Positions 1 through 64,000 of a stretch of 64,000 bases of DNA are shown here, in pieces. The stretch lies in the NCBI RefSeq assembly GCF_009649175.1, contig NZ_WJPO01000016.1:1-64000 (forward strand), in the 5' to 3' direction. Position numbers and translations under genes: made by a program. Within the stretch, counting starts at the first letter, position 1. Every line of letters begins with the position of its first letter. The notes under the pieces were generated by a model that was not told the DNA's origin, did no database searches, and saw nothing but the letters and a program-made list of their open reading frames with translations. Origin of the DNA: Rhodovulum strictum. Lineage in GTDB: Bacteria > Pseudomonadota > Alphaproteobacteria > Rhodobacterales > Rhodobacteraceae.

Positions 1-205
1 ATGGCCCCGGTCTACGGTCGGGATGTCACGTCCCTTGCTCGTGCTGATCGTGGCCGGGGGATGGTTCCGCGCTGGTTTCCGTCTCCCGCAACTGGTGGAT
101 CGCGGTGCACAGGGCCGCCGCCGATGAAACCAGAGTGGCCGGCCCTCGGGTCACAGGGGCCGGCCTCTGCAAGCGAAATCTTTTCGTCCGCTGACGTCTC
201 GATCA

Positions 206-341
206 AACGGCAATCTTTGCCACTTGATCCCCGTTCCGCTGACCGATCACACCAGAACGAACACTTTTCGTTCTGGTCGCTGGACCGGTGGGAACAGTTT
301 TCCCACCGGTTCCGCCGGTGGCTGCAACGGCAAGCTTTGCC
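206..341 (+). repeat. Pair of 16-mer direct repeats exactly 120 bp apart
   Basis: AACGGCAATCTTTGCC at 206-221 and AACGGCAAGCTTTGCC at 326-341 differ at one base. Each is itself a small hairpin (GGCAA/TTGCC stem, 3-nt loop) extended by an outer stem: GATCAA/TTGATC around the first copy and TGCA/TGCA around the second. The flanks are otherwise unrelated. Confidence 0.6.
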
Positions 342-350
342 GATGCAGGG

Positions 351-395
351 CGGACCCGTGCCAAAGGCCAGACTCTAGCCTTTGGCACGGGTCCG
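351..395. repeat. 18-bp perfect inverted repeat
   Basis: CGGACCCGTGCCAAAGGC at 351-368 is repeated as its exact reverse complement at 378-395, with a 9-nt loop. It is the longest perfect stem seen in the window. It is followed directly by a second stem, CAAAACCCC/GGGGTTTTG (396-404 with 416-424), whose 3' arm ends in a short T run. The pair could act as tandem terminators or as a structured RNA element. Confidence 0.75.
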
Positions 396-620
396 CAAAA
401 CCCCTTGTGCCATGCGGGGTTTTGGTGTTTCCTGACGGTGGAGCCTCAAATCTCCGCATCCTGTGGTGGGTCGCGCCACCCATGCCCGGTGCGAACGGAA
501 ACGCTTTCACCTGACATGAACGGCGCAGCATACCCGGTTCTCCGGGTGCGGTCGCATATCCACGTGGCCGGGAGAGCATGGCGCATGTCCAGGGCGAAAG
601 CCTAAAGGCCCTGCTGCCGT

Positions 621-692
621 CCACAGGCGGTTTTGAGCTCCCGGCCTCAGCGCTGCCCGCTGAGAAGCGCTCTCAAAAGCGCCCCTGTGGAG
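621..692 (+). promoter_or_regulatory. Leader hairpin reaching the ribosome binding site of the gene at 700
   Basis: CCACAGG (621-627) pairs with CCTGTGG (684-690), TTTTGAG (631-637) pairs with CTCAAAA (672-678), and a nested stem pairs CTCAGCG (646-652) with CGCTGAG (658-664). The likely Shine-Dalgarno GTGGAG (687-692) overlaps the last bases of the 3' arm and lies 7 bases before the ATG at 700. The fold could therefore limit translation of that gene. This is inferred from pairing alone. Confidence 0.5.
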
Positions 693-699
693 ACCACGC

Positions 700-1578
700 A
701 TGACCACCGAAAACGCCCCCCGCGAAAGCCTGACGAACTTCTCCGTTCGGGTCGATGACACCTATCACGCCCTGCGCGCCTTCGCCCTGCTCTTGGACAA
801 AGCGACCGAATACGCGCCCGACGAGATCAGCGGAACCATCGCCTATGGCGTGTCGCACCTGCTGAGCCGCCAGCTCGACGACCTGCAAGACATCAACACC
901 GGCGTCAGCGACCTGATCGCCCGCGTGAAGGCCGCAGAGCGGGCCGCGCCCCCGGCCGGTCCGCAGCACCGTACCTGGGAGGCGATGCGCGCCGCCTGCC
1001 TGGCCGATGGCGAGCGGCCCGCCTGGCACGATCTGGACCTGATCGCCACGCGCGCCTGCGTGCATCGGGACGAGGCCGCGCGCGTCCTGTTCGTCCTGAC
1101 CGGCGAGGATCACGCCGGGGCCGACTATCGCGCCTGGGACGGCCACCCGGCCGAGGGCCTGCCCGCCCATCTGCTGGCCCGCACGATCCACCGCACCCTG
1201 TCGCAATGCGACCTCTGGGGGCGTGTCAGCACGGCCACCGGGCTTGAGCTCGACCAGGTGAAGGACGTGCTGAACGCGATGCTGGACGCCCTGCCGCACC
1301 GGGCCGACGCCAGGGGGCAGATTGCCGAAATGACCGCGAACGCGAAGGCCGAGGCCGACATGCACGCCCGCGTGGCCGCGCGCGACCAGGACGATGCCAC
1401 CCCGGCCGAGTCGGAGCCCGAGGCCGCCCCCGCGACCGATGCGCTGGACCGCCTGCGCGAGGCCGATCTTGGCCAGATCGCCCGCGATACCAACCTCAAG
1501 GAAGACACCGTCAAGCGCGTGGTCGCGCGGCTGCTGGCCGATCCTGGCGGAACAGCAACGCGCGCTGCACTCGGGTGA
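700..1578 (+). CDS. Unrecognised protein with three helix-turn-helix-like modules
   Basis: This 292-residue protein matches no family I know. Residues 10-75 are helical. Three segments resemble one another and a helix-turn-helix: about 111-135 (DLDLIATRACVHRDEAARVL), 171-195 (DLWGRVSTATGLELDQVKDV) and 256-280 (DLGQIARDTNLKEDTVKRVV). An Ala/Pro/Glu-rich linker (about 200-250) precedes the third. The pattern suggests a nucleic-acid-binding regulator or a replication or partition protein of a mobile element. The ATG at 700 is preceded by GTGGAG, which overlaps a hairpin. The gene reads into the Mu-type DNA-binding gene 12 bp downstream. The coding call is firm from length and downstream coupling; the function is unknown. 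Confidence 0.75.
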   Translation: MTTENAPRESLTNFSVRVDDTYHALRAFALLLDKATEYAPDEISGTIAYGVSHLLSRQLDDLQDINTGVSDLIARVKAAERAAPPAGPQHRTWEAMRAACLADGERPAWHDLDLIATRACVHRDEAARVLFVLTGEDHAGADYRAWDGHPAEGLPAHLLARTIHRTLSQCDLWGRVSTATGLELDQVKDVLNAMLDALPHRADARGQIAEMTANAKAEADMHARVAARDQDDATPAESEPEAAPATDALDRLREADLGQIARDTNLKEDTVKRVVARLLADPGGTATRAALG

Positions 1579-1590
1579 TGGGAGGCGACC

Positions 1591-2157
1591 ATGACAGGTG
1601 AACTGCCCCTGACGGTCCAGGTGCCCGCCGAGGACTGGGCCTATGCGCAACGCCGGATCGCCTTCATGGAGGCGCTGTTGCTGCGGGTGGTGCGCGAGCG
1701 CCGCCAGCTGCAAGAATGGTTCACCGCGGCCGAGCTGGCCGAACAGCGGCTTCCCGGCCTTCCGGGAACCCGCGCTGCGATCACCCGGAAGGCCCGCCGC
1801 GAGAACTGGCTATGCCTCCCGGTCAAGCGGCAGGACAGGCGGAGCGTGGCCTATCACGTATCCGCCCTGCCACCCCGCGCCTTCGATGCGCTGATCGCGC
1901 GCATCCTCGATCTGCCCGCGCTGGACGCGGGCTCCTTCGCAATCGCGGACCTTCCGAAGCCGCAGGGGGTCGCGGAGCCGGTCCCCGACAATACCGCGCC
2001 CCCGTGGGTGCTGCCCCTGATGCGCATCCTGCGCAACGAGGCCCACGGCGATCTCAGCCTCGCATGGCGCACGCTGCCCGATCACCTGGCACCCGGAACC
2101 GTCTTGCCTGACGTCCACGAGGCGGCAAGGATACTCCTCAGGCTGGGCCTGGCCTGA
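1591..2157 (+). CDS. Protein with Mu-type (transposase/repressor N-terminal) DNA-binding domain
   Basis: The protein has 188 residues. Residues about 45-95 (WFTAAELAEQRLPGLPGTRA, then a basic stretch, then SVAYHVSALP) match the pattern of the Mu DNA-binding domain found at the N-terminus of MuA-like transposases and Mu repressors: a winged helix with 'LPGLPGT' and a closing 'YHVSALP'. No DDE catalytic core follows. The rest (about 100-188) is unrecognised. The start is well supported by GGGAGG 6 bases upstream. The gene is probably co-transcribed with the gene before it. It could be a repressor, an accessory end-binding protein or a remnant of a transposable phage. The domain call is good; the role is inferred. 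Confidence 0.8.
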   Translation: MTGELPLTVQVPAEDWAYAQRRIAFMEALLLRVVRERRQLQEWFTAAELAEQRLPGLPGTRAAITRKARRENWLCLPVKRQDRRSVAYHVSALPPRAFDALIARILDLPALDAGSFAIADLPKPQGVAEPVPDNTAPPWVLPLMRILRNEAHGDLSLAWRTLPDHLAPGTVLPDVHEAARILLRLGLA

Positions 2158-2166
2158 GGGGGCGCG

Positions 2167-2454
2167 ATGGAGGAGGATACCGCCGAGGCGGCGGCGGTGG
2201 TCCTGGCCGCGGGCGCGACGGATGAGCTGCCCGGCACGGCGAGCGGCCTGAAACGCGGATCAAGCGTCAGGCCGCGGCACAGGAGTCCAGCGATTTCCCC
2301 CGAAGCGTCAGCCACGCCAGTCGGCGCGATATTCCTGACGCCTGCCGAAAATTTCCGTGCAGAAGCTGCGGCCAATCCGTGCAAAAGCTGGCGCCGCGCT
2401 ACAGCTGGCCCCCTGTCTGCACGTCGCGCAGCCTGTCGGAGCGGGATCGAATGA
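2167..2454 (+). CDS. Possible small or broken ORF at the edge of the accessory segment
   Basis: This reading frame of 95 residues starts 9 bp after the Mu-type gene and has a purine-rich GAGGGGG before its ATG. No family is recognised. The composition is low-complexity (Ala, Arg, Pro), and the frame runs across the 22-bp-spaced repeats at 2354-2390. It may be a real third gene of the operon, a truncated gene fused to flanking DNA, or chance. Nothing else was seen in 2158-2485. Confidence 0.25.
   Translation: MEEDTAEAAAVVLAAGATDELPGTASGLKRGSSVRPRHRSPAISPEASATPVGAIFLTPAENFRAEAAANPCKSWRRATAGPLSARRAACRSGIE
2354..2390 (+). repeat. Two near-identical 15-mers spaced 22 bp
   Basis: TCCGTGCAGAAGCTG (2354-2368) and TCCGTGCAAAAGCTG (2376-2390) differ at one base and start exactly 22 bp apart, about two helical turns. 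Such spacing is typical of paired protein-binding sites. Mu right-end transposase sites R1 and R2 are also adjacent with a 22-bp period and contain a CACG/CGTG core, so an element end is a reasonable guess. This rests on memory of the Mu sequence. Confidence 0.5.
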
Positions 2455-2485
2455 TTTCCCATCCAGCCCATCCGGGCGGCTTGTG

Positions 2486-3115
2486 TCAGGTCAGGGCTTG
2501 CAGCCTCGCCCGGATACGCGCCATTTCGGCGTCGCTGGGGCGCTGGCCGCAGTAGGTTTCGACATAGCTGGGCACACGCTCCAGCCGGGTCTCGAGGTTT
2601 TCGCGGGTCTGCATCGAGATGTAGCCGATCTGTACCATGTAGATCGTCCGCGCCCGGACATCGGCATCCATCGGATCGTGGTACCAACGCTCCAGCAGCG
2701 CGCGCAAGGCGCTCAGGCGCAGGTTGTCTGCCGCGTGCAGGCGGTCGAGGATCGCGCGGTCCCGCAAGGCCCAGCCCCGGACCGCGAATTCGAACCGCGA
2801 GTCGAATGTCCGGTCGGACAGGAAACAGCCGATCACGTTCAGGATCGCCTCGGCCTCGGTCGCGGCATAGGCACCACAGGCGGCAACAAGGGGCTTTGTC
2901 GTCCGGCTTTCCCATCTGTCGGCAAGGGCGGCCAGCAGCGCGGCGCGGTCCTTGAAGAACCAGTAGAAGCTGGTCCGAGACAGCCTGAGCCGGGTGCCGA
3001 GCGGCTGGATCTTGACCGCGTCGATGCCCTGCTCGATCAGCGTTTCATAGGCCGCATCAAGCCACAGCTCTGGCGAGCCGCGCCATCCGCTGTCAGTTTG
3101 CTCTGCCCCGTCCAT
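2486..3115 (-). CDS. TetR/AcrR-family transcriptional regulator
   Basis: The protein has 209 residues. Residues about 14-60 form the typical TetR helix-turn-helix (LDAAYETLIEQGIDAV, then LSRTSFYWFFKDRAALLAAL), with the family signature of a small or Tyr-rich turn followed by a Phe-Lys-Asp-rich helix. The remainder is a variable ligand-binding domain that gives no hint of its ligand. The gene is divergent from the flavoprotein at 3231, so it probably represses that gene and itself through the shared 115-bp gap. The family is certain; the target is inferred from position. Confidence 0.9.
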   Translation of the reverse strand: MDGAEQTDSGWRGSPELWLDAAYETLIEQGIDAVKIQPLGTRLRLSRTSFYWFFKDRAALLAALADRWESRTTKPLVAACGAYAATEAEAILNVIGCFLSDRTFDSRFEFAVRGWALRDRAILDRLHAADNLRLSALRALLERWYHDPMDADVRARTIYMVQIGYISMQTRENLETRLERVPSYVETYCGQRPSDAEMARIRARLQALT

Positions 3116-3171
3116 GGTACAACCCTAGCGGGTCGGCGGCTTTGGAACAAGGAAATGTTCAGCGATGCCTT

Positions 3172-3192
3172 TATAATTGACGGTACTGTACA
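3172..3192. promoter_or_regulatory. Candidate promoter and operator between the TetR gene and the flavoprotein gene
   Basis: The divergent gap has a TATAAT hexamer at 3172-3177, followed by the dyad GTAC-T-GTAC at 3183-3191 inside GGTACTGTACA. A small dyad next to a promoter element between a TetR gene and its divergent neighbour is the usual operator arrangement. No transcription start can be fixed from sequence. Confidence 0.35.
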
Positions 3193-3230
3193 TTTCCGGC
3201 ACTCTCCCGCAACCATGCCGGAGAAGCCAG

Positions 3231-5267
3231 ATGCCGACCGATCCCCTGTTGCAGCCCTACCGCCTGAAACACCTGACCCTGCGCAACCGGATCATGATCA
3301 CCAGCCACGAACCGGCCTATCCCGAGGACGGGATGCCCAAGGATCGGTACCGGGCCTATCACGTCGAACGGGCGAAGGCCGGTGTGGCGCTGACGATGAC
3401 GGCCGGTTCGGCAAGCGTGGCGCGCGACAGCCCGCCCGTGTTCAACAACATCCTTGCCTGGAAGGACGAGGTCGTGGGCTGGATGAAGCGGCTGACCGAC
3501 GAGTGCCACGAGCACGGCGCCGCCGTGATGATCCAACTGACGCATCTTGGCCGCCGCACCCGCTGGGACAAGGCCGACTGGCTGCCCGTCGTCGCCCCCA
3601 GCCACGAACGCGAGGCGGCGCACCGCGCCTTCCCCAAGCGGATCGAGGATTGGGACATCGCCCGGATCATCGGCGATTTTGCCGATGCCGCCGAACGGAT
3701 GCAGGCGGCCGGGGTCGATGGCATCGAACTGGAAGCCTATGGCCACCTGCTGGAACAGTTCTGGTCGCCCCTGACCAACGATCTGGATGCACCCTGGGGC
3801 GGCAGCCTGGAAAACCGGCTGCGCTTCAGCCTTGACGTCCTGCGCGCGATCCGCGACCGGGTGGGGCCCGAGTTCATCGTCGGCATCCGCTATACCGGGG
3901 ACCAGAACCAGCCGGGCGGCATGACCAAAGCCGAAGGGATGGAGGTCAGCCAGAGGCTGAGGGACAGCGGGCTGGTCGATTTCCTGAATGTCGTGAAGGG
4001 CCATATCGACACCGATCCCGGCCTGACCGACCTGATCCCGATCCAGGGCATGCGCAATGCCCCGCATCTGGACTTTGCCGGGGAAATCCGCGCCGCGACG
4101 GGCTTTCCCACCTTCCACGCCGCCAAGATCCCCGATCTGGCGACCGCGCGCCATGCGATTGCCAGCGGCAAGCTCGACATGGTGGGGATGACCCGGGCGC
4201 ACATGGCCGATCCGCATCTGGTGCGCAAGCTGATCGAGGGGCACGAGGAGGACATCCGCCCCTGCGTCGGCGCGAATTACTGCCTTGATCGCATCTATCA
4301 GGGCGGCATGGCGCTGTGCCTGCACAACCCCGCCACCGGGCGCGAACTGACCGAACCCCAGACCATCGCCCCCGCCCCCGCAAGCAAGCGCATCACCATC
4401 ATCGGCGCCGGTCCGGCGGGGATGGAGGCCGCGCGGGTTGCCGCCGAACGGGGTCATCATGTCACCGTCTTCGAGGCCGCCGACCAGCCCGGCGGGCAGA
4501 TCCGGCTGACCGCCCTGCAAGAGCGGCGGCGCGAGATGATCTCGATCATCCGCTGGCGGTTCGAGCAATGCGAGAAACGCGGCGTGACCTTTCATTTCAA
4601 CACCTTCGCCGATGCCGATGCGGTGCTGGCGACCCGGCCCGACGAGGTGATCGTCGCGACCGGCGGGCTGCCCCATACCGAGGTTCTGTCCGAGGGCAAC
4701 GCGCTTGTCTGTTCGGCATGGGACATCCTGTCGGGCGATGTCAAACCCGAAGCCTGCGTGCTGATCTTCGACGATGCGGGCGATCACGCGGGGTTGCAGG
4801 CGGCCGACCTGATCTCGGCGACCGGGGCCCGGGTCGAGATCGTCACCCCCGATCGCAGCTTCGCGCCCGAGGTCATGGCAATGAACCTTGTGCCCTACAT
4901 GCGCGCCCTGCAAGCGCGCGACACGACCTTTACGGTGACCTGGCGGCTCATGTCTGTGGTGCGCGAGGGCAACCGGCTGCGCGCGACCCTGGGCAGCGAT
5001 TACAGCGATGTCCGGCGCGAACGGCTGGTCGATCAGGTGGTGGTCAACCACGGCACCCGCCCGCTGGACGATCTGTATTTCGAGCTGAAGCCGCTCTCTT
5101 CGAACCTCGGCGAGGTGGATTATACCGCGATCGCCACCGGGGGTCCGCAACGGCTTGCGCCCAACCCACAGGGCCGTTTCCGGCTGTTCCGCATCGGCGA
5201 CGCGGTTGCCGCGCGCAACACCCATGCCGCGATCTACGACGCGCTTCGGCTGGTCAAGGATATCTGA
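3231..5267 (+). CDS. NADH:flavin oxidoreductase, trimethylamine dehydrogenase / N-demethylase-like
   Basis: The protein has 678 residues. The N-terminal Old Yellow Enzyme TIM barrel (about 5-340) should bind FMN. A cysteine segment (C345, C351, C363) follows, then a two-dinucleotide-binding flavoprotein domain (about 385-670) with GAGPAGMEAARVAAERGH. The layout is that of trimethylamine dehydrogenase, dienoyl-CoA reductase and dimethylglycine or N-methylproline demethylases, so oxidative removal of an N-methyl group is the best guess. In trimethylamine dehydrogenase four cysteines hold a 4Fe-4S cluster; here the second position is Ala348 (CVGANYC). The ATG at 3231 is chosen because GGAGAAG precedes it; an in-frame start at 3177 has no such site. 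Probably controlled by the divergent TetR gene. The substrate cannot be told. Confidence 0.85.
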   Translation: MPTDPLLQPYRLKHLTLRNRIMITSHEPAYPEDGMPKDRYRAYHVERAKAGVALTMTAGSASVARDSPPVFNNILAWKDEVVGWMKRLTDECHEHGAAVMIQLTHLGRRTRWDKADWLPVVAPSHEREAAHRAFPKRIEDWDIARIIGDFADAAERMQAAGVDGIELEAYGHLLEQFWSPLTNDLDAPWGGSLENRLRFSLDVLRAIRDRVGPEFIVGIRYTGDQNQPGGMTKAEGMEVSQRLRDSGLVDFLNVVKGHIDTDPGLTDLIPIQGMRNAPHLDFAGEIRAATGFPTFHAAKIPDLATARHAIASGKLDMVGMTRAHMADPHLVRKLIEGHEEDIRPCVGANYCLDRIYQGGMALCLHNPATGRELTEPQTIAPAPASKRITIIGAGPAGMEAARVAAERGHHVTVFEAADQPGGQIRLTALQERRREMISIIRWRFEQCEKRGVTFHFNTFADADAVLATRPDEVIVATGGLPHTEVLSEGNALVCSAWDILSGDVKPEACVLIFDDAGDHAGLQAADLISATGARVEIVTPDRSFAPEVMAMNLVPYMRALQARDTTFTVTWRLMSVVREGNRLRATLGSDYSDVRRERLVDQVVVNHGTRPLDDLYFELKPLSSNLGEVDYTAIATGGPQRLAPNPQGRFRLFRIGDAVAARNTHAAIYDALRLVKDI

Positions 5268-5401
5268 TCCGCCCTGCCCCGGCGCCCGGCGTTCACGTTT
5301 CGCTCGCCAGGCCGTGAGGCCCCGGGGAAGTGACTCGGGCGGCGCGGCGCTATATCCTTTGCCAAGGCCGCATCGCGGCGCCCCTTGTGACGGAACGCCC
5401 G

Positions 5402-6544
5402 ATGATCCGGCAAATCCTGATTTCCGCGGCCGTGATCGGCTGCACAATCGCGCTCTGGATCGTCTTCGTTCCGTCGGCGCGGCCGATGCTGGACCGGCTG
5501 GGCGTGCTGTCTCTGTTCGGGATCGAGGCGACGGCGCCCGGTCCGAACGCAGCCGATACAAGGCGCGGCGGGGCCGTCGCGGTCGTGGTCGAGCCGGTGA
5601 CCGAGGGGCGGGTCAGCGACCGGGTGGCAGCCATCGGCGACGGGCGGGCGCTGCGTACGGTGAATGTCCGCGCGCGGGTGGCCGGCGAGGTGGTCGAGAT
5701 CGGCATCGCGGACGGCACCTTTGTCGAACAAGGCAGCCTGATCCTGCGGCTTGAGGACGAGGCCCAGCGGATCGCGGTCGAGCGGGCCCGGCTGATGCTG
5801 GAGGATGCCCGCGACGAGGCGGCGCGGTTGGTCCGGCTGGAAACCACGGGTGCCGTGACCGAGGTCAGCCGCCGGGCTGCCGATCTGGCGCTGCGCACGG
5901 CCGAACTGGCGCTGCGCGAGGCGGAATTCGCTCTGGAACAGCGGCGCGTTCTGGCGCCGATTTCGGGCTGGGCCGGGGTGCTGGATCTGGCCGCGGGCGA
6001 CAGCATTTCGGCGCAGGACATGGTGGTGACGCTGACCGACCGCTCGCAGATCCTGCTGGATTTCCGGGTGCCCGAGCGCGTGGTGGGCCAGATCACGCCC
6101 GGCATGGCGCTGGAGGCGCGGCCGCTGGCGACGCCGGGCAATGTTCTGGCAGGTCAGGTGCAGGCGGTGGACAATGTGGTGGACCCGGCCAGCCGCACGT
6201 TGCGGGTGCAGGGGCGGCTTGCAAATGACGCCGACAAGCTGCGGGCGGGCATGGCGTTCGAGGTGGTGCTGCGCTTTCAGGGCGAGGTGCTGCCCTCGGT
6301 CGATCCCTTGTCGGTGCAATGGTCCGCGGACGGTTCCTATGTCTGGGTGCTGCGCGACGACCGGGCGGAACGTGTGCCGGTGACGATCCGCCAGCGCAGC
6401 GCCGATGCGGTGCTGGTCGAGGCGGCGCTGGAGATCGGCGAAAAGGTCGTGGTCGAGGGGGTGCAGATGCTGCGGCCCGGGGCCGAAGTGCGGATCGTGG
6501 CCCCGCAGGCCGCGCTGGCCGGGGAAGCCGCCGCACCGCTTTAG
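5402..6544 (+). CDS. RND efflux periplasmic adaptor (membrane fusion protein)
   Basis: The 380-residue protein has an N-terminal membrane anchor (about 1-25), a lipoyl/barrel-sandwich domain (VNVRARVAGEVVEIGIADG), an alpha-helical hairpin rich in Ala, Arg and Glu (about 115-175), and a beta-barrel and membrane-proximal region ending in GEKVVVEGVQML. This is the HlyD/AcrA-type adaptor that links an inner-membrane RND pump to an outer-membrane channel. The ATG at 5402 puts the anchor at the N-terminus; an open extension to 5330 lacks sense. The pump gene follows 15 bp after the stop, so the two form an operon. No outer-membrane channel gene is nearby. Confidence 0.9.
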   Translation: MIRQILISAAVIGCTIALWIVFVPSARPMLDRLGVLSLFGIEATAPGPNAADTRRGGAVAVVVEPVTEGRVSDRVAAIGDGRALRTVNVRARVAGEVVEIGIADGTFVEQGSLILRLEDEAQRIAVERARLMLEDARDEAARLVRLETTGAVTEVSRRAADLALRTAELALREAEFALEQRRVLAPISGWAGVLDLAAGDSISAQDMVVTLTDRSQILLDFRVPERVVGQITPGMALEARPLATPGNVLAGQVQAVDNVVDPASRTLRVQGRLANDADKLRAGMAFEVVLRFQGEVLPSVDPLSVQWSADGSYVWVLRDDRAERVPVTIRQRSADAVLVEAALEIGEKVVVEGVQMLRPGAEVRIVAPQAALAGEAAAPL

Positions 6545-6559
6545 CGAAAGGAACGCGCC

Positions 6560-9500
6560 ATGCTGGAGGAAGCGACACGCGCCGCCGAGGGAGGAGGCCC
6601 CGCGCTGTTCGTGCGCCGGCCGATCCTGGCGCTGGTGGTCTCGGCCCTGATCGTGCTGGCGGGGTTTGCGGCGCTGTTCGGCGTCGAGGTGCGCGAATTG
6701 CCGAATGTGGACCGCCCCGTGGTCACCGTCACCACCGATTTCCAGGGCGCCGCTCCCGAGACCATCGACCAGGAAATTACCGGCCGGATCGAGGGCGCGG
6801 TGGGGCGGGTCGCGGGCGTGCGCTCGATTTCCTCGAACTCGCGCTTCGGGCGCAGCCGGGTGACGGTGGAATTCGCCGAAAGCGTCGATATCGACGTGGC
6901 CGCGACCGATATCCGCGATGCGGTGGCCCGGGTCGAAAGCCAGCTTCCGACCGGCGCGGATGCGCCGCGCGTGGTCAAGGCCGATGCCGATGCCCAGCCG
7001 GTGATGCGGATTGCCGTCACCTCGCCCCGGCGCAGCGCGCAGGAACTGACGCGGATCGTCGAGGACCGGGTGCTGGACCGCGTGATCTCGGTCGAGGGGG
7101 TGGCGGATGTGCGCGTCTATGGCGAGCGCCAGCCGATCTTTCGCGTCGATATCGACCAGGCGGCGCTGGCCAGCCGCGGGCTGACGCTGGCCGACATGGC
7201 GCGCGCGCTGTCGGATGCAGGCTTCAACGCTGCGGCGGGCGATCTGGAAGGATCGCGCCAGTCGATCAATGTGCGCACGACGGCGATGGTCGCCTCGCCC
7301 GAGGCGTTCGAGGATCTGCGCATCGCGCCCCATGTCGAGATCCGCGACGTGGCCAGCGTGACGCTGGGCCCCGCGCCGAACGAGACGATCCTGCGCGCGA
7401 ACGGGCAGACCGGAATCGGGCTGGGGGTGATCCGGCAGGCGGGCAGCAACACGCTGGACATCTCGAAGAACGTGCGCGCGGTGGTGGCAGAGCTGGACCG
7501 CACGCTGCCCGAGGATCTGGAAATCTTCGTCACGTCGGATGATGCGGTCTTCGTCAATGGCGCCATCGCCGAGGTGCTCAAGACGCTGGGGCTGGCCATC
7601 GCGATCGTGGTGGCGGTGATCTTCCTGTTCCTGCGCGATGCACGCGCCACGCTGATCCCCGCGCTGACCATGCCGGTCGCGCTGATCGGGACGCTGGCGG
7701 CGATCTACATGGTGGGCTTTTCGGTCAATATCCTGACGCTGCTGGCGCTGGTGCTGGCGACGGGTCTGGTGGTGGATGATGCGATCGTGGTGCTGGAAAA
7801 CATCGTCCGTCGCCGGGGCGAGGGGATGGGGCCGCGCGCCGCCGCCGTGCTGGGCACCAAACAGGTGTTCTTTGCCGTGGTGACGACGACGGCGACGCTG
7901 GCCGCGGTCTTCGTGCCGCTGTCCTTCCTGCCCGGACAGGCGGGGGGGCTGTTCCGCGAATTCGGCTTCACGCTGGCGATTGCGGTCGGGATCTCGTCGC
8001 TGGTGGCGCTGACGCTGTGTCCGGTGCTGGCCAGCCGGCTGCTGACGGCCGGGACCGGGCGCACCGGGCGCGGGCCGGTTGCCTGGCTGGGCGCCATGCT
8101 GGCCGGATTCTATGCCCGCTCGCTGCGCTGGGCGCTGGCGATGCCCCTTGTCGTGGTGCTGGTCGCGGTGCTGTTCGCGGTCACGGCCGTTCTGGTTGCC
8201 GGGGGCATACGGCAGGAACTGACCCCGCGCGAGGATCGCGCGGTGGCGCTGTTGCGGGTCAGCGCGCCGCAGGGCGTGTCGCTGGACTACACCCAGCAGA
8301 AGATGCGCGCGATCGAGGACGCGGTGGCCCCGCTGCGCGCCTCGGGCGAGATTGCCAATGTGTTCTCGATTGCCGGGATGGGCGGGGACAATGCGGGCTT
8401 CATGGTTTTCACGCTGGCGAAATGGCAGGAGCGCGCACGCAGCCAGGACGAGATCGTGGCCGAGATCAATGGCAAGCTGCGCCAGATCGTCGGCGTGCGC
8501 GCCTTTGCGATCCAGCCCAATTCGCTGGGCATTCGCGGGGCAGGCCGGGGCCTGAGTTTCGCGATCACGGGCGACAGTTACGAAAGCCTGTCCGATCTGG
8601 CCGAGCGGCTGGTCGAACGGATGCAGGACGAGCCCGCCTTTGGCGAGGTGCAACTGGAATACGAGACCACCCAGCCGCAGCTTTTCGTCGAGATCGACCG
8701 CATCCGCGCCGCCGATCTGGGCATCGACATCACCGGGTTGGGCGATGCGCTGCGCGCGATGCTGAACGGGCGCACGGTGGGGTCCGTCTTCATCGGCGAC
8801 CAGAGCTTCGACATCCAGATGCTGTCGAGCGCGAACCCGGTGAACGATCCGGGCGATCTTCAGAACATCTTCGTGCGCACGGGCGACGGGCAGATGGTTC
8901 CGATGTCGAGCTTCGTGCATCTGGAGGAACGCCCGGTCGCCCCGGAACTGGACCGCGAAAATCAGGGCCGGGCGGTCAAGATCGCCGCCAGCCTGTCGCC
9001 CGAGCTGGGGCTGGGCGATGCGCTGTCCCGGGTCGAACTGCTGGCCGCCGACCTGATGGAGGAACAGAACCGCATCGTACCGCTGGGCGAGGCGGCGACG
9101 CTGGACCAGACCAATGCCGGGCTGCTGATCATCTTCGGCTTTGCCATCGCGGTGGTGTTCCTGGTGCTGGCGGCGCAATTCGAAAGCTTCGTCTCGGCCA
9201 TCGTGGTCATGGCGACGGTGCCGCTGGGATTGGCCTGCGCGGTCTTTGCGCTGATGCTGACAGGGCAAAGCCTGAACGTCTATTCGCAGATCGGGCTGGT
9301 GATGCTGATCGGGATCATGGCCAAGAACGGCATCCTGATCGTCGAGTTCGCGAACCAGTTGCGCGACGGCGGCGCCAGCGTGGCGCAGGCCGCGCAGGAT
9401 GCCGCGACGATCCGTCTGCGGCCGGTGATGATGACCATGGCCTCGACCGTGCTGGGCGGCGTGCCGCTGATCCTGTCCTCGGGCGCGGGCGCCGAGGCGC

Positions 9501-9664
9501 GCGAGGCGCTGGGCTGGGTGATCGTGGGCGGACTGGGGCTGGCGACGGTCTCGACGCTGTACCTGACGCCGGTGGTCTATTCCCTGCTCGCGCGCTTCAC
9601 GAAACCGCGGGCCGAGGAGAGCAAGCGGCTGGCGCGCGAACTGGAAGAGGCCCTGACCGGCTGA
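6560..9664 (+). CDS. RND efflux pump, HAE-1/AcrB-like inner-membrane transporter
   Basis: The length of 1034 residues is typical for the family. The first membrane segment is at about 15-35, followed by large periplasmic porter loops and the central membrane block, which carries GLVVDDAIVVLENI with the paired aspartates of the proton relay. A second repeat follows (TNAGLLIIFGFAIAVVFLVL, then IMAKNGILIVEFANQL). It exports lipophilic or amphiphilic compounds using the proton gradient as a trimer with the adaptor encoded just upstream. The ATG has AAAGGAA upstream. Substrates are not predictable. It converges with ureG, with only 10 bp between stops. Confidence 0.93.
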   Translation: MLEEATRAAEGGGPALFVRRPILALVVSALIVLAGFAALFGVEVRELPNVDRPVVTVTTDFQGAAPETIDQEITGRIEGAVGRVAGVRSISSNSRFGRSRVTVEFAESVDIDVAATDIRDAVARVESQLPTGADAPRVVKADADAQPVMRIAVTSPRRSAQELTRIVEDRVLDRVISVEGVADVRVYGERQPIFRVDIDQAALASRGLTLADMARALSDAGFNAAAGDLEGSRQSINVRTTAMVASPEAFEDLRIAPHVEIRDVASVTLGPAPNETILRANGQTGIGLGVIRQAGSNTLDISKNVRAVVAELDRTLPEDLEIFVTSDDAVFVNGAIAEVLKTLGLAIAIVVAVIFLFLRDARATLIPALTMPVALIGTLAAIYMVGFSVNILTLLALVLATGLVVDDAIVVLENIVRRRGEGMGPRAAAVLGTKQVFFAVVTTTATLAAVFVPLSFLPGQAGGLFREFGFTLAIAVGISSLVALTLCPVLASRLLTAGTGRTGRGPVAWLGAMLAGFYARSLRWALAMPLVVVLVAVLFAVTAVLVAGGIRQELTPREDRAVALLRVSAPQGVSLDYTQQKMRAIEDAVAPLRASGEIANVFSIAGMGGDNAGFMVFTLAKWQERARSQDEIVAEINGKLRQIVGVRAFAIQPNSLGIRGAGRGLSFAITGDSYESLSDLAERLVERMQDEPAFGEVQLEYETTQPQLFVEIDRIRAADLGIDITGLGDALRAMLNGRTVGSVFIGDQSFDIQMLSSANPVNDPGDLQNIFVRTGDGQMVPMSSFVHLEERPVAPELDRENQGRAVKIAASLSPELGLGDALSRVELLAADLMEEQNRIVPLGEAATLDQTNAGLLIIFGFAIAVVFLVLAAQFESFVSAIVVMATVPLGLACAVFALMLTGQSLNVYSQIGLVMLIGIMAKNGILIVEFANQLRDGGASVAQAAQDAATIRLRPVMMTMASTVLGGVPLILSSGAGAEAREALGWVIVGGLGLATVSTLYLTPVVYSLLARFTKPRAEESKRLARELEEALTG

Positions 9665-9674
9665 GGCGCGGGGC

Positions 9675-10298
9675 TCAGGCGGGTTCGGCCAGCCCGCCGA
9701 TCAGGCAGAGATGATCCACGATCTCGTCCACGCCCTGGCCATGGCGCAGCGCGGCAAAGATGAACCGGCCCTGCCCGCGCATCCGCCGCGCGTCGCGCTC
9801 CATCACCGCAAGGTCGGCCCCGACATGGGGGGCAAGGTCGGTCTTGTTGATCACCAGCAGGTCGGATTTCGTGATCGCGGGGCCACCCTTGCGTGGGATT
9901 TCCTCGCCCGCGGCGACGTCGATCACATAGACGGTCAGATCGGCCAGTTCCGGGCTGAAGGTGGCCGACAGGTTGTCGCCGCCAGATTCGATCAGCACCA
10001 CATCCAGATCGGGAAAGCGGGCGTTCAACTCGGCAATGGCGGCAAGGTTGATCGAGGCATCTTCGCGGATCGCGGTGTGCGGGCAACCCCCGGTTTCCAC
10101 GCCCCTGATGCGTTCCGCAGGCAGCACCTGCATGCGCATCAGCGCCTCGGCATCCTCTTGCGTGTAGATGTCATTGGTGACGACCGCGACCGAGAGGCGG
10201 GGGGACAGCGCCCGGGCCAGCGCCGCGGTCAGCGTGGTCTTGCCCGCGCCCACGGGGCCGCCAATGCCGATGCGCAAGGGTCCGTTGGGAGAAGTCAT
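9675..10298 (-). CDS. ureG: Urease accessory GTPase UreG
   Basis: The 207-residue protein has the P-loop [11 protein letters not shown] near the N-terminus, the CPH metal-binding motif in [11 protein letters not shown], the switch segment [18 protein letters not shown] and the guanine-specificity segment INKTDLA. It hydrolyses GTP to drive nickel delivery from UreE into the UreD-UreF-urease apoenzyme complex. The ATG overlaps the ureF stop by 4 bp, which implies translational coupling. An upstream in-frame extension would run deep into ureF and is not needed. It is the last gene of the urease operon. Confidence 0.97.
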
Positions 10299-10942
10299 GT
10301 GCGAAACAGCCTCGAATACTGGGTTTCGTGGTTCATCGACGCGATGTCGGCAAGGAACGCGGTGCTGGCAAGATCGTCGAGCGTCAGGGCGGTCGCCGCC
10401 TCGGCCACCTCGGCGCAAAGCGGCGTCAGCGCGCTCAGCACGGTCTGCCCCTCGGTCTGGCCGATGGGGATCAGCCGGATCCCGGCCGAGACGAGGTTCG
10501 AGGTGAAGGCGTGCAGATACATCCGCGCGGTCAGCACCAGCGGCAGATCATGCAGCCGCGCAGCGCGGCCCAGCGCCACGGGATAGGTGAAACCGGGCAG
10601 ATCGGCGGGCCAGATGGCGGCGGTGATCTGCGCAAAGGCTGCGCCCTGCGCGGTGGTTTCCAGAAGCCGCTCGGCCGAGGGCTGAAAGGCACGGGCGGTG
10701 GCGTCGATCTGCGCCAGCGCGGCGGTATCGGCGGCGTTGTAGGCCGCCGCCAGCAGGATCGCATCGGACCGCCCTGCCCCATGGTCCAGCAGGTCGGCAA
10801 GCCAGTCGCGCAGGCTGGCGGCATCGGTCACCGCGCCCTCCTGCACCGCCCATTCCAGCCCGTGCGAATAGGCAAAGGCCCCCACCGGATAGGCAGGGGA
10901 CAGCCATTGCACCAGCGTCAGGATCTGGGCGTCAGTGGCCAT
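10295..10942 (-). CDS. ureF: Urease accessory protein UreF
   Basis: The protein has 215 residues, all-helical, with the UreF landmarks [17 protein letters not shown] near the N-terminus and the C-terminal segment [12 protein letters not shown]. It acts in the cytoplasm with UreD and UreG as the activation complex that opens the urease active site for carbamylation and nickel insertion. The start at 10942 lies inside the end of ureE (11-bp overlap). Upstream in-frame starts fall in the repetitive histidine-tail codons of ureE and would give a low-complexity leader. Confidence 0.95.
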
Positions 10943-11486
10943 GGCCGTGGTCATACCCGTGATGGTGCCCATGGTCATGCGGGTGCTCGTGGTCGTGACC
11001 GTGGTGGTGGTGCCCGTGGTCGTGGGAATGGTCATGCCCATGGCTGTGGGAATGGGTCCGGCCATGGCCATAGGCGCCGCCTTCGGGCAGGAAGGGTTCC
11101 TCGATCTCGACGATCTCGGCACCGAGGCGTTCCAGCATGTCGCGGATCACATGATCGCGCTGGATCACCAGGCGGCCGGGGTCGATCTGGCAGGGGGTGT
11201 GGCGGTTGCCGACATGCCAGGCGATGCGCACCAGATCGGCGCCGGTCACCTCGTAAAGCGGTTCGTCGGCCGCCCGGATCTTGACCGTCAGCCCCTCATC
11301 CAGAACCAGCACATCGCCTTCGTTCAGCGACGTGGTCTTTGCCAGATCGACAAGGAAGGCCAGCCCGCCATCGCTGACCAGCCGCTTGCGGCGCAGGAAA
11401 CGCGCATCATAGCCAAGCGTCACGCAATCGTCGGCAGGCCCGTCCACGGCCAGCCGCAGCTCGCGGGCCACGGGCAGCGCGCTCAT
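10932..11486 (-). CDS. ureE: Urease accessory nickel metallochaperone UreE with long His-rich tail
   Basis: The protein has 184 residues. It has an N-terminal peptide-binding domain, then a metal-binding domain with WHVGNRHTPCQI containing the conserved interface histidine. From about residue 143 to the end lies a tail of His with Gly, Asp and Ser, well over 20 histidines, suited to storing or buffering nickel. It passes Ni2+ to UreG. The 3' end is simple repeated sequence (CAT/CAC-rich) and overlaps ureF. The tail length probably varies between strains because such codon repeats slip. Confidence 0.96.
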   Translation of the reverse strand: MSALPVARELRLAVDGPADDCVTLGYDARFLRRKRLVSDGGLAFLVDLAKTTSLNEGDVLVLDEGLTVKIRAADEPLYEVTGADLVRIAWHVGNRHTPCQIDPGRLVIQRDHVIRDMLERLGAEIVEIEEPFLPEGGAYGHGRTHSHSHGHDHSHDHGHHHHGHDHEHPHDHGHHHGYDHGHGH

Positions 11487-11511
11487 GCCCGGCCCCCGGC
11501 CCGCACGGGGC

Positions 11512-11736
11512 TCAGTTGAACAGGTCGCGGAAGACGTAGCCCGGGATATCCTCGCGCGTCAGCCCCATGCGGGCCAGTTGCGCGTCGGAACAGGCGTTCA
11601 GGTTCTGGATTTCGCGCATCCGCGCGCGGCGCAGGGTATAGGCGTTGAACCCCTGTCCCAGCCCCGCAAAGAACAGATCCAGCCGTTCGGACATGCCGCC
11701 GGGCACGGATTTCATCGTCATGAAAGGCGTTGCCAT
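11512..11736 (-). CDS. Small DUF1127 (YjiS-like) protein inside the urease cluster
   Basis: The protein has 74 residues and a C-terminal DUF1127 motif: FNAYTLRRARMREIQNLNAC, then SDAQLARMGLTREDIPGYV. GGAG lies 7 bases before the ATG. DUF1127 proteins in alphaproteobacteria have been linked to RNA binding and to phosphate or stress responses. Whether this one serves urease is unknown. It sits between ureC and ureE with 147 bp upstream, so it may have its own promoter as well as operon read-through. Confidence 0.85.
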   Translation of the reverse strand: MATPFMTMKSVPGGMSERLDLFFAGLGQGFNAYTLRRARMREIQNLNACSDAQLARMGLTREDIPGYVFRDLFN

Positions 11737-11883
11737 CGGAAATCTCCTCGTGGTTCACAAGAAGTTTCCTCCCTTGCCCCTTAACATAGGGCTTACGAAG
11801 CAACCGGCCCAATGCAGGATGGGCATTCCCGCCAATCAAATGCTGCAATGCAGCGAATTTGTGCGTCTGCGTCATCTTTTTCC

Positions 11884-13593
<1,710 letters not shown>

Positions 13594-13944
13594 TCAGCGC
13601 CTCCCAAGGGGGTTCTTAGGCCCGCGCCGGGCGAGCCGCTTGGCATTGGACCGGGTGCGCCGCCGGATCGGGCGCACCATTTCTTCGGCAATGCGCACGG
13701 GCGAGGCGCCGCGCGCGGCCGCCTGCCCGCCCTGCATCGCGGGGCGGGTGAAGGCGGCGGTCTTTTCGGTGACCATGCGCGTGGTCTCGTGCGGCGTGGT
13801 CGCCCAGAGCCCGCCCATGCCCAGCATCCGCATCGCGATGACCATCTGCGCCTCTTGCGCCATCAGCGCCATCTGCCAGCCGACGCGCCAGAACTCGACC
13901 AGCGCGCCGGGCGTCCCGCTGAACCGCAAGACGATGGGGAACAT
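13594..13944 (-). CDS. Small amphipathic protein of the urease operon, unknown function
   Basis: The protein has 116 residues. A helical N-terminal half is very rich in Met and Ala (WQMALMAQEAQMVIAMRMLG), followed by a TEKTAAFTRPAMQGGQAA stretch and a strongly basic tail (RPIRRRTRSNAKRLARRGPK). The pattern resembles phasin-like surface-binding helices. I do not recognise a named family. The ATG at 13944 follows the previous ORF by 40 bp, and the stop touches the ureC start. Being locked in the operon suggests a urease-related or co-regulated role. Confidence 0.75.
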   Translation of the reverse strand: MFPIVLRFSGTPGALVEFWRVGWQMALMAQEAQMVIAMRMLGMGGLWATTPHETTRMVTEKTAAFTRPAMQGGQAAARGASPVRIAEEMVRPIRRRTRSNAKRLARRGPKNPLGRR

Positions 13945-13984
13945 CGGCGTGGCCCCGACCAGAAGGGGAAAGGGCCGTTGGCGT

Positions 13985-14467
13985 TCATTCGCCCTTCCCC
14001 TTCGGCGCGTCCGGATTGCCGGGCAGGACAGGCGGCGAGGCCGGTTGGCGCCGTGCCCGGCTGCGCGGCGGCGCGGCCTCGGCAGCGGGTTTGCGCGGCG
14101 CGGGATCGGCCGGCGCTGCGTCGGCCGGGCTGAGCGTGGCGGCGGTATCCTCTGCGGCCGCCGGGGCCGGTGCGATCGTTGCCACGACAACCGGCGGCAG
14201 GGGTTCTTCGGCAACCGGGTCCATGCGCGGCTCTGCCTCGGCTCCGCCTGCCTCAAGGTCGATATCGCAGGGCGCGTCACCCTCGCCCAGCGCCCCATCC
14301 GCGGTCAGCGGATCGACGCCACGCGCGCGCATCAGGGCGAACCAGGGATTGGCGCGGATCATCGTCTCGGTCAGCATCTGCATGAACCGCATCTGCTGAT
14401 CGACGACATAGCCTGCCATCCAGAATGGCGTGGCGGCGAAGAAGGGCGGCGGGGATGTGGTTGTCAT
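13985..14467 (-). CDS. Small protein with helical head and Pro/Ala-rich tail, urease operon
   Basis: The protein has 160 residues. Residues 1-50 (PFFAATPFWMAGYVVDQQMR, then FMQMLTETMIRANPWF) are helical and Met/Phe-rich, like the next gene product. The rest is an Ala/Pro/Glu low-complexity tail ending in basic residues. AGGAG lies upstream of the ATG. The shared Met-rich helix suggests that this protein and the 116-residue one form a pair. There is no known domain. It sits between ureB and ureC, where most urease operons have nothing. Confidence 0.75.
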   Translation of the reverse strand: MTTTSPPPFFAATPFWMAGYVVDQQMRFMQMLTETMIRANPWFALMRARGVDPLTADGALGEGDAPCDIDLEAGGAEAEPRMDPVAEEPLPPVVVATIAPAPAAAEDTAATLSPADAAPADPAPRKPAAEAAPPRSRARRQPASPPVLPGNPDAPKGKGE

Positions 14468-14493
14468 CTTCTGGTCTCCTGCTGTGCGACTGG

Positions 14494-14799
14494 TCAGAGA
14501 TCGCCCATGACCTGCCCGTTGAAGCCGAACACCCGGCGGGCCCCGGCAATGGGGATCAGCGCGACCTCGCGTTTCTGCCCGGGCTCGAAGCGGACGGCGG
14601 TGCCCGCGGCGATGTCAAGCCGCCTGCCGCGCGCCGCGGCCCGGTCGAAATCGAGCGCCGGGTTCGTCTCGGCGAAATGGTAATGGCTGCCGACCTGCAC
14701 GGGCCGGTCGCCGGTATTCGCCACCATCAAGGTGATCGCCTCGCGGTCCGCATTCAAGGTCAGGCAGCCTTCGGCGGGGAAAAGCTCTCCGGGGATCAT
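14494..14799 (-). CDS. ureB: Urease beta subunit
   Basis: The protein has 101 residues and is the separate small beta subunit of bacterial three-subunit urease. Landmarks are the opening [28 protein letters not shown] and the closing [10 protein letters not shown]. It forms the beta-sandwich part of the urease trimer with UreA and UreC. Downstream, two unrelated small ORFs separate it from ureC. Upstream ureJ ends 10 bp before it. Confidence 0.97.
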
Positions 14800-14808
14800 G
14801 GGGTTTCC

Positions 14809-15384
14809 TCAGCCTGCATAGACCAGAACGGCACCGGCCCCGGCGACAAGGGCGCCGGAAGCGCGGGCGAGGATCGCGCCGCCGAAACGTGCCATCGCCC
14901 AGCCCGCCAGAACGCCCGCCGCATGCAGCAGCGCGGTGGCCAGTGCAAAGCCGCCCAGATAGGCCAGCGCGGTCGCCCCGCCCATTTCCGCAGCATGGGC
15001 ATGGCCATGGAACAGCGCGAGCGCGCCCACCACCGCCGCGCCCGCGGCGAGCGGCAGCCGCACGGCCAGCGCAACAAGCACGCCCAGCACCAGCACCGAG
15101 GCCAGGATCATCGGCTCGACCATCGGCAGCGGCAGCCCGGCCAGCGCCAGCCCGAAGCCCAGGCTCATCGCACCGACGAAAGCGGCGGGCAGCGCCACAA
15201 GCGCGCGCCCGCCCAGCGTCACCGCCCAGAGACCCACGGCCACCATGGCAAGGATATGGTCAAGCCCGAAGACCGGATGGGTGAAGCCCGCCGCAAAGGA
15301 TCCATGCTCGGCCGGGTCGAGATGGGCAAGCACGGGGCTGGCGGCAAACAGCGCGGGCACAAGGGCAAGGGCAAGGCGTTTCAT
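14809..15384 (-). CDS. ureJ: HupE/UreJ-family membrane protein, probable nickel permease
   Basis: The protein has 191 residues, a signal-like N-terminus ending ASPVLA and six or so hydrophobic segments. The family signature H-x-HPVFGLDHILAM is at about residues 30-55, and a second His-rich stretch (LFHGHAHAAE) sits between helices. HupE/UreJ proteins import nickel for hydrogenase or urease, so supply of Ni2+ to this urease is a good inference. The ATG at 15384 is preceded by GGAG at good spacing, preferred over the open extension to 15402. Confidence 0.93.
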   Translation of the reverse strand: MKRLALALVPALFAASPVLAHLDPAEHGSFAAGFTHPVFGLDHILAMVAVGLWAVTLGGRALVALPAAFVGAMSLGFGLALAGLPLPMVEPMILASVLVLGVLVALAVRLPLAAGAAVVGALALFHGHAHAAEMGGATALAYLGGFALATALLHAAGVLAGWAMARFGGAILARASGALVAGAGAVLVYAG

Positions 15385-15451
15385 GGGCAGTTCTCCGGGC
15401 ATTTGGAAACGGATGGGGATGGGCGCGGGGCCGAAAGGCGGGCGGGCGGTT

Positions 15452-15739
15452 TCATGCGGTCACCTTCTGCAACTCGCGCCGGGTCTGAAGCGCCGAGGCG
15501 GGCGCGACCAGCAGCATGATCTTCCACGCGTTGAAGCCGCGGGCGAAGGCCGAGTCAGCGTCCTCGATTCCAGCCAGGTCGAACCCCTGCGCCCCCAGCC
15601 AGACGGCCCCGGCGCCCAGCGCCAGCGCGGCAAGGATCGCGACCGGCACGGCCAGCCGACCGGGAATGCGCCGCACCAGAAGCCGGGGCACGAACCAGCC
15701 GATCAGGATCGACAGCAGGATGAAGACGACAAGGACCAT
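15452..15739 (-). CDS. Small membrane protein in the urease operon
   Basis: The protein has 95 residues and two hydrophobic helices (VLVVFILLSILIGWFV and VPVAILAALALGAGAVWLG), followed by a polar segment FDLAGIEDADSAFARGFNAW and a basic end. No family is recognised. It starts 4 bp after the ureA stop, so it is translated with urease genes. It may assist nickel transport beside UreJ; this is a guess from position. Confidence 0.8.
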   Translation of the reverse strand: MVLVVFILLSILIGWFVPRLLVRRIPGRLAVPVAILAALALGAGAVWLGAQGFDLAGIEDADSAFARGFNAWKIMLLVAPASALQTRRELQKVTA

Positions 15740-15743
15740 GCGG

Positions 15744-16046
15744 CTAGCGGATCGGGTTGTGGACGGTGACGAGTTTCGTGCCGTCGGGGAAGGTGGCCTC
15801 GACCTGCACCTCGTGGATCATCTCGGGTACACCCTCCATGCATTGGGCGCGGGTGATGACCTGCGCGCCCGCCTCCATCATGTCGGCGACGGAGCGGCCA
15901 TCGCGCGCGCCCTCGACAACGGCGTCGGTGATCAGCGCAATCGCCTCGGGATGGTTCAGCTTGACGCCGCGGGCCAGCCGCTTGCGGGCGACCTCGGCGG
16001 CCATGGCGATCAGAAGCTTGTCCTTTTCGCGGGGGGTCAGTTGCAT
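15744..16046 (-). CDS. ureA: Urease gamma subunit
   Basis: The 100-residue length is exactly typical. The protein opens [20 protein letters not shown] and carries the conserved [33 protein letters not shown] and closing VHNPI. It is the small structural subunit of the urease heterotrimer. It lies directly after ureD, the usual ureD-A order. Confidence 0.97.
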
Positions 16047-16047
16047 G

Positions 16048-16857
16048 TCAGGTCATCCATGATCTTGGCAGGGATCCATCGGTCAGCCGCCCCAGCACCG
16101 GCACCAGCACCCGGCGAAGGGCGAAACTGTCGGGCGCCAGCAGGCGCAGGGCAAGCAGGTCGGCGCCGATCAGGCTAACCCCGCCGGTGGCGGGCATCAA
16201 GGCACGCAGGGGCGCCAGATGCGCCTCGGCCTCGGGGGCGACGAGGATCACGCTGGCCATCGCACCCGCGCCGCTTGCAACGGCAGGCCGGGCCAGATGG
16301 GCGGCCAGATCGCCCTCGAACCGCAGCGCGTCGAGATAGAGGGGCGCTCCGGCGCGGCGGATCTCGATCCGGTCGCGGAACGAGACGGCGCGCAGCACCT
16401 CGCCCATCGCGGCGCGGCCGAAGACCAGCGGTTCGACCAGCAATAGCCGGGCATCGGGGGCCAGATCGGCCACCAGCCGCCGGTCCAGCGCCGCGCCGTC
16501 GTAAAGGATCGTCTCCTGCGGCAGCCAGTCGAGCCGCGCACCCGGCGCAACGCCCAACCGGTTGGTCACGCGGCCCCGTTCGCCGGGCTGGGCGCGATAG
16601 GCGCGCTCGGCGGCCTGGGTTGTCACGCGCAGATGGCTGCCCGGCTCTGCCTGAATATCGGCTTCAAAGCGGTCGCCACCGGTGATCCCGCCCGCGGTGT
16701 TCACCAGGATCGCATCCAGCGCGCCATCCCGCGGCCGCGGGAACAGCGCCTTGAACGCCCCGCTCTGGCGCAGCCGGGCAATCGCCGAACCACGCGGACC
16801 GGGCCCAGCCGACAGCCGGACATGGCCCGCGGCCCTGGGCTGTGCAGTCACCGTCAC
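16048..16857 (-). CDS. ureD: Urease accessory protein UreD (UreH)
   Basis: The protein has 269 residues with the GTG start at 16857, matching the usual 270-280. An open extension to 17085 would add an N-terminus unlike the family and cover the divergent control region. Landmarks are [28 protein letters not shown] and [12 protein letters not shown], then [12 protein letters not shown]. UreD binds apo-urease first and forms the tunnel through which nickel reaches the active site with UreF and UreG. It is the first gene of the operon. A second GTG two codons later is equally possible. Confidence 0.92.
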
Positions 16858-17285
16858 GGCCGCCCGCCCTGTCGCAAGACAATTGATCTGCCTGCCCCCC
16901 GATACCCTGTCGCGTCGCACATCTTGTCTCGCATCCCCGGGGGATATGCACAGGTTTTCGGCAGAATCGGGCCGAAAAGCATGGCTTTCTGCACACATAT
17001 TGGGCCCATATGGTGTTTTCTGCTCATTGCATGCGCAAAATTTCCGACAGATCCGGTTTTCGACCCATCGCCGCTGCCCTTGCAATTGCGTCGCCGCCGC
17101 GGCGCAGAAAAGCCTTGGGGCGCCCGCCGAGATGACGATGGATCAAGGGGGGAGTGTGACGGCTCGCGAAACGGGACATCGAACGGGCCGCCACAGGGGT
17201 GCAACAGAGAGGCTGCAAGGCCAGGGGCAGATGCCGCGCGCCCGGCGCGCCTACCGCCCGCAAGTGCCTTGCGCGGAGGGAATCC
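16858..17285. promoter_or_regulatory. Divergent control region between urease and urea-transport operons
   Basis: No gene is seen in these 428 bases. A perfect 8-bp inverted repeat TTTTCGGC/GCCGAAAA lies at 16955-16962 and 16971-16978. An imperfect dyad is centred on GGGCCC (17002-17007) within ACACATAT-TGGGCCCA-TATGGTGT. It also holds AT-rich stretches fit for two promoters. I did not find a clear sigma-54 promoter (TGGCAC-N5-TTGC). Both operons presumably respond to nitrogen or urea through this region, which is an inference. Confidence 0.45.
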
Positions 17286-18566
17286 ATGAAGAAGATCAAG
17301 ACGATACTCGCCAGCGCCGTCGCCTTTTCGGCGCTGACCCTGCCGGTCTGGGCGCAGGACACGATCAAGGTGGGCGTGCTGCATTCGCTGTCGGGCACGA
17401 TGGCGATTTCCGAGACCACGCTGAAAGACACCATGCTGATGCTCATCGACGAGCAGAACAGGAAGGGCGGCGTGCTGGGCAAGCAGCTTGAGGCGGTCGT
17501 GGTCGATCCGGCCTCGGACTGGCCGCTTTTCGCGGAGAAGGCGCGCGAGTTGCTGACCATCTCGAATGTCGACGTGATGTTCGGCTGCTGGACCTCCGTC
17601 AGCCGCAAGTCGGTGCTGCCGGTGATCGAGGAGCTGAACGGGCTTCTGTTCTACCCGGTGCAGTATGAGGGCGAGGAAAGCTCGAAGAACGTGTTCTACA
17701 CCGGCGCCGCCCCGAACCAGCAGGCGATCCCGGCGACGGACTATTTCCTCGAGGAACTGGGCGTCGAGAAATTCGCCCTGCTCGGCACCGACTATGTCTA
17801 TCCGCGTACCACGAACAACATCCTGCAATCCTATCTGAAATCCAAGGGGATCGCCGAGTCGGACATCTTCGTCAACTACACCCCCTTCGGCCATTCCGAC
17901 TGGTCCAAGATCGTCTCGGACGTGATCGCGCTGGGCGCCGACGGCAAGAAGGTGGGCGTGATCTCGACGATCAATGGCGACGCCAATATCGGCTTCTACA
18001 AGGAACTGGCAGCCAAGGGCGTTTCGGCCGACGACATCCCGGTGGTCGCCTTCTCGGTCGGCGAAGAGGAGTTGTCGGGCCTCGACACCTCGAACCTGGT
18101 GGGGCATCTGGCGGCCTGGAACTACTTCATGTCCGCCGACACGTCCGAGAACGCCACCTTCATCGAGTCCTGGCATGCCTTCATCGGGGACACCAAGCGC
18201 GTGACCAATGACCCGATGGAAGCCCATTACATCGGCTTCAACATGTGGGTGAACGCGGTCGAACAGGCAGGAACCACCGATGTCGATGCCGTGCGCGAGG
18301 CGATGTGGGGGCAGGAATTCCCCAACCTGACGGGCGGCATGGCCGTGATGGGCACCAACCATCACCTGTCCAAACCCGTGCTGATCGGCGAGATCCTGGC
18401 CGACGGGCAGTTCGACATCATCAGCCAGACCGACGAGGTGCCGGGCGATGCCTGGACCGATTTCCTGCCGGAATCGGCGGTGCTGACCTCGGACTGGAAG
18501 GAACTGGGCTGCGGCATGTACAACACCCAGACCCAGTCCTGCGTCCAGATCAAGTCGAACTATTGA
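17286..18566 (+). CDS. urtA: Urea ABC transporter, substrate-binding protein
   Basis: The protein has 426 residues. A signal peptide (MKKIKTILASAVAFSALTLP, cleavage after VWAQ) directs it to the periplasm. The mature part begins DTIKVGVLHSLSGTMAISET, a hallmark of the UrtA/AmiC branch of type I binding proteins, and continues with FGCWTSVSRKSVLPVIEE and LLFYPVQYEGEESS. It captures urea for UrtBCDE. GGAGGG lies upstream of the ATG at 17286. It leads the urt operon, divergent from urease. A hairpin follows the gene. Confidence 0.97.
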   Translation: MKKIKTILASAVAFSALTLPVWAQDTIKVGVLHSLSGTMAISETTLKDTMLMLIDEQNRKGGVLGKQLEAVVVDPASDWPLFAEKARELLTISNVDVMFGCWTSVSRKSVLPVIEELNGLLFYPVQYEGEESSKNVFYTGAAPNQQAIPATDYFLEELGVEKFALLGTDYVYPRTTNNILQSYLKSKGIAESDIFVNYTPFGHSDWSKIVSDVIALGADGKKVGVISTINGDANIGFYKELAAKGVSADDIPVVAFSVGEEELSGLDTSNLVGHLAAWNYFMSADTSENATFIESWHAFIGDTKRVTNDPMEAHYIGFNMWVNAVEQAGTTDVDAVREAMWGQEFPNLTGGMAVMGTNHHLSKPVLIGEILADGQFDIISQTDEVPGDAWTDFLPESAVLTSDWKELGCGMYNTQTQSCVQIKSNY

Positions 18567-18573
18567 CGTGACC

Positions 18574-18599
18574 GGGGGGCGGGCTGCCGCCCCCCCTTT
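18574..18599 (+). terminator. GC-rich hairpin between urtA and urtB (attenuator or mRNA stabiliser)
   Basis: GGGGGGCGG (18574-18582) pairs with CCGCCCCCC (18587-18595) around a GCTG loop, followed by CTTT. Such structures after a binding-protein gene usually give partial termination or protect the 3' end, so the binding protein is made in excess of the permease. Confidence 0.6.
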
Positions 18600-18617
18600 C
18601 CCGACAGGCTGACCCGC

Positions 18618-20591
18618 ATGCGCATCCTTCTTGCCGCACTCACCCTGCTGTGTCTCGTCGCCACGGCCCGGGCACAGGACATCGCCCCCGAAAGCCCGGC
18701 CCTCACGCCCTTGCAGGCCCTTCTGCAAGAGCATCGTGCGGCCATCGAACAGGGCGCGCGCCGCGGCATCGGCCCGGCGATCGAGGCGCTGCGCGACAGC
18801 GGCCTGCCCGAAGCGCGCAGCGTACTTGAAAAATGGCAGGCGCGCGAATTGTGGCTGCGCAAGTCCGACGGGCTGTTCTTTCTGGCCGAACCGGCCGAGG
18901 GCGGCTATCGCCTGATCGACCCGGCCACCGGCGAAACGGCGGGCAGCGCCACGCGCGACGAGGTCACGCAGATCCGGCCCAATAGCGGCATCCGCGCCGT
19001 GCTGGCGGGCGCGCTGGTGCAGTTCCAGCTGACCGACCCGAACCCGGCCGTGCGCGCCGCGGCGCTGGACGCCATCGCGCGCCGCTCCGAAGCCACGCAT
19101 CTGGACGCCCTGCGCGCGGTTCTGGAGGACGAGACAGACCCGCGGCTGAAGGCGCGCAAGGCGCGGCTGGAACGGCTGCTGACGATTTCCTTCGACCCGG
19201 ACCCGGATGCCCGCATCGCCGCCATCGAGGGCTTTTCGGGCGATATCGGCGTCGATGTGCGCGCCGCGCTGAACCCGCTGGTAGCGACCACCCGTGCGGT
19301 GACGCCGGGCGACCCGCCTGCGGGCGAAAACATCGCGCGCCGTCTGAGCCCCGGCAGCGACGCGCTGGAGCGCGAGGCGGCCTATGCCATGCTGGTCGAG
19401 GCCGGGCTTGCCCCGCCCCGGATCGGCCGGTCCGAGATCCGCGCAGCCCTGGCTGCCAATGTCGAGGACGGCCGGGTGGGCGGCGTGCCGGTGGCCGAGT
19501 TGAACAGCGAGGATGCGCGGGAGCGCGCCTATGCCGGGCTGGCCGCGGCGGGGCTGGTGCCCGCCCATGTCACCGAGGCCGGGATCGACGCGGCGCTTGC
19601 CGCGCACAGCTTCTACGACCGCTATGCCGAGGCCGACCCGCGCGTGACAGACGCCGCAAGCGCGGCGCTTGCCACCATCGCGCTGATGGTCGGCGTCAAC
19701 CAGATGGCCGATCTGGCGCTGGATGCGCTGTCGCTGGCCTCGATCTATTTCCTTGCCGCCATCGGGCTGGCGATCACCTTCGGCGTGATGCGCGTCATCA
19801 ACATGGCTCATGGCGAGTTCATCATGATGGGCGCCTATACCGGCTATGTCGTGCAGCAACTCATCCCAGACTACACGATCTCGATCCTTGTCGCCCTGCC
19901 GCTCGCCTTTGCCATCACCTTCGGCGCGGGCGTGGCGATGGAGCGGCTGGTGATCCGCTGGCTCTACAACCGGCCGCTGGAAACGCTGCTGGCGACCTTC
20001 GGCATCTCGATCGCGCTGCAACAGCTGGCCAAGAACATCTTCGGCACGCAGGCCCGCCCGCTGACCTCGCCCGCCTGGCTGGACGGGGCGCTGGTCATCA
20101 ACGATGTCGTCTCGATCAGCTATATCCGCATCGCGATCTTCGTGCTGGCGCTGCTGTTCCTCGGGCTGTTCCTGTTCATCATGCGCCGCACCCGGCTGGG
20201 GCTGGAGGTGCGGGCGGTCACGCAGAACCCGCGCATGGCGGCGTCCATGGGGATCAATCCCGACCGGATCAACATGCTGACCTTCGGGCTCGGCTCCGGC
20301 ATCGCGGGCGTCGCGGGCGTGGCCATCGGGCTTTATGCCAAGGTCACCTCGGAACTGGGGCAGGACTATATCGTGCAAAGCTTCATGACCGTGGTCGTGG
20401 GCGGCGTCGGCAATATCTGGGGCACGCTTCTGGGCGCCACGCTGATCGGCTTCCTGCAAAAGGGGATCGAGTGGTTCAACCCCTCGAACACGCTGGCCGC
20501 GCAGACCTACATGATCCTGTTCATCATCCTGTTCATTCAGTTCCGGCCGCGGGGGATCATCGCCCTCAAGGGCCGCGCCGCGGGGGATTGA
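18618..20591 (+). CDS. urtB: Urea ABC transporter, permease UrtB with HEAT-like N-terminal extension
   Basis: The protein has 657 residues. A signal peptide (LLAALTLLCLVATARA) and a long helical, HEAT-repeat-like periplasmic region (about 20-350) precede the LivH-type permease domain (about 355-650), with GVMRVINMAHGEFIMMGAY, ETLLATFGISIALQQL and the EAA-like GLEVRAVTQNPRMAASMG. The long N-terminal part is normal for UrtB. With UrtC it forms the inner-membrane channel. Confidence 0.96.
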   Translation: MRILLAALTLLCLVATARAQDIAPESPALTPLQALLQEHRAAIEQGARRGIGPAIEALRDSGLPEARSVLEKWQARELWLRKSDGLFFLAEPAEGGYRLIDPATGETAGSATRDEVTQIRPNSGIRAVLAGALVQFQLTDPNPAVRAAALDAIARRSEATHLDALRAVLEDETDPRLKARKARLERLLTISFDPDPDARIAAIEGFSGDIGVDVRAALNPLVATTRAVTPGDPPAGENIARRLSPGSDALEREAAYAMLVEAGLAPPRIGRSEIRAALAANVEDGRVGGVPVAELNSEDARERAYAGLAAAGLVPAHVTEAGIDAALAAHSFYDRYAEADPRVTDAASAALATIALMVGVNQMADLALDALSLASIYFLAAIGLAITFGVMRVINMAHGEFIMMGAYTGYVVQQLIPDYTISILVALPLAFAITFGAGVAMERLVIRWLYNRPLETLLATFGISIALQQLAKNIFGTQARPLTSPAWLDGALVINDVVSISYIRIAIFVLALLFLGLFLFIMRRTRLGLEVRAVTQNPRMAASMGINPDRINMLTFGLGSGIAGVAGVAIGLYAKVTSELGQDYIVQSFMTVVVGGVGNIWGTLLGATLIGFLQKGIEWFNPSNTLAAQTYMILFIILFIQFRPRGIIALKGRAAGD

Positions 20592-20604
20592 TGCGATGAA
20601 TGTG

Positions 20605-20627
20605 CCTTCTTCTTGGCCCAAATACCC
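20605..20627 (-). repeat. Copy of a GGCCAAGAAGAAGG-type intergenic repeat
   Basis: Read on the minus strand, 20605-20627 gives GGGTATTTGGGCC followed by AAGAAGAAGG, between urtB and urtC. A related sequence, GGGATATGTGCGGCC then AGAAGAAGG, lies at 33908-33931. I associate this motif with intergenic repeats of Rhodobacteraceae. Here it sits inside an operon and without the flanking GC hairpins. Confidence 0.55.
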
Positions 20628-20657
20628 AAATCCCGACCGCGCAAGAGGAGCCGCCGC

Positions 20658-21890
20658 ATGAGACAGAGCTTCATCGCGAAGAACCCCTCGGTGCTGATCT
20701 TCCTGGCCTGTCTGGGGCTGTTCACCCTCGTCGTCTCGGTCCTGAGCGAAGGCATGGGGATCGGGCTGATCTCGACCAGTTTCGTCAAGACGCTGGGCAA
20801 GACGCTGTGCCTGTGCCTTGTCGCCATCGCGATGGATCTGGCCTGGGGCTATGCGGGCATCCTGTCGCTGGGCCATTTCGCCTTTTTCGGGCTGGGCGGC
20901 TACATGATCGGCATGTGGCTGATGTATGCGCGCACCGAAGGCATCGTCGCCGCCTCGCTGGCCAATGCCGAGATCCCGCCCACCCCGGACGAGCTGCGCA
21001 GCGCCATTGCGACGCAGATCTTCGGCGTCGTGGGCAGTTCCGACTTTCCGGCGATCTGGGTCTTTGCCCATTCGCTGCCGCTGCAACTGGCGCTTGTGGT
21101 GCTGGTGCCGGGTCTTCTTGCGCTGATCTTCGGCTGGCTTGCGTTCCGCTCGCGCGTGACAGGCGTCTACCTTTCGATCCTGACCCAGGCGATGACGCTG
21201 GCGCTGGCGCTTTACCTGTTCCAGAATGACAGCGGCCTGCGCGGCAATAACGGGCTTTCGGGATTGCAGAACATCCCCGGCGCCGAAGCGGTGCCGCAAT
21301 CGGTGATCTCGGTCTGGTTCCTCTGGGGCTCGGCCGCGGCCCTTGGGCTGGGCTATGTGATCGCGGCCTTCGTGGTGTCGGGCAAGTTCGGCAGCGTGAT
21401 CCGCGGCATCCGCGACGACGAGGCACGGGTGCGGTTCCTGGGCTATTCGGTCGAAGGCTACAAGCTGTTCGTCTTTACCCTGACGGCCGTGATCGCGGGG
21501 ATTGCGGGCGCGCTTTACTATCCGCAGGCGGGCATCATCAATCCCAAGGAAATCGCGCCCATCGCCTCGATCTATCTGGCGGTCTGGGTCGCCATCGGCG
21601 GGCGCGGGCGGCTTTACGGGGCGGTGATCGGGGCGGCGCTGGTGTCGCTTCTGTCCACATGGTTCACCGGAGGGCGGGTGCCCGATCTGCCGCTGGGCTT
21701 CTACACGGTCAGTTGGGTGGACTGGTGGCAGGTGCTGCTGGGCCTGAGTTTCGTGCTGGTCACGCTGTTCGCGCCCAAGGGGATCGGCGGGCTGTTCGAC
21801 CTGCTCACGGGGCGACGCGCCCCTGACCGCCATGGCGCCGATCTGGGCCCCGGTCCCGGTGCCCTGCGCGAGAAGGAGGCCGAGCAATGA
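20658..21890 (+). CDS. urtC: Urea ABC transporter, permease UrtC
   Basis: The protein has 410 residues and the LivM-type permease fold with multiple helices. Landmarks are MDLAWGYAGILSLGHFAFFG, LSILTQAMTLALALYLFQN, SGLRGNNGLSGLQNIPG and the EAA-like IRGIRDDEARVRFLGYSVEG. The ATG at 20658 follows AGAGGAG; open upstream codons overlap the intergenic repeat. Its last bases overlap the urtD start (ATGA), so the two are coupled. Confidence 0.96.
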   Translation: MRQSFIAKNPSVLIFLACLGLFTLVVSVLSEGMGIGLISTSFVKTLGKTLCLCLVAIAMDLAWGYAGILSLGHFAFFGLGGYMIGMWLMYARTEGIVAASLANAEIPPTPDELRSAIATQIFGVVGSSDFPAIWVFAHSLPLQLALVVLVPGLLALIFGWLAFRSRVTGVYLSILTQAMTLALALYLFQNDSGLRGNNGLSGLQNIPGAEAVPQSVISVWFLWGSAAALGLGYVIAAFVVSGKFGSVIRGIRDDEARVRFLGYSVEGYKLFVFTLTAVIAGIAGALYYPQAGIINPKEIAPIASIYLAVWVAIGGRGRLYGAVIGAALVSLLSTWFTGGRVPDLPLGFYTVSWVDWWQVLLGLSFVLVTLFAPKGIGGLFDLLTGRRAPDRHGADLGPGPGALREKEAEQ

Positions 21891-22627
21891 GCACGCTTCT
21901 GGAAGTGTCCGGCGTCTCGGTCAGTTTCGACGGGTTCAAGGCGATCAACAACCTCTCGTTCGAGATCGGCCCGGCCGAGCTGCGCGCAATCATCGGGCCG
22001 AACGGGGCGGGCAAGACGACCTTCATGGATATCGTCACCGGCAAGACAAGGCCCGACGAAGGCGATGTGCTGTGGGGCGAAATGAGCCGCTCGCTGCTGA
22101 AGATGAACGAAAGCCAGATCGCGCAGGCAGGCATCGGGCGCAAGTTCCAGCGCCCCACCGTGTTCGAGGACCAGTCGGTATTCGAGAACCTGCTGATGGC
22201 GCTGAGGAAGGACCGCGCGCCGTGGAAGGTGCTGTTCTATCGCGAGACGGCGGAAGACCGGGCGCGGGTGGGCGAACTGGCCGAGGAAATCGGGCTGGCC
22301 GATCAGTTGCCGCGCAAGGCGGGCGAGTTGAGCCATGGCCAGAAGCAATGGCTGGAAATCGGCATGTTGCTGGCGCAGGAACCGCGGCTGTTGCTGGTCG
22401 ACGAACCCGCCGCAGGCATGACGCTGGCCGAGCGCGAGCATACCACCGACCTGTTGAAACAGGCCGCGAAAACGCGGGCGGTGATCGTGGTGGAACATGA
22501 CATGGAATTCGTGCGCCGCCTCGATTGCCGGGTGACGGTGCTGCACGAGGGATCGGTTCTGGCCGAGGGGAGCCTGGATTTCGTGACGAAGAACCAGCAG
22601 GTGATTGATGTCTATCTGGGGCGCTGA
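21887..22627 (+). CDS. urtD: Urea ABC transporter, ATP-binding protein UrtD
   Basis: The protein has 246 residues. It has Walker A (GPNGAGKTT), signature LSHGQKQWLEIGM, Walker B (LLLVDEPAAGM) and the switch histidine in VVEHDMEFV. This is the LivG-type ATPase that pairs with UrtE to power urea import. It overlaps urtC by 4 bp and is followed after 3 bp by urtE. Confidence 0.97.
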   Translation: MSTLLEVSGVSVSFDGFKAINNLSFEIGPAELRAIIGPNGAGKTTFMDIVTGKTRPDEGDVLWGEMSRSLLKMNESQIAQAGIGRKFQRPTVFEDQSVFENLLMALRKDRAPWKVLFYRETAEDRARVGELAEEIGLADQLPRKAGELSHGQKQWLEIGMLLAQEPRLLLVDEPAAGMTLAEREHTTDLLKQAAKTRAVIVVEHDMEFVRRLDCRVTVLHEGSVLAEGSLDFVTKNQQVIDVYLGR

Positions 22628-22630
22628 GAC

Positions 22631-23326
22631 ATGCTGAAGACCCAAGGGCTGACGCTGCATTACGGCGGCTCGCAGATCCTTTACGGGATCGACCTCGAGG
22701 CGCTGGCGGGCGAGGTGACCTGTGTCATGGGCACCAATGGGGTGGGCAAGACCAGCCTGCTCAAGGCGATCTCGGGCACGCATCTGCGCTCGGGCGGGAC
22801 GATGGAACTGGACGGCCAGCCGGTGGGTCGGGTGACGGCACAGGCCATGGCGCATCTGGGCGTGGGCTATGTGCCGCAGGGGCGGATGATCTTTCCGTTG
22901 ATGACCGTGCGCGAGAACCTGGAAACCGGCTTTGCCTGCCTGCCGCGGGCCGAACGCTTCGTACCCGACGAGATCTACGACCTGTTCCCGGTGCTGAAGG
23001 ATATGGCGAACCGGCGCGGCGGCGATCTGTCGGGCGGCCAGCAGCAGCAGCTTGCCATCGCGCGGGCGATGATCACCAAGCCGAAGCTGCTGTTGCTGGA
23101 CGAGCCGACCGAGGGCATCCAGCCCAACATCATCCAGCAGATCGGCCGGGTGATCGAATATCTGCGCGATCAGGGCCGCATGGCGATCATTCTGGTCGAA
23201 CAGTATTTCGAGTTCGCCTATGCGCTGGCCGACCGCTTCTATGTGATGGAACGCGGCGCTGTCACCGTCGCGGGCAGCAAGGCAGAGCTGCCCAAGGAAC
23301 GGCTGGTGGCGGCGGTCTCGGTCTGA
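22631..23326 (+). CDS. urtE: Urea ABC transporter, ATP-binding protein UrtE
   Basis: The protein has 231 residues. It has Walker A (GTNGVGKTSLL), signature LSGGQQQQLAIARAM, Walker B (LLLLDEPTEGI) and ILVEQYFEFA. It is the LivF-type partner of UrtD and the last gene of urtABCDE. It converges with the RND pump gene downstream. Confidence 0.97.
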   Translation: MLKTQGLTLHYGGSQILYGIDLEALAGEVTCVMGTNGVGKTSLLKAISGTHLRSGGTMELDGQPVGRVTAQAMAHLGVGYVPQGRMIFPLMTVRENLETGFACLPRAERFVPDEIYDLFPVLKDMANRRGGDLSGGQQQQLAIARAMITKPKLLLLDEPTEGIQPNIIQQIGRVIEYLRDQGRMAIILVEQYFEFAYALADRFYVMERGAVTVAGSKAELPKERLVAAVSV

Positions 23327-23344
23327 GGCCCGCCGCCGACCGGG

Positions 23345-26300
23345 TCAGGTTCGGAAGATGCGGTAGATCGCGGGGATCACCAGCACCGTCAGCGCGGTAG
23401 AGGACGCCAGACCGAACAGGAGCGACAGCGCGAGCCCCTGGAAGATCGGGTCGGCCAGGATCACCGAGGCCCCGATCATCGCGGCGAGCGCGGTCAGCAG
23501 GATCGGCTTGAACCGCGTCGCCCCGGCCTCGACCAGCGTTTCGATCGTGACCGGCCCGCCGGAATGGCGGATGAAATCGACCAGCAGGATCGAGTTGCGC
23601 ACGATGATGCCGGCAAGCGCAATGAAGCCGATCATCGAGGTAGCCGAGAACGGCGCCGAGAACAGCCAATGCCCAAGCATGATCCCGAGAAAGGTCAGCG
23701 GCACCGGCGTCAGCACCACCAGCGGCAGCTTGAACGAGCCGAACTGCGCCACGACAAGGATGTAGATCCCCACCAGCGCCACGCCAAAGGCCGCCCCCAT
23801 GTCGCGGAAGGTGACATAGGTTACTTCCCATTCGCCATCCCACAGAAGCACCGGCTCGTCCTCGGACAGCGGCTGGCCATACAGACTGATCGCGGGTTTC
23901 GGCAGATCGCCCCAGTCGATTTCATCCAGCCGCTGCTGCACCGCGAGCATGCCGTAAAGCGGCGCCTCGAACTCGCCTGCGAGTTCCGCGGTGACCATCT
24001 CGGCATAGCGGCCATTATGGCGGAAGATCGGGTGCGAGGCGCGTTCCTCGGACAGCCGCACCACATCGCCCAGTTCCACCACGCCCCGCCCGCCGGGCAG
24101 CGCATTGGCGGGCACGGGCGTTGCCAGCGCGCGTTCGTCCATCACCCGGCCCGCGCGGTCGCGACCGACCACGATGGGGATCGGCACCCGGCCCTCGCCG
24201 CGATGCGAATAGCCCACCACCGTATCGCCATGCAGCAGGCGCAGGGTTTCCAGCGCGTCGGCCTCCTGCACGTTGAAGAAGGCCAGATCGGCGGGGTCAA
24301 GCTCCGCCCGGATGCGGCGCGGCGGGGTGCCGAAGCTGTCATCGACATCGACGATGAAGGGGATTTCCTCGAAGACCTCGCGCACCCTGGTCGCGACCGC
24401 GCGGCGGGTTTCGCCATCGGGGCCATAGATCTCGGCCAGCAGCGTCGCGATCACCGGCGGGCCGGGGGGCGGTTCGACCACCTTGAGAACCGTGCCCTCG
24501 GGCAGGTCCAGCGCCGCAAGCCGCGTGCGCAGGTCCAGCGCGATGTCATGGCTGGTGCGGCTGCGGTCATCCTTGCCTGCAAGGTTGAGTTGCACATCGC
24601 CCAGATGCGGGCTCTGGCGCAGGAAGTAGTGGCGCACCAGCCCGTTGAAGTTGAAGGGCTGCGCCGTGCCCGCATAGGTCTGCACGCTCAGCGTTTCGGG
24701 CAGGTCCAGCGCCACTTGCGCCACAGCCTGCGCCACGGCATCCGTCGCCTCGACCGAGGCGCCTTCGGGCAGGTCGATCACCACGGCCAGTTCCGGCTTG
24801 TTGTCGAAGGGCAGCAGCTTGACGGTGACATCCTTGGTGTAGAGCGCGCCCATCGAGCCGAAGGAGACCACCACGACCGCCAGCAGGAAGACAAGGCTGA
24901 TGGATTTCCGCGCAAGGATCGGGCGCACGGTGGCGGCATAGATCCGGCCCAGACGGCCACCCGGATGGCCCTCGCCGTCATGGTCATGCAGCGGCGCGCG
25001 GCCCGCGATCTTCAGCATAAGCCAAGGCGTGATCATCACCGCCACGAAGAACGAGAAGATCATCGCCGCCGAGGCCACCGCCGGGATCGGGCTCATGTAG
25101 GGGCCCATCAGCCCCGAGACGAACAGCATCGGCAACAGCGCCACGACCACGGTCAGCGTGGCGACGATAGTCGGATTGCCGACCTCGGCCACGGCCTCGA
25201 TGGCGGATTGAAGACGGCTTTTGCCCTTTTCCTGCATCGCCCAGTGGCGCGCGATGTTCTCGATCACCACGATGGCGTCGTCGACCAGGATGCCGATGGA
25301 AAAGATCAGCGCGAACAGCGACACGCGGTTCAGCGTGTAGCCCATGATATGGGCGGCAAACAGCGTCAGCAGGATCGTGACCGGGATCACGATGGCCACC
25401 ACGATCGCCTCGCGCCAGCCGATCGCAAAGAAGACCAGCGCCACGATGGAAACCGTGGCGAGGCCAAGGTGGAACAGAAGCTCGTTGGCCTTTTCGCTGG
25501 CGGTTTCGCCATAGTCGCGGGTGATCTCGACCGTGACGGAATCGGGGATCAGCCCGCCTTCCATCTCGTGCAGGCGGTGCAGGATTTCCTCGGCCACCAC
25601 CACGGCGTTTGCGCCCGCGCGCTTGGCCAGCGCCAGCGTCACGGCCGGGCGGCGGGTGATCTCGCCCGTCGCGTCCCGGCTCAGCGTGGCAACGTGATGC
25701 TCGTCGAGATCCTGGGCCAGACCTACACGCGCCACGTCACGCACATAGACGGTGCGCCCGTCGCGCGCGGTCAGTTCCAGATTGCCGATTTCCTCGGGCG
25801 TGGACAGCGTGCGGCCGATCACCAGCCCAAGCTGGTCGCCCCCCGCACGCACCATCCCCGCAGGCGCCGCGGCATTGGCCCCCTGCACCTTACCGGCAAG
25901 CTGTTGCAGCGTGATGCCGTAAAGCGCCAGCTTTTCGGGGTCGGGCGAAACGCGCAACGCCTCGTCGGTGGCGCCGACCAGATAGGTCAGGCCGACATTC
26001 GCGACCTTGGCCAGTTCCACCTCGACCTCGCGGGCGATGCGGGTCAGATCCGCCGGGGTGATCGCATCCTGCCCGGCAACCGGCGAGAAGGTCAGCGAGA
26101 CGATGGCCACATCGTTGATCCCGCGCCCCACCACCAGCGGTTCGGGGATGCCGACCGGGATGCGGTCGAGATTGGCCAGTATCTTGTCGCGCACCCGCAG
26201 GATCGCGGTATCCTGGCTCAGGCCCACCTCGAAGCGGGCGGTGACCATCACCTGATCGTCGCGGGTTTCGGAATAGACATGCTCGACCTTGTCGATCCCC

Positions 26301-26554
26301 TTGACGATGGTCTCAAGCGGTTCGGTCACCAGCTTGACGGCATCCGCCGCCTTCAACCCGTCGGCGCGGACATGGATATCCACCAGCGGCACCGAGATCT
26401 GCGGCTCTTCCTCGCGCGGGAGGGCCATCAGCGCGATCAGCCCCACGGCAAGCGCCGCCAGCAGCAGAAGCGGCGTCAGCGGCGAGGCGATGAAGCTGCG
26501 GGTCAGATGGCCCGCTATGCCCAGACGGTGAGGGGTCTGGGGTGCGTCACTCAT
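23345..26554 (-). CDS. RND efflux pump, AcrB/CusA-superfamily inner-membrane transporter
   Basis: The protein has 1069 residues. The N-terminal helix (about 20-45) is followed by a periplasmic loop with VPLVDIHVRADGLKAADAVK. The central membrane block includes GILVDDAIVVIENIARH with the paired Asp of proton transfer. The second half contains IGFIALAGIIVRNSILLVDF, where Arg-Asn replaces the more usual Lys-Asn. It overlaps its adaptor gene by 8 bp. It differs clearly from the pump at 6560 in sequence, so the two are not a recent duplication. Export substrates are unknown. Confidence 0.92.
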   Translation of the reverse strand: MSDAPQTPHRLGIAGHLTRSFIASPLTPLLLLAALAVGLIALMALPREEEPQISVPLVDIHVRADGLKAADAVKLVTEPLETIVKGIDKVEHVYSETRDDQVMVTARFEVGLSQDTAILRVRDKILANLDRIPVGIPEPLVVGRGINDVAIVSLTFSPVAGQDAITPADLTRIAREVEVELAKVANVGLTYLVGATDEALRVSPDPEKLALYGITLQQLAGKVQGANAAAPAGMVRAGGDQLGLVIGRTLSTPEEIGNLELTARDGRTVYVRDVARVGLAQDLDEHHVATLSRDATGEITRRPAVTLALAKRAGANAVVVAEEILHRLHEMEGGLIPDSVTVEITRDYGETASEKANELLFHLGLATVSIVALVFFAIGWREAIVVAIVIPVTILLTLFAAHIMGYTLNRVSLFALIFSIGILVDDAIVVIENIARHWAMQEKGKSRLQSAIEAVAEVGNPTIVATLTVVVALLPMLFVSGLMGPYMSPIPAVASAAMIFSFFVAVMITPWLMLKIAGRAPLHDHDGEGHPGGRLGRIYAATVRPILARKSISLVFLLAVVVVSFGSMGALYTKDVTVKLLPFDNKPELAVVIDLPEGASVEATDAVAQAVAQVALDLPETLSVQTYAGTAQPFNFNGLVRHYFLRQSPHLGDVQLNLAGKDDRSRTSHDIALDLRTRLAALDLPEGTVLKVVEPPPGPPVIATLLAEIYGPDGETRRAVATRVREVFEEIPFIVDVDDSFGTPPRRIRAELDPADLAFFNVQEADALETLRLLHGDTVVGYSHRGEGRVPIPIVVGRDRAGRVMDERALATPVPANALPGGRGVVELGDVVRLSEERASHPIFRHNGRYAEMVTAELAGEFEAPLYGMLAVQQRLDEIDWGDLPKPAISLYGQPLSEDEPVLLWDGEWEVTYVTFRDMGAAFGVALVGIYILVVAQFGSFKLPLVVLTPVPLTFLGIMLGHWLFSAPFSATSMIGFIALAGIIVRNSILLVDFIRHSGGPVTIETLVEAGATRFKPILLTALAAMIGASVILADPIFQGLALSLLFGLASSTALTVLVIPAIYRIFRT

Positions 26555-27524
26555 GGCCGGTCACCACGGTCTCGCCAGGGACAAGCCCGGTCAGGATCTC
26601 GCGCCATTCGGCGCCGTCATGGGTCACGATCTCGCCCGGAACGACAGCCCGGCGCACCGGCCCTGCCGGCCCTGCCACGGTCACGAAATCCAGCCCGCCG
26701 GAACGGCTGACCGCCTCGGGCGGGACCAGAAGTGCCGCGCGCGTGCCCACCGGCAGGCGCACCGGCACGCGGCGGCCGACGAAGCGGCCATCAAGCCCCT
26801 CGACCTCGACATCGGCGATCACGCGGCCGCCCTCGATCTGGGGATAAATCTTGGCCAGCCGCCCGGTCTGTCCGTCAAGCCCCACGCCCGCGCCCAGCGC
26901 GATCGCATCGCCCTCGGCCAGGTCGGTCGCATGGCGTTCGGGCACGGCAAGGCGCAGGAACACCCCGCCGCCGCCGATTGCGGCCACCGTCTCGCCCGGC
27001 GCGATCACCGAACCCAGCGATTGCGGCACCGACAGCACCACGCCCGCATCGGGCGACAGAACGGCGCCTTCGGCCACCTGCTGCTCGATCACCCGGCGCT
27101 CGGCCTCGGCGGTGCCGATCTGGCCCTGCAACACGTCGACCTGGGTGCGTAACTGGTCCAGCCGCTGCTGGGTGATGACGCCCCGCTCGCGCAGCGCCTC
27201 GCCCCGTTCCAGATCGGTCGTCGCGGTCTGAAACTGGGTTCGCAGCGCAGTCAGTTGCGCGTCGATGGCGCGCAGCTGAAAGCTCAGCTTGTCATCCTCG
27301 ATCCGCGCAATCTCCTGGCCCGCCTCGACCCGGTCGCCCTCGGTCACCTTCAGTTCGACCAGCGTGCCGCCGATCCGCGCGCGGGCAGGCACCCGGTCGC
27401 GGGTTTCGACCTGACCATGGACGGCCTTCCATTCGGTGATCTCGACCGGCTGAAGCACCAGTTCGGTCGCCGCGACCGGCAGGGCCGCAACAAGCATCAG
27501 TATGGATAGAAGCGTTCTCGTCAT
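26547..27524 (-). CDS. RND efflux periplasmic adaptor (membrane fusion protein)
   Basis: The protein has 325 residues and a signal peptide (MTRTLLSILMLVAALPVAAT). The lipoyl half (RIGGTLVELKVTEGDRVEAG) is followed by a coiled-coil hairpin (about 80-135, rich in Gln, Leu and Arg), a second lipoyl half (VLSPDAGVVLSVPQSLGSVI) and beta-barrel segments ending in LVPGETVVTGHE. It is the first gene of a two-gene efflux operon. The ATG at 27524 follows AAAGGACGG and places the signal peptide at the start. No regulator is adjacent. Confidence 0.9.
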   Translation of the reverse strand: MTRTLLSILMLVAALPVAATELVLQPVEITEWKAVHGQVETRDRVPARARIGGTLVELKVTEGDRVEAGQEIARIEDDKLSFQLRAIDAQLTALRTQFQTATTDLERGEALRERGVITQQRLDQLRTQVDVLQGQIGTAEAERRVIEQQVAEGAVLSPDAGVVLSVPQSLGSVIAPGETVAAIGGGGVFLRLAVPERHATDLAEGDAIALGAGVGLDGQTGRLAKIYPQIEGGRVIADVEVEGLDGRFVGRRVPVRLPVGTRAALLVPPEAVSRSGGLDFVTVAGPAGPVRRAVVPGEIVTHDGAEWREILTGLVPGETVVTGHE

Positions 27525-27864
27525 CCTGGTCCGTCCTTTCGGGGACTTGCGGTCACATCCGGGCATCGGATATTACATGCATATTTTTGAATATATGGAC
27601 CAGCGCACGCCGCGCTGCAAGGCCGAAGTCACGACACGCGCCGCGTGTATCGTCGCAGTCGACCGGATGGCGAAAAGGAAAAGTCGCGCGTTCCCCGGAA
27701 AGCCCGTTCACAAATATTACCGAAATCCTTGTCCCAAACCGCCCCGACCCTTATGCTATGGCCATTCGCGGCGTGCCGACTTGGGCGGTGCCGGATCGTG
27801 CCGATTGTTGTGTATTGGTTTTCCCGGGGAGCGGTCGCCCGGTCCGTAGGTCAAGATTACGTCC
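27525..27864. promoter_or_regulatory. Divergent intergenic region upstream of the efflux adaptor gene
   Basis: No gene is supported in these 340 bases. An unusually AT-rich patch (27571-27596) contains the inverted repeat ATATT-TTTG-AATAT (27581-27594), and TAATAT can be read as a -10 element toward the adaptor gene. The right half is ordinary GC-rich sequence with nothing recognised. Confidence 0.35.
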
Positions 27865-28248
27865 ATGAACCAGCCGACAGCCGCCATTCCCCAGCGCGAC
27901 GGCACCTCGGGCTCCGAGGACGACCCCGATGGGCTGACCGAATTCGCCCTGGAAACGCTGCTGTCCAGCCCCGATGGCTGGCGCCGATTCGCCCGCGATG
28001 CCGCCCGGCGCTGGCCCGAGTTGCCGCCGCTGGCCATCGTCTTTGCACTGGTCAATGCCTCGGCCCAGATCGAGGCGATCTTTGCCGAAGGCAGCCCCGC
28101 GCGCGTTTCGGCCCAGCATGGGTTTCGCGTGGCCGGGCTGATCTCGGCCGACCTTTACGCAATCGAGATGCTGGGCCTTGACCGGTCGCGGGCCGCCGAT
28201 CTGCTTGCCTATTGGCGGGCCCATGACGATTATTTCCTGACGCTCTGA
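27865..28248 (+). CDS. Small soluble protein of unknown function upstream of deoC
   Basis: The protein has 127 residues and an acidic, probably disordered N-terminus (about 1-25). A helical domain follows with WRRFARDAARRWPELPPLAI, FALVNASAQIEAIFAEGS and LLAYWRAHDDYFLTL. No family is recognised and there are no membrane segments. The stop is 11 bp before the deoC GTG, so it may share that transcript. Codon use and composition match the neighbours, which supports a real gene. Confidence 0.65.
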   Translation: MNQPTAAIPQRDGTSGSEDDPDGLTEFALETLLSSPDGWRRFARDAARRWPELPPLAIVFALVNASAQIEAIFAEGSPARVSAQHGFRVAGLISADLYAIEMLGLDRSRAADLLAYWRAHDDYFLTL

Positions 28249-28259
28249 GCCACGCCGCC

Positions 28260-29261
28260 GTGCCTCCGGACGCCCCCCGAACCGAAACCTTGCCCCCCGC
28301 AGCACCGCCGCAGCCGAGCCACACGCGCAATCCGGGCCTGCCGCTGGATCCGGGCTGGCTGCGGGCGACGCGGGTCAACCGTCCGGCGGCCGAGCAATAT
28401 TGCGCCAGCCTGCCCGGCCGTCGGCCGGTGACGGGGGCGCATCGGGCGGCGTGGATGCTGCGGACGGTCGGGCTGATCGACCTGACGACGCTTGCGGGCG
28501 ATGACACGCCCGGCCGGGTGCAGCGGCTATGTGCCAAGGCGCGCCAGCCGATGCGGGCCGATCTGCTGGCGGCGCTGGGAGTTGTGGGCCTGACCACCGC
28601 GGCCGTCTGCGTCTATCACGAGATGATCGCGCCCGCCCTGGCCGCGCTGCGCGGATCGGGCATCCCGGTTGCGGCGGTATCCACGGGGTTTCCGGCCGGG
28701 CTTTCGCCCATGGCGACGCGGCTGGCCGAGATCGAGGCATCGGTGGCAGCGGGCGCTGCGGAAATCGACATCGTGATCTCGCGCCGCCATGTGCTGCTGG
28801 GCGACTGGGCCGCGCTTTACGACGAGGTGGCCGCCTTTCGCGCCGCCTGCGGACCCGCGCATCTGAAGACGATCCTGGCAACGGGCGAGTTGGGCAGCCT
28901 GACCAATGTCGCGCGTGCAAGCCTTGTGTGCATGATGGCGGGGGCGGATTTCATCAAGACCTCGACCGGCAAGGAGCCGGTGAACGCCACCCTGCCTGTC
29001 GGCCTGACCATGGTCCGCGCGATCCGCGCCTATCACGCGGCAACCGGCCAGCGGGTCGGTTTCAAGCCCGCGGGCGGGATTTCCACGGCGAAGGAGGCGC
29101 TGGTCTGGCTGACGCTCATCAAGGAGGAGTTGGGGGATCGCTGGCTTTCGCCCGACCTGTTCCGCTTTGGCGCCTCGTCGCTGCTGGGCGATATCGAGCG
29201 GCAGATCGAACAGCATGTCACGGGGGCCCATTCGGCCGCGTGGCGGCATCCGATGGGGTGA
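28260..29261 (+). CDS. deoC: Deoxyribose-phosphate aldolase
   Basis: The 333-residue protein splits 2-deoxyribose-5-phosphate into glyceraldehyde-3-phosphate and acetaldehyde during deoxynucleoside breakdown. The Schiff-base lysine is in GADFIKTSTGKEPVNATLPV and the proton-relay lysine in VGFKPAGGIST. FPAGLSP and AAEIDIVISRR are also family landmarks. It is longer than E. coli DeoC because of an N-terminal extension of about 60 residues, as in animal-type DeoC. The start is a GTG; an internal start cannot be excluded. The next gene begins 4 bp after its stop. Confidence 0.95.
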   Translation: MPPDAPRTETLPPAAPPQPSHTRNPGLPLDPGWLRATRVNRPAAEQYCASLPGRRPVTGAHRAAWMLRTVGLIDLTTLAGDDTPGRVQRLCAKARQPMRADLLAALGVVGLTTAAVCVYHEMIAPALAALRGSGIPVAAVSTGFPAGLSPMATRLAEIEASVAAGAAEIDIVISRRHVLLGDWAALYDEVAAFRAACGPAHLKTILATGELGSLTNVARASLVCMMAGADFIKTSTGKEPVNATLPVGLTMVRAIRAYHAATGQRVGFKPAGGISTAKEALVWLTLIKEELGDRWLSPDLFRFGASSLLGDIERQIEQHVTGAHSAAWRHPMG

Positions 29262-29265
29262 TGGG

Positions 29266-31539
29266 ATGGACGTTTCCGACCTGATGCAGACCATGGATTA
29301 TGGCCCCGCCCCCGAAAACCCGGCCGAGGCGCTGGACTGGCTGGCGGGGCACGGGAACCGCTTTGGCCATTTCATCGCGGGCCGGTTCACCACGCCGCGC
29401 GAGGGGGTCGAGGCACGCAACCCCGCCACGGGCGAGGTGCTGGCGATGCTGACCGCCGCAACCGCCGAGGAAGTGGACGAGGCCGTGGCCGCCGCGCGCC
29501 GGGCGCAGCCGAAATGGGCGGGGCTGGGCGGCGCTGCGCGGGCGCGGCATCTGCGCGCGCTGGCCCGACTGATCCGCCAGCGCGCCCGCCTGATTTCGGT
29601 GCTGGAAACGCTGGACAGCGGCCAGCCGATCCGCGAAAGCCGCGAGATGGGCGTGGCGCTGGCCGAACGGCTCTTCCATCACCATGCGGGGCTGGCGCAG
29701 CTTCTGGACAAGGATTGGCCGGGCCATGTGGCACAGGGCGTCAGCGGCCTGATCCTGCCCTCGTCCGCTGCGCTTCTGACGCTGGCATCGCTGGCCGCAC
29801 CCGCGCTTTCGGCGGGGAACACGCTGGTTCTGAAACCCGCCGAACGAACCTCGCTGGGTGCGCTTCTGTTCGCCGATCTCGTACGCGAGGCGGGGTTGCC
29901 CAGGGGGGTCGTCAATGTCGTGAACGGTGGCGCGGCGGTGGGCGAATTGCTCGTGGCCCATCCCGGGATCGACGGGATCGGCTTTGCCGGGACGGCCGGT
30001 GTGGGGCGGGCAATCCGGGCGGCAACGGCGGGCAGCGGCAAGGCGCTGGGACTACATCTGGCGTCGAAACCGCCGGTGATCGTCTGCGAGGATGCCGATC
30101 TCGACGCGGCGGTCGAGGGCGCGGTCGAGGCGCTGTGCACCCGTGGCCCGGCTGGCGGCGCGGGGGCGCGGCTGATCCTTCAGGAAGGGATCGCCGGGGA
30201 TTTCCTTGGGCGGCTCAAGGCGCGGATGACCCGGCTGCGGCTGGGCGATCCGCTGGACAAGGGCACCGATATCGGCGCGCTGATCGACGAGGGCCAGCGC
30301 GACCATCTGGCGGCGCTGCTGGCCGAAGGGGCGGCCGAGGGCGAGTTGTTCCAACCCGATGGCCCGCTGCCCGAACGCGGGGCGTTCCATCCGCCAACGC
30401 TGATCTCGGGGCTGGCCCCGGCGTCGCGGCTGATGCAGGCAGAGGTGTTCGGCCCGGTGCTGGTCTCGACCACCTTCCGCACGCCCGCCGAAGCGGTGCA
30501 ACTGGCCAATGACAGCCGCCATGGGCAGGTGGCCAGCCTCTGGTCCGAGACGATTGCCACCGCGCTGGAGCTGGCCCCACGGCTCGCGGCCCGGGTGATC
30601 CGGGTGAACGGAATGACCATGCCGGATGCGGCCGGGTCCGGGGGGCTGATCGACCATCTGCGGCCCGCGCGCAGGGGCAAGCGGCTGAAACCGCCTGCCC
30701 CGCCCCGGCAAGGCGATCCGCTGACGCGGTCCGAACCGCTCTGGATCGGGGGCAAGCGGGTGGCGCCCGGCGGCGGGCAGTCGCGCGCGATCCTTGATCC
30801 GCGCGGGCAAAGGATCGGCCAGGTGGGGCTGGCCACGCGCGAGGATGTCGCGGCGGCGGTCGCGGCTGCGCGCAAGGCGCAACCGGGTTGGGCGACACAG
30901 GGCGCGCCGGCCCGTGCGCAGATGCTGTTCGCCATCGCCGATACCCTGTCGACGCAGGAAGCCGATTTCGCGGACCTGCTGCGGGAAATGACCGGGGCCC
31001 CCAAGGCCGAAGTCGCGGCGGAGGTTGCACTTGGTGTCGAGCGGCTGTTCACCTGGGCCGCCCATGCCGATACGCAGGCGGGCGAGATCGGGCCGGGCCT
31101 TGCGATGCCGCTGGGCGTGATCGGCGCGATCTGCCCGGACGAGGCGCCGCTGCTGGGCCTTGTCTCGGTGCTGGCGCCTGCAATCGCAATGGGCAATGCC
31201 TGCGTGCTGGTGCCCTCGGACCCCTTCCCGCTGGCGGCTATGGCGTTCTGCCGGGTGCTGGAGAGCGCGGGCCTGCCGGGGGGTGTGGTGAACATGATCA
31301 CCGGGGCGCATGCCGCGCTGGCCGAACCGCTGGCCGCGCATATGGATGTCGATGCGGTCTGGTGCTTCTCGTCCTCGGACCTGTCGGCCGGGATCGAACG
31401 TGCGGCGGCGCGCGACCTGAAACGGACCTGGGTCAATCACGGACGCGCCCGCGACTGGTGGGGCGACGAGGGGGAGGACCGCGCGTTCCTCCGCGCGGCC
31501 ACCGAAATCAGGACAATCCGGATCCCCCGGGGCGCCTGA
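29266..31539 (+). CDS. Two-domain ALDH16-like aldehyde dehydrogenase, probable pseudoenzyme
   Basis: The protein has 757 residues. A full ALDH fold (about 1-470) is followed by a second, truncated ALDH NAD-binding half (about 491-757), the arrangement of ALDH16. NAD-site features remain in domain 1 (LVLKPAERTSLGALLFADLV; AEVFGPVLV). The three catalytic positions are lost. The oxyanion PWNFP motif reads PSSAA (Ser166-Ser167), the general-base Glu of ELGGK is His264 (LHLASK), and the nucleophilic Cys of NQGQxC falls on Gly297/Gly298 (CTRGPAGGAGAR). Domain 2 stops before its own catalytic loop. Coupling to deoC suggests a partner or regulatory role with the aldolase. The ATG at 29266 has GGGGTG upstream. 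Confidence 0.88.
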   Translation: MDVSDLMQTMDYGPAPENPAEALDWLAGHGNRFGHFIAGRFTTPREGVEARNPATGEVLAMLTAATAEEVDEAVAAARRAQPKWAGLGGAARARHLRALARLIRQRARLISVLETLDSGQPIRESREMGVALAERLFHHHAGLAQLLDKDWPGHVAQGVSGLILPSSAALLTLASLAAPALSAGNTLVLKPAERTSLGALLFADLVREAGLPRGVVNVVNGGAAVGELLVAHPGIDGIGFAGTAGVGRAIRAATAGSGKALGLHLASKPPVIVCEDADLDAAVEGAVEALCTRGPAGGAGARLILQEGIAGDFLGRLKARMTRLRLGDPLDKGTDIGALIDEGQRDHLAALLAEGAAEGELFQPDGPLPERGAFHPPTLISGLAPASRLMQAEVFGPVLVSTTFRTPAEAVQLANDSRHGQVASLWSETIATALELAPRLAARVIRVNGMTMPDAAGSGGLIDHLRPARRGKRLKPPAPPRQGDPLTRSEPLWIGGKRVAPGGGQSRAILDPRGQRIGQVGLATREDVAAAVAAARKAQPGWATQGAPARAQMLFAIADTLSTQEADFADLLREMTGAPKAEVAAEVALGVERLFTWAAHADTQAGEIGPGLAMPLGVIGAICPDEAPLLGLVSVLAPAIAMGNACVLVPSDPFPLAAMAFCRVLESAGLPGGVVNMITGAHAALAEPLAAHMDVDAVWCFSSSDLSAGIERAAARDLKRTWVNHGRARDWWGDEGEDRAFLRAATEIRTIRIPRGA

Positions 31540-31542
31540 GCG

Positions 31543-32157
31543 TTACCGCCCGCCACCGCCGAACAGGCGGCGCAGGATACCCCCGGCGCGGCTGTCCGGA
31601 TCGTCGATCAGCGGTTCGATCCGGTTTTCCTTGAAGCGGGCAAACACCGTCCAGAGCCATGCGAAGAACACCCCCAGCGCGGTCAGGAAGGCGATGTTGA
31701 ACCACGGGATGATGAATTCGTCCGGGCCCTGGGCCGGACGGACGCCGACGGCGTTGGGATAGATCGACAGATATTCGTTGCGCCAGCCGTAATGGGTGAC
31801 GACGACCCATTGCGGGTTTTCCTTGGTCGAGATCAGATCCCGCGCCATGGCCTGAAGGTTCGAGGTATTGACCTTGAAATAGGGCGGCCAGCCCCAGCCG
31901 GTATCCTGGTTGCGATAGACCATCGGCTTGTCGTTGGGGCGGAAGGTCTCGATGAAATGCACGTCGCGATTGGGCACGCCGCTGGCGGTCCCGGGTGGCG
32001 TACCTGCCCAGAAGATCGAGTTGTCGCCAAAGTCGATCCGGCGCACCTCGGTATTGGTGATCCGCACGATGTCGTGCTGGGGCAGCGTGTAGTGCAGGAA
32101 GGAAAAGACCAGCGCGGCGATCACCGCAAGGAAGGTCCATTTGACGTAAACCATCAC
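31543..32157 (-). CDS. DUF1523-family membrane protein
   Basis: The protein has 204 residues. An N-terminal membrane helix (WTFLAVIAALVFSFLHYTLP), an extracytoplasmic domain (IVRITNTEVRRIDFG; then WVVVTHYGWRNEYLSIYPNA) and a second helix (WFNIAFLTALGVFFAWLWTV) precede a basic, Gly-rich cytoplasmic tail. This matches DUF1523, a family I know from Rhodobacterales, with no assigned function. The start lies 4 bp after the stop of the 88-residue membrane protein, so the two form an operon. Confidence 0.88.
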   Translation of the reverse strand: MMVYVKWTFLAVIAALVFSFLHYTLPQHDIVRITNTEVRRIDFGDNSIFWAGTPPGTASGVPNRDVHFIETFRPNDKPMVYRNQDTGWGWPPYFKVNTSNLQAMARDLISTKENPQWVVVTHYGWRNEYLSIYPNAVGVRPAQGPDEFIIPWFNIAFLTALGVFFAWLWTVFARFKENRIEPLIDDPDSRAGGILRRLFGGGGR

Positions 32158-32161
32158 AGCC

Positions 32162-32428
32162 TCACGTGTAATTGACGATGTAGATGATCGTGCAGACCAC
32201 GATCATCGGAATGACATAGACCCCGAGGATCAGCTTGCGCCGAAGCGAGCGATCATAAAGTGCCAGCCCCTTGCGGACAAAGGCATCACGATCGCCCGTG
32301 CCGATCCTTTCGTCCCAGTGCCGCCGCAACTTCCTGCGCCGCTCGGCCCGGGAATAGAGCGAGACGGCGACATACACCACCGTCAGGACGACGAATCCCA
32401 GAAGAAGAAAGCGCAGCAGGGCGAACAT
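32162..32428 (-). CDS. Small two-helix membrane protein paired with DUF1523
   Basis: The protein has 88 residues. It has two hydrophobic helices (LLRFLLLGFVVLTVVYVAVS and LILGVYVIPMIVVCTIIYIV) separated by a highly charged 40-residue loop (RAERRRKLRRHWDERIGTG). No named family is recognised. GAGGGAG lies before the ATG at 32428. The tight spacing with the DUF1523 gene suggests the two proteins act together in the membrane. Confidence 0.8.
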   Translation of the reverse strand: MFALLRFLLLGFVVLTVVYVAVSLYSRAERRRKLRRHWDERIGTGDRDAFVRKGLALYDRSLRRKLILGVYVIPMIVVCTIIYIVNYT

Positions 32429-32563
32429 TTCGGCTCCCTCGGGCCGCGGGATATCGGCTACCTTCACTCGCGTTCCGATATAGGCGCATCGGGGGCGGTT
32501 TGCACCCCGACCGGACGCCGCGGCAGGATTGCTGCGGCAATCGGCGCGCGCTAGGCTTTCGCG

Positions 32564-33850
32564 ATGGACATGGACCGATGGCAGGGGCTTGAGGCGGCAA
32601 TCGCCGCGCGACGCGGCGAACTTGTGGCGCTGACGCAGGATCTGATCCGCATTCCTACACTGAACCCGCCGGGGCGGAACTATCGCGAGATCTGCGAGTT
32701 CCTTGCCGCCCGGCTGGCGGCAAAAGGGTTTGGCGTCGAGATGATCCGCGCGGTGGGCGCACCCGCCGACAGCGAGGCGCATCCGCGCTGGAACCTGATC
32801 GCCCGGCACGAGGGCGCGGAACCGGGGGAATGCGTGCATTTCAACGGCCATCACGACGTTGTCGAGGTCGGCCATGGCTGGAGCGTCGATCCCTTCGGCG
32901 GCGAGGTTCGGGATGGCCGCGTCTATGGCCGCGGCGCCTGCGACATGAAGGGGGGACTCGCCGCCGCCGTGATCGCCGCCGAAGCCTTTGTCGAGACCTG
33001 CCCGGATTATCGCGGCGCCATCGAGATCAGCGCCACGGCGGACGAGGAATCGGGGGGCTATGGCGGTGTCGCCTGGCTGGCCGAACGCGGCTGGTTCGAT
33101 CCCGACCGGGTCCAGCATGTCATCATCCCCGAACCGCTGAACAAGGATCGCATCTGCCTCGGCCATCGCGGCGTCTGGTGGGCCGAGATCGAGACGCAGG
33201 GGCGCATCGCCCATGGCTCGATGCCCTTCCTGGGCGATTGCGCGGTGCGCCACATGGGGGCGGTGATCGCCGAGATGGAGGAAACGCTGTTCCCGCTGCT
33301 GGCCGGCCGCCGAACCGCGATGCCGGTGGTACCCGAAGGCGCGCGGTCCTCGACGCTGAACATCAACGCGATCCATGGCGGCGAACCGGAACAGGCGGCC
33401 GATTACACCGGCCTGCCCGCGCCCTGCGTGCCCGACCGCTGCCGCATCGTGATCGACCGGCGCGTGCTGATCGAGGAGGACATTTCCGAGGTCAAGGCCG
33501 AGATCGCCGCGCTGATGGAGCGGGTCAAGGCACGGCGCCCGGGCTTTGCCTACGAGATCCGCGAGCTGTTCGAAGTGGCGCCCACCATGGCCGCGCGCGA
33601 TGCCCCGGTGGTGACGGCCGTGGCAGCGGCCATCGAGCAGGTTCTGGGCCGGGCACCGGATTTCGTCGTCTCGCCCGGCACCTATGACCAGAAGCATATC
33701 GACCGGATCGGGCGGCTGAAGAACTGCATCGCCTATGGGCCGGGGGTGCTGGACCTGGCGCATCAGCCCGACGAATGGGTGGGCATCGACGACATGCTGG
33801 ACAGCGCGCGGGTGATGGCGCGGGTGCTGGGGATGCTGCTGCTGCGGTAA
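32564..33850 (+). CDS. M20-family metallopeptidase (acetylornithine deacetylase / desuccinylase type)
   Basis: The protein has 428 residues. The metal ligands are visible in order: HFNGHHDVVEVGH, GRGACDMKGGLAAAV, the Glu-Glu pair of ATADEESGGYGG, IIPEPLN and the late histidine near SPGTYDQKHID. A dimerisation lid domain sits at about 185-310. The enzyme hydrolyses an N-acyl amino acid or similar amide with two zinc ions. It resembles ArgE/DapE-type deacylases, but the exact substrate cannot be set, so no symbol is given. It stands alone, followed by a terminator-like repeat. Confidence 0.88.
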   Translation: MDMDRWQGLEAAIAARRGELVALTQDLIRIPTLNPPGRNYREICEFLAARLAAKGFGVEMIRAVGAPADSEAHPRWNLIARHEGAEPGECVHFNGHHDVVEVGHGWSVDPFGGEVRDGRVYGRGACDMKGGLAAAVIAAEAFVETCPDYRGAIEISATADEESGGYGGVAWLAERGWFDPDRVQHVIIPEPLNKDRICLGHRGVWWAEIETQGRIAHGSMPFLGDCAVRHMGAVIAEMEETLFPLLAGRRTAMPVVPEGARSSTLNINAIHGGEPEQAADYTGLPAPCVPDRCRIVIDRRVLIEEDISEVKAEIAALMERVKARRPGFAYEIRELFEVAPTMAARDAPVVTAVAAAIEQVLGRAPDFVVSPGTYDQKHIDRIGRLKNCIAYGPGVLDLAHQPDEWVGIDDMLDSARVMARVLGMLLLR

Positions 33851-33866
33851 CGGGTGGCGGATGGGT

Positions 33867-33938
33867 CGCAAGGGGGGCGCTGCCCCCCGTCCTTGCGGAC
33901 TCCCCCCGGGATATGTGCGGCCAGAAGAAGGAGGGGGG
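33867..33938. repeat. Rhodobacteraceae-type intergenic repeat with two hairpins (terminator-like)
   Basis: CGCAAGG (33867-33873) pairs with CCTTGCG (33891-33897) around a G-run/C-run inner stem. A second hairpin pairs CCCCCC (33902-33907) with GGGGGG (33933-33938) around GGGATATGTGCGGCC and AGAAGAAGG. It lies between convergent genes and probably ends both transcripts. The AGAAGAAGG core recurs at 20605-20627. Confidence 0.65.
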
Positions 33939-33945
33939 CGGCGCG

Positions 33946-34755
33946 TCAATGCGCCGGGGCGTTCACCGGGTCGAGCAGGGTGCGCCCGCCATCCACCGTC
34001 ATGATCTGGCCGGTGATGAACTGCGCCCCGTCCGAGGCAAGGAACTGCACCGCCTCGGCCAGTTCGGCGGGCTTGGCGATGCGGCCGAGCGGGGTATGCA
34101 TGCGGATGTCGTCGCGATATTCGGCATGATCCTTGAGCACACCCTGAAGGCTGGCCGAGAGCACCGAGCCGAAGGCGACCGCGTTCACCCGGATGCGGTG
34201 CGGCGCGAGCGCGACGGCCATCGAGCGCGTGAGTTGGTCGAGGGCGGCGCAACTGACCGAATAGCCCATCAGGTCGGGATGGGTGCGACGGGCCGCGATC
34301 GAGGAAATGTTCACGATCGCCCCGGCGCAGCCTTCTTCCAGCCCGTCCTCTTCGGCCTGGCGGATCATCCGCCGGGCAACGCATTGGCTGATCCGCAGGC
34401 CGGTCATCAGGTTCTGCTGCAACAGCGTCTCGACCGCATCCTGATCGGGGTCGAGCGGGTCCGAGGCGATCATCTGGCGGCTGGCATTCACCAGGATGTC
34501 GATGCGGTCGTAAGCGTCGATGGTGGCCGAGAGCAGGTTCGCGACCGTCAGCCGCTGGCGCAGGTCACCCGCGAAGTAACGCATGCTGCCTTCGGTTTCG
34601 GTCTGCTTGCCGCATTCGTCGATCAGCCGGGCCTCGTCGATATCGGCGAACATCACCTTGGCGCCGCGATTGACGAAATGCCGCGCGATGGCAAGGCCGA
34701 CGCCATTGGCCGCGCCGGTCACGATGGCGGTCTTGCCAGCGATGGAGAAGGTCAT
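33946..34755 (-). CDS. Short-chain dehydrogenase/reductase-fold protein with altered active site
   Basis: The protein has 269 residues. It has the Rossmann motif TGAANGVGLAIARHF, an acidic residue after beta-2 (FADIDEARL, suggesting NAD preference), NISSIAARR with the catalytic Ser, and the closing IRVNAVAFGSV and GGRTLLDP segments. In the active-site motif Tyr-x3-Lys, Tyr165 is kept but Lys is replaced by Cys169 (GYSVSCAALDQL, codon TGC), and the usual NNAG is NASR. It may be inactive or use unusual chemistry. AGGAG precedes the ATG at 34755. Its substrate is unknown. Confidence 0.87.
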   Translation of the reverse strand: MTFSIAGKTAIVTGAANGVGLAIARHFVNRGAKVMFADIDEARLIDECGKQTETEGSMRYFAGDLRQRLTVANLLSATIDAYDRIDILVNASRQMIASDPLDPDQDAVETLLQQNLMTGLRISQCVARRMIRQAEEDGLEEGCAGAIVNISSIAARRTHPDLMGYSVSCAALDQLTRSMAVALAPHRIRVNAVAFGSVLSASLQGVLKDHAEYRDDIRMHTPLGRIAKPAELAEAVQFLASDGAQFITGQIMTVDGGRTLLDPVNAPAH

Positions 34756-34796
34756 GCAGCGGAACTCCTGATTCTCGGGCGCCAAACTAGGCGATT

Positions 34797-35807
34797 TCAC
34801 CGCCCGCCGCGAGCGGGGCGCCGCGGCCGGTGGCCGTGCAACAGCTTGAAGCCTGCATCGCCGCCGATCTCTTGGGTCTCGACGAACAGCGTGGCAAGGT
34901 CGCGTTCATAGGGCAGATGGCGGTTGGCGACGACGAAGACCTGTCCGTGCGGGGCCAGCAGGCGGGCTGCGGCAGCAAGGAAGGCGCGGCCAAGGCCGGG
35001 ATCGGCCGCGCGCGCGCTGTGGAAGGGCGGGTTGGCCAGAACGATGTCGAAGGGCGCATCCCCAGAAAAGGCGGTGGCGTCCGCCCAGTGAAACCGCGCG
35101 CGGGGATCGGGCACATTGGCACGCGCGCAGGCAAGCGCGGCGTGGTCGGCCTCGATCAGATGCAGTTCGGCGATCTCGGGATGGGCGGCCAGCGCCTCGC
35201 CGGCCAGATAGCCCCAGCCGGCGCCCAGATCGGCCACCCGCCCCTTGAGCCTGGCAGGCAGCGCCGCAAGCAGGAGCGCCGAGCCCCGATCCACCCCGTC
35301 GGCCGAGAAGACACCCGGCGCGGTGCGGTAGCGGCCCGCGACCAGCGGCCCCGCGCCTGGGTGCCAGTCGGCGAAGGCGGCGGGGTCAGCGGTGAACGCG
35401 AAGCATTTGCCATGCGCCTTGGCAAAGGGCGCCGTGACCTCGGCCCCCTGCCCCTTGATCGCCTTGAAGAGGCTGTCGACCCCATCGGTCCTGGCGCCAT
35501 CCACGATCACCGGTCCGCCCCCCGTCAGCGCCAGTGCCTCGGCGATCCAGGCGCGGGCCAGCGCCTTGGCGCGCGGCACGACGACCAGGGCGGCCGCGAA
35601 CGCCCCTTCGGGTGCCACGGTTACGTCCCAGCCGCGCCGCGCCCAGGCATCGTGATCGGGGGCAAAGCCCTGGACGATCTGCACCCGGTCCCGGGGCAGC
35701 GCCGACAGATCCGCCCCTGCGCCGGGCCCGAACACCAATATCCGGCCGGTTTCGGGCAAGGCGACGGCGCCGCTTTCCAGCGCAAGGGTCAGGCGGCTGT
35801 CGGACAT
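34797..35807 (-). CDS. RsmC-like class I SAM-dependent methyltransferase (16S rRNA guanine-N2)
   Basis: The protein has 336 residues. A degenerate N-terminal methyltransferase-like half precedes a C-terminal catalytic half with VADLGAGWGYLAGEAL (SAM motif I), HLIEADHAAL and the N-methyltransferase motif DIVLANPPFHS. RsmC/RlmG proteins have this doubled architecture and methylate guanine N2 in ribosomal RNA. The last residues (GHRPRRPARGGR) are basic. RsmC is more likely than RlmG by length, but the target is not proven by sequence. Confidence 0.85.
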   Translation of the reverse strand: MSDSRLTLALESGAVALPETGRILVFGPGAGADLSALPRDRVQIVQGFAPDHDAWARRGWDVTVAPEGAFAAALVVVPRAKALARAWIAEALALTGGGPVIVDGARTDGVDSLFKAIKGQGAEVTAPFAKAHGKCFAFTADPAAFADWHPGAGPLVAGRYRTAPGVFSADGVDRGSALLLAALPARLKGRVADLGAGWGYLAGEALAAHPEIAELHLIEADHAALACARANVPDPRARFHWADATAFSGDAPFDIVLANPPFHSARAADPGLGRAFLAAAARLLAPHGQVFVVANRHLPYERDLATLFVETQEIGGDAGFKLLHGHRPRRPARGGR

Positions 35808-35838
35808 CGGGTGCTTTCCGGGAAGCGGGCGCGCAGCC

Positions 35839-36180
35839 CTATTCCCTTTCCATGGTGCATTGCAGCGGGTGCTGGTGGCGGCGGGCGAAATCCATCACCT
35901 GCGCGACCTTGGTCTCGGCCACCTCGAAGCTGAACACGCCCACAACCGCGACGCCCTTCTTGTGGACGACCAGCATCAGTTCAAAGGCCTGGGCATGGCT
36001 CATCCCGAAGAAGCGTTCCAGCACATGCACGACGAATTCCATCGGCGTGTAGTCGTCGTTCAGCAGCAGCACCTTGTAAAGCGGCGGGCGCTGGGTCTTG
36101 GGGCGCGTCTTGGTGATGACCCCGGTCTCGCCTTCGGGGTCGTCGCCCTTGTCGGCCATCATGCGAGGGTCGGTGGTCAC
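35839..36180 (-). CDS. clpS: ATP-dependent Clp protease adaptor ClpS
   Basis: The protein has 113 residues with the GTG start at 36180, which has GGAGA upstream; ATG codons at 36162 or 36159 are alternatives. The ClpS core is clear: [20 protein letters not shown], then [18 protein letters not shown] and [18 protein letters not shown]. It binds the N-domain of ClpA and delivers N-degron substrates (Leu, Phe, Trp or Tyr at the N-terminus) to ClpAP. No clpA is adjacent. Confidence 0.95.
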
Positions 36181-36282
36181 GGCGGCCCGTCTCCGGCAAA
36201 TCGGGTGGTGTTCGGCTTGGACGCCTTTATATATGCGGGTCGGCCTGTCTGAAAAGGGCCGAGCAGGGGGGCCGGGCGCCAG

Positions 36283-36984
36283 ATGTCGCGGACAATCACG
36301 ACAATCGGTTTCGATGCCGACGACACGCTCTGGCAGAACGAGCGGTTCTTCCGCATGACGCAGGAGCGATTCGCCGGGCTGCTGGCCGATTACACCGAGA
36401 CCGGCCACCTGATGGAACGCCTGCTGGCGGCCGAAAAGCGCAACCTTGGGCATTACGGATTCGGCATCAAGGGCTTCGTGCTGTCGATGATCGAAACCGC
36501 GATCGAGGTGACAGAGGACCGGGTGCCCGCCTCTGTGATCCGCGAATTGCTGGCGGCAGGCCAGGAGATGCTGCGCCACCCGATCGAGTTGATGCCCGAG
36601 GCGCGCGAGGCCGTCGAGGCACTGGCGGCCAAGTACCGTATCCTTCTGATTACAAAGGGCGATCTACTGGATCAGGAGCGCAAGCTGGCGCAATCGGGGC
36701 TGGGCGATCTGTTCGACGGCGTCGAGATCGTCTCGGACAAGACCGCGCCGCGTTATGATGCGATCTTTGCCCGCCATGGCGAGGGGGCAAGCCGGGCGGT
36801 GATGGTGGGCAACTCGCTGAAGTCGGACGTGATTCCCGCCATCGAGGCAGGCGCCTGGGGCGTGTTTGTGCCGCATGACCTGACATGGGAGCTGGAACAT
36901 GCCGAGCCACCGCGCGGCCATGCCCGCTTTGCCGAACTGCAACATCTGGGCGAATTGCCCGGCCTGATCGCGGCGCTCGGATAA
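36283..36984 (+). CDS. HAD-superfamily hydrolase
   Basis: The protein has 233 residues. HAD motif I is GFDADDTLW (nucleophile and acid Asp), motif II LLITKGD, motif III the lysine in [11 protein letters not shown] and motif [16 protein letters not shown]. The helical cap lies between about 20 and 95. It is a soluble phosphatase of the YjjG/pyrimidine-nucleotidase-like group; the substrate is unknown. A hairpin terminator follows at 37061. Confidence 0.9.
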
Positions 36985-37060
36985 GCCCGAAAGGCAGGAT
37001 TTGTTGCCCGGAGGGCCCGCCACGCCATATCTCGATTTACCTTTCCTTAACCTTCGAACT

Positions 37061-37080
37061 CCCCGAAAACGGGGTGTTTT
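37061..37080 (+). terminator. Rho-independent terminator after the HAD hydrolase gene
   Basis: CCCCG-AAAA-CGGGG (37061-37074) is followed by TGTTTT. A short GC stem with an AAAA loop and a T-rich tail, 76 bp after the stop, fits an intrinsic terminator. Confidence 0.6.
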
Positions 37081-37170
37081 CCGTCGCGGCCGGCTGTGCT
37101 AGGCTTCGCGAAGAAGCGATCGCCCACCACAAAAATCCGGGCGACGAGAGGCAGTGAAAAGGCAACAGCC

Positions 37171-38676
37171 GTGCAACGTTCGGGGCAATACGTCCGGCGC
37201 GTACTTTTCGTATCGCTCATCGCGGTTGCGATGGCGTTCGTGACATCCGGGGCGCGCGCCGCGCCCTTCGCGGCGATGGTGATCGACGCGCGGTCGGGCG
37301 AGGTTCTGCATGCGCAGAACGCCGACACGCAGTTGCATCCGGCCTCGCTGACCAAGATGATGACGCTCTACATCGCCTTCGAGGCGGTGCAGAATGGCGA
37401 GATCAGTCTGGACGATTATGTGACCGTCTCGCGCAAGGCCGCGGCCGAGCCTCCCTCCAAGCTGGGGCTGAAGCCCGGCCAGCGAATCCAGTTGCGCCAT
37501 CTGATCCGCGCAGCGGCGGTCAAGTCGGCCAATGACGCGGCCACCGCCATCGGCGAGGCGATCGAAGGGTCCGAGGCCGCCTTTGCCCGGCGCATGAACC
37601 GCACCGCAAGGTCGCTGGGCATGACCCGGACCAATTTCCGCAATGCCCATGGCCTGACGCAAGAGGGGCATCTGTCCACCGCGCGGGACATGACCACGCT
37701 GGGGCGCGCGCTGTTCTATCACTATCCGCAGTATTACAACATCTTCTCGCGCGAGACGACGGATGCGGGCATCGCGCAGGTGTCGAACACCAACCGCCGC
37801 CTGCTGTCCAGCTATCGCGGCGCCGACGGGATCAAGACCGGCTACACCCGCGCGGCGGGGTTCAACCTTGTCGCATCGGCCGACCGTGGCGGAAAGCGGA
37901 TCATCGCGACGGTGTTCGGCGGCGCCTCTCCGGTGGCGCGCAATGCCAAGGTGGCGGAACTGCTCGATCTGGGCTTCCAGCGTTCCCCGACCCGCGTTGC
38001 GGTGCGCACGCCGGCCCGCCCGGTCTATGTCGCCAGCGCCGGGCCAGAGGAAAGCCCGGTGCCTGCGGCCCGCGCTTCGACACAGCTTGCCGCCTCGCCC
38101 CGCCCGCCGAAACGGCCGGGCTTCGAGCCGCCCGCCGCCATCGTGGCCGCCGTCGCCGAAAGCGTCGAGAACGCGCTGGCCTCGGCGCAGGCCGAGATCG
38201 CGGCCGCAGCGCGCGCCGAGACGGCCCCCGTGCCCAATCCAGCCCCTGCCGCCGATCCGGCCCCCGCGCCTGTCGCAACAGCCGCGGCAGAGCCCGCGCC
38301 GCGCCCGGTACCGACCCTGACGCCACGCGCCCGGCCCGAGGCGATCATGCCGGCCGCCGCCAATGCAACCACGCCGCCCGCGTCCTCGGCCGACGAGATC
38401 GGCCAAGAGGTCGTGACCCGGCTTTCGTCTTCGGGCGGGCGGATGTGGGGCGTCAATATCGGGCGCTTCGGCTCGCGCCATCAGGCCGAGCGGGTGCTTC
38501 TGATCACGGCGCTGCAAGAGATCGGAACGCTCGATACCGCGCTGCGCAAGGTCGTGCAAAGCAACCGCGGGTTCGAGGCGAATTTCATCGGCATGACCGA
38601 GGAAGAGGCCGCGCTTGCCTGCCGCAGGCTGCAATCGAACGGCTCCGAATGCACCACGATCGGCCCGCAATCGTGA
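37171..38676 (+). CDS. D-alanyl-D-alanine carboxypeptidase (DacA/DacF type) with SPOR-like C-terminus
   Basis: The protein has 501 residues. A signal peptide (VLFVSLIAVAMAFVTSGARA) is followed by a serine penicillin-binding domain with ASLTK (SxxK), KSAND (SxN) and DGIKTGYT (KTG). A Pro/Ala-rich linker (about 290-410) follows, then a SPOR-like domain (about 420-495: WGVNIGRFGSRHQAERVLLI) that would bind denuded septal peptidoglycan. It trims the terminal D-Ala from stem peptides in the periplasm. The GTG at 37171 is preferred because AAAAGG precedes it; the frame is open to 37096. The stop overlaps the next start (GTGA). Confidence 0.92.
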   Translation: MQRSGQYVRRVLFVSLIAVAMAFVTSGARAAPFAAMVIDARSGEVLHAQNADTQLHPASLTKMMTLYIAFEAVQNGEISLDDYVTVSRKAAAEPPSKLGLKPGQRIQLRHLIRAAAVKSANDAATAIGEAIEGSEAAFARRMNRTARSLGMTRTNFRNAHGLTQEGHLSTARDMTTLGRALFYHYPQYYNIFSRETTDAGIAQVSNTNRRLLSSYRGADGIKTGYTRAAGFNLVASADRGGKRIIATVFGGASPVARNAKVAELLDLGFQRSPTRVAVRTPARPVYVASAGPEESPVPAARASTQLAASPRPPKRPGFEPPAAIVAAVAESVENALASAQAEIAAAARAETAPVPNPAPAADPAPAPVATAAAEPAPRPVPTLTPRARPEAIMPAAANATTPPASSADEIGQEVVTRLSSSGGRMWGVNIGRFGSRHQAERVLLITALQEIGTLDTALRKVVQSNRGFEANFIGMTEEEAALACRRLQSNGSECTTIGPQS

Positions 38677-39359
38677 CGGTCTACGCGATCTACGCCCCGC
38701 CCGTGCCCTCGCTGGCGATCGCGGGGTCCGAGGCACGGTTTCCGGTGCGGCGGATTTTTTGCGTCGGGCGGAACTACGCCGCCCATATCCGCGAAATGGG
38801 CAATGACGAGCGCGAGCCGCCCTTCTTCTTTGCCAAGCCCGCCGATGCCCTGGTCGAGGATGGCGCGACCATCCCCTACCCGCCCGCAACCCGTGACCTG
38901 CATCAGGAGGCCGAGCTTGTCGTTGCTATCGGGCTGGGCGGCGCCGATCTGTCGCCCGAGGCGGCGCTGGCCCATGTCTGGGGCTATGCGCCGGGCAACG
39001 ACCTGACCCGGCGCGACATGCAGGCCGAGGCCAAGGCCGCAGGCCGCCCCTGGGACATGGCCAAGGGCTTCGACAATTCGGCAATCTGCGGTGCGCTGGT
39101 CCCGGCCGCGCAGATCGGCCATCCCGCAACAGGCCGCATCCGCTGCACCGTGAACGGAACGCTCCGGCAGGACGCGGATCTGGCGGACATGATCTGGCCT
39201 GTGCCGCAGGTCATCGCCCATCTGTCGCGGCTGGTCACCCTTGCCCCGGGCGATCTGATCTATACCGGCACGCCTGCGGGCGTGGGCGCGCTGGGCCCCG
39301 GTGATGTCTGCATGGTCGAGATCGACGGGATCGGCGCGGTGACGGCGCGCATCGCGTGA
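38673..39359 (+). CDS. Fumarylacetoacetate hydrolase (FAH)-family protein
   Basis: The protein has 228 residues. FAH landmarks are VGRNYAAHIREMG, PFFFAKPADAL, metal-binding HQEAELVVAIG, GYAPGNDLTRRDMQ and GDLIYTGTPAGVGAL. Single-domain members act as oxaloacetate decarboxylases, acylpyruvate hydrolases or related enzymes. The GTG at 38673 overlaps the carboxypeptidase stop by 4 bp, so translation is coupled. It converges with ccoS. The substrate is not set by sequence. Confidence 0.9.
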   Translation: MTVYAIYAPPVPSLAIAGSEARFPVRRIFCVGRNYAAHIREMGNDEREPPFFFAKPADALVEDGATIPYPPATRDLHQEAELVVAIGLGGADLSPEAALAHVWGYAPGNDLTRRDMQAEAKAAGRPWDMAKGFDNSAICGALVPAAQIGHPATGRIRCTVNGTLRQDADLADMIWPVPQVIAHLSRLVTLAPGDLIYTGTPAGVGALGPGDVCMVEIDGIGAVTARIA

Positions 39360-39362
39360 CGC

Positions 39363-39521
39363 TCAGGGTTTCGGCCGGTCGTCCCAGTCGTCGTTGAGGA
39401 TGCGCTGCGAGTCGCCTTCGGGGTCTTCGTACTGGCGATGTTTCAGCGCCCAGAAAAAGGCCGCAAGTCCCAGCCCGCCCAGGAACAGCGCAATCGGGAT
39501 GAGGAAGGCGAGCACTTCCAT
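39363..39521 (-). CDS. ccoS: Cytochrome oxidase maturation protein CcoS
   Basis: The protein has 52 residues. Read directly from the minus strand, it has one membrane helix (MEVLAFLIPIALFLGGLGLA and onward), followed by FFWALKHRQYEDPEGDSQRI and a short acidic tail with DDWDDRP. The helix followed by 'W-x-QYDD/EDPE' is the CcoS signature. It is needed to insert cofactors into cbb3 oxidase. It is the last gene of ccoGHIS, starting 6 bp after the ccoI stop. Confidence 0.93.
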   Translation of the reverse strand: MEVLAFLIPIALFLGGLGLAAFFWALKHRQYEDPEGDSQRILNDDWDDRPKP

Positions 39522-39526
39522 CGCGT

Positions 39527-41707
39527 CTACCTCAGCCGCAGCGCGTTCAGCGACACGGTGATCGAACTGAGCGACATCGCCAGCGCCGCCCAGAGCGGGG
39601 TGCAGAAGCCCAGCAGCGCGACCGGCACGAAGACGGCGTTGTAAAGCCCGGACTGCCAGAAATTCTGGCGGATGCGACGGACCGAGACCTTGGCCATGCG
39701 CACCGCATCGGCAATCGGCGCGATGTCGCGGCCCAGGAGCACCATGTCAGACGCCGCCCGCGCCGCATCCAGCGCAGAGGCGGGCGAGATCGAGACATGT
39801 GCCGCCGACAGCGCCACGGTGTCGTTCAGCCCGTCGCCCACCATCAGGACGCGGTGGCCCTGATCCTGCAACGCGGCGATCCTGGCGGCCTTGTCCTGCG
39901 GCAGCGCGTTTGCCTGCCAATGCTCGATCCCCAGCCGCTGCGCCATGGCCTCGACCGCGGCCGTAACATCGCCCGAGATCAGCCAGACCGCCTTGCCCTG
40001 CGCCCGCAGCGCCTGCACGACCTCTTCGGCACCGGGGCGCAAGGCGTCGGTGAAGGTAAAGCTGCGCGTCTCGTCGCCGAGCGACAGGTAGGCCCCCGTC
40101 GTGGCGCAATGGGTGGCACCGACCCAGCCCGCGCGGCCCAGCTTGACCTCCCGCCCCTGCCATGTCCCCTGCACCCCGTAGCCCGGCGCCTCGCGCAGAT
40201 CGGCGACCTGGGCCGGGCGCAGCCCGCGCGCGCGCAGCGCCGTCGCCAGTGCGCGCGCCAGCGGGTGCGAGGACGCCTCGGCCAGCGCCAGCGCGACGCG
40301 CAGCGCCTGTTCGGGTTGGGTGTCGAGATTGTCGGGAACCGGCGTGCCCATGGTCAGCGTGCCGGTCTTGTCGAAGACGACGGTATCGACCTCGGCCAGC
40401 CGTTCCAGCGCGGTGCCGTCCTTGATCAGCAGCCCCTTGCGGAACAACCGGCCGCTTGCGGCGGTCACGACGGCCGGAACCGCAAGGCCCAGCGCGCAGG
40501 GGCAGGTGATGATCAGCGTGGCGATGGCGACATTGACCGAAAGCCGCAGATCGCCCCCGGAAATCCACATCCAGGCGGCAAAGGCCCCCAGCGATAGCAG
40601 CGGGATGGTCGGCGCATAGGCCCGGGCGGCGCGGTCGGCCAGCGTGGTATAGCGGTTGCGCGCAGATTCCGCCGCCGCCACCAGATCGGCCATGCGATGC
40701 AGAGAGCTGTCGCGCCCCGCCGCCGTCACGCGCACCGTCAGCGGCCCGGTCAGGTTGACCTCGCCCGCACTGAGCTGTGCCCCCTCGGCGGTGACCACCG
40801 GCAGCGTCTCGCCGGTAAGAAGCGAGCGGTCGACCTCGGACCGGCCTGCGGTCACGATCCCGTCCACCGGCACCCGGCCACCGGGCCGGACCAGCACCAG
40901 ATCGCCCACCGCAAGCTGCGCAACCGGCACCGTGGTTTCGGCGCCGTCGTTCAGCAGGATCGCGCGGGGCACCTCGAGCGCGGCCAGTTCCTGCGCCGCA
41001 GAGCGCGCCAGCGCGCGGGCGCGGTGGTCCAGATAGCGGCCGATCAGCAGGAAGAAGGTCAGCATCAGCACCGCCTCGAAATAGGCGTGGTGGCCAGACT
41101 TAAGCGTTTCGTAAAGCGAGATCGCGACCGTCAGCACCAGCGCCAGCGCAATCGGGCCGTCCATGTTCAGCCGCCCTGCCCGTAGCGCCCCCAGCGCCGA
41201 GCGGAAGAAGGGCTGACCGGCAAAGGCCACGGTCGGAATCGCGATCAGGGCCGAGATCAGGTGGAACATGTCGCGCGTGGCGTCCGCCGCTCCCGCCCAG
41301 ACCGCCACCGACAGGATCATGATGTTCATCATCGCGAAGCCGGCAACGCCGACGCGCATCAGAAGATCGCGGCCCTGCCTGTCGGTCTCGGTCATCGACA
41401 GAACGCCCGCGTCAAGCTCGTGCGCCTCGTAGCCCTCGCGGCCCAGCCGCTCGATCAGCGCGGCGGCGGTAACCTCGGGTTCGGCATCGACGCTGACGCG
41501 CTTCAGCGTCAGGTTCACCCGCGCCGAGCGCACGCCGGGATGGCGGGCAAGGGCGCGCTCGACGGTGCCGATGCAGGCGGCGCAATGAACGGTCGGCAGC
41601 GACAGCAGCAGCCGCGCATCCTTCGGCACCTCTGCGGCCTCCATCGCGGCGGGCACGGCGGCGCAGGCCGGGCAGGCCGAGGTCCGGGGGTTCAGGGCCG
41701 CGTCCAT
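39527..41707 (-). CDS. ccoI: Copper-exporting P1B-type ATPase CcoI
   Basis: The protein has 726 residues. An N-terminal CPAC segment is followed by a heavy-metal-associated domain with TVHCAACIGTVERAL, eight membrane helices with the ion motif ITCPCALGLAVP, the phosphatase motif LLTGETLP, phosphorylation site VFDKTGTLTMG, SSHPLARAL and hinge MVGDGLND. It moves copper across the inner membrane for the CuB centre of cbb3 oxidase. The ATG at 41707 is chosen because upstream codons belong to ccoH. Confidence 0.95.
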   Translation of the reverse strand: MDAALNPRTSACPACAAVPAAMEAAEVPKDARLLLSLPTVHCAACIGTVERALARHPGVRSARVNLTLKRVSVDAEPEVTAAALIERLGREGYEAHELDAGVLSMTETDRQGRDLLMRVGVAGFAMMNIMILSVAVWAGAADATRDMFHLISALIAIPTVAFAGQPFFRSALGALRAGRLNMDGPIALALVLTVAISLYETLKSGHHAYFEAVLMLTFFLLIGRYLDHRARALARSAAQELAALEVPRAILLNDGAETTVPVAQLAVGDLVLVRPGGRVPVDGIVTAGRSEVDRSLLTGETLPVVTAEGAQLSAGEVNLTGPLTVRVTAAGRDSSLHRMADLVAAAESARNRYTTLADRAARAYAPTIPLLSLGAFAAWMWISGGDLRLSVNVAIATLIITCPCALGLAVPAVVTAASGRLFRKGLLIKDGTALERLAEVDTVVFDKTGTLTMGTPVPDNLDTQPEQALRVALALAEASSHPLARALATALRARGLRPAQVADLREAPGYGVQGTWQGREVKLGRAGWVGATHCATTGAYLSLGDETRSFTFTDALRPGAEEVVQALRAQGKAVWLISGDVTAAVEAMAQRLGIEHWQANALPQDKAARIAALQDQGHRVLMVGDGLNDTVALSAAHVSISPASALDAARAASDMVLLGRDIAPIADAVRMAKVSVRRIRQNFWQSGLYNAVFVPVALLGFCTPLWAALAMSLSSITVSLNALRLR

Positions 41708-41711
41708 CGGA

Positions 41712-42176
41712 CTAGCCCCGGACGTAAAGTTGCAAGCGCTGGCGGAACAGCGTGCCGTCCTCGGCCCGGGCGTCCAGGCGCACCGTCCAGTAGCCGGGGC
41801 CCAGATCCATCGGGGCGGTGAACGCGCCGTTGAAATAGGCAAGCTCGGGCACGCGGTCGTCGCGGTTGCTGGTGGCCCGGCCGATCAACACCTCGATCTC
41901 GGGCACGGGCACGGGCTGGCCATCGGCATCGTCGATGCGCAGATGGAAAAGCCGGGCCTCGGCATCGTACTCGGCCGCCGCGACCCAGCCCAGCGCCTGC
42001 TGCGCATCGCGCATCGCGTCGAATTGCTGGCTTGCGACATAGGAGTTGCGGACCTCGAGACCGGGGAAGGTGCTGACCGCCTTGAACGCCATGAAAAGGT
42101 TGACGACGATGATCACGCCGAAAAAGGACAGCACGATGATCAGAACCTTGCGGCCGGTCAGTTCGTTCGTGTTCAC
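41712..42176 (-). CDS. ccoH: Cytochrome oxidase assembly protein CcoH (FixH)
   Basis: The protein has 154 residues. One N-terminal membrane helix (VLIIVLSFFGVIIVVNLFMA) is followed by a periplasmic FixH domain with FKAVSTFPGLEVRNSYVASQ and the closing beta-rich region LGPGYWTVRLDAR. It is stably associated with the assembling cbb3 oxidase. The GTG at 42176 overlaps the ccoG stop by 4 bp and has GAAGGA upstream. Confidence 0.93.
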   Translation of the reverse strand: MNTNELTGRKVLIIVLSFFGVIIVVNLFMAFKAVSTFPGLEVRNSYVASQQFDAMRDAQQALGWVAAAEYDAEARLFHLRIDDADGQPVPVPEIEVLIGRATSNRDDRVPELAYFNGAFTAPMDLGPGYWTVRLDARAEDGTLFRQRLQLYVRG

Positions 42177-43606
42177 TGCGCTGTCCTTCCGTGGAAGATG
42201 GTGTCGTTGAAGGCGCGTTCGGCGGCGGCCAGATCCTCCAGCCACAGCCGCATCGCGGTGGTTTGCGCGGTCGCGGGCGCGCTGCCCGGGGGGGCGATGA
42301 CATAGACGCGCTTCAGTTCGGTCACGTCGGGCGGCACCGTGAACACGCCATCCTCGGCGCCCTCGATCTCGATCGTGAACTGGTCGCTCGGCGTGACGGT
42401 GATCGCGAAATCGCGCGGCGCGCCCTGCATGTTGCGCACGCGCACCTCATAGGCGTTGCGGATCGAGCCGTCGGACAGTGTGACGAAGGTCGGATTGCGG
42501 ACCGGCGCCACCGTCATGTCGATATCCGACCGCACGAACAGCGCGACCAGCAGGCCGATGCCGACCGCCGACCACAGCGTGGTGTAAAGGATGGTGCGGG
42601 TGCGGAAGACATGGGTCCAGATCGAGCGGGGCTTTTCGCCCGCGCGTTCCCGTGTTTCGTCCGACAGCGCCATGTACCCGACCAGCCCGCGCGGCTTGCC
42701 GATCTTGTCCATCACCTCGTCGCAGGCGTCGATGCACAGCCCGCAGGTGATGCAGGCCAGTTGCTGGCCGTCGCGGATGTCGATGCCCATGGGGCAGACA
42801 TTCACGCAGGCAAAACAGTCGATGCAATCGCCCAGCGCCTCGGCGCCCTCGGCCTTGCGATGCTTGCCGCGCGGCTCGCCGCGCCAGTCGCGATAGGCGA
42901 TGGTGATGGTGTCCTCGTCCATCATCGCGGCCTGTATGCGCGGCCAGGGACACATGTAGATGCAGACCTGTTCGCGCATGAACCCGCCCAGGATCAGCGT
43001 CGTCAGGGTCAGAACAAGGATCGTGGAATAGGCGATAAGATGGGCGTCAAGCGTGACAAGCTGCCAAAGCAGCGTCGGTGCGTCGGCGAAGTAGAACACC
43101 CAGGCCCCGCCCGTCGCCACCGAGATCGCCAGCCACAGCGTCCATTTGCTCAGCCGCAGGCGGGCCTTGCGGAAATCCCATTTCTGGTTCCACAGCTTCA
43201 CCCGCTTGTTGCGGTCGCCCTCGATCCAGCGCTCGGTCAGGATGAACAGATCGGTCCAGACCGTCTGCGGGCACAGATAGCCGCACCAGACGCGCCCCAG
43301 CGCCGAGGTGAACAGGAACAGACCCAGCCCCGCCATGATCAGAAGGCCCGCGACGAAATAGAACTCGTGCGGCCAGATCTCGATCCAGAAGAAGAAGAAG
43401 CGCCGGTTGGCCAGGTCGATCAGAACTGCCTGATCGGGCAGGTTCGGGCCGCGGTCCCAGCGTATCCAGGGCAGCAGGTAATAGATGCCCAGGCAGATCG
43501 CGAGAAGCCACCATCTTAGAGTCCGGAACTTGCCCGACACGCGGCGCGGAAAGATCGGTTCGCGGGCGACGTACAGGCGTTCGGGGGTCTGGTCTGTCGA
43601 GCTCAC
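42173..43606 (-). CDS. ccoG: Cytochrome oxidase accessory ferredoxin-like protein CcoG (RdxA/FixG)
   Basis: The protein has 477 residues. Several membrane helices precede a dicluster ferredoxin region (CIDCFACVNVCPMGI and LACITCGLCIDACDEVM), a further helix and a C-terminal immunoglobulin-like domain (about 370-470). CcoG is a Cu2+ reductase that helps supply Cu+ for cbb3 assembly. The start is a GTG. A small hairpin CGGGCT/AGCCCG (43621-43635) lies before it. It is the first gene of ccoGHIS. Confidence 0.95.
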   Translation of the reverse strand: MSSTDQTPERLYVAREPIFPRRVSGKFRTLRWWLLAICLGIYYLLPWIRWDRGPNLPDQAVLIDLANRRFFFFWIEIWPHEFYFVAGLLIMAGLGLFLFTSALGRVWCGYLCPQTVWTDLFILTERWIEGDRNKRVKLWNQKWDFRKARLRLSKWTLWLAISVATGGAWVFYFADAPTLLWQLVTLDAHLIAYSTILVLTLTTLILGGFMREQVCIYMCPWPRIQAAMMDEDTITIAYRDWRGEPRGKHRKAEGAEALGDCIDCFACVNVCPMGIDIRDGQQLACITCGLCIDACDEVMDKIGKPRGLVGYMALSDETRERAGEKPRSIWTHVFRTRTILYTTLWSAVGIGLLVALFVRSDIDMTVAPVRNPTFVTLSDGSIRNAYEVRVRNMQGAPRDFAITVTPSDQFTIEIEGAEDGVFTVPPDVTELKRVYVIAPPGSAPATAQTTAMRLWLEDLAAAERAFNDTIFHGRTAQ

Positions 43607-43867
43607 AGGCTCACTCCGTTCGGGCTGGCAGCCCGGCCGGTCGGCCCCGGCGCGACACTGGCCCCAGCAATATGGTCAACTAAACACCCTGAGCCCGGCG
43701 AATGGAAGCGTTCGGCCGATCACTTTGCGGGCTGCGGGTCAGCTTGAAAGCACCGAATCGGACCGCCCCGCAACCGAGAACTGGAAAAGTTCCAAATCTG
43801 TGCGCAGACGAACAGCGGTATCTCATCTGGCGCGCTGGACGGGTTGGGGAGGATGCGCAAGGATGAA
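43607..43867. promoter_or_regulatory. Intergenic region upstream of ccoG
   Basis: No gene is supported between ccoG and the terminator of ccoP. A hairpin CGGGCT-GGC-AGCCCG lies at 43621-43635, just outside the ccoG ribosome binding site, and TTGACC can be read toward ccoG at 43675-43680. I found no TTGAT-N4-ATCAA-type box here, unlike upstream of ccoN. A promoter must lie here because ccoP ends upstream with hairpins. Confidence 0.35.
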
Positions 43868-43939
43868 CACCGGCCCCCGTGGAAACGCGCGAACAGGATG
43901 GGGGCCGGTGCCATCGACCGGGGGCCTCGCGGCCCCCGG
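43868..43939 (-). terminator. Two strong hairpins after ccoP (end of ccoNOQP)
   Basis: CCGGGGGCC/GGCCCCCGG (43918-43939, 4-nt loop) and CACCGGCCCCC/GGGGGCCGGTG (43868-43910, 21-nt loop) follow the ccoP stop. There is no T run, so termination may be partial or Rho-assisted, or the stems may stabilise the 3' end. Confidence 0.55.
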
Positions 43940-43950
43940 AAGACTTTAAA

Positions 43951-44838
43951 TCACTCGCCCCCGCCAAGCTGATGGACATAGGTCGCAACCGCGCGCCGAT
44001 CTGCTTCGCTCAGGCGTTCGCGGTGGCTCGGCATGATGCCAAATCGCGCGTAATACACCGTCTCGGTCAGCGTCTCGACACTTCCGCCGTAAAGCCAGAT
44101 CGCGTCCGTCAGATTGGGCGCGCCCTGATAGCGGTCTCCGGTTCCGTCATCCATGTGGCACGAGGCACAGTTGTAAAGAAACACCTCTTCGCCATCGCTT
44201 GCCAATGCGGCATCATGTTCCTGTCCGGAAATTTTCCGCACATACTGCACAACCTGCGCGATCTCGTCATTCGTCAGCAACTCGTCCACGCCGAAGGCGG
44301 GCATCTGCGACCAGCGTGCATCCGGGTCGTCCTCGTTGCGGATGCCATGGGTAACGGTGGTGTAGATGTCCTCAAGTGCGCCGCCCCACAGCCAGTCATC
44401 GTCCAGAAGGCTGGGATAGCCCGCCGCCTGCACGCCCGCCGCGCCAGAGCCGTGGCACTGGGCGCAGTAGGTGCGGAACACCGCGGCCCCGCCCTGCACG
44501 GCGTAGTTGTACAGGTCGGCATCGGCGCGGATCACCTCGGGGTCCAGTTCGACCTCGATCAGGCGCGCCACCAGATCGGCATTCGCCTCCTGGAAGCGCT
44601 CGATCTCGCGCGCCACCTCGGCCCGGGTCGAATGCCCCAGAAGCCCCGGCGTCGCGCCCGATTTCAGGGGAACCGCCGGGTAGAGGACCGCGTAGATCAC
44701 CGCGAAGGCGATGCAGGCGTAGAAGGACCAGAGCCACCAGCGCGGCAGCGGGTTGTTCAACTCCTCGATGCCGTCCCAGCTGTGGCCGGTGGTGCCGACC
44801 ACGTCCTCGGGCAGGGGTTTCTTGTCGCTTGTGCTCAT
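43951..44838 (-). CDS. ccoP: cbb3 cytochrome oxidase subunit III, dihaem cytochrome c
   Basis: The protein has 295 residues. An N-terminal membrane anchor ([20 protein letters not shown]) is followed by two periplasmic cytochrome c domains with CAQCH and CASCH haem sites and late Met ligands (QMPAFG and GIMPSH). It carries electrons from soluble cytochrome c or the bc1 complex to CcoO/CcoN. The ATG at 44838 follows GGAGG and overlaps the ccoQ stop by 4 bp. Confidence 0.97.
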
Positions 44839-45047
44839 GTCCGCGCCTCCTTGTGGCACGCGGCCTCATCCGCATCGCGGGACGGGGCGGGTTCGTTGTC
44901 GTGGCGGAACGGGATGTCGGCGCTGTCGCTATGGACCCGGGCGCTGCCCGGGCGCAGCGCCCAGAAGATCACGCCCAGGAAGAACAGCGTCAGGAACAGC
45001 AGCATCCAGCTGTCCGCAAAGGCGCGCAGGGCGGTATAGGTTTCCAT
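44835..45047 (-). CDS. ccoQ: cbb3 cytochrome oxidase subunit IV
   Basis: The protein has 70 residues. One membrane helix ([20 protein letters not shown]) precedes a charged tail. Size, position between ccoO and ccoP, and the '[12 protein letters not shown]' end of the helix identify CcoQ, which stabilises the oxidase complex, notably in the presence of oxygen. Confidence 0.93.
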
Positions 45048-45059
45048 CGGAACCGCCCC

Positions 45060-45788
45060 CTACCGGCTTGCATGCGGCTCGAAGGTCGAGAAATCGACCA
45101 GCGTGCCCAGCATCTGAAGGTAGGCCACCAGCGCATCCATTTCCGAGATGCCCGGCTTGCCGTCGAAATTGCGCACCTGTGCGCCCGGATAGCGTTCCAG
45201 CAACCCGTCGGCCCCATCCGAGAACGGGTCGATCTGCGCGTTGAAGTCCGCCACCGCGTTCTCGATCATCTCGTCGGTATAGGGCACACCGACCATGCGG
45301 TGGACGCGCAGCTTGTCGGCGATATGGGTCGGGTCGATCATCCGGTTTTCGAGAAAGCCGTATTTCGGCATGATCGATTCCGGCACCATCGCCTGCGGGT
45401 CGCGCAGGTGCTGCACATGCCAGTCATCCGAGTAGCGCCCGCCCACGCGGGCCAGATCCGGCCCCGTCCGCTTGGACCCCCACTGGAACGGGTGGTCATA
45501 CATCGACTCCGCCGCGAGGCTGTAATGCCCGTAGCGTTCGACCTCGTCGCGCATCGGGCGGATCATCTGGCTGTGGCAGACGTAGCAGCCCTCGCGCACA
45601 TAGATGTCGCGCCCTTCCAGTTCCATCGGCGAGTAGGGGCGCACGCCCTCCACCTCCTCGATGGTGTTCTCGAGGTAGAACAGCGGTGCGATCTCCACCA
45701 GCCCGCCGACGGTGACGACAAGGAAGCTGAACACCAGAAGCAGCGAGGCGTTCTTCTCGAGGATCTTGTGCTTTTCAAGAATGGCCAT
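45060..45788 (-). CDS. ccoO: cbb3 cytochrome oxidase subunit II, monohaem cytochrome c
   Basis: The protein has 242 residues. An N-terminal anchor ([20 protein letters not shown]) precedes the haem c site [20 protein letters not shown] and [20 protein letters not shown]. Met ligand candidates lie in the C-terminal half. It passes electrons from CcoP to the binuclear centre of CcoN. It starts 12 bp after ccoN. Confidence 0.97.
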
Positions 45789-45800
45789 GATGCGTGCTCC

Positions 45801-47399
<1,599 letters not shown>

Positions 47400-47488
47400 A
47401 GGAAGCCCCTTCGTCGCTTCCGGCCGATTCCCGTCGGCCGACTCCCCTCACGTGCCCGTGAGTATTCGATTGTATGCAAAGATATGCA

Positions 47489-47502
47489 TTGATCCATGTC
47501 AA
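47489..47502 (-). promoter_or_regulatory. FNR/FnrL box for ccoN
   Basis: TTGATCCATGTCAA matches the FNR consensus TTGAT-N4-ATCAA except for one base (GTCAA). If it sits at -41.5, ccoN transcription would start near 47454, giving a 54-base leader that contains the ccoN ribosome binding site. FnrL, encoded nearby, is the obvious activator. Confidence 0.8.
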
Positions 47503-47530
47503 GGCATCTTCGAACCGTTCCAGAGTCTCA

Positions 47531-47544
47531 TTGATCCTTGTCAA
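47531..47544 (+). promoter_or_regulatory. FNR/FnrL box for uspA
   Basis: TTGATCCTTGTCAA is 13 of 14 identical to the ccoN box 42 bp away. Placed at -41.5 it predicts a start near 47579, 34 bases before the uspA GTG. The two boxes thus serve the two divergent genes. Confidence 0.75.
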
Positions 47545-47612
47545 AGCCCGCCCGGCGACCTCGGCGCTAGAGTCGGTGCAACGTCAGGTTGGACGCGAAG
47601 GAGCAAGCTCAG

Positions 47613-48452
47613 GTGGCCTACAAGACCATTCTCACGATCATCACGGACACCGACATCGCCGTTTCGGCGCTGGAACCCGCGATCACGCTTGCCAATCGCG
47701 AAAGCGCCCATCTCGACATTCTCTGTCTGGGCGTCGATCGCACCCAGACGGGCTATTACTATGCCGGCACGAACGCCTTCATCCAGCAGGAGACCCTGCA
47801 CAAGGCGCAGGAGGATTCCGCCGCGATCGAGGCCGCCGTCAAGACCCGGCTGGGCCGCGAGGGGATCGCCTGGGCCGCCGAGGCGGCGGTTGCCCAGATT
47901 GCCGGGCTCAGCCATCTGGTCGCGCAGCGCGCGCGCTATTCCGATCTGGTCGTGATGCCCCGCCCCTATGGCGAGCAGCGCGGCATCGAGGACGAGGCAG
48001 CGACCGAGGCGGTACTGTTCGACGGCCATGCGCCGCTTCTGATCATGCCCGAGGGCGCGGATGCCAACGTGATCGGGCAGAAGATCGTCGTCGCCTGGAA
48101 CCAGAGCCACGAGGCGATGGCCGCGATCAAGCAGGCGATGCCGCTGATGCAGGCCGCCGAGTTGGTGAACATCGCCATCGTCGATCCGCCCAAGCATGGC
48201 GCCGACCGCTCTGATCCGGGCGGCGCGCTGTCGCAGATGCTGTCGCGCCACGGGGTCAGGGCGGAAATCTCGGTGCTGGCCAAGACGATGCCGCGCATCT
48301 CGGACGTGTTGCAGCGCCATGTGCAGGACATCGAGGCCGACATGATGGTGATGGGCGCCTATGGCCATTCGCGCTTCCGCGAGGCGATCCTGGGCGGGGC
48401 CACGCGGGACATGCTGGAACGCACCGGCGTTCCGATCCTGATGGCCCATTGA
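47613..48452 (+). CDS. Universal stress protein, tandem UspA domains
   Basis: The protein has 279 residues. Two Usp domains are seen (about 1-145 and 150-279); the second ends with the typical MMVMGAYGHSRFREAILGGATRDMLERTGVP, matching the G-x2-G-x9-G(S/T) ATP-binding pattern. The GTG at 47613 follows AAGGAG; an upstream TTG at 47589 is less likely. A position divergent from ccoN with its own FNR box suggests a role in low-oxygen survival. Confidence 0.9.
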   Translation: MAYKTILTIITDTDIAVSALEPAITLANRESAHLDILCLGVDRTQTGYYYAGTNAFIQQETLHKAQEDSAAIEAAVKTRLGREGIAWAAEAAVAQIAGLSHLVAQRARYSDLVVMPRPYGEQRGIEDEAATEAVLFDGHAPLLIMPEGADANVIGQKIVVAWNQSHEAMAAIKQAMPLMQAAELVNIAIVDPPKHGADRSDPGGALSQMLSRHGVRAEISVLAKTMPRISDVLQRHVQDIEADMMVMGAYGHSRFREAILGGATRDMLERTGVPILMAH

Positions 48453-48469
48453 TGCAAAGAGGGAGGTGC

Positions 48470-48485
48470 GGGGCCGGGCGGCCCC
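48470..48485. terminator. Hairpin between convergent uspA-type gene and fnrL
   Basis: GGGGCC-GGGC-GGCCCC lies in the 41-bp gap between the two stop codons. It could end transcription in both directions, but no T run is present. Confidence 0.4.
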
Positions 48486-48493
48486 TGCCCTGC

Positions 48494-49240
48494 TCAGGAC
48501 AGCATGCCGCCGTCGTTGTCGTCTCCCGTCTCGCCAAGCAGACGGTCGAAATCGGGAATGGTCACGTGACGCTTGCCTTCCAGAACGATTACCCCGTCGC
48601 GCTTGAGCGCCGACATCTGGCGGCTGACCGTTTCCAGCGTCAGGCCCAGGTAGTCGGCCATCGCCTCGCGGGTCAGCGGCAGGTCGAAGACGATCTTGCT
48701 CTGCATCGGTGCAAACTTCAGCGAGGCATCGCGCCGCGCGATGATCGCCAGAAGGCTCGCGATCTTCTCGCGCGCGGTCTTGCGACCGAGAAGCAGCATC
48801 CATTCCCGCGCCGCGTCCAGCTCGTCCAGCGTCATTTCCAGCAGGCGCTGTCCGATATGGGGCGTGCGGATCATCAGATCCTCGAACGGCTTCTTGCGGA
48901 AGCAGCACATGGTCAGCGAGGTCGTCGCCACCACATCATAGGCCGCCGTCTCGCGCCCCGGCCGGCCCACGAAATCCGACGGCAGCAGCAGCCCCACCAT
49001 CTGGGTGCGCCCGTCTTCCATCGTCTGGCTGAGCGTCGCGATTCCCTCGACCACGGAGGCGACGAAATCCATCCGGTCACCCGACCAGATCACGGTCTGC
49101 CCGGCCTCGTAGGTCCGGTAATACTTAATCGACTCGAGCTGGTCGAGCTCGTCGGTCTCGCAACGGGCACAGACGGCCCGATGCCGGATCGGGCAATCCA
49201 CACAATCCGTGTGCGCCACGGGAGGGTCGGTAACGGCCAT
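48494..49240 (-). CDS. fnrL: Anaerobic transcriptional activator FnrL (Crp/FNR family)
   Basis: The protein has 248 residues. N-terminal cysteines that hold the oxygen-labile 4Fe-4S cluster are in CVDCPIRHRAVCARCE, with a further Cys pair in TMCCFRKKP. A cyclic-nucleotide-fold sensor domain, a long dimer helix and the winged helix (LTREAMADYLGLTLETVSRQ) follow; E-x2-S-R in the recognition helix fits TTGAT half-sites. It activates low-oxygen genes such as ccoNOQP and hemN. The ATG at 49240 has GGAAACGGA upstream. An FNR box 14 bp before it suggests autoregulation. Confidence 0.95.
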   Translation of the reverse strand: MAVTDPPVAHTDCVDCPIRHRAVCARCETDELDQLESIKYYRTYEAGQTVIWSGDRMDFVASVVEGIATLSQTMEDGRTQMVGLLLPSDFVGRPGRETAAYDVVATTSLTMCCFRKKPFEDLMIRTPHIGQRLLEMTLDELDAAREWMLLLGRKTAREKIASLLAIIARRDASLKFAPMQSKIVFDLPLTREAMADYLGLTLETVSRQMSALKRDGVIVLEGKRHVTIPDFDRLLGETGDDNDGGMLS

Positions 49241-49253
49241 TCCGTTTCCAATT

Positions 49254-49267
49254 TTGACTTCGATCAA
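49254..49267. promoter_or_regulatory. FNR/FnrL box shared by fnrL and hemN
   Basis: TTGACTTCGATCAA matches TTGAT-N4-ATCAA except for one base. Its centre (49260.5) is only 20 bp from the fnrL ATG and about 42 bp from the hemN ATG at 49303. At -41.5 it would start hemN transcription at about 49302, directly at the ATG. Toward fnrL it would more likely repress. Confidence 0.75.
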
Positions 49268-49302
49268 GGAGCGAACCCTTGGGTGAAAATAACGCTAGTG
49301 CA

Positions 49303-50658
49303 ATGAGCACCGAATCGCAACTCACGCGTCTCGGTCTATTCGATGCAAAAGTGCCCCGCTACACCAGTTACCCGACTGCGCCGCACTTCAACGCCTCGGT
49401 AGACGACGGAGACTTCGCCGGCTGGATCGACCAGATCGAACCCGGTTCGCAGATTTCCCTTTATATCCACGTGCCGTTCTGCCGTCGGCTGTGCTGGTTC
49501 TGCGCCTGCCGCACCCAGGGCACGCGGTCCGACTCGCCGGTGCGCGCCTATCTCGAGACCCTCAAGGAAGAGGTCGCGATGCTGGGCCGGCGCCTGCCTG
49601 CGGGTGTGTCGCTGTCGCGGCTGCACTGGGGCGGGGGGACGCCGACGCTGTTGTCGGCGGACATGATGAAAGAGTTGACCGAGGTCATCTTCAAGGCCGC
49701 CCCGATGCACGAGACGGGCGAGTTCTCGGTCGAGATCGACCCCAACGAGATCGACGCCGCGCGGCTTGACGTGCTGGCCGCGGCCGGGATGAACCGCGCC
49801 TCGATCGGGATTCAGGATTTCGACCCGCAGATCCAGTCGGTCATCGGCCGCATCCAGAGCTATGACGTGACCCGCGACGCGGTGGACATGATCCGCGCCC
49901 GCGGCATCCCCAGCCTGAACGCCGACATCCTGTATGGCCTGCCGCACCAGTCGAACGAGCGGATCGCCGAATCGGTGCAGAAGCTGATGTCGCTCTCGCC
50001 CGACCGGGTGGCGCTTTACGGCTATGCCCATGTACCGTGGATGGCGCGGCGCCAGTCGATGATCCCGGCCGAGGCGCTGCCCACCCCCGAGGCGCGGCTG
50101 AAGCTTTACGAGACCGCGAAGGAACTGTTCCTGTGGGACGGCTATCGCGAGATCGGCATCGACCACTTCTCGCGGCCCGAGGACGGGCTGGCCCGCGCGC
50201 TGGATGCCGGGCGGCTGCGGCGCAACTTCCAGGGCTATACCGACGACACCGCACCCGCGCTCATCGGGCTGGGGGCGTCCTCGATCTCGAAATTCCCGCA
50301 GGGCTTCGCGCAGAACCTGTCCGGCACGTCGGACTATACCGCGCGCATCCGCGACGGGCGCTTTGCCACCGGCCGCGGCCATGTCTTCACCCCCGAAGAC
50401 AACATGCGCTCGCGCATGATCGAGCAGTTGATGTGCGAGTTCCGCATCTCGACCGCCGAGATTACCGGAACCTTCGGCATCTCGAAATCGGAACTGAACC
50501 GCATGTTCGCCGAAGTGGTCGACCAGTTCGCGGGTTTTGTGGACCTGACCAATGACGGGCTGGTGATCCCCGAACATGGCAAGCCGCTGACCCGGATGAT
50601 CGCCCGCGCCTTCGACGCCTACGACCTGTCCAAGGCCGGTCACAGCTCGGCGATCTGA
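49303..50658 (+). CDS. hemN: Oxygen-independent coproporphyrinogen III oxidase
   Basis: The protein has 451 residues. The radical-SAM cluster motif C-x3-C-x2-C appears as CRRLCWFCAC, preceded by the HemN N-terminal LGLFDAKVPRYTSYPTAPHF and YIHVPF. GGGTPTLL and SIGIQDFDPQIQ follow. It decarboxylates coproporphyrinogen III to protoporphyrinogen IX without oxygen, for haem and possibly bacteriochlorophyll. The ATG at 49303 fits the family N-terminus. A TTG at 49279 has a stronger AAGGAG site but would add 8 residues and conflict with the FNR box position. A terminator follows. Confidence 0.95.
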   Translation: MSTESQLTRLGLFDAKVPRYTSYPTAPHFNASVDDGDFAGWIDQIEPGSQISLYIHVPFCRRLCWFCACRTQGTRSDSPVRAYLETLKEEVAMLGRRLPAGVSLSRLHWGGGTPTLLSADMMKELTEVIFKAAPMHETGEFSVEIDPNEIDAARLDVLAAAGMNRASIGIQDFDPQIQSVIGRIQSYDVTRDAVDMIRARGIPSLNADILYGLPHQSNERIAESVQKLMSLSPDRVALYGYAHVPWMARRQSMIPAEALPTPEARLKLYETAKELFLWDGYREIGIDHFSRPEDGLARALDAGRLRRNFQGYTDDTAPALIGLGASSISKFPQGFAQNLSGTSDYTARIRDGRFATGRGHVFTPEDNMRSRMIEQLMCEFRISTAEITGTFGISKSELNRMFAEVVDQFAGFVDLTNDGLVIPEHGKPLTRMIARAFDAYDLSKAGHSSAI

Positions 50659-50719
50659 GACATACGGCCGGGCCGCCTTGTGTGGCCCGGACCGCCCGCG
50701 GGGCAATTTCGCCCCGTGA

Positions 50720-50759
50720 AACGCCCGCAGCAGCCCCCCCGCCGCGGGCGTTGTTTTTG
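50720..50759 (+). terminator. Rho-independent terminator of hemN
   Basis: AACGCCCGC (50720-50728) pairs with GCGGGCGTT (50744-50752), followed by GTTTTTG. Two further hairpins precede it: CCGGGCC/GGCCCGG (50668-50690) and CGGGGC/GCCCCG (about 50699-50716). It lies between convergent genes. Confidence 0.85.
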
Positions 50760-50765
50760 CGCGGT

Positions 50766-52370
50766 CTACTGGGCAGCGGCCACCGGCGCGCCAAAGGCCG
50801 CCTGCATCAGCGTGCGGGTATAGTCGCTTTGCGGTGCCTCGAAGATCGCGCGCGCCTCTCCGGCCTCGACGATATCGCCCTGGCGCATCACGATGACCTT
50901 GTGGCTGAGCGCGCGCACCACCCGCAGATCGTGGCTGATGAACAGATAGGCCAGATCGTTGCGCCGTTGCAGTTCGCGCAGCAGATCCACGATCTGCACC
51001 TGAACCGTCATGTCCAGCGCCGAGGTCGGCTCGTCCAGCACCAGAAGACGCGGCCGCAGGATCATGGCCCGCGCGATCGCGATGCGCTGGCGCTGGCCGC
51101 CGGAAAACTCGTGCGGGTAGCGGTGCATCATCGCGGGGTCGAGCCCCACTTCGGTCAGGATCTGCGCCACCTCATCGCGGGGGGACCGGCCCGAGCGGGC
51201 GCCATGCACGCCCAACCCCTCGGCCACGATCTGTTCGACCGTCATGCGCGGGCTGAGGCTGCCGTAAGGATCCTGGAACACGATCTGCATGTCGCGGCGA
51301 AGGGGGCGCATCTGGCGCGATTTCAGCCCGTCGATGCCGCGGCCCTGAAAGACGATCCGCCCCTCGGACGAGATCAGCCGCATGATCGCCAGTGCAAGCG
51401 TCGTCTTGCCCGAACCGGATTCGCCCACGATGCCCAGCGTCTCGCCCGCCCGCACGGCAATATCGGCCGCGTTCACCGCCTTGATATGGCCCACGGTGCG
51501 CCGCATGAACCCGCGCTGGATCGGGAACCAGACCTTCAGCGCCTCGGTGCGCACGATTTCGGCCGCGCCGGGCTTGACCGGATCGGGGCCGCCCACCGCC
51601 TCGGCGGCCAGAAGCTTGCGGGTATAGGGGTGCTGCGGCGCGCGGAATATGTCCTCGGTCCGGCCGCTCTCGACGATCTCGCCATCCTTCATCACGCAGA
51701 CCCGGTCGGCGATGCGGCGCACCACGCCCAGATCATGGGTAATGAACAAAAGGCTCAGCCCCTCGGCCCGTTTCAGATCGGCCAGCAGGTCGAGGATCTG
51801 CGCCTCGATGGTCACATCGAGCGCGGTGGTCGGCTCGTCCGCGATCAGCAGTTCCGGGCCGTTGGCCAGCGCCATGGCGATCATCACCCGCTGGCGCTGC
51901 CCGCCCGAAAGCTGGTGCGGATAATCCTTGAGCCGGGTTTCGGGATCGCGGATGCCGACCTTGTGCAACAGTTCCAGCACCCGGGCACGCGCAGGCGCCC
52001 CGGTCAGGCCCTGATGCAGCGCAAGGCTTTCGGTCAGCTGCTTTTCCAGCGTGTGCAACGGGTTGAGCGAGGTCATCGGCTCCTGGAAGATGAAGCTGAT
52101 ATCGTTGCCCCGCACCGCGCGCAGCCGCGCCTCGGACGCGCCGATCATCTCGTCGTCGCCATAGCGCACCGATCCCGTGACCGTCGCGCTGCCGGGCAGA
52201 AGCGCCACGGTCGAGAGCGCCGTTACCGACTTGCCCGAACCGGATTCGCCCACGATGGCGACGGTCTCGCCGCGGCCCACCTCGAAGCTGACGCCGCGCA
52301 CGGCGGCAATGTCGCGCCCGTCCTGCCGGAAACTGACCGACAGGTTATCGACCTTCAGGACCGCACTCAT
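50766..52370 (-). CDS. yejF: Peptide ABC transporter, fused double ATP-binding protein YejF
   Basis: The protein has 534 residues and two complete ATPase domains: Walker [13 protein letters not shown] and [12 protein letters not shown], signatures [15 protein letters not shown] and [15 protein letters not shown], and Walker [12 protein letters not shown] and [11 protein letters not shown]. Oligopeptide-type C-terminal extensions follow each. It powers the YejABE importer of oligopeptides (microcin C in E. coli). It overlaps yejE by 4 bp and ends the operon. Confidence 0.95.
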
Positions 52371-53476
52371 CGAAAGGTCTTTCTGGGGTCGAAGGCATCG
52401 CGCACGCCCTCGAAGATGAACACCAGCAGCGACAGCATGATCGCGAAGGTGAAGAACGCGGTAAAGCCCAGCCAGGGCGCCTGAAGGTTCTGTTTCGCCT
52501 GAAGCGTCAGTTCGCCGAGCGAGGGTGCCGAGGAGGGCAGCCCGAAGCCGAGGAAGTCGAGCGATGCCAGCGTGCCGATGGTCGCGGTAATCAGGAAGGG
52601 CAGAAGCGTCAGGGTCGCCACCATGGCATTCGGCAGCATGTGGCGGAACATGATCGTGGCGTTCGACACGCCCAGCGCGCGGGCCGCGCGAACATATTCG
52701 AAATTGCGCGCCCGCAGGAATTCCGCCCGCACCACGCCGACCAGCGCGGGCCAGCCGAACAGCGCGGTCAGGAAGACCAGCAGCCAGAAACTGCGCCCCA
52801 ACACCGCGAACAGGATGATGATGATGTAAAGCTGCGGCGTCGAGGTCCAGATCTCGATCACGCGCTGAAAGATCAGGTCGGTGATCCCGCCAAAGAACCC
52901 CTGCACCGCCCCCGCCACGATCCCTATCACCGAGGCGATGGTGGTCACGATCAGCGTGAAGAAGATCGACAGCCGGAAGCCATAGATCACCCGCGCCACC
53001 ACATCGCGCGCCGTGTCGTCGGTGCCAAGCCAGTGATCCGCGCTGGGCGGTGCCGGTGCGGTGCCCGAAATATCCGAAATCGTGTTGTAGCTGTAGGGGA
53101 TCAGCGGCCAGAGGATGCGGCCCCGCTCGATCGCCTGCCCGTCGATGACGCCGGTCCTGGCCTGGTCGATCAGGTCCTCGGGCGCGTCCCAGCACGCCTC
53201 CATCCCGCCGGTCAGGATCAGGCATTGCACCTCGATGTCGCGATAGACGGCTTCGGTGCGCAGATCGCCGCCAAAGGCGGTTTCGGGGTAAAAGCGGTAG
53301 ATCGGGAAGAAGTTTTCGCCCTGAAAGCGGACATAGATCGGCTTGTCGTTGGCGATCACCTCGGCGAACAGCGACAGCCCGAACAGGACGCCGAACAGGA
53401 TCAGCGACCAATAGGCCCGGCGGTTGCGGGTGAAGTTCCGCCAGCGGCGCTGGTTCAGGGGGGAGTGCGTCAACAT
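52367..53476 (-). CDS. yejE: Peptide ABC transporter, permease YejE
   Basis: The protein has 369 residues. It opens with LNQRRWRNFTRNRRAYWSL, the basic start typical of OppC/YejE permeases, then a helix, a long periplasmic loop (about 50-160, including 'HWLGTDDTARDV') and five helices with the EAA motif YVRAARALGVSNATIMFRHM. The ATG at 53476 is chosen over an open extension that would overlap yejB. Confidence 0.94.
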   Translation of the reverse strand: MLTHSPLNQRRWRNFTRNRRAYWSLILFGVLFGLSLFAEVIANDKPIYVRFQGENFFPIYRFYPETAFGGDLRTEAVYRDIEVQCLILTGGMEACWDAPEDLIDQARTGVIDGQAIERGRILWPLIPYSYNTISDISGTAPAPPSADHWLGTDDTARDVVARVIYGFRLSIFFTLIVTTIASVIGIVAGAVQGFFGGITDLIFQRVIEIWTSTPQLYIIIILFAVLGRSFWLLVFLTALFGWPALVGVVRAEFLRARNFEYVRAARALGVSNATIMFRHMLPNAMVATLTLLPFLITATIGTLASLDFLGFGLPSSAPSLGELTLQAKQNLQAPWLGFTAFFTFAIMLSLLVFIFEGVRDAFDPRKTFR

Positions 53477-53477
53477 C

Positions 53478-54563
53478 TCAGGTCTCCCGGCTTTCGAAGT
53501 CGATCCGCGGATCGACCAGCACATAGGTCAGGTCCGAGATCAGCCCCACCAGCAGCCCGATCAACCCGAAGACATAGAGCGTGGCGAAGATCACCGGATA
53601 ATCGCGCGCCACCGCCGCCTCGAATCCCAGCCGCCCCAGACCGTCGAGCGAAAAGATCGTCTCGATGATGATCGAGGCGCCGAAGAAGACGCCGATGAAC
53701 ATGGCCGGGAAGCCCGCGATCACGATCAGCATCGCGTTGCGGAAGACATGGCCGTAAAGGATGCGGGATTCTGCCAGCCCCTTGGCCTTGGCGGTGACGA
53801 CATATTGCTTCCTGATCTCGTCGAGGAACGAGTTCTTGGTCAGCAGTGTCAGCGTGGCAAAGCTGGAAATCGTCGTGGCCAGAACCGGCAGGGTGATGTG
53901 CCAGAAATAGTCGCCGATCTTGCCCAGCAGGCTGAGCTCGTCGAAATTGTCCGAGGTCAGGCCCCTGAGCGGGAACCACTGGAAATACGACCCGCCCGCG
54001 AACAGCACCAGCAGGAGCACCGCGAACAGGAAGCCGGGGATCGCATAGCCCACGATGATCGCGCCGCTGGTCCAGGTGTCAAAGGGCGTGCCGTCCTTCA
54101 CCGCCTTGCGGATGCCCAGCGGGATCGAGACCAGATAGGCGATCAGCGTGGACCACAGCCCCAGCGTGATCGAGACCGGCATCTTTTCCAGAACCAGATC
54201 GATCACCGCGACCGAGCGGAAATAGCTCTGGCCGAAATCGAAGCGGATATAGTTCCACATCATCGTCAGGAACCGTTCCAGCGGCGGCTTGTCGAAGCCG
54301 AATTCGCGTTCCAGTTCCGCGATGAATTCGGGCGGCAACCCGCGTGCGCCCACATAGCGGTCGTCGCCGAAACCCTGCGCCCGTTCGCCCACATCGCCCC
54401 CGCCCGCAATGCCCTGAAACACATCGCCCTGCCCTTCCATCTGGGCGATGATCTGTTCGATCGGGCCGCCGGGCACGAACTGGGTCAGGGTGAAGTTGAT
54501 GATCATTATGCCCAACAGCGTCGGGACGATCAGCAACAATCGCCGAAGGATATAGGCGCCCAT
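53478..54563 (-). CDS. yejB: Peptide ABC transporter, permease YejB
   Basis: The protein has 361 residues. An N-terminal helix ([20 protein letters not shown]), a periplasmic loop with [11 protein letters not shown] and a five-helix core with the EAA-like [20 protein letters not shown] mark an OppB/DppB-type permease. With YejE it forms the membrane channel. It starts 16 bp after yejA and is 1 bp from yejE. Confidence 0.95.
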
Positions 54564-54579
54564 GGGCTGCTCTGCCTCG

Positions 54580-56484
54580 TTATCTCAGCACACCGGCGGC
54601 ACGCAGCGCCGCGGCCTTTTCGGCGTTATACCACCAGAAATCGAGATTGCCCAAGCTGTAGGGCGGCAGCGGGTCGGGATACTCGTACATGTCGTAATAG
54701 GCGACCGTGTGGGTGTCCTTGAACCATTGCGGCACCCAGAACCGTTCGGCGCGCAGCACCCGGTCAAGCGCCTTGACCGCGATCTCGACCTGGGCATCGT
54801 CCTGGGCGGCCAGCACATTCTCGATCAGCCGGTCCACGGCCGGACTTTTCAGCCCCATCTTGTTGAAGACCGAGGTATCAGCGGTTTCCGAGCCGAAATA
54901 CTGAAGCAGGCCCGAGCCGGGGATGTAGTCCATCGGGAACTGCTCGGTCACAACGTCGAAATCGAAGCTGCGTTCGCGGTTGGTCGCCTGCGCATTGTCC
55001 ACCCGCGTATGGACCGCATCCACGCCCGCGCGGCGCAGGTTCTCGACAAATGGGTTGATGACCCGGTCGAAGGTCTGGCTGTCGTTCAGGAACTCGACCC
55101 GCAGGGTGCGCCCGTCCTTGCGGCGCAAACCGTCATTGCCGACCTCCCAGCCGGCCGCGTCCAGCAAGTCCGAAGCGCGGCGCAGGTTGCCCCGGTCAAG
55201 CTGGCGCGCGCCGGATGTGGCGGCCATGACCGCGGGTTCGGTCAGGATCGTCTCGGGCAGAAGCCCCTCGGCCACCAGCGGCTCCAGCAGCGCGCGTTCG
55301 GCGGCATCGGGCACGCCCTCGGCCGCCAGATGGCTGTTTTCCCAGAAGGAATTGACCCTCGCATAGAGCCCGTAGAACAGCGTTTCGTTTGACCATTCGA
55401 AGTTGAACATCAGCCCGATCGCCTCGCGCACGCGGGGGTCCTGGAATTGCGGGCGGCGCAGGTTGAAGATGAAGCTTTGCCCGGTTGCGATGGTGCCGTC
55501 GGGCAGTTCGGCCTTGATCACGCCGCCATTGCGCACCGCCGGGAAATCGTAGCCGGTGGCCCAGATCTTGGACGATGCCTCGTTGCGGAAGGTGTAGCTG
55601 CCGCCCTTGAACCCTTCGAAGGCGGCGTTGTAATCGGCGTAGTATTCGATGCGGATGCGGTCGAAATTGCTCCGGCCGCGGTTGATCGGCAGATCGGCGC
55701 CCCAGTAATCGGGATTGCGCTGGTAGACGATGGTCTGGCCCACATCCATCCGGCCAAGGACGTAAGGCCCGGAGCCAAGCAGGGGTTCCAGGCTCGATTC
55801 CTCGAAATCGCGGTTGTTGGCGATGTAATGCGCCTTGGAAAAGACCGGCAGCCCGCCCACCAGTTGCGGCAGATCGCGGGTGGGCACGCCCTGGGCAAAG
55901 GTGAACTTGACCCGGCCATCCTCCAGCATCTCGGCGCGCTCTACCTGGCGGGAAAGCTGGACGCGGAAGCTGGGCAGGCCCTTGTCGCGGAAAAGCTCGA
56001 AGGAATGGACGACATCCTCGGCCGTGACCGGCGAGCCATCGGAAAACCGCGCCTCGGGGCGCAGGGCAAAGATCGCCCAGGAGCGATCCTCGGGATATTC
56101 GATGGTTTCGGCCAACAGGCCATAGACCGTGCCGATCTCGTCGGCGGTGCCGGTCATCAGCGATTCGAAGAACACGCTCGACAGGCCGCCCGACCGGCCC
56201 TTGGTCGTGTAGGGATGCATCGAGTCGAACGAGCCGAAGGCCCAGACCGAGATCTCGCCGCCCTTGGGCGCGTCGGGGTTGACGTAGTCGAGATGCGGGA
56301 AATCGGCGGGGTATTTCGGTTCGCCGAAGGTCGAGATGGCATGCGCCACGATCACCTTCTGCTCGGCCAGCGCCTGCTGCGCCGCAAGCGCCAGCATCAG
56401 CGCAAGCCCCCAGGCGGTCAGCCAGAGCCGAAGCGGAACCGCGCGGGCAAGGGCCCTGGCACGGGCGGGGCGGGGCGTGGGCAT
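54580..56484 (-). CDS. yejA: Peptide ABC transporter, periplasmic binding protein YejA
   Basis: The protein has 634 residues. A signal peptide with basic start and hydrophobic core ([20 protein letters not shown], cleavage near ALA-EQ) is followed by a large class C binding protein with [52 protein letters not shown] and [13 protein letters not shown]. It is longer than DppA/OppA, as usual for YejA. GAGGAGG precedes the ATG. It is the first gene of yejABEF. Confidence 0.94.
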
Positions 56485-56610
56485 CGGCGAACTCCTCCTC
56501 GGTGGTCCCCTCGTGTTGCAGACACGAGTTAGGGCGCGCGTCGTGCAAGGCTAAGGGTCGGCTTGCCGGCTGTTCAAGTTGAGATTGCGTGATGGGGGCG
56601 CGAACCGGGC

Positions 56611-57210
56611 TCAGAACCCCTTGCGCGCCTTCAATGCGGCGCTGATCGTGCCGTCATCCAGATAATCAAGCTCGCCCCCGATCGGCACGCCCTGCGCGAG
56701 CGAGGTAATGGCAACCCCCGTCCCGGTCAGTTCCTCGGCGATGTAGTGGGCGGTGGTCTGGCCATCGACCGTGGCGTTCAGGGCAAGGATCACCTCGGAA
56801 ATCCCCTCGTCCCGCACCCGGGCCACCAGTTCGGGAATGCGCAGATCGGCGGGGCCGACCGCATCCAGCGCCGAAAGCGTGCCGCCAAGAACGTGGTAAC
56901 GCCCGCGGAACGCGCCGCCCCGTTCCATCGCCCAGAGATCCGCCACATCCTCGACCACGCAGATCTCGCCATTGGCGCGTCGCGGGTCGGTGCAGATCTC
57001 GCACAGATCGCCGGTGGTGACATTGCCGCAGCGCGGACATTCGCGCACCGTCTCGGCCAGGCGGCGCAGCGCCTCGGCCAGCGGCGCCAGCAGCACCGCG
57101 CGCTTGCGGATCAGATGCAGCACGGCACGCCGGGCCGACCGGGGGCCAAGCCCCGGCAGCCGTGCCATCATCTCGATCAGTGTCTCGATCTCGCGCGGCC
57201 GCTCGCCCAT
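56611..57210 (-). CDS. recR: Recombination mediator protein RecR
   Basis: The protein has 199 residues. An N-terminal helix-hairpin-helix ([20 protein letters not shown]), a zinc finger ([16 protein letters not shown]), a Toprim domain ([18 protein letters not shown]) and the closing [15 protein letters not shown] are all present. With RecF and RecO it loads RecA at gaps. The gene follows ybaB by 3 bp, in the standard dnaX-ybaB-recR cluster. Confidence 0.97.
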
Positions 57211-57213
57211 GGA

Positions 57214-57558
57214 TCAGATCGGCAGGCCCATCCCCGCGGGCAGGCCCAGTTCCTCGGAGAGCTTGCGGGTTTCTTCCTGGGTCTTCGCCGTCGCCTTTTC
57301 CTGAGCGTCCTTGATCGCGGCAAGGATCAGGTCTTCGACCACTTCCTTTTCCTCGGCATTGAAGATCGAGGGGTCGATCTCCAGCGCGGTCAGCGTACCC
57401 TTGGCGGTCGCGGTGGCCTTGACCAGCCCCGCACCGCTTTCGCCCACCACCATGGTCGTGGACAGCGTTTCCTGAAGTGCCACCATCTTGGTCTGCATTT
57501 CCTGCGCGGCCTTCATCATCTTGGCCATATCGCCAAGACCGCCCAATCCTTTCAGCAT
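57214..57558 (-). CDS. Nucleoid-associated protein YbaB/EbfC
   Basis: The protein has 114 residues. It opens MLKGLGGLGDMAKMMKAAQE and contains LSTTMVVGESGAGLVKATAT and ALEIDPSIF, the YbaB fold pattern. It binds DNA as a dimer with tweezer-like arms. The ATG at 57558 has AAGGAG upstream; earlier in-frame codons overlap the dnaX end. Its place between dnaX and recR is conserved in many bacteria. Confidence 0.95.
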   Translation of the reverse strand: MLKGLGGLGDMAKMMKAAQEMQTKMVALQETLSTTMVVGESGAGLVKATATAKGTLTALEIDPSIFNAEEKEVVEDLILAAIKDAQEKATAKTQEETRKLSEELGLPAGMGLPI

Positions 57559-57574
57559 CGCGTGTCTCCTTTGC

Positions 57575-59320
57575 TCAGTCGTCCTCGAAGGGATCCCATT
57601 CGTCCTCGACCTCGGGCAGCGCCTCGAGCGCGGCATCCGGAACCGGGGCTTCGGGGGGTCTTATGTCGATGATCTCGGCCTCTGGGAAGACGGCAAAAAC
57701 GGCCTGCACCAGAGGATGTTCGCGCGCGGCCGCGGTCAGCCGGTCCTCTTCGGCCGCACGGGTCTCGGCGATGGTCGGCGCCCCGCCCGAGGCCACGACC
57801 GAGACACCCCAGCGCGCCCCGGTCAGCACCTGCAAGCGCTGGCCAAGCCGCGCGGCCAGATCGCGCGGCGCGTCGGCGGTCGGTTCGAACTCGATCCGGC
57901 CGGGGGCATAGCTGACAAGGCGCAGATGGCTTTCCACCTCGACCAGCAGCTTGACGTCGCGGCTGGCGCGGATCAGCTCGACCACCTGCGCAAAGGCGCC
58001 ATAGGCGGCCAGCGTCGGTTCGGGCGCATGGGCCAGCGCCGTGACCGCGCCGCCGCCGCCGGGTGCCGGACGTGGCATGGCGACCGCCTGCGCGCGTGCG
58101 CCCGGCCCCGGCCCGCCGGGCATGGGTCCACCCGTGGGCGCGGGCCCCGTGGGCGGCGTCTCGCGCAACTGGCGGACCAGATCCTCGGGCGTGGGCAGGG
58201 TCGAGACATGGGTCAGCCGGATCACCGCCATCTCGGCCGCCATCATCGCATTGGGCGCCTGCGCGACCTCCTCGAGCGCCTTGAGCAGCATCTGCCACAT
58301 GCGCGCCAGCACCCGCATCGCCAGCCGCTCGGCCATGGCGCTGCCGCGGGCACGCTCGTCGGGGCCCACGGTGGGATCGTCGGCGCCTTCGGGGGTGATC
58401 TTGATGACGCTCAGCCAATGCGTGATCTCGGCCAGATCGCGCAGAACCGCCATCGGATCGGCCCCGTCGGCATATTGCGCCGACAACTCGCCCAGCGCGC
58501 CCGCCGCGTCGCCCGACACGATCAGATCGAACAGGTCCAGCACCCGGCCGCGATCGGCCAGCCCCAGCATGGCGCGCACCTGATCGGCACCGGTTTCACC
58601 CGCGCCATGCGAAATCGCCTGATCCAGAAGGCTCATCGCATCGCGCACCGACCCTTCGGCGGCCCGGGTGATCAGGCCCAGCGCCTCGGCGCTGATCTGC
58701 GCGCCTTCCAGTTCCGCGATGCGGCGCAGATGGGCGATCATCACCTCGGGTTCGATCCGGCGCAGGTCGAAGCGCTGGCAGCGGCTCAGCACCGTGACAG
58801 GCACCTTGCGGATCTCGGTGGTGGCAAAGATGAACTTCACATGGGCGGGGGGTTCCTCCAGCGTCTTCAGCAACGCGTTGAACGCGTTGTTGGACAGCAT
58901 GTGAACCTCGTCGATGATATAGATCTTGTAGCGCGCCGAGGCCGCGCGATAGGCCACGCTGTCGATGATCTCGCGGATGTCGCCCACCCCGGTCCGGCTG
59001 GCGGCGTCCATCTCCATCACGTCGACATGGCGCCCCTCGGCGATGGAAACGCAATGCTCGCAGACGCCGCAAGGGTCGGTCGTGGGCCCGCCCTGCCCGT
59101 CAGCGCCGATGCAGTTCATCCCCTTGGCGATGATCCGCGCGGTGGTGGTCTTGCCGGTGCCGCGGATGCCGGTCATCACGAATGCCTGCGCGATCCGGTC
59201 GGCGGCAAAGGCGTTCCGGAGCGTGCGCACCATCGCGTCCTGCCCGATCAGGTCGGCAAAGGTCTGCGGGCGATACTTGCGAGCGAGCACCTGATAGGCG
59301 GTGCCTGGGGTCTCGGCCAT
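57575..59320 (-). CDS. dnaX: DNA polymerase III subunit tau (DnaX)
   Basis: The protein has 581 residues. The clamp-loader AAA+ domain has GIRGTGKTTTARIIAKGMNC, the four-Cys zinc site ending CGVCEHC, IIDEVHMLSNNAFNALLKTL and the sensor VLSRCQRFDLRRI. A lid/collar domain, a Pro/Gly/Ala linker (about 385-435) and a C-terminal tau region ending EDEWDPFEDD follow. I saw no A-AAA-AAG slippage site, so a shorter gamma product is not predicted. The ATG at 59320 follows GAGGA. Confidence 0.96.
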   Translation of the reverse strand: MAETPGTAYQVLARKYRPQTFADLIGQDAMVRTLRNAFAADRIAQAFVMTGIRGTGKTTTARIIAKGMNCIGADGQGGPTTDPCGVCEHCVSIAEGRHVDVMEMDAASRTGVGDIREIIDSVAYRAASARYKIYIIDEVHMLSNNAFNALLKTLEEPPAHVKFIFATTEIRKVPVTVLSRCQRFDLRRIEPEVMIAHLRRIAELEGAQISAEALGLITRAAEGSVRDAMSLLDQAISHGAGETGADQVRAMLGLADRGRVLDLFDLIVSGDAAGALGELSAQYADGADPMAVLRDLAEITHWLSVIKITPEGADDPTVGPDERARGSAMAERLAMRVLARMWQMLLKALEEVAQAPNAMMAAEMAVIRLTHVSTLPTPEDLVRQLRETPPTGPAPTGGPMPGGPGPGARAQAVAMPRPAPGGGGAVTALAHAPEPTLAAYGAFAQVVELIRASRDVKLLVEVESHLRLVSYAPGRIEFEPTADAPRDLAARLGQRLQVLTGARWGVSVVASGGAPTIAETRAAEEDRLTAAAREHPLVQAVFAVFPEAEIIDIRPPEAPVPDAALEALPEVEDEWDPFEDD

Positions 59321-59396
59321 GGGTCCTCGTGGAATCGCGGGTGCATGCAAGCCTAGGGGCTGCATCCTGCGGCGTCCAGCGCATCGGGGGAAGGGT

Positions 59397-59490
59397 GAGA
59401 GGCTGGACAGCGACCCGAACGGGGCTCGTTACGGCTGCTTCCTTCCGGACCTGACCGGGTTGGCGAGGCGCTCGCCCGCGCCAACCTCTC
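59397..59490 (-). ncRNA. ffs: Signal recognition particle RNA, small bacterial type
   Basis: Read on the minus strand, the gene holds the invariant SRP core GGTCAGGTCCGGAAGGAAGC followed by AGCC. The ends pair as GAGAGGTTGG with CCAGCCTCTC. This is the 4.5S-type helix 8 hairpin that binds Ffh and guides membrane proteins to FtsY. About 94 nt; exact ends are inferred from pairing. It lies 76 bp upstream of dnaX in the same direction. Confidence 0.95.
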
Positions 59491-59545
59491 GCGTCGTTAC
59501 ATAGGCGTCACGCGACGGATTCGCAAGGCTGACCCGTCCGACGCC

Positions 59546-60079
59546 CTACCGGCAGATCACCCCGCAGGCGGCGCGGGCATCGACCAGAACGGTACGCCGG
59601 TTGTACTTGAACGGCCAGATGCCGCAGGAGCGGTCGGTCAGATCGCTTTGCTCGCGCTCGGCGATCACCCGCGTAAAGGTACAGATGCCGGCATTGCCCA
59701 CCCGTTTCACATGGGTCGCGGCACGTTCCGCGGCGCTGGCCCCCTGGCTCTGCTGCAACTGGATGTTCGGAATCGCGCTCGGCGCAAAGAAGCTTCCGGC
59801 CGCGCTGCACCGGTTCTGCGCGTTCGTGGTGTTGATCGGCGTGGGGCAGGCCGTGGCGGCCGCGGCCTCTGCCGCCTCGATCGCGGCATTCCGGGCCGCG
59901 GCAAGCACCGCGTTGATGTTGCAGCCCGATGCGCCGCGGGTGCGCTCGACCGTACCGCCCGCGATCCCGTCGTCGCGGCACCAGCCGATCTCGGTCAGGT
60001 TGCTCTGCGCCAGAACCGGCGCCGCAGAACAAAGAAGGGCTGCGCCCAGAACGCAGCCCGCAAGCGATTTCCCGATCAT
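59546..60079 (-). CDS. Secreted cysteine-rich protein of unknown function
   Basis: The protein has 177 residues. A clear signal peptide (LAGCVLGAALLCSAAPVLAQ) leads a mature part with eight cysteines (for example GWCRDD, SGCNIN, RCSAAG, ICTFTR, SCGIWPF and ACGVICR), an Ala-rich helix (about 60-85) and no recognised domain. Paired cysteines suggest disulfides in the periplasm or outside. GGGGGACGGG precedes the ATG at 60079. It stands alone between ffs and the CTERM gene. Confidence 0.8.
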   Translation of the reverse strand: MIGKSLAGCVLGAALLCSAAPVLAQSNLTEIGWCRDDGIAGGTVERTRGASGCNINAVLAAARNAAIEAAEAAAATACPTPINTTNAQNRCSAAGSFFAPSAIPNIQLQQSQGASAAERAATHVKRVGNAGICTFTRVIAEREQSDLTDRSCGIWPFKYNRRTVLVDARAACGVICR

Positions 60080-60197
60080 GTCCCGTCCCCCATCGCGGCT
60101 TTCCCGCATTGCCCCATGCGCACGGCAAGGGGCCTTTGCCTGCGGCATTTGAACACAGATTGCGGGGAATTCCTACCCGACTCACCAAGGGGTTTGG

Positions 60198-60226
60198 CCC
60201 GGGCCAGGTTCGGGAACCGGCCCGGG
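60198..60226 (-). terminator. Hairpin after the VPLPAG-CTERM gene
   Basis: CCCGGGCC (60198-60205) pairs with GGCCCGGG (60219-60226), with an inner GGTT/AACC stem and CGGG loop. It begins 13 bp past the stop codon on the minus strand. No T run follows. Confidence 0.45.
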
Positions 60227-60238
60227 TCAGCCAGAGTG

Positions 60239-60997
60239 TCAGCCGCGCACCCGGCGCGCAGCGGCCAGGGCACCAAGCCCGGTCAGCAGCAAGAGCGCCC
60301 CCGCCGGAAGCGGGACCGGCGCCACGACATTGCTGAACTCGAACGATCCGCCGCCCATGTAGGCAGAGAACCGGACCGCGTCGAAGTCGACCCCAGAGAA
60401 GGAGACATGAACAGCCCCCTGCCCCGGATGCTTGACGATATCGAGATCCCCGAACGAGAGGAATTCTGCGCCCCAGAACGTGCCAACGACCGCGTCGCCC
60501 AGCAGGAACTCGACAAGGTTATCGTTGTCGGGCGAGCCCCAGAGCAGCGACAGGACGGAGCGCGTCGAACCAAAGGTCAGCACGGCTTCGTTCCGCGTGC
60601 CGAGCGGCACATCGGTAGGCGCGAAAACCGTCCAGAACGGCGTGGTCTCCCAGCCGAGCGGGCCAAGATCGGCGACGTCCTTGCCCAGATAGGTGGCCTC
60701 GACCTCGTAGATACCCCCATAGAAGGGCGAACAGGCGAAGCGGCAGGGATCAAGGTCGCGACCGGGGCCGTTGTCGATGCCGAACTCCGCAGTCGGAAGC
60801 TCTGTGATCGCGGCTCCTGCCTCCCACGCCGCCCCGTCGGGCAGGGCCGTGCTGGCGGACAAATCGACCTTGCCCCAGGCTTCGGACCCGACGGCAGAGA
60901 CGGTCACGGTGAGCGCACCGAAGGGAAGCGAGGACGCTTCGGCCAGTGATGCGCCCCCAAGCGCGACGGCAATAACGGGGATGGAAAGGAACTTCAT
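60239..60997 (-). CDS. Secreted VPLPAG-CTERM (PEP-CTERM-like) protein
   Basis: The protein has 252 residues. An N-terminal signal peptide (LSIPVIAVALGGASLAEASS) precedes a beta-rich mature region with FGSTRSVLSLLWGSPDNDNL, DAVVGTFWGAEFL and VHVSFSGVDFDAVRFSAYMG. The C-terminus is a sorting signal: VPLPAGALLLLTGLGALAAA followed by RRVRG. Such motif-helix-Arg tails are cut and processed by exosortase-type enzymes, often for extracellular matrix or surface proteins. No exosortase is in this window. The specific function is unknown. Confidence 0.88.
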   Translation of the reverse strand: MKFLSIPVIAVALGGASLAEASSLPFGALTVTVSAVGSEAWGKVDLSASTALPDGAAWEAGAAITELPTAEFGIDNGPGRDLDPCRFACSPFYGGIYEVEATYLGKDVADLGPLGWETTPFWTVFAPTDVPLGTRNEAVLTFGSTRSVLSLLWGSPDNDNLVEFLLGDAVVGTFWGAEFLSFGDLDIVKHPGQGAVHVSFSGVDFDAVRFSAYMGGGSFEFSNVVAPVPLPAGALLLLTGLGALAAARRVRG

Positions 60998-61164
60998 AAT
61001 CTCGGCCTCCAGATGCCAAAACTCGCCATAAAGTTGTCACGCCTTTGTCTAACATGTGCAAAGAATCGCCGCAATTTCGAACCCGCACGATTCCGTTTCC
61101 GTTCTGGAACAGTTGCATTTTCATTACGGAAATCGCGCGCCCGCCCGGCGCGCAGGCCACCGGC

Positions 61165-63075
61165 CTACAAGGACAGACGAAAACGGATGAACCCGCCCGG
61201 TCCATCGCCCGCGGGTTCGAGGTTGAGCGCGGTCATCTGGTCCATGTAGCGCAGCGCGCGCGGGCCGGTTTCGAACAGCACAGTCGTTCCAGGCAGCGGC
61301 GCGAAGCGCCAGTTGCCATCGGCGCGGGGGTCGATCAGGCCCTGCTCGGCGATATAGCGCAAGACCACGTCGCGATTGGTATCCGGCGCCTCCAGGATGA
61401 TCGTGTTCCCCATCGCGCCGGGGAAATCGCCGCCACCGCCCGCGCGATAGCTGTTTGTCGCGATCACGAATTCCATCTCGTCGCTCACCGGCTGCCCCTG
61501 CCAGGTCAGATCCACGATCCTCCGGGCCGACGGGTCGATCAGCCGCCCCTTCGCATCGAAGCGCGACGGCTGGCTCAGGTCGATCCGGTATGCGACCCCG
61601 TCGATCACGTCGAAATGGTAGCTGGGAAAATCGGGGTTCAGCAGCAACTGGTCCTGCATGCCCGGCACGATCCGGTTGAACATCCCCGCCGAGCGTTCGA
61701 GCCAGCCGCGCAACTCCGCCCCGTTGACCCGGACCGCACGCAGCTTGTTGGGAAAGAGGTACAGATCGGCCACATGCTTGATCGCGATCTCGCCCGCGGG
61801 CACGTCGGTATAATGGTCCGGCCCCCCGCGCCCGCCCGCCTTGAACGGCGCGGCCGCCGACAGCAGCGGCAGGCCCTCATGCGGGGTGCCCTTCAGCATG
61901 TCGTCAACGTACCACATCTGGGCGTTGGCAACGATCTGCACCGACGGGTCATCGGCCACCAGGGCGAAATAGCTGAACAGCGGGGCCGTGCTTCGCCCCA
62001 CCGGGCGGCGGATATAGCGCAGCGTCTCGCGATGCTCGGTCGCGACCGCGTCAAGCACATGGCGTTCGCTCTCGACCAGGGGCGTGACCGTGCAATCCTC
62101 GTTGCGGCGCGAGATGGGGCGCAGTGCGCTTTCATGCCCGACGATCCGCCAGCCATTGCCCGCCTGTTCCAGCATCAGGTCGATCACCCCCAGATGCGAC
62201 CCCCAGAACCCGCCCATCACCGCGGGCTTGCCATGGATCGTGCCCCGTTCGGCATCGACACACGCGATGCCGTCGAAACCCGGACCGGGAAAGGACAGAT
62301 GCTGGTGGCCGGCCATCACCGCGTCGATCCCCTCGACCGCGGCCAGCGGCACCGAGGCGTTTTCCTGTCCCGGCACATGGCACGGCTCGCCGATGCCCGA
62401 ATGGTTCAGTGCGACCACGATATCCGCGCCCTCGGCCTTGATCACCGGCAGCCAGGCGCGCGCCGTCTCGACGATGTCGCGCACCTTGACCCGGCCCTCC
62501 AGATGACGGCGGTCCCAGGTCATCACCTGCGGCGGGGCAAAGCCGATCACGCCGACCCGGACCGGATGCGCAATGCCAGCCCCGTCTGTCAGCATCCGGT
62601 CGAGAATGATATAGGGCGGCAGCAGCGGCATGTCCTCGGTCGGCCGGGCGCCCAGCACGCGCACGATATTGGCCGAGACCACCGGAAACGCCGCCCCCGC
62701 GATCGACCGCATCGCGAAATCCAGGCCGTAATTGAACTCGTGATTACCCAATGTCGAGGCATCGAACCCGACCACGTTCATCGCCTGGATGATCGGGTGC
62801 ATGTCGCCCTCGCGCATGCCCCGCTCATAGGCGATGTAGTCGCCCATCGGGTTGCCCTGAAGGAAGTCGCCATTGTCGAACAGCAGCGCGTTGGCCGCCT
62901 CGGCCCGAACGCTGGCGACATGGGCGGCGGTACGCGCAAGGCCCACCGTGTCCGCCGGCTCGTCGGCGTAATAGTCGTAGGGATAGATATGGACGTGCAG
63001 ATCCGTTGTTCCCATCAACCGCAGATGCACCTGACCGGCACCTGCCTGAGAGGAAAAGGAATGCAGCGCGCTCAA
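61165..63075 (-). CDS. 5'-nucleotidase/CpdB-family bifunctional phosphoesterase, apparently cytoplasmic
   Basis: The protein has 636 residues. The metallophosphoesterase domain shows TTDLHVHIYPYDYYAD, LLFDNGDFLQGNPMGDY, TLGNHEFNYGLDF, VVALNHSG and AGHQHLSFPG. The C-terminal nucleotidase domain contains the substrate-stacking region ATNSYRAGGGGDFPG. This matches 2',3'-cyclic-nucleotide phosphodiesterase/3'-nucleotidase (CpdB). CpdB is normally periplasmic, but no signal peptide is seen. The TTG at 63075 has GGAAAGAGA upstream; a GTG at 63111 is possible and adds 12 residues, also without a signal. Confidence 0.88.
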   Translation of the reverse strand: MSALHSFSSQAGAGQVHLRLMGTTDLHVHIYPYDYYADEPADTVGLARTAAHVASVRAEAANALLFDNGDFLQGNPMGDYIAYERGMREGDMHPIIQAMNVVGFDASTLGNHEFNYGLDFAMRSIAGAAFPVVSANIVRVLGARPTEDMPLLPPYIILDRMLTDGAGIAHPVRVGVIGFAPPQVMTWDRRHLEGRVKVRDIVETARAWLPVIKAEGADIVVALNHSGIGEPCHVPGQENASVPLAAVEGIDAVMAGHQHLSFPGPGFDGIACVDAERGTIHGKPAVMGGFWGSHLGVIDLMLEQAGNGWRIVGHESALRPISRRNEDCTVTPLVESERHVLDAVATEHRETLRYIRRPVGRSTAPLFSYFALVADDPSVQIVANAQMWYVDDMLKGTPHEGLPLLSAAAPFKAGGRGGPDHYTDVPAGEIAIKHVADLYLFPNKLRAVRVNGAELRGWLERSAGMFNRIVPGMQDQLLLNPDFPSYHFDVIDGVAYRIDLSQPSRFDAKGRLIDPSARRIVDLTWQGQPVSDEMEFVIATNSYRAGGGGDFPGAMGNTIILEAPDTNRDVVLRYIAEQGLIDPRADGNWRFAPLPGTTVLFETGPRALRYMDQMTALNLEPAGDGPGGFIRFRLSL

Positions 63076-63318
63076 TGTCTCTTTCCGCGGCGGCGCCGGG
63101 CGGTGACGCACGGCGGTTGAGTGTTACGCGCCAGCCCGACACAAGGCGCGCCCGAGGCAATTCCCCGGGCGCCTTGCCTGCCCAACGCCTTGGCGGCATG
63201 TGATACAACCCCTTACAGGAGTGCAATACGCGGCTCAACACCCGCTTATGGCGAGTTCGCTTCCCTTCGTGGCCGGGGCATGGCATGGCAGTCAGGGGCC
63301 GGAACCGGAGGGCATCGC

Positions 63319-64000
63319 ATGCGGCTGTCAGAGCAGGTGACATTCGGGGGCGGCGGGCTGGACCGTGCCGCGCATCTGCGCGCCGACCCCGCTGCGCTGG
63401 ACGGTCTGCGCACGACGCCCGGTGCCTGCACGCTGCCGCTCTGGCGGGGCAAGCCGCTGGTCTGTTCCGGCGGGCTGGGCTGGATCGCGCCGGATCACCC
63501 CGTCCTGACCGCATCGGGCGGGGACGCGGTGTTCCTGGGTCTCGCCGAGGGCGCGCCGCGCTTTGCGGTGGACCTGTCCGACTGGCAACCCGCCGAACTG
63601 CCCGACACGCTGGGCGCGTTTCTCGACCCCTCGGAACAGCGCCATCCCGGCCTGCCCGAAGCGCATGTCTTCGCCGAATTGCGGCGCGTGATGACGGGGC
63701 TTTCGCCGCTGGAGGCCGAGCTTGCCGCAACCGCCCGGGCGGTGCTGGGCTGGCACGCGACGCACCGCTTCTGCGCCCGCTGCGGCACCGCCAGCCAGCC
63801 TGAACAGGCCGGTTGGCAGCGCATTTGCCCCGATTGCGGCGCCGCCCATTTCCCGCGCACCGATCCGGTTGTCATCATGCTGATAACCGATGGCAATTCC
63901 GTGCTTCTGGGGCGCGGGCCGGGCTGGCCCGAAGGGATGTTCTCGCTTCTGGCGGGGTTTGTCGAACCGGGCGAAACCGTCGAGGCCGCGGTGCGCCGCG
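63319..64000 (+). CDS. nudC: NAD+ diphosphatase NudC (partial, cut by window end)
   Basis: The first 227 residues are present. A NUDIX-like N-terminal domain is followed by a zinc ribbon (HRFCARCGTASQPEQAGWQR, then CPDCG) and the catalytic domain FPRTDPVVIMLITDG, ending at the start of the Nudix box (GFVEPGETVEAAVRR). NudC splits NADH or NAD+ to NMN and AMP and can remove NAD caps from RNA. GGAGGG precedes the ATG. The stop codon lies outside the window. Confidence 0.95.
   Translation, partial: MRLSEQVTFGGGGLDRAAHLRADPAALDGLRTTPGACTLPLWRGKPLVCSGGLGWIAPDHPVLTASGGDAVFLGLAEGAPRFAVDLSDWQPAELPDTLGAFLDPSEQRHPGLPEAHVFAELRRVMTGLSPLEAELAATARAVLGWHATHRFCARCGTASQPEQAGWQRICPDCGAAHFPRTDPVVIMLITDGNSVLLGRGPGWPEGMFSLLAGFVEPGETVEAAVRR

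Follow-up and report, generated by a model that had tools for sequence, protein, structure and literature searches.

Recurrent loss of the ALDH16 active site beside deoC in Rhodovulum and related bacteria

Introduction

Acetaldehyde released by an aldolase can be handed directly to a dehydrogenase, as in DmpFG, an aldolase-dehydrogenase channelling complex in which the aldolase releases acetaldehyde to its paired dehydrogenase. The two-domain ALDH16 of Loktanella sp. (LsALDH16; PDB entries 6mvr, 6mvs, 6mvt and 6mvu) has its nucleophile, as indicated by a PDB title that names the active-site mutant C295A, together with the Trp-Asn pair, the Glu and the FGG motif. Human ALDH16A1, according to a review (PMC10650815), has no catalytic triad at all and acts via protein interactions, with maspardin and, as has been proposed, HPRT1.

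Here, an ALDH16 gene directly following deoC is described from a 64,000-nucleotide stretch of the Rhodovulum strictum genome (3.83 Mb; contig NZ_WJPO01000016.1), referred to as the window. Its product is without the four features of LsALDH16 listed above. Searches of a literature collection that omits most subscription papers showed, among the matches listed, neither a bacterial ALDH16 pseudoenzyme nor a DeoC-ALDH16 signature. Table 1 lists the features of the locus.

Table 1 Features of the deoC-ALDH16 locus in the window (G003, active sister genome; live, catalytically complete ALDH16).
Feature	Position	Strand	Evidence
deoC, long form, 333 aa called from GTG	28260..29261	+	TIGR00126, 137.7 bits vs cut-off 117.3
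DeoC Thr58; Lys in 68/68 live-partner DeoCs (G003 K65)	28431..28433	+	DeoC alignment
DeoC Arg62; Gln in 68/68 live-partner DeoCs (G003 Q69)	28443..28445	+	DeoC alignment
DeoC Gln318; His in 68/68 live-partner DeoCs (G003 H325)	29211..29213	+	DeoC alignment
DeoC His324; Tyr in 68/68 live-partner DeoCs (G003 Y331, C-terminal tail)	29229..29231	+	DeoC alignment
ALDH16 gene, near-certain pseudoenzyme, 757 aa, second of deoC pair	29266..31539	+	PF00171; 6mvr/6mvu/6mvs match; dN/dS
Ser166-Ser167 in place of Trp-Asn (oxyanion)	29761..29766	+	W-N in 40/40 live ALDH16s
KPAE (190-193), NAD-binding Lys/Glu kept	29833..29844	+	ALDH16 alignment
G-T-A-G-V-G (242-247), altered GSTEVG NAD motif, both glycines kept	29989..30006	+	ALDH16 alignment
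His264 at general-base Glu	30055..30057	+	Glu in 40/40 live ALDH16s
Gly297-Gly298 at Cys-Cys pair (nucleophile)	30154..30159	+	Cys-Cys in 40/40 live ALDH16s
EVFG (393-396), with the NAD-ribose Glu and Phe retained	30442..30453	+	ALDH16 alignment
Surroundings of deletion taking out most of FGG-RESGFGREGG	30613..30660	+	Deletions at G003 458 and 462-475
Domain 2, same C-terminal end as in Loktanella ALDH16	30733..31536	+	Sequence alignment; model

Architecture and catalytic residues of the window ALDH16

The first-pass annotation had described an intact frame of 757 residues, and this is confirmed by the absence of internal stops in a direct reading of the frame and by R. tesquicola and R. steppense (G014 and G012), whose proteins are 83% identical and show the same losses. 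These two genomes and that of the window (G000) are referred to as clade A. Two PF00171 matches (29404-30636 and 30799-31443) show that the chain carries a pair of ALDH-like domains, of which the second is shortened. In a phmmer comparison, window residues 1-757 align to residues 2-767 of the Loktanella ALDH16 (6mvr/6mvu), and the predicted model (pLDDT 81) reaches a TM score of 0.90 to 6mvu, 6mvs and 6mvr, with 48% identity in the structural alignment; the next structural matches are single-domain ALDHs, at 0.51-0.55 of the query. Both structure predictions, for the window protein and for one from a second Rhodovulum clade (clade B, see below), were built on alignments that include live relatives, so that some of the model confidence stems from these, most of all in the case of clade B (pLDDT 77.8). 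Judged by alignment and model, the ORF is a full-length ALDH16. Domain 2 had been described as cut before its catalytic loop, and it does end there, but 6mvr stops at the corresponding position, and a short second domain is therefore a trait of ALDH16 and not a truncation.

The possibility that a paralogue had replaced an active copy was rejected, there being no second two-domain ALDH16 in the window's genome. Seven other PF00171 matches in this genome indicate redundancy. The gene is also crossed by GC-rich open frames, antisense or shifted and as long as 462 aa, which are likely artefacts of composition.

The alignment used for the catalytic residues, numbered after G003, holds 40 catalytically complete ALDH16s: six from Rhodovulum, one from G004, 28 from family genomes (the best-scoring 28 of 338), three from Gemmobacter, and those of G227 and G290. 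Trp166, Asn167, Glu264, Cys298 and Cys299 are invariant in all 40. In the window protein, the nucleophilic Cys, the general-base Glu and the oxyanion Asn of an active ALDH16 are replaced by Gly297, His264 and Ser167, respectively, and the loss of all three catalytic residues reported at first pass (Ser-Ser, His264, Gly297/298) thus falls on columns that never vary among these live proteins. Cys291 was considered as a shifted nucleophile and rejected: it stands six residues before Gly297 and aligns with a Trp of the relatives, away from the nucleophile position at which an alignment would have contradicted the annotation. Loop 294-297 of the model has a pLDDT below 50. Most of the FGG-RESGFGREGG motif, which starts at G003 position 460, is deleted as well, a loss that the first-pass annotation had not listed. 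With its catalytic residues absent and its fold kept by prediction, the protein has the hallmarks of an ALDH pseudoenzyme, and we consider this assignment near certain.

Distribution of the loss

Among 16 Rhodovulum genomes searched, the catalytic site is kept in seven (G002, G003, G004, G005, G007, G010, G011). The four genomes of clade B (G006, G008, G013, G015) encode ALDH16 versions of 653-674 residues with deletions running through the Rossmann fold, including that of the NAD motif. In G009 the gene is split by a transposase gene, and G001, a genome that is 99% complete, is without both ALDH16 and deoC, indicating that the pair was lost together. The transposase ORF of G009 lies inside ALDH16 domain 2 (locus L045, about 6130-7940) and is IS1634/IS4-like by frame reading.

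In rpoB trees, which are built on this one gene, clade A is monophyletic (support 99-100) and groups with its active sister G003 (79, 98, 93), while clade B groups with G009 (88, 89, 98) and active lineages lie between A and B. As all three clade A genomes share the catalytic loss (3/3), the loss is clade-wide, which was to be checked by a tree; the same tree upholds the proposal of an independent pseudoenzyme, in so far as this loss arose apart from the family's other losses.

The wider survey covered 394 genomes of the family, which we take to be the Rhodobacteraceae, sampled evenly from a larger group. ALDH16 was found at E <= 1e-90 in 338 of them. A Cys-Cys motif was detected in 333 genomes, a DNA-level count in which not every match was confirmed to lie inside ALDH16; two of these genomes (G016, G072) fall outside the 338. 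Seven ALDH16 genomes are without the motif: four are dead (G000, G044, G061, G312), two are live, and one (G260), in which ALDH16 is cut by a contig end, was assigned neither way. The two live ones, G227 and G290, were rejected as dead since only the exact DNA motif is absent and Cys-Cys is kept (GQLCCAG, GQICCAG). Further dead copies, in G282 and G267, score below the E <= 1e-90 cut-off; dead lineages may therefore be under-counted, as this cut-off misses proteins like those of clade B. Asn and both Cys are gone in all 11 dead rows of the ALDH16 alignment and likewise in G282 and G267; a Glu aligns at the general-base column in the clade B rows of G006 and G015, in a changed context.

Besides clade A, dead ALDH16s directly following deoC thus occur in clade B and in members of five further genera, and in the rpoB tree the dead lineages lie dispersed among live ones. 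The loss is therefore recurrent, with at least four well-separated events (clade A; clade B, including G009 or not; the region of G061, G267 and G312; G282 or G044). Five to seven independent losses appear more likely, because live genera surround G061 and because G282 and G044 fall apart, if weakly. Support for mutual independence of G061, G267 and G312 is moderate in this tree, and the branch leading to G044 is long and its placement weak.

Pairing of ALDH16 with deoC

In the window, the deoC stop codon (29259-29261) is followed by the ALDH16 ATG at 29266, in agreement with the 4 bp spacing given at first pass, and the gap is 4 bp in clade A as a whole. At the five dead loci outside Rhodovulum (G044, G061, G312, G282, G267) it ranges from -4 to 107 bp. 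Of the 28 best-scoring family loci, 27 likewise have deoC 4-427 bp upstream of ALDH16, an ALDH16 with the Cys motif flanks deoC in 30 of 30 further genomes, and the two genes are nearly always neighbours in Rhodovulum where checked. Adjacency is not obligatory, as G103 carries the long deoC and ALDH16 on different contigs.

A 127-aa ORF (27865-28248, +) lies directly upstream of deoC. It matched no Pfam family, and a search of 51 loci returned matches in ten other Rhodovulum loci (62-86% identity) and in two other genera (46-51%); it is an uncharacterised gene of this neighbourhood.

Both genes are present in 337 of the 394 genomes, ALDH16 only in one, deoC without ALDH16 (at E <= 1e-90) in 22 and neither in 34, the absences for 36 of the genomes without ALDH16 and 15 of those without deoC being derived by combining three surveys. 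The ALDH16-only genome (G340) is 70% complete and has a partial long deoC on a contig. Seventeen of the 22 genomes have a clearly better-scoring DeoC with E-values of 4e-65 to 6e-51 (e.g. G089, G226, G278), probably of a short bacterial type, so that there would be two DeoC types with different partners; outside the 82 aligned DeoCs, this split into long and short forms rests on E-values. The remaining five are G165, with a frame of 245 residues, G162, with ALDH16 fragments on another contig, G374, where the contig ends, and G282 and G267. The last two are complete genomes and were rejected as cases of a long deoC alone, a degraded ALDH16 ORF being located directly downstream. As all five resolve, no assembled long deoC without an ALDH16-like ORF was found among the 394 family genomes.

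Correlated changes at the ends of DeoC

The window DeoC belongs to the DeoC family (TIGR00126) and keeps the core motifs FIKTSTGK (with the Schiff-base Lys), EIDIVI and GFKPAGGI. All 13 DeoCs with dead partners retain the FIKTSTGK lysine, the aspartate of E-I-D-[IV]-V-I and the lysine of GxK-[PA]-AGG. They were compared with 68 DeoCs with live partners, 38 of which have inspected ALDH16s and 30 a Cys motif read beside deoC; G374 was left out of the live rows, its contig ending just after deoC, and G103 is absent from the DeoC alignment. Numbered after the aligned G003 protein, K65, H325 and Y331 are present in 68/68 live-partner and 0/13 dead-partner DeoCs, and Q69 in 68/68 and 1/13, respectively.

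More generally, where dead-partner DeoCs depart from live-conserved columns, they do so chiefly in the N-terminal extension and in the C-terminal tail, and the window DeoC has lost 7 of 21 terminal and 0 of 108 core columns. In a leave-one-out comparison of terminal-minus-core loss rates at 97% columns, the live maximum is 0.082 and the dead minimum 0.134; at 90% columns the values are 0.088 and 0.123. The dead row closest to the live range, that of G061, is not far above it (0.134 vs 0.082). Although the 13 dead rows are non-independent (three from clade A, four from clade B), terminal loss is found in every dead lineage. A DeoC tree joins long branches and was taken as a hint only.

A review (PMC8403123) assigns the C-terminal Tyr259 of E. 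coli DERA a part in catalysis and reports that this residue can reach into the active site. A similar distance from the barrel makes it plausible that DeoC Y331 is the equivalent residue, in which case the DeoC of the dead lineages may itself be slower or changed.

On the side of ALDH16, 232 columns are invariant in the 40 live rows and 21 of them are lost in all 13 dead rows, the G009 row covering only the portion before the insertion. Beyond the active site, these 21 include T511, Q520, R522, D524, R551, N552 and N747 of domain 2, positions that form a candidate contact surface. In the 511-524 region the loss in clade B, G282, G267 and part of G061 is by gaps and not by substitutions.

Selection after the loss and possible roles of the retained protein

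The explanation that we favour, with somewhat better than even confidence, is that a hand-over of acetaldehyde from DeoC to ALDH16 was abandoned and ALDH16 was kept as a non-catalytic, DeoC-associated subunit. In active relatives DeoC would release acetaldehyde and the ALDH16 of the adjacent downstream gene would most likely oxidise it, with the N-terminal extension and C-terminal tail of DeoC presumably coupling the two proteins. This coupling would have been given up in clade A and, independently, in several further lineages, where the ALDH16 active site was lost along with DeoC K65, H325 and Y331 and the DeoC core motifs stayed. The strict partition of these three residues between DeoCs with live and dead partners suggests that the hand-over was lost as a unit. 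The acetaldehyde is presumably dealt with by other aldehyde dehydrogenases in the cell. The ALDH16 chain appears to be kept in frame beside deoC under weakened purifying selection, most likely for a role in stability, assembly or regulation, which is the uncertain step of the explanation.

This weakened selection is visible in pairwise NG86 dN/dS. ALDH16 values are 0.37, 0.37 and 0.465 within clade A, where all divergence post-dates the loss, and 0.35-0.41 within clade B, compared with 0.13-0.21 among six active Rhodovulum; those of deoC are 0.16-0.23 in clade A and 0.11-0.19 in clade B. In neutral simulations of one pair, in which the G012 gene was evolved to the G000-G012 distance (60 runs at each of eight settings), mean dN/dS was 0.80-1.13 with 3.1-6.1 stops on average, the lowest run giving 0 stops in two settings. 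Since the observed G000-G012 value of 0.37 is below every neutral run (lowest 0.59), selection persists for this pair. The clade A protein thus seems to be constrained, yet more weakly than in active relatives, its dN/dS being about twice theirs. For clade A, a pseudogene, a sequencing error and a mis-assembly were rejected, as the losses recur in three genomes, without stops and with dN/dS below the simulations.

Alternatively, ALDH16 could be in slow decay, dispensable once other aldehyde dehydrogenases cover acetaldehyde, its frame surviving through weak residual selection (e.g. against toxic misfolding) and because the loss is recent. This is the main rival, to which we give about one chance in three. 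The raised dN/dS fits such a decay, as does rising GC at codon positions 1 and 2, which agrees with relaxation (0.49-0.52 at position 2 in active genes, 0.55-0.56 in clade A, 0.63-0.65 in clade B); so do the large deletions of clade B, the IS insertion in G009, the joint loss of both genes in G001 and the relaxed DeoC termini. The doubled dN/dS, the codon-2 GC, the deletions and the split gene are at the same time signs of relaxation, which count against a retained role. Decay is harder to reconcile with the simulated pair, with ORFs of 608-773 aa that stay open in 12 of the 13 dead genomes (the broken one being G009) and with the constant company, among the 394 genomes, of an ALDH16-like ORF wherever a long deoC is assembled. 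Nor does polarity explain the retention in the window, because the next gene lies on the other strand.

Binding of ALDH16 to the aldolase, proposed at first pass, is indirectly supported by pairing, linkage and the correlated DeoC changes. The same changes could also mean that the coupling was dismantled, and if the lost DeoC termini were the docking surface, the dead ALDH16 may no longer dock.

The annotation had further considered that the protein may sense NAD or acetaldehyde. In such a sensor of NAD(H) or acetaldehyde, domain 1 would bind NAD without catalysis and signal to DeoC. As the annotation had noted, NAD-binding motifs of domain 1 are kept: clade A retains K190, E193, both glycines of GxxxxG (G242 and G247), E394 and F396 (G003 numbering), and its stretch 241-320 has a low pN/pS of 0.17-0.19, calculated from small bins. 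Clade B, in contrast, has deleted the NAD motif and lost the Lys, both Glu and the Phe, and G061, G282 and G267 have lost most of these residues; NAD sensing is therefore not a function shared by the dead ALDH16s, and we regard a sensor as improbable. Least likely of all is that the ALDH16 scaffold has gained another catalytic activity alongside a changed DeoC. This would suit the correlated changes in both proteins, the Glu of G006 and G015 and the altered substrate performance of published E. coli and Klebsiella DERA variants that combine C-terminal Tyr loss with other changes (PMC8403123); against it, the former active site differs between dead lineages.

A more far-reaching version of the non-catalytic subunit can be sketched, which we hold to be speculative and rather less likely than not. 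Long DeoC and ALDH16 would form an acetaldehyde-channelling complex with a coupling code made of K65/Q69 in the N-terminal extension of DeoC, H325/Y331 in its C-terminal tail and the ALDH16 domain-2 patch (T511, Q520, R522, D524, R551, N552, N747). Code and dehydrogenase site would have been lost repeatedly as one, with DeoC still in need of the non-catalytic subunit, and human ALDH16A1 would be a parallel case for which DERA is an overlooked candidate partner.

Comparison with known systems

Repeated loss beside active sisters, with deoC changes that track it, amounts to a natural experiment on ALDH16 without catalysis. It points to candidate contact residues in both proteins, and a non-catalytic role of ALDH16 becomes testable in this two-gene system.

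Close counterparts are the active ALDH16s beside deoC in the same family, which share gene order and architecture with the window and differ in having the catalytic and DeoC terminal residues. LsALDH16 resembles the window protein in its full-length two-domain match and C-terminal end. DmpFG offers a precedent for channelling, although its proteins belong to unrelated families and its dehydrogenase is acylating; for DeoC-ALDH16, channelling is putative. Human DERA is presumably a homologue of the long-form DeoC studied here.

ALDH16 pseudoenzymes are already known in humans. By description the human protein and the dead bacterial ALDH16s are alike as pseudoenzymes, and the accessible part of PMC10650815 mentions no link of ALDH16A1 to DeoC or DERA. 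The suggestion that the window protein had gone deeper into loss than its vertebrate counterpart is not supported, as the human protein is also without the whole triad (PMC10650815). Since active relatives surround the bacterial losses, these are regarded as events distinct from the loss in ALDH16A1, and they bear on what an ALDH16 does without catalysis.
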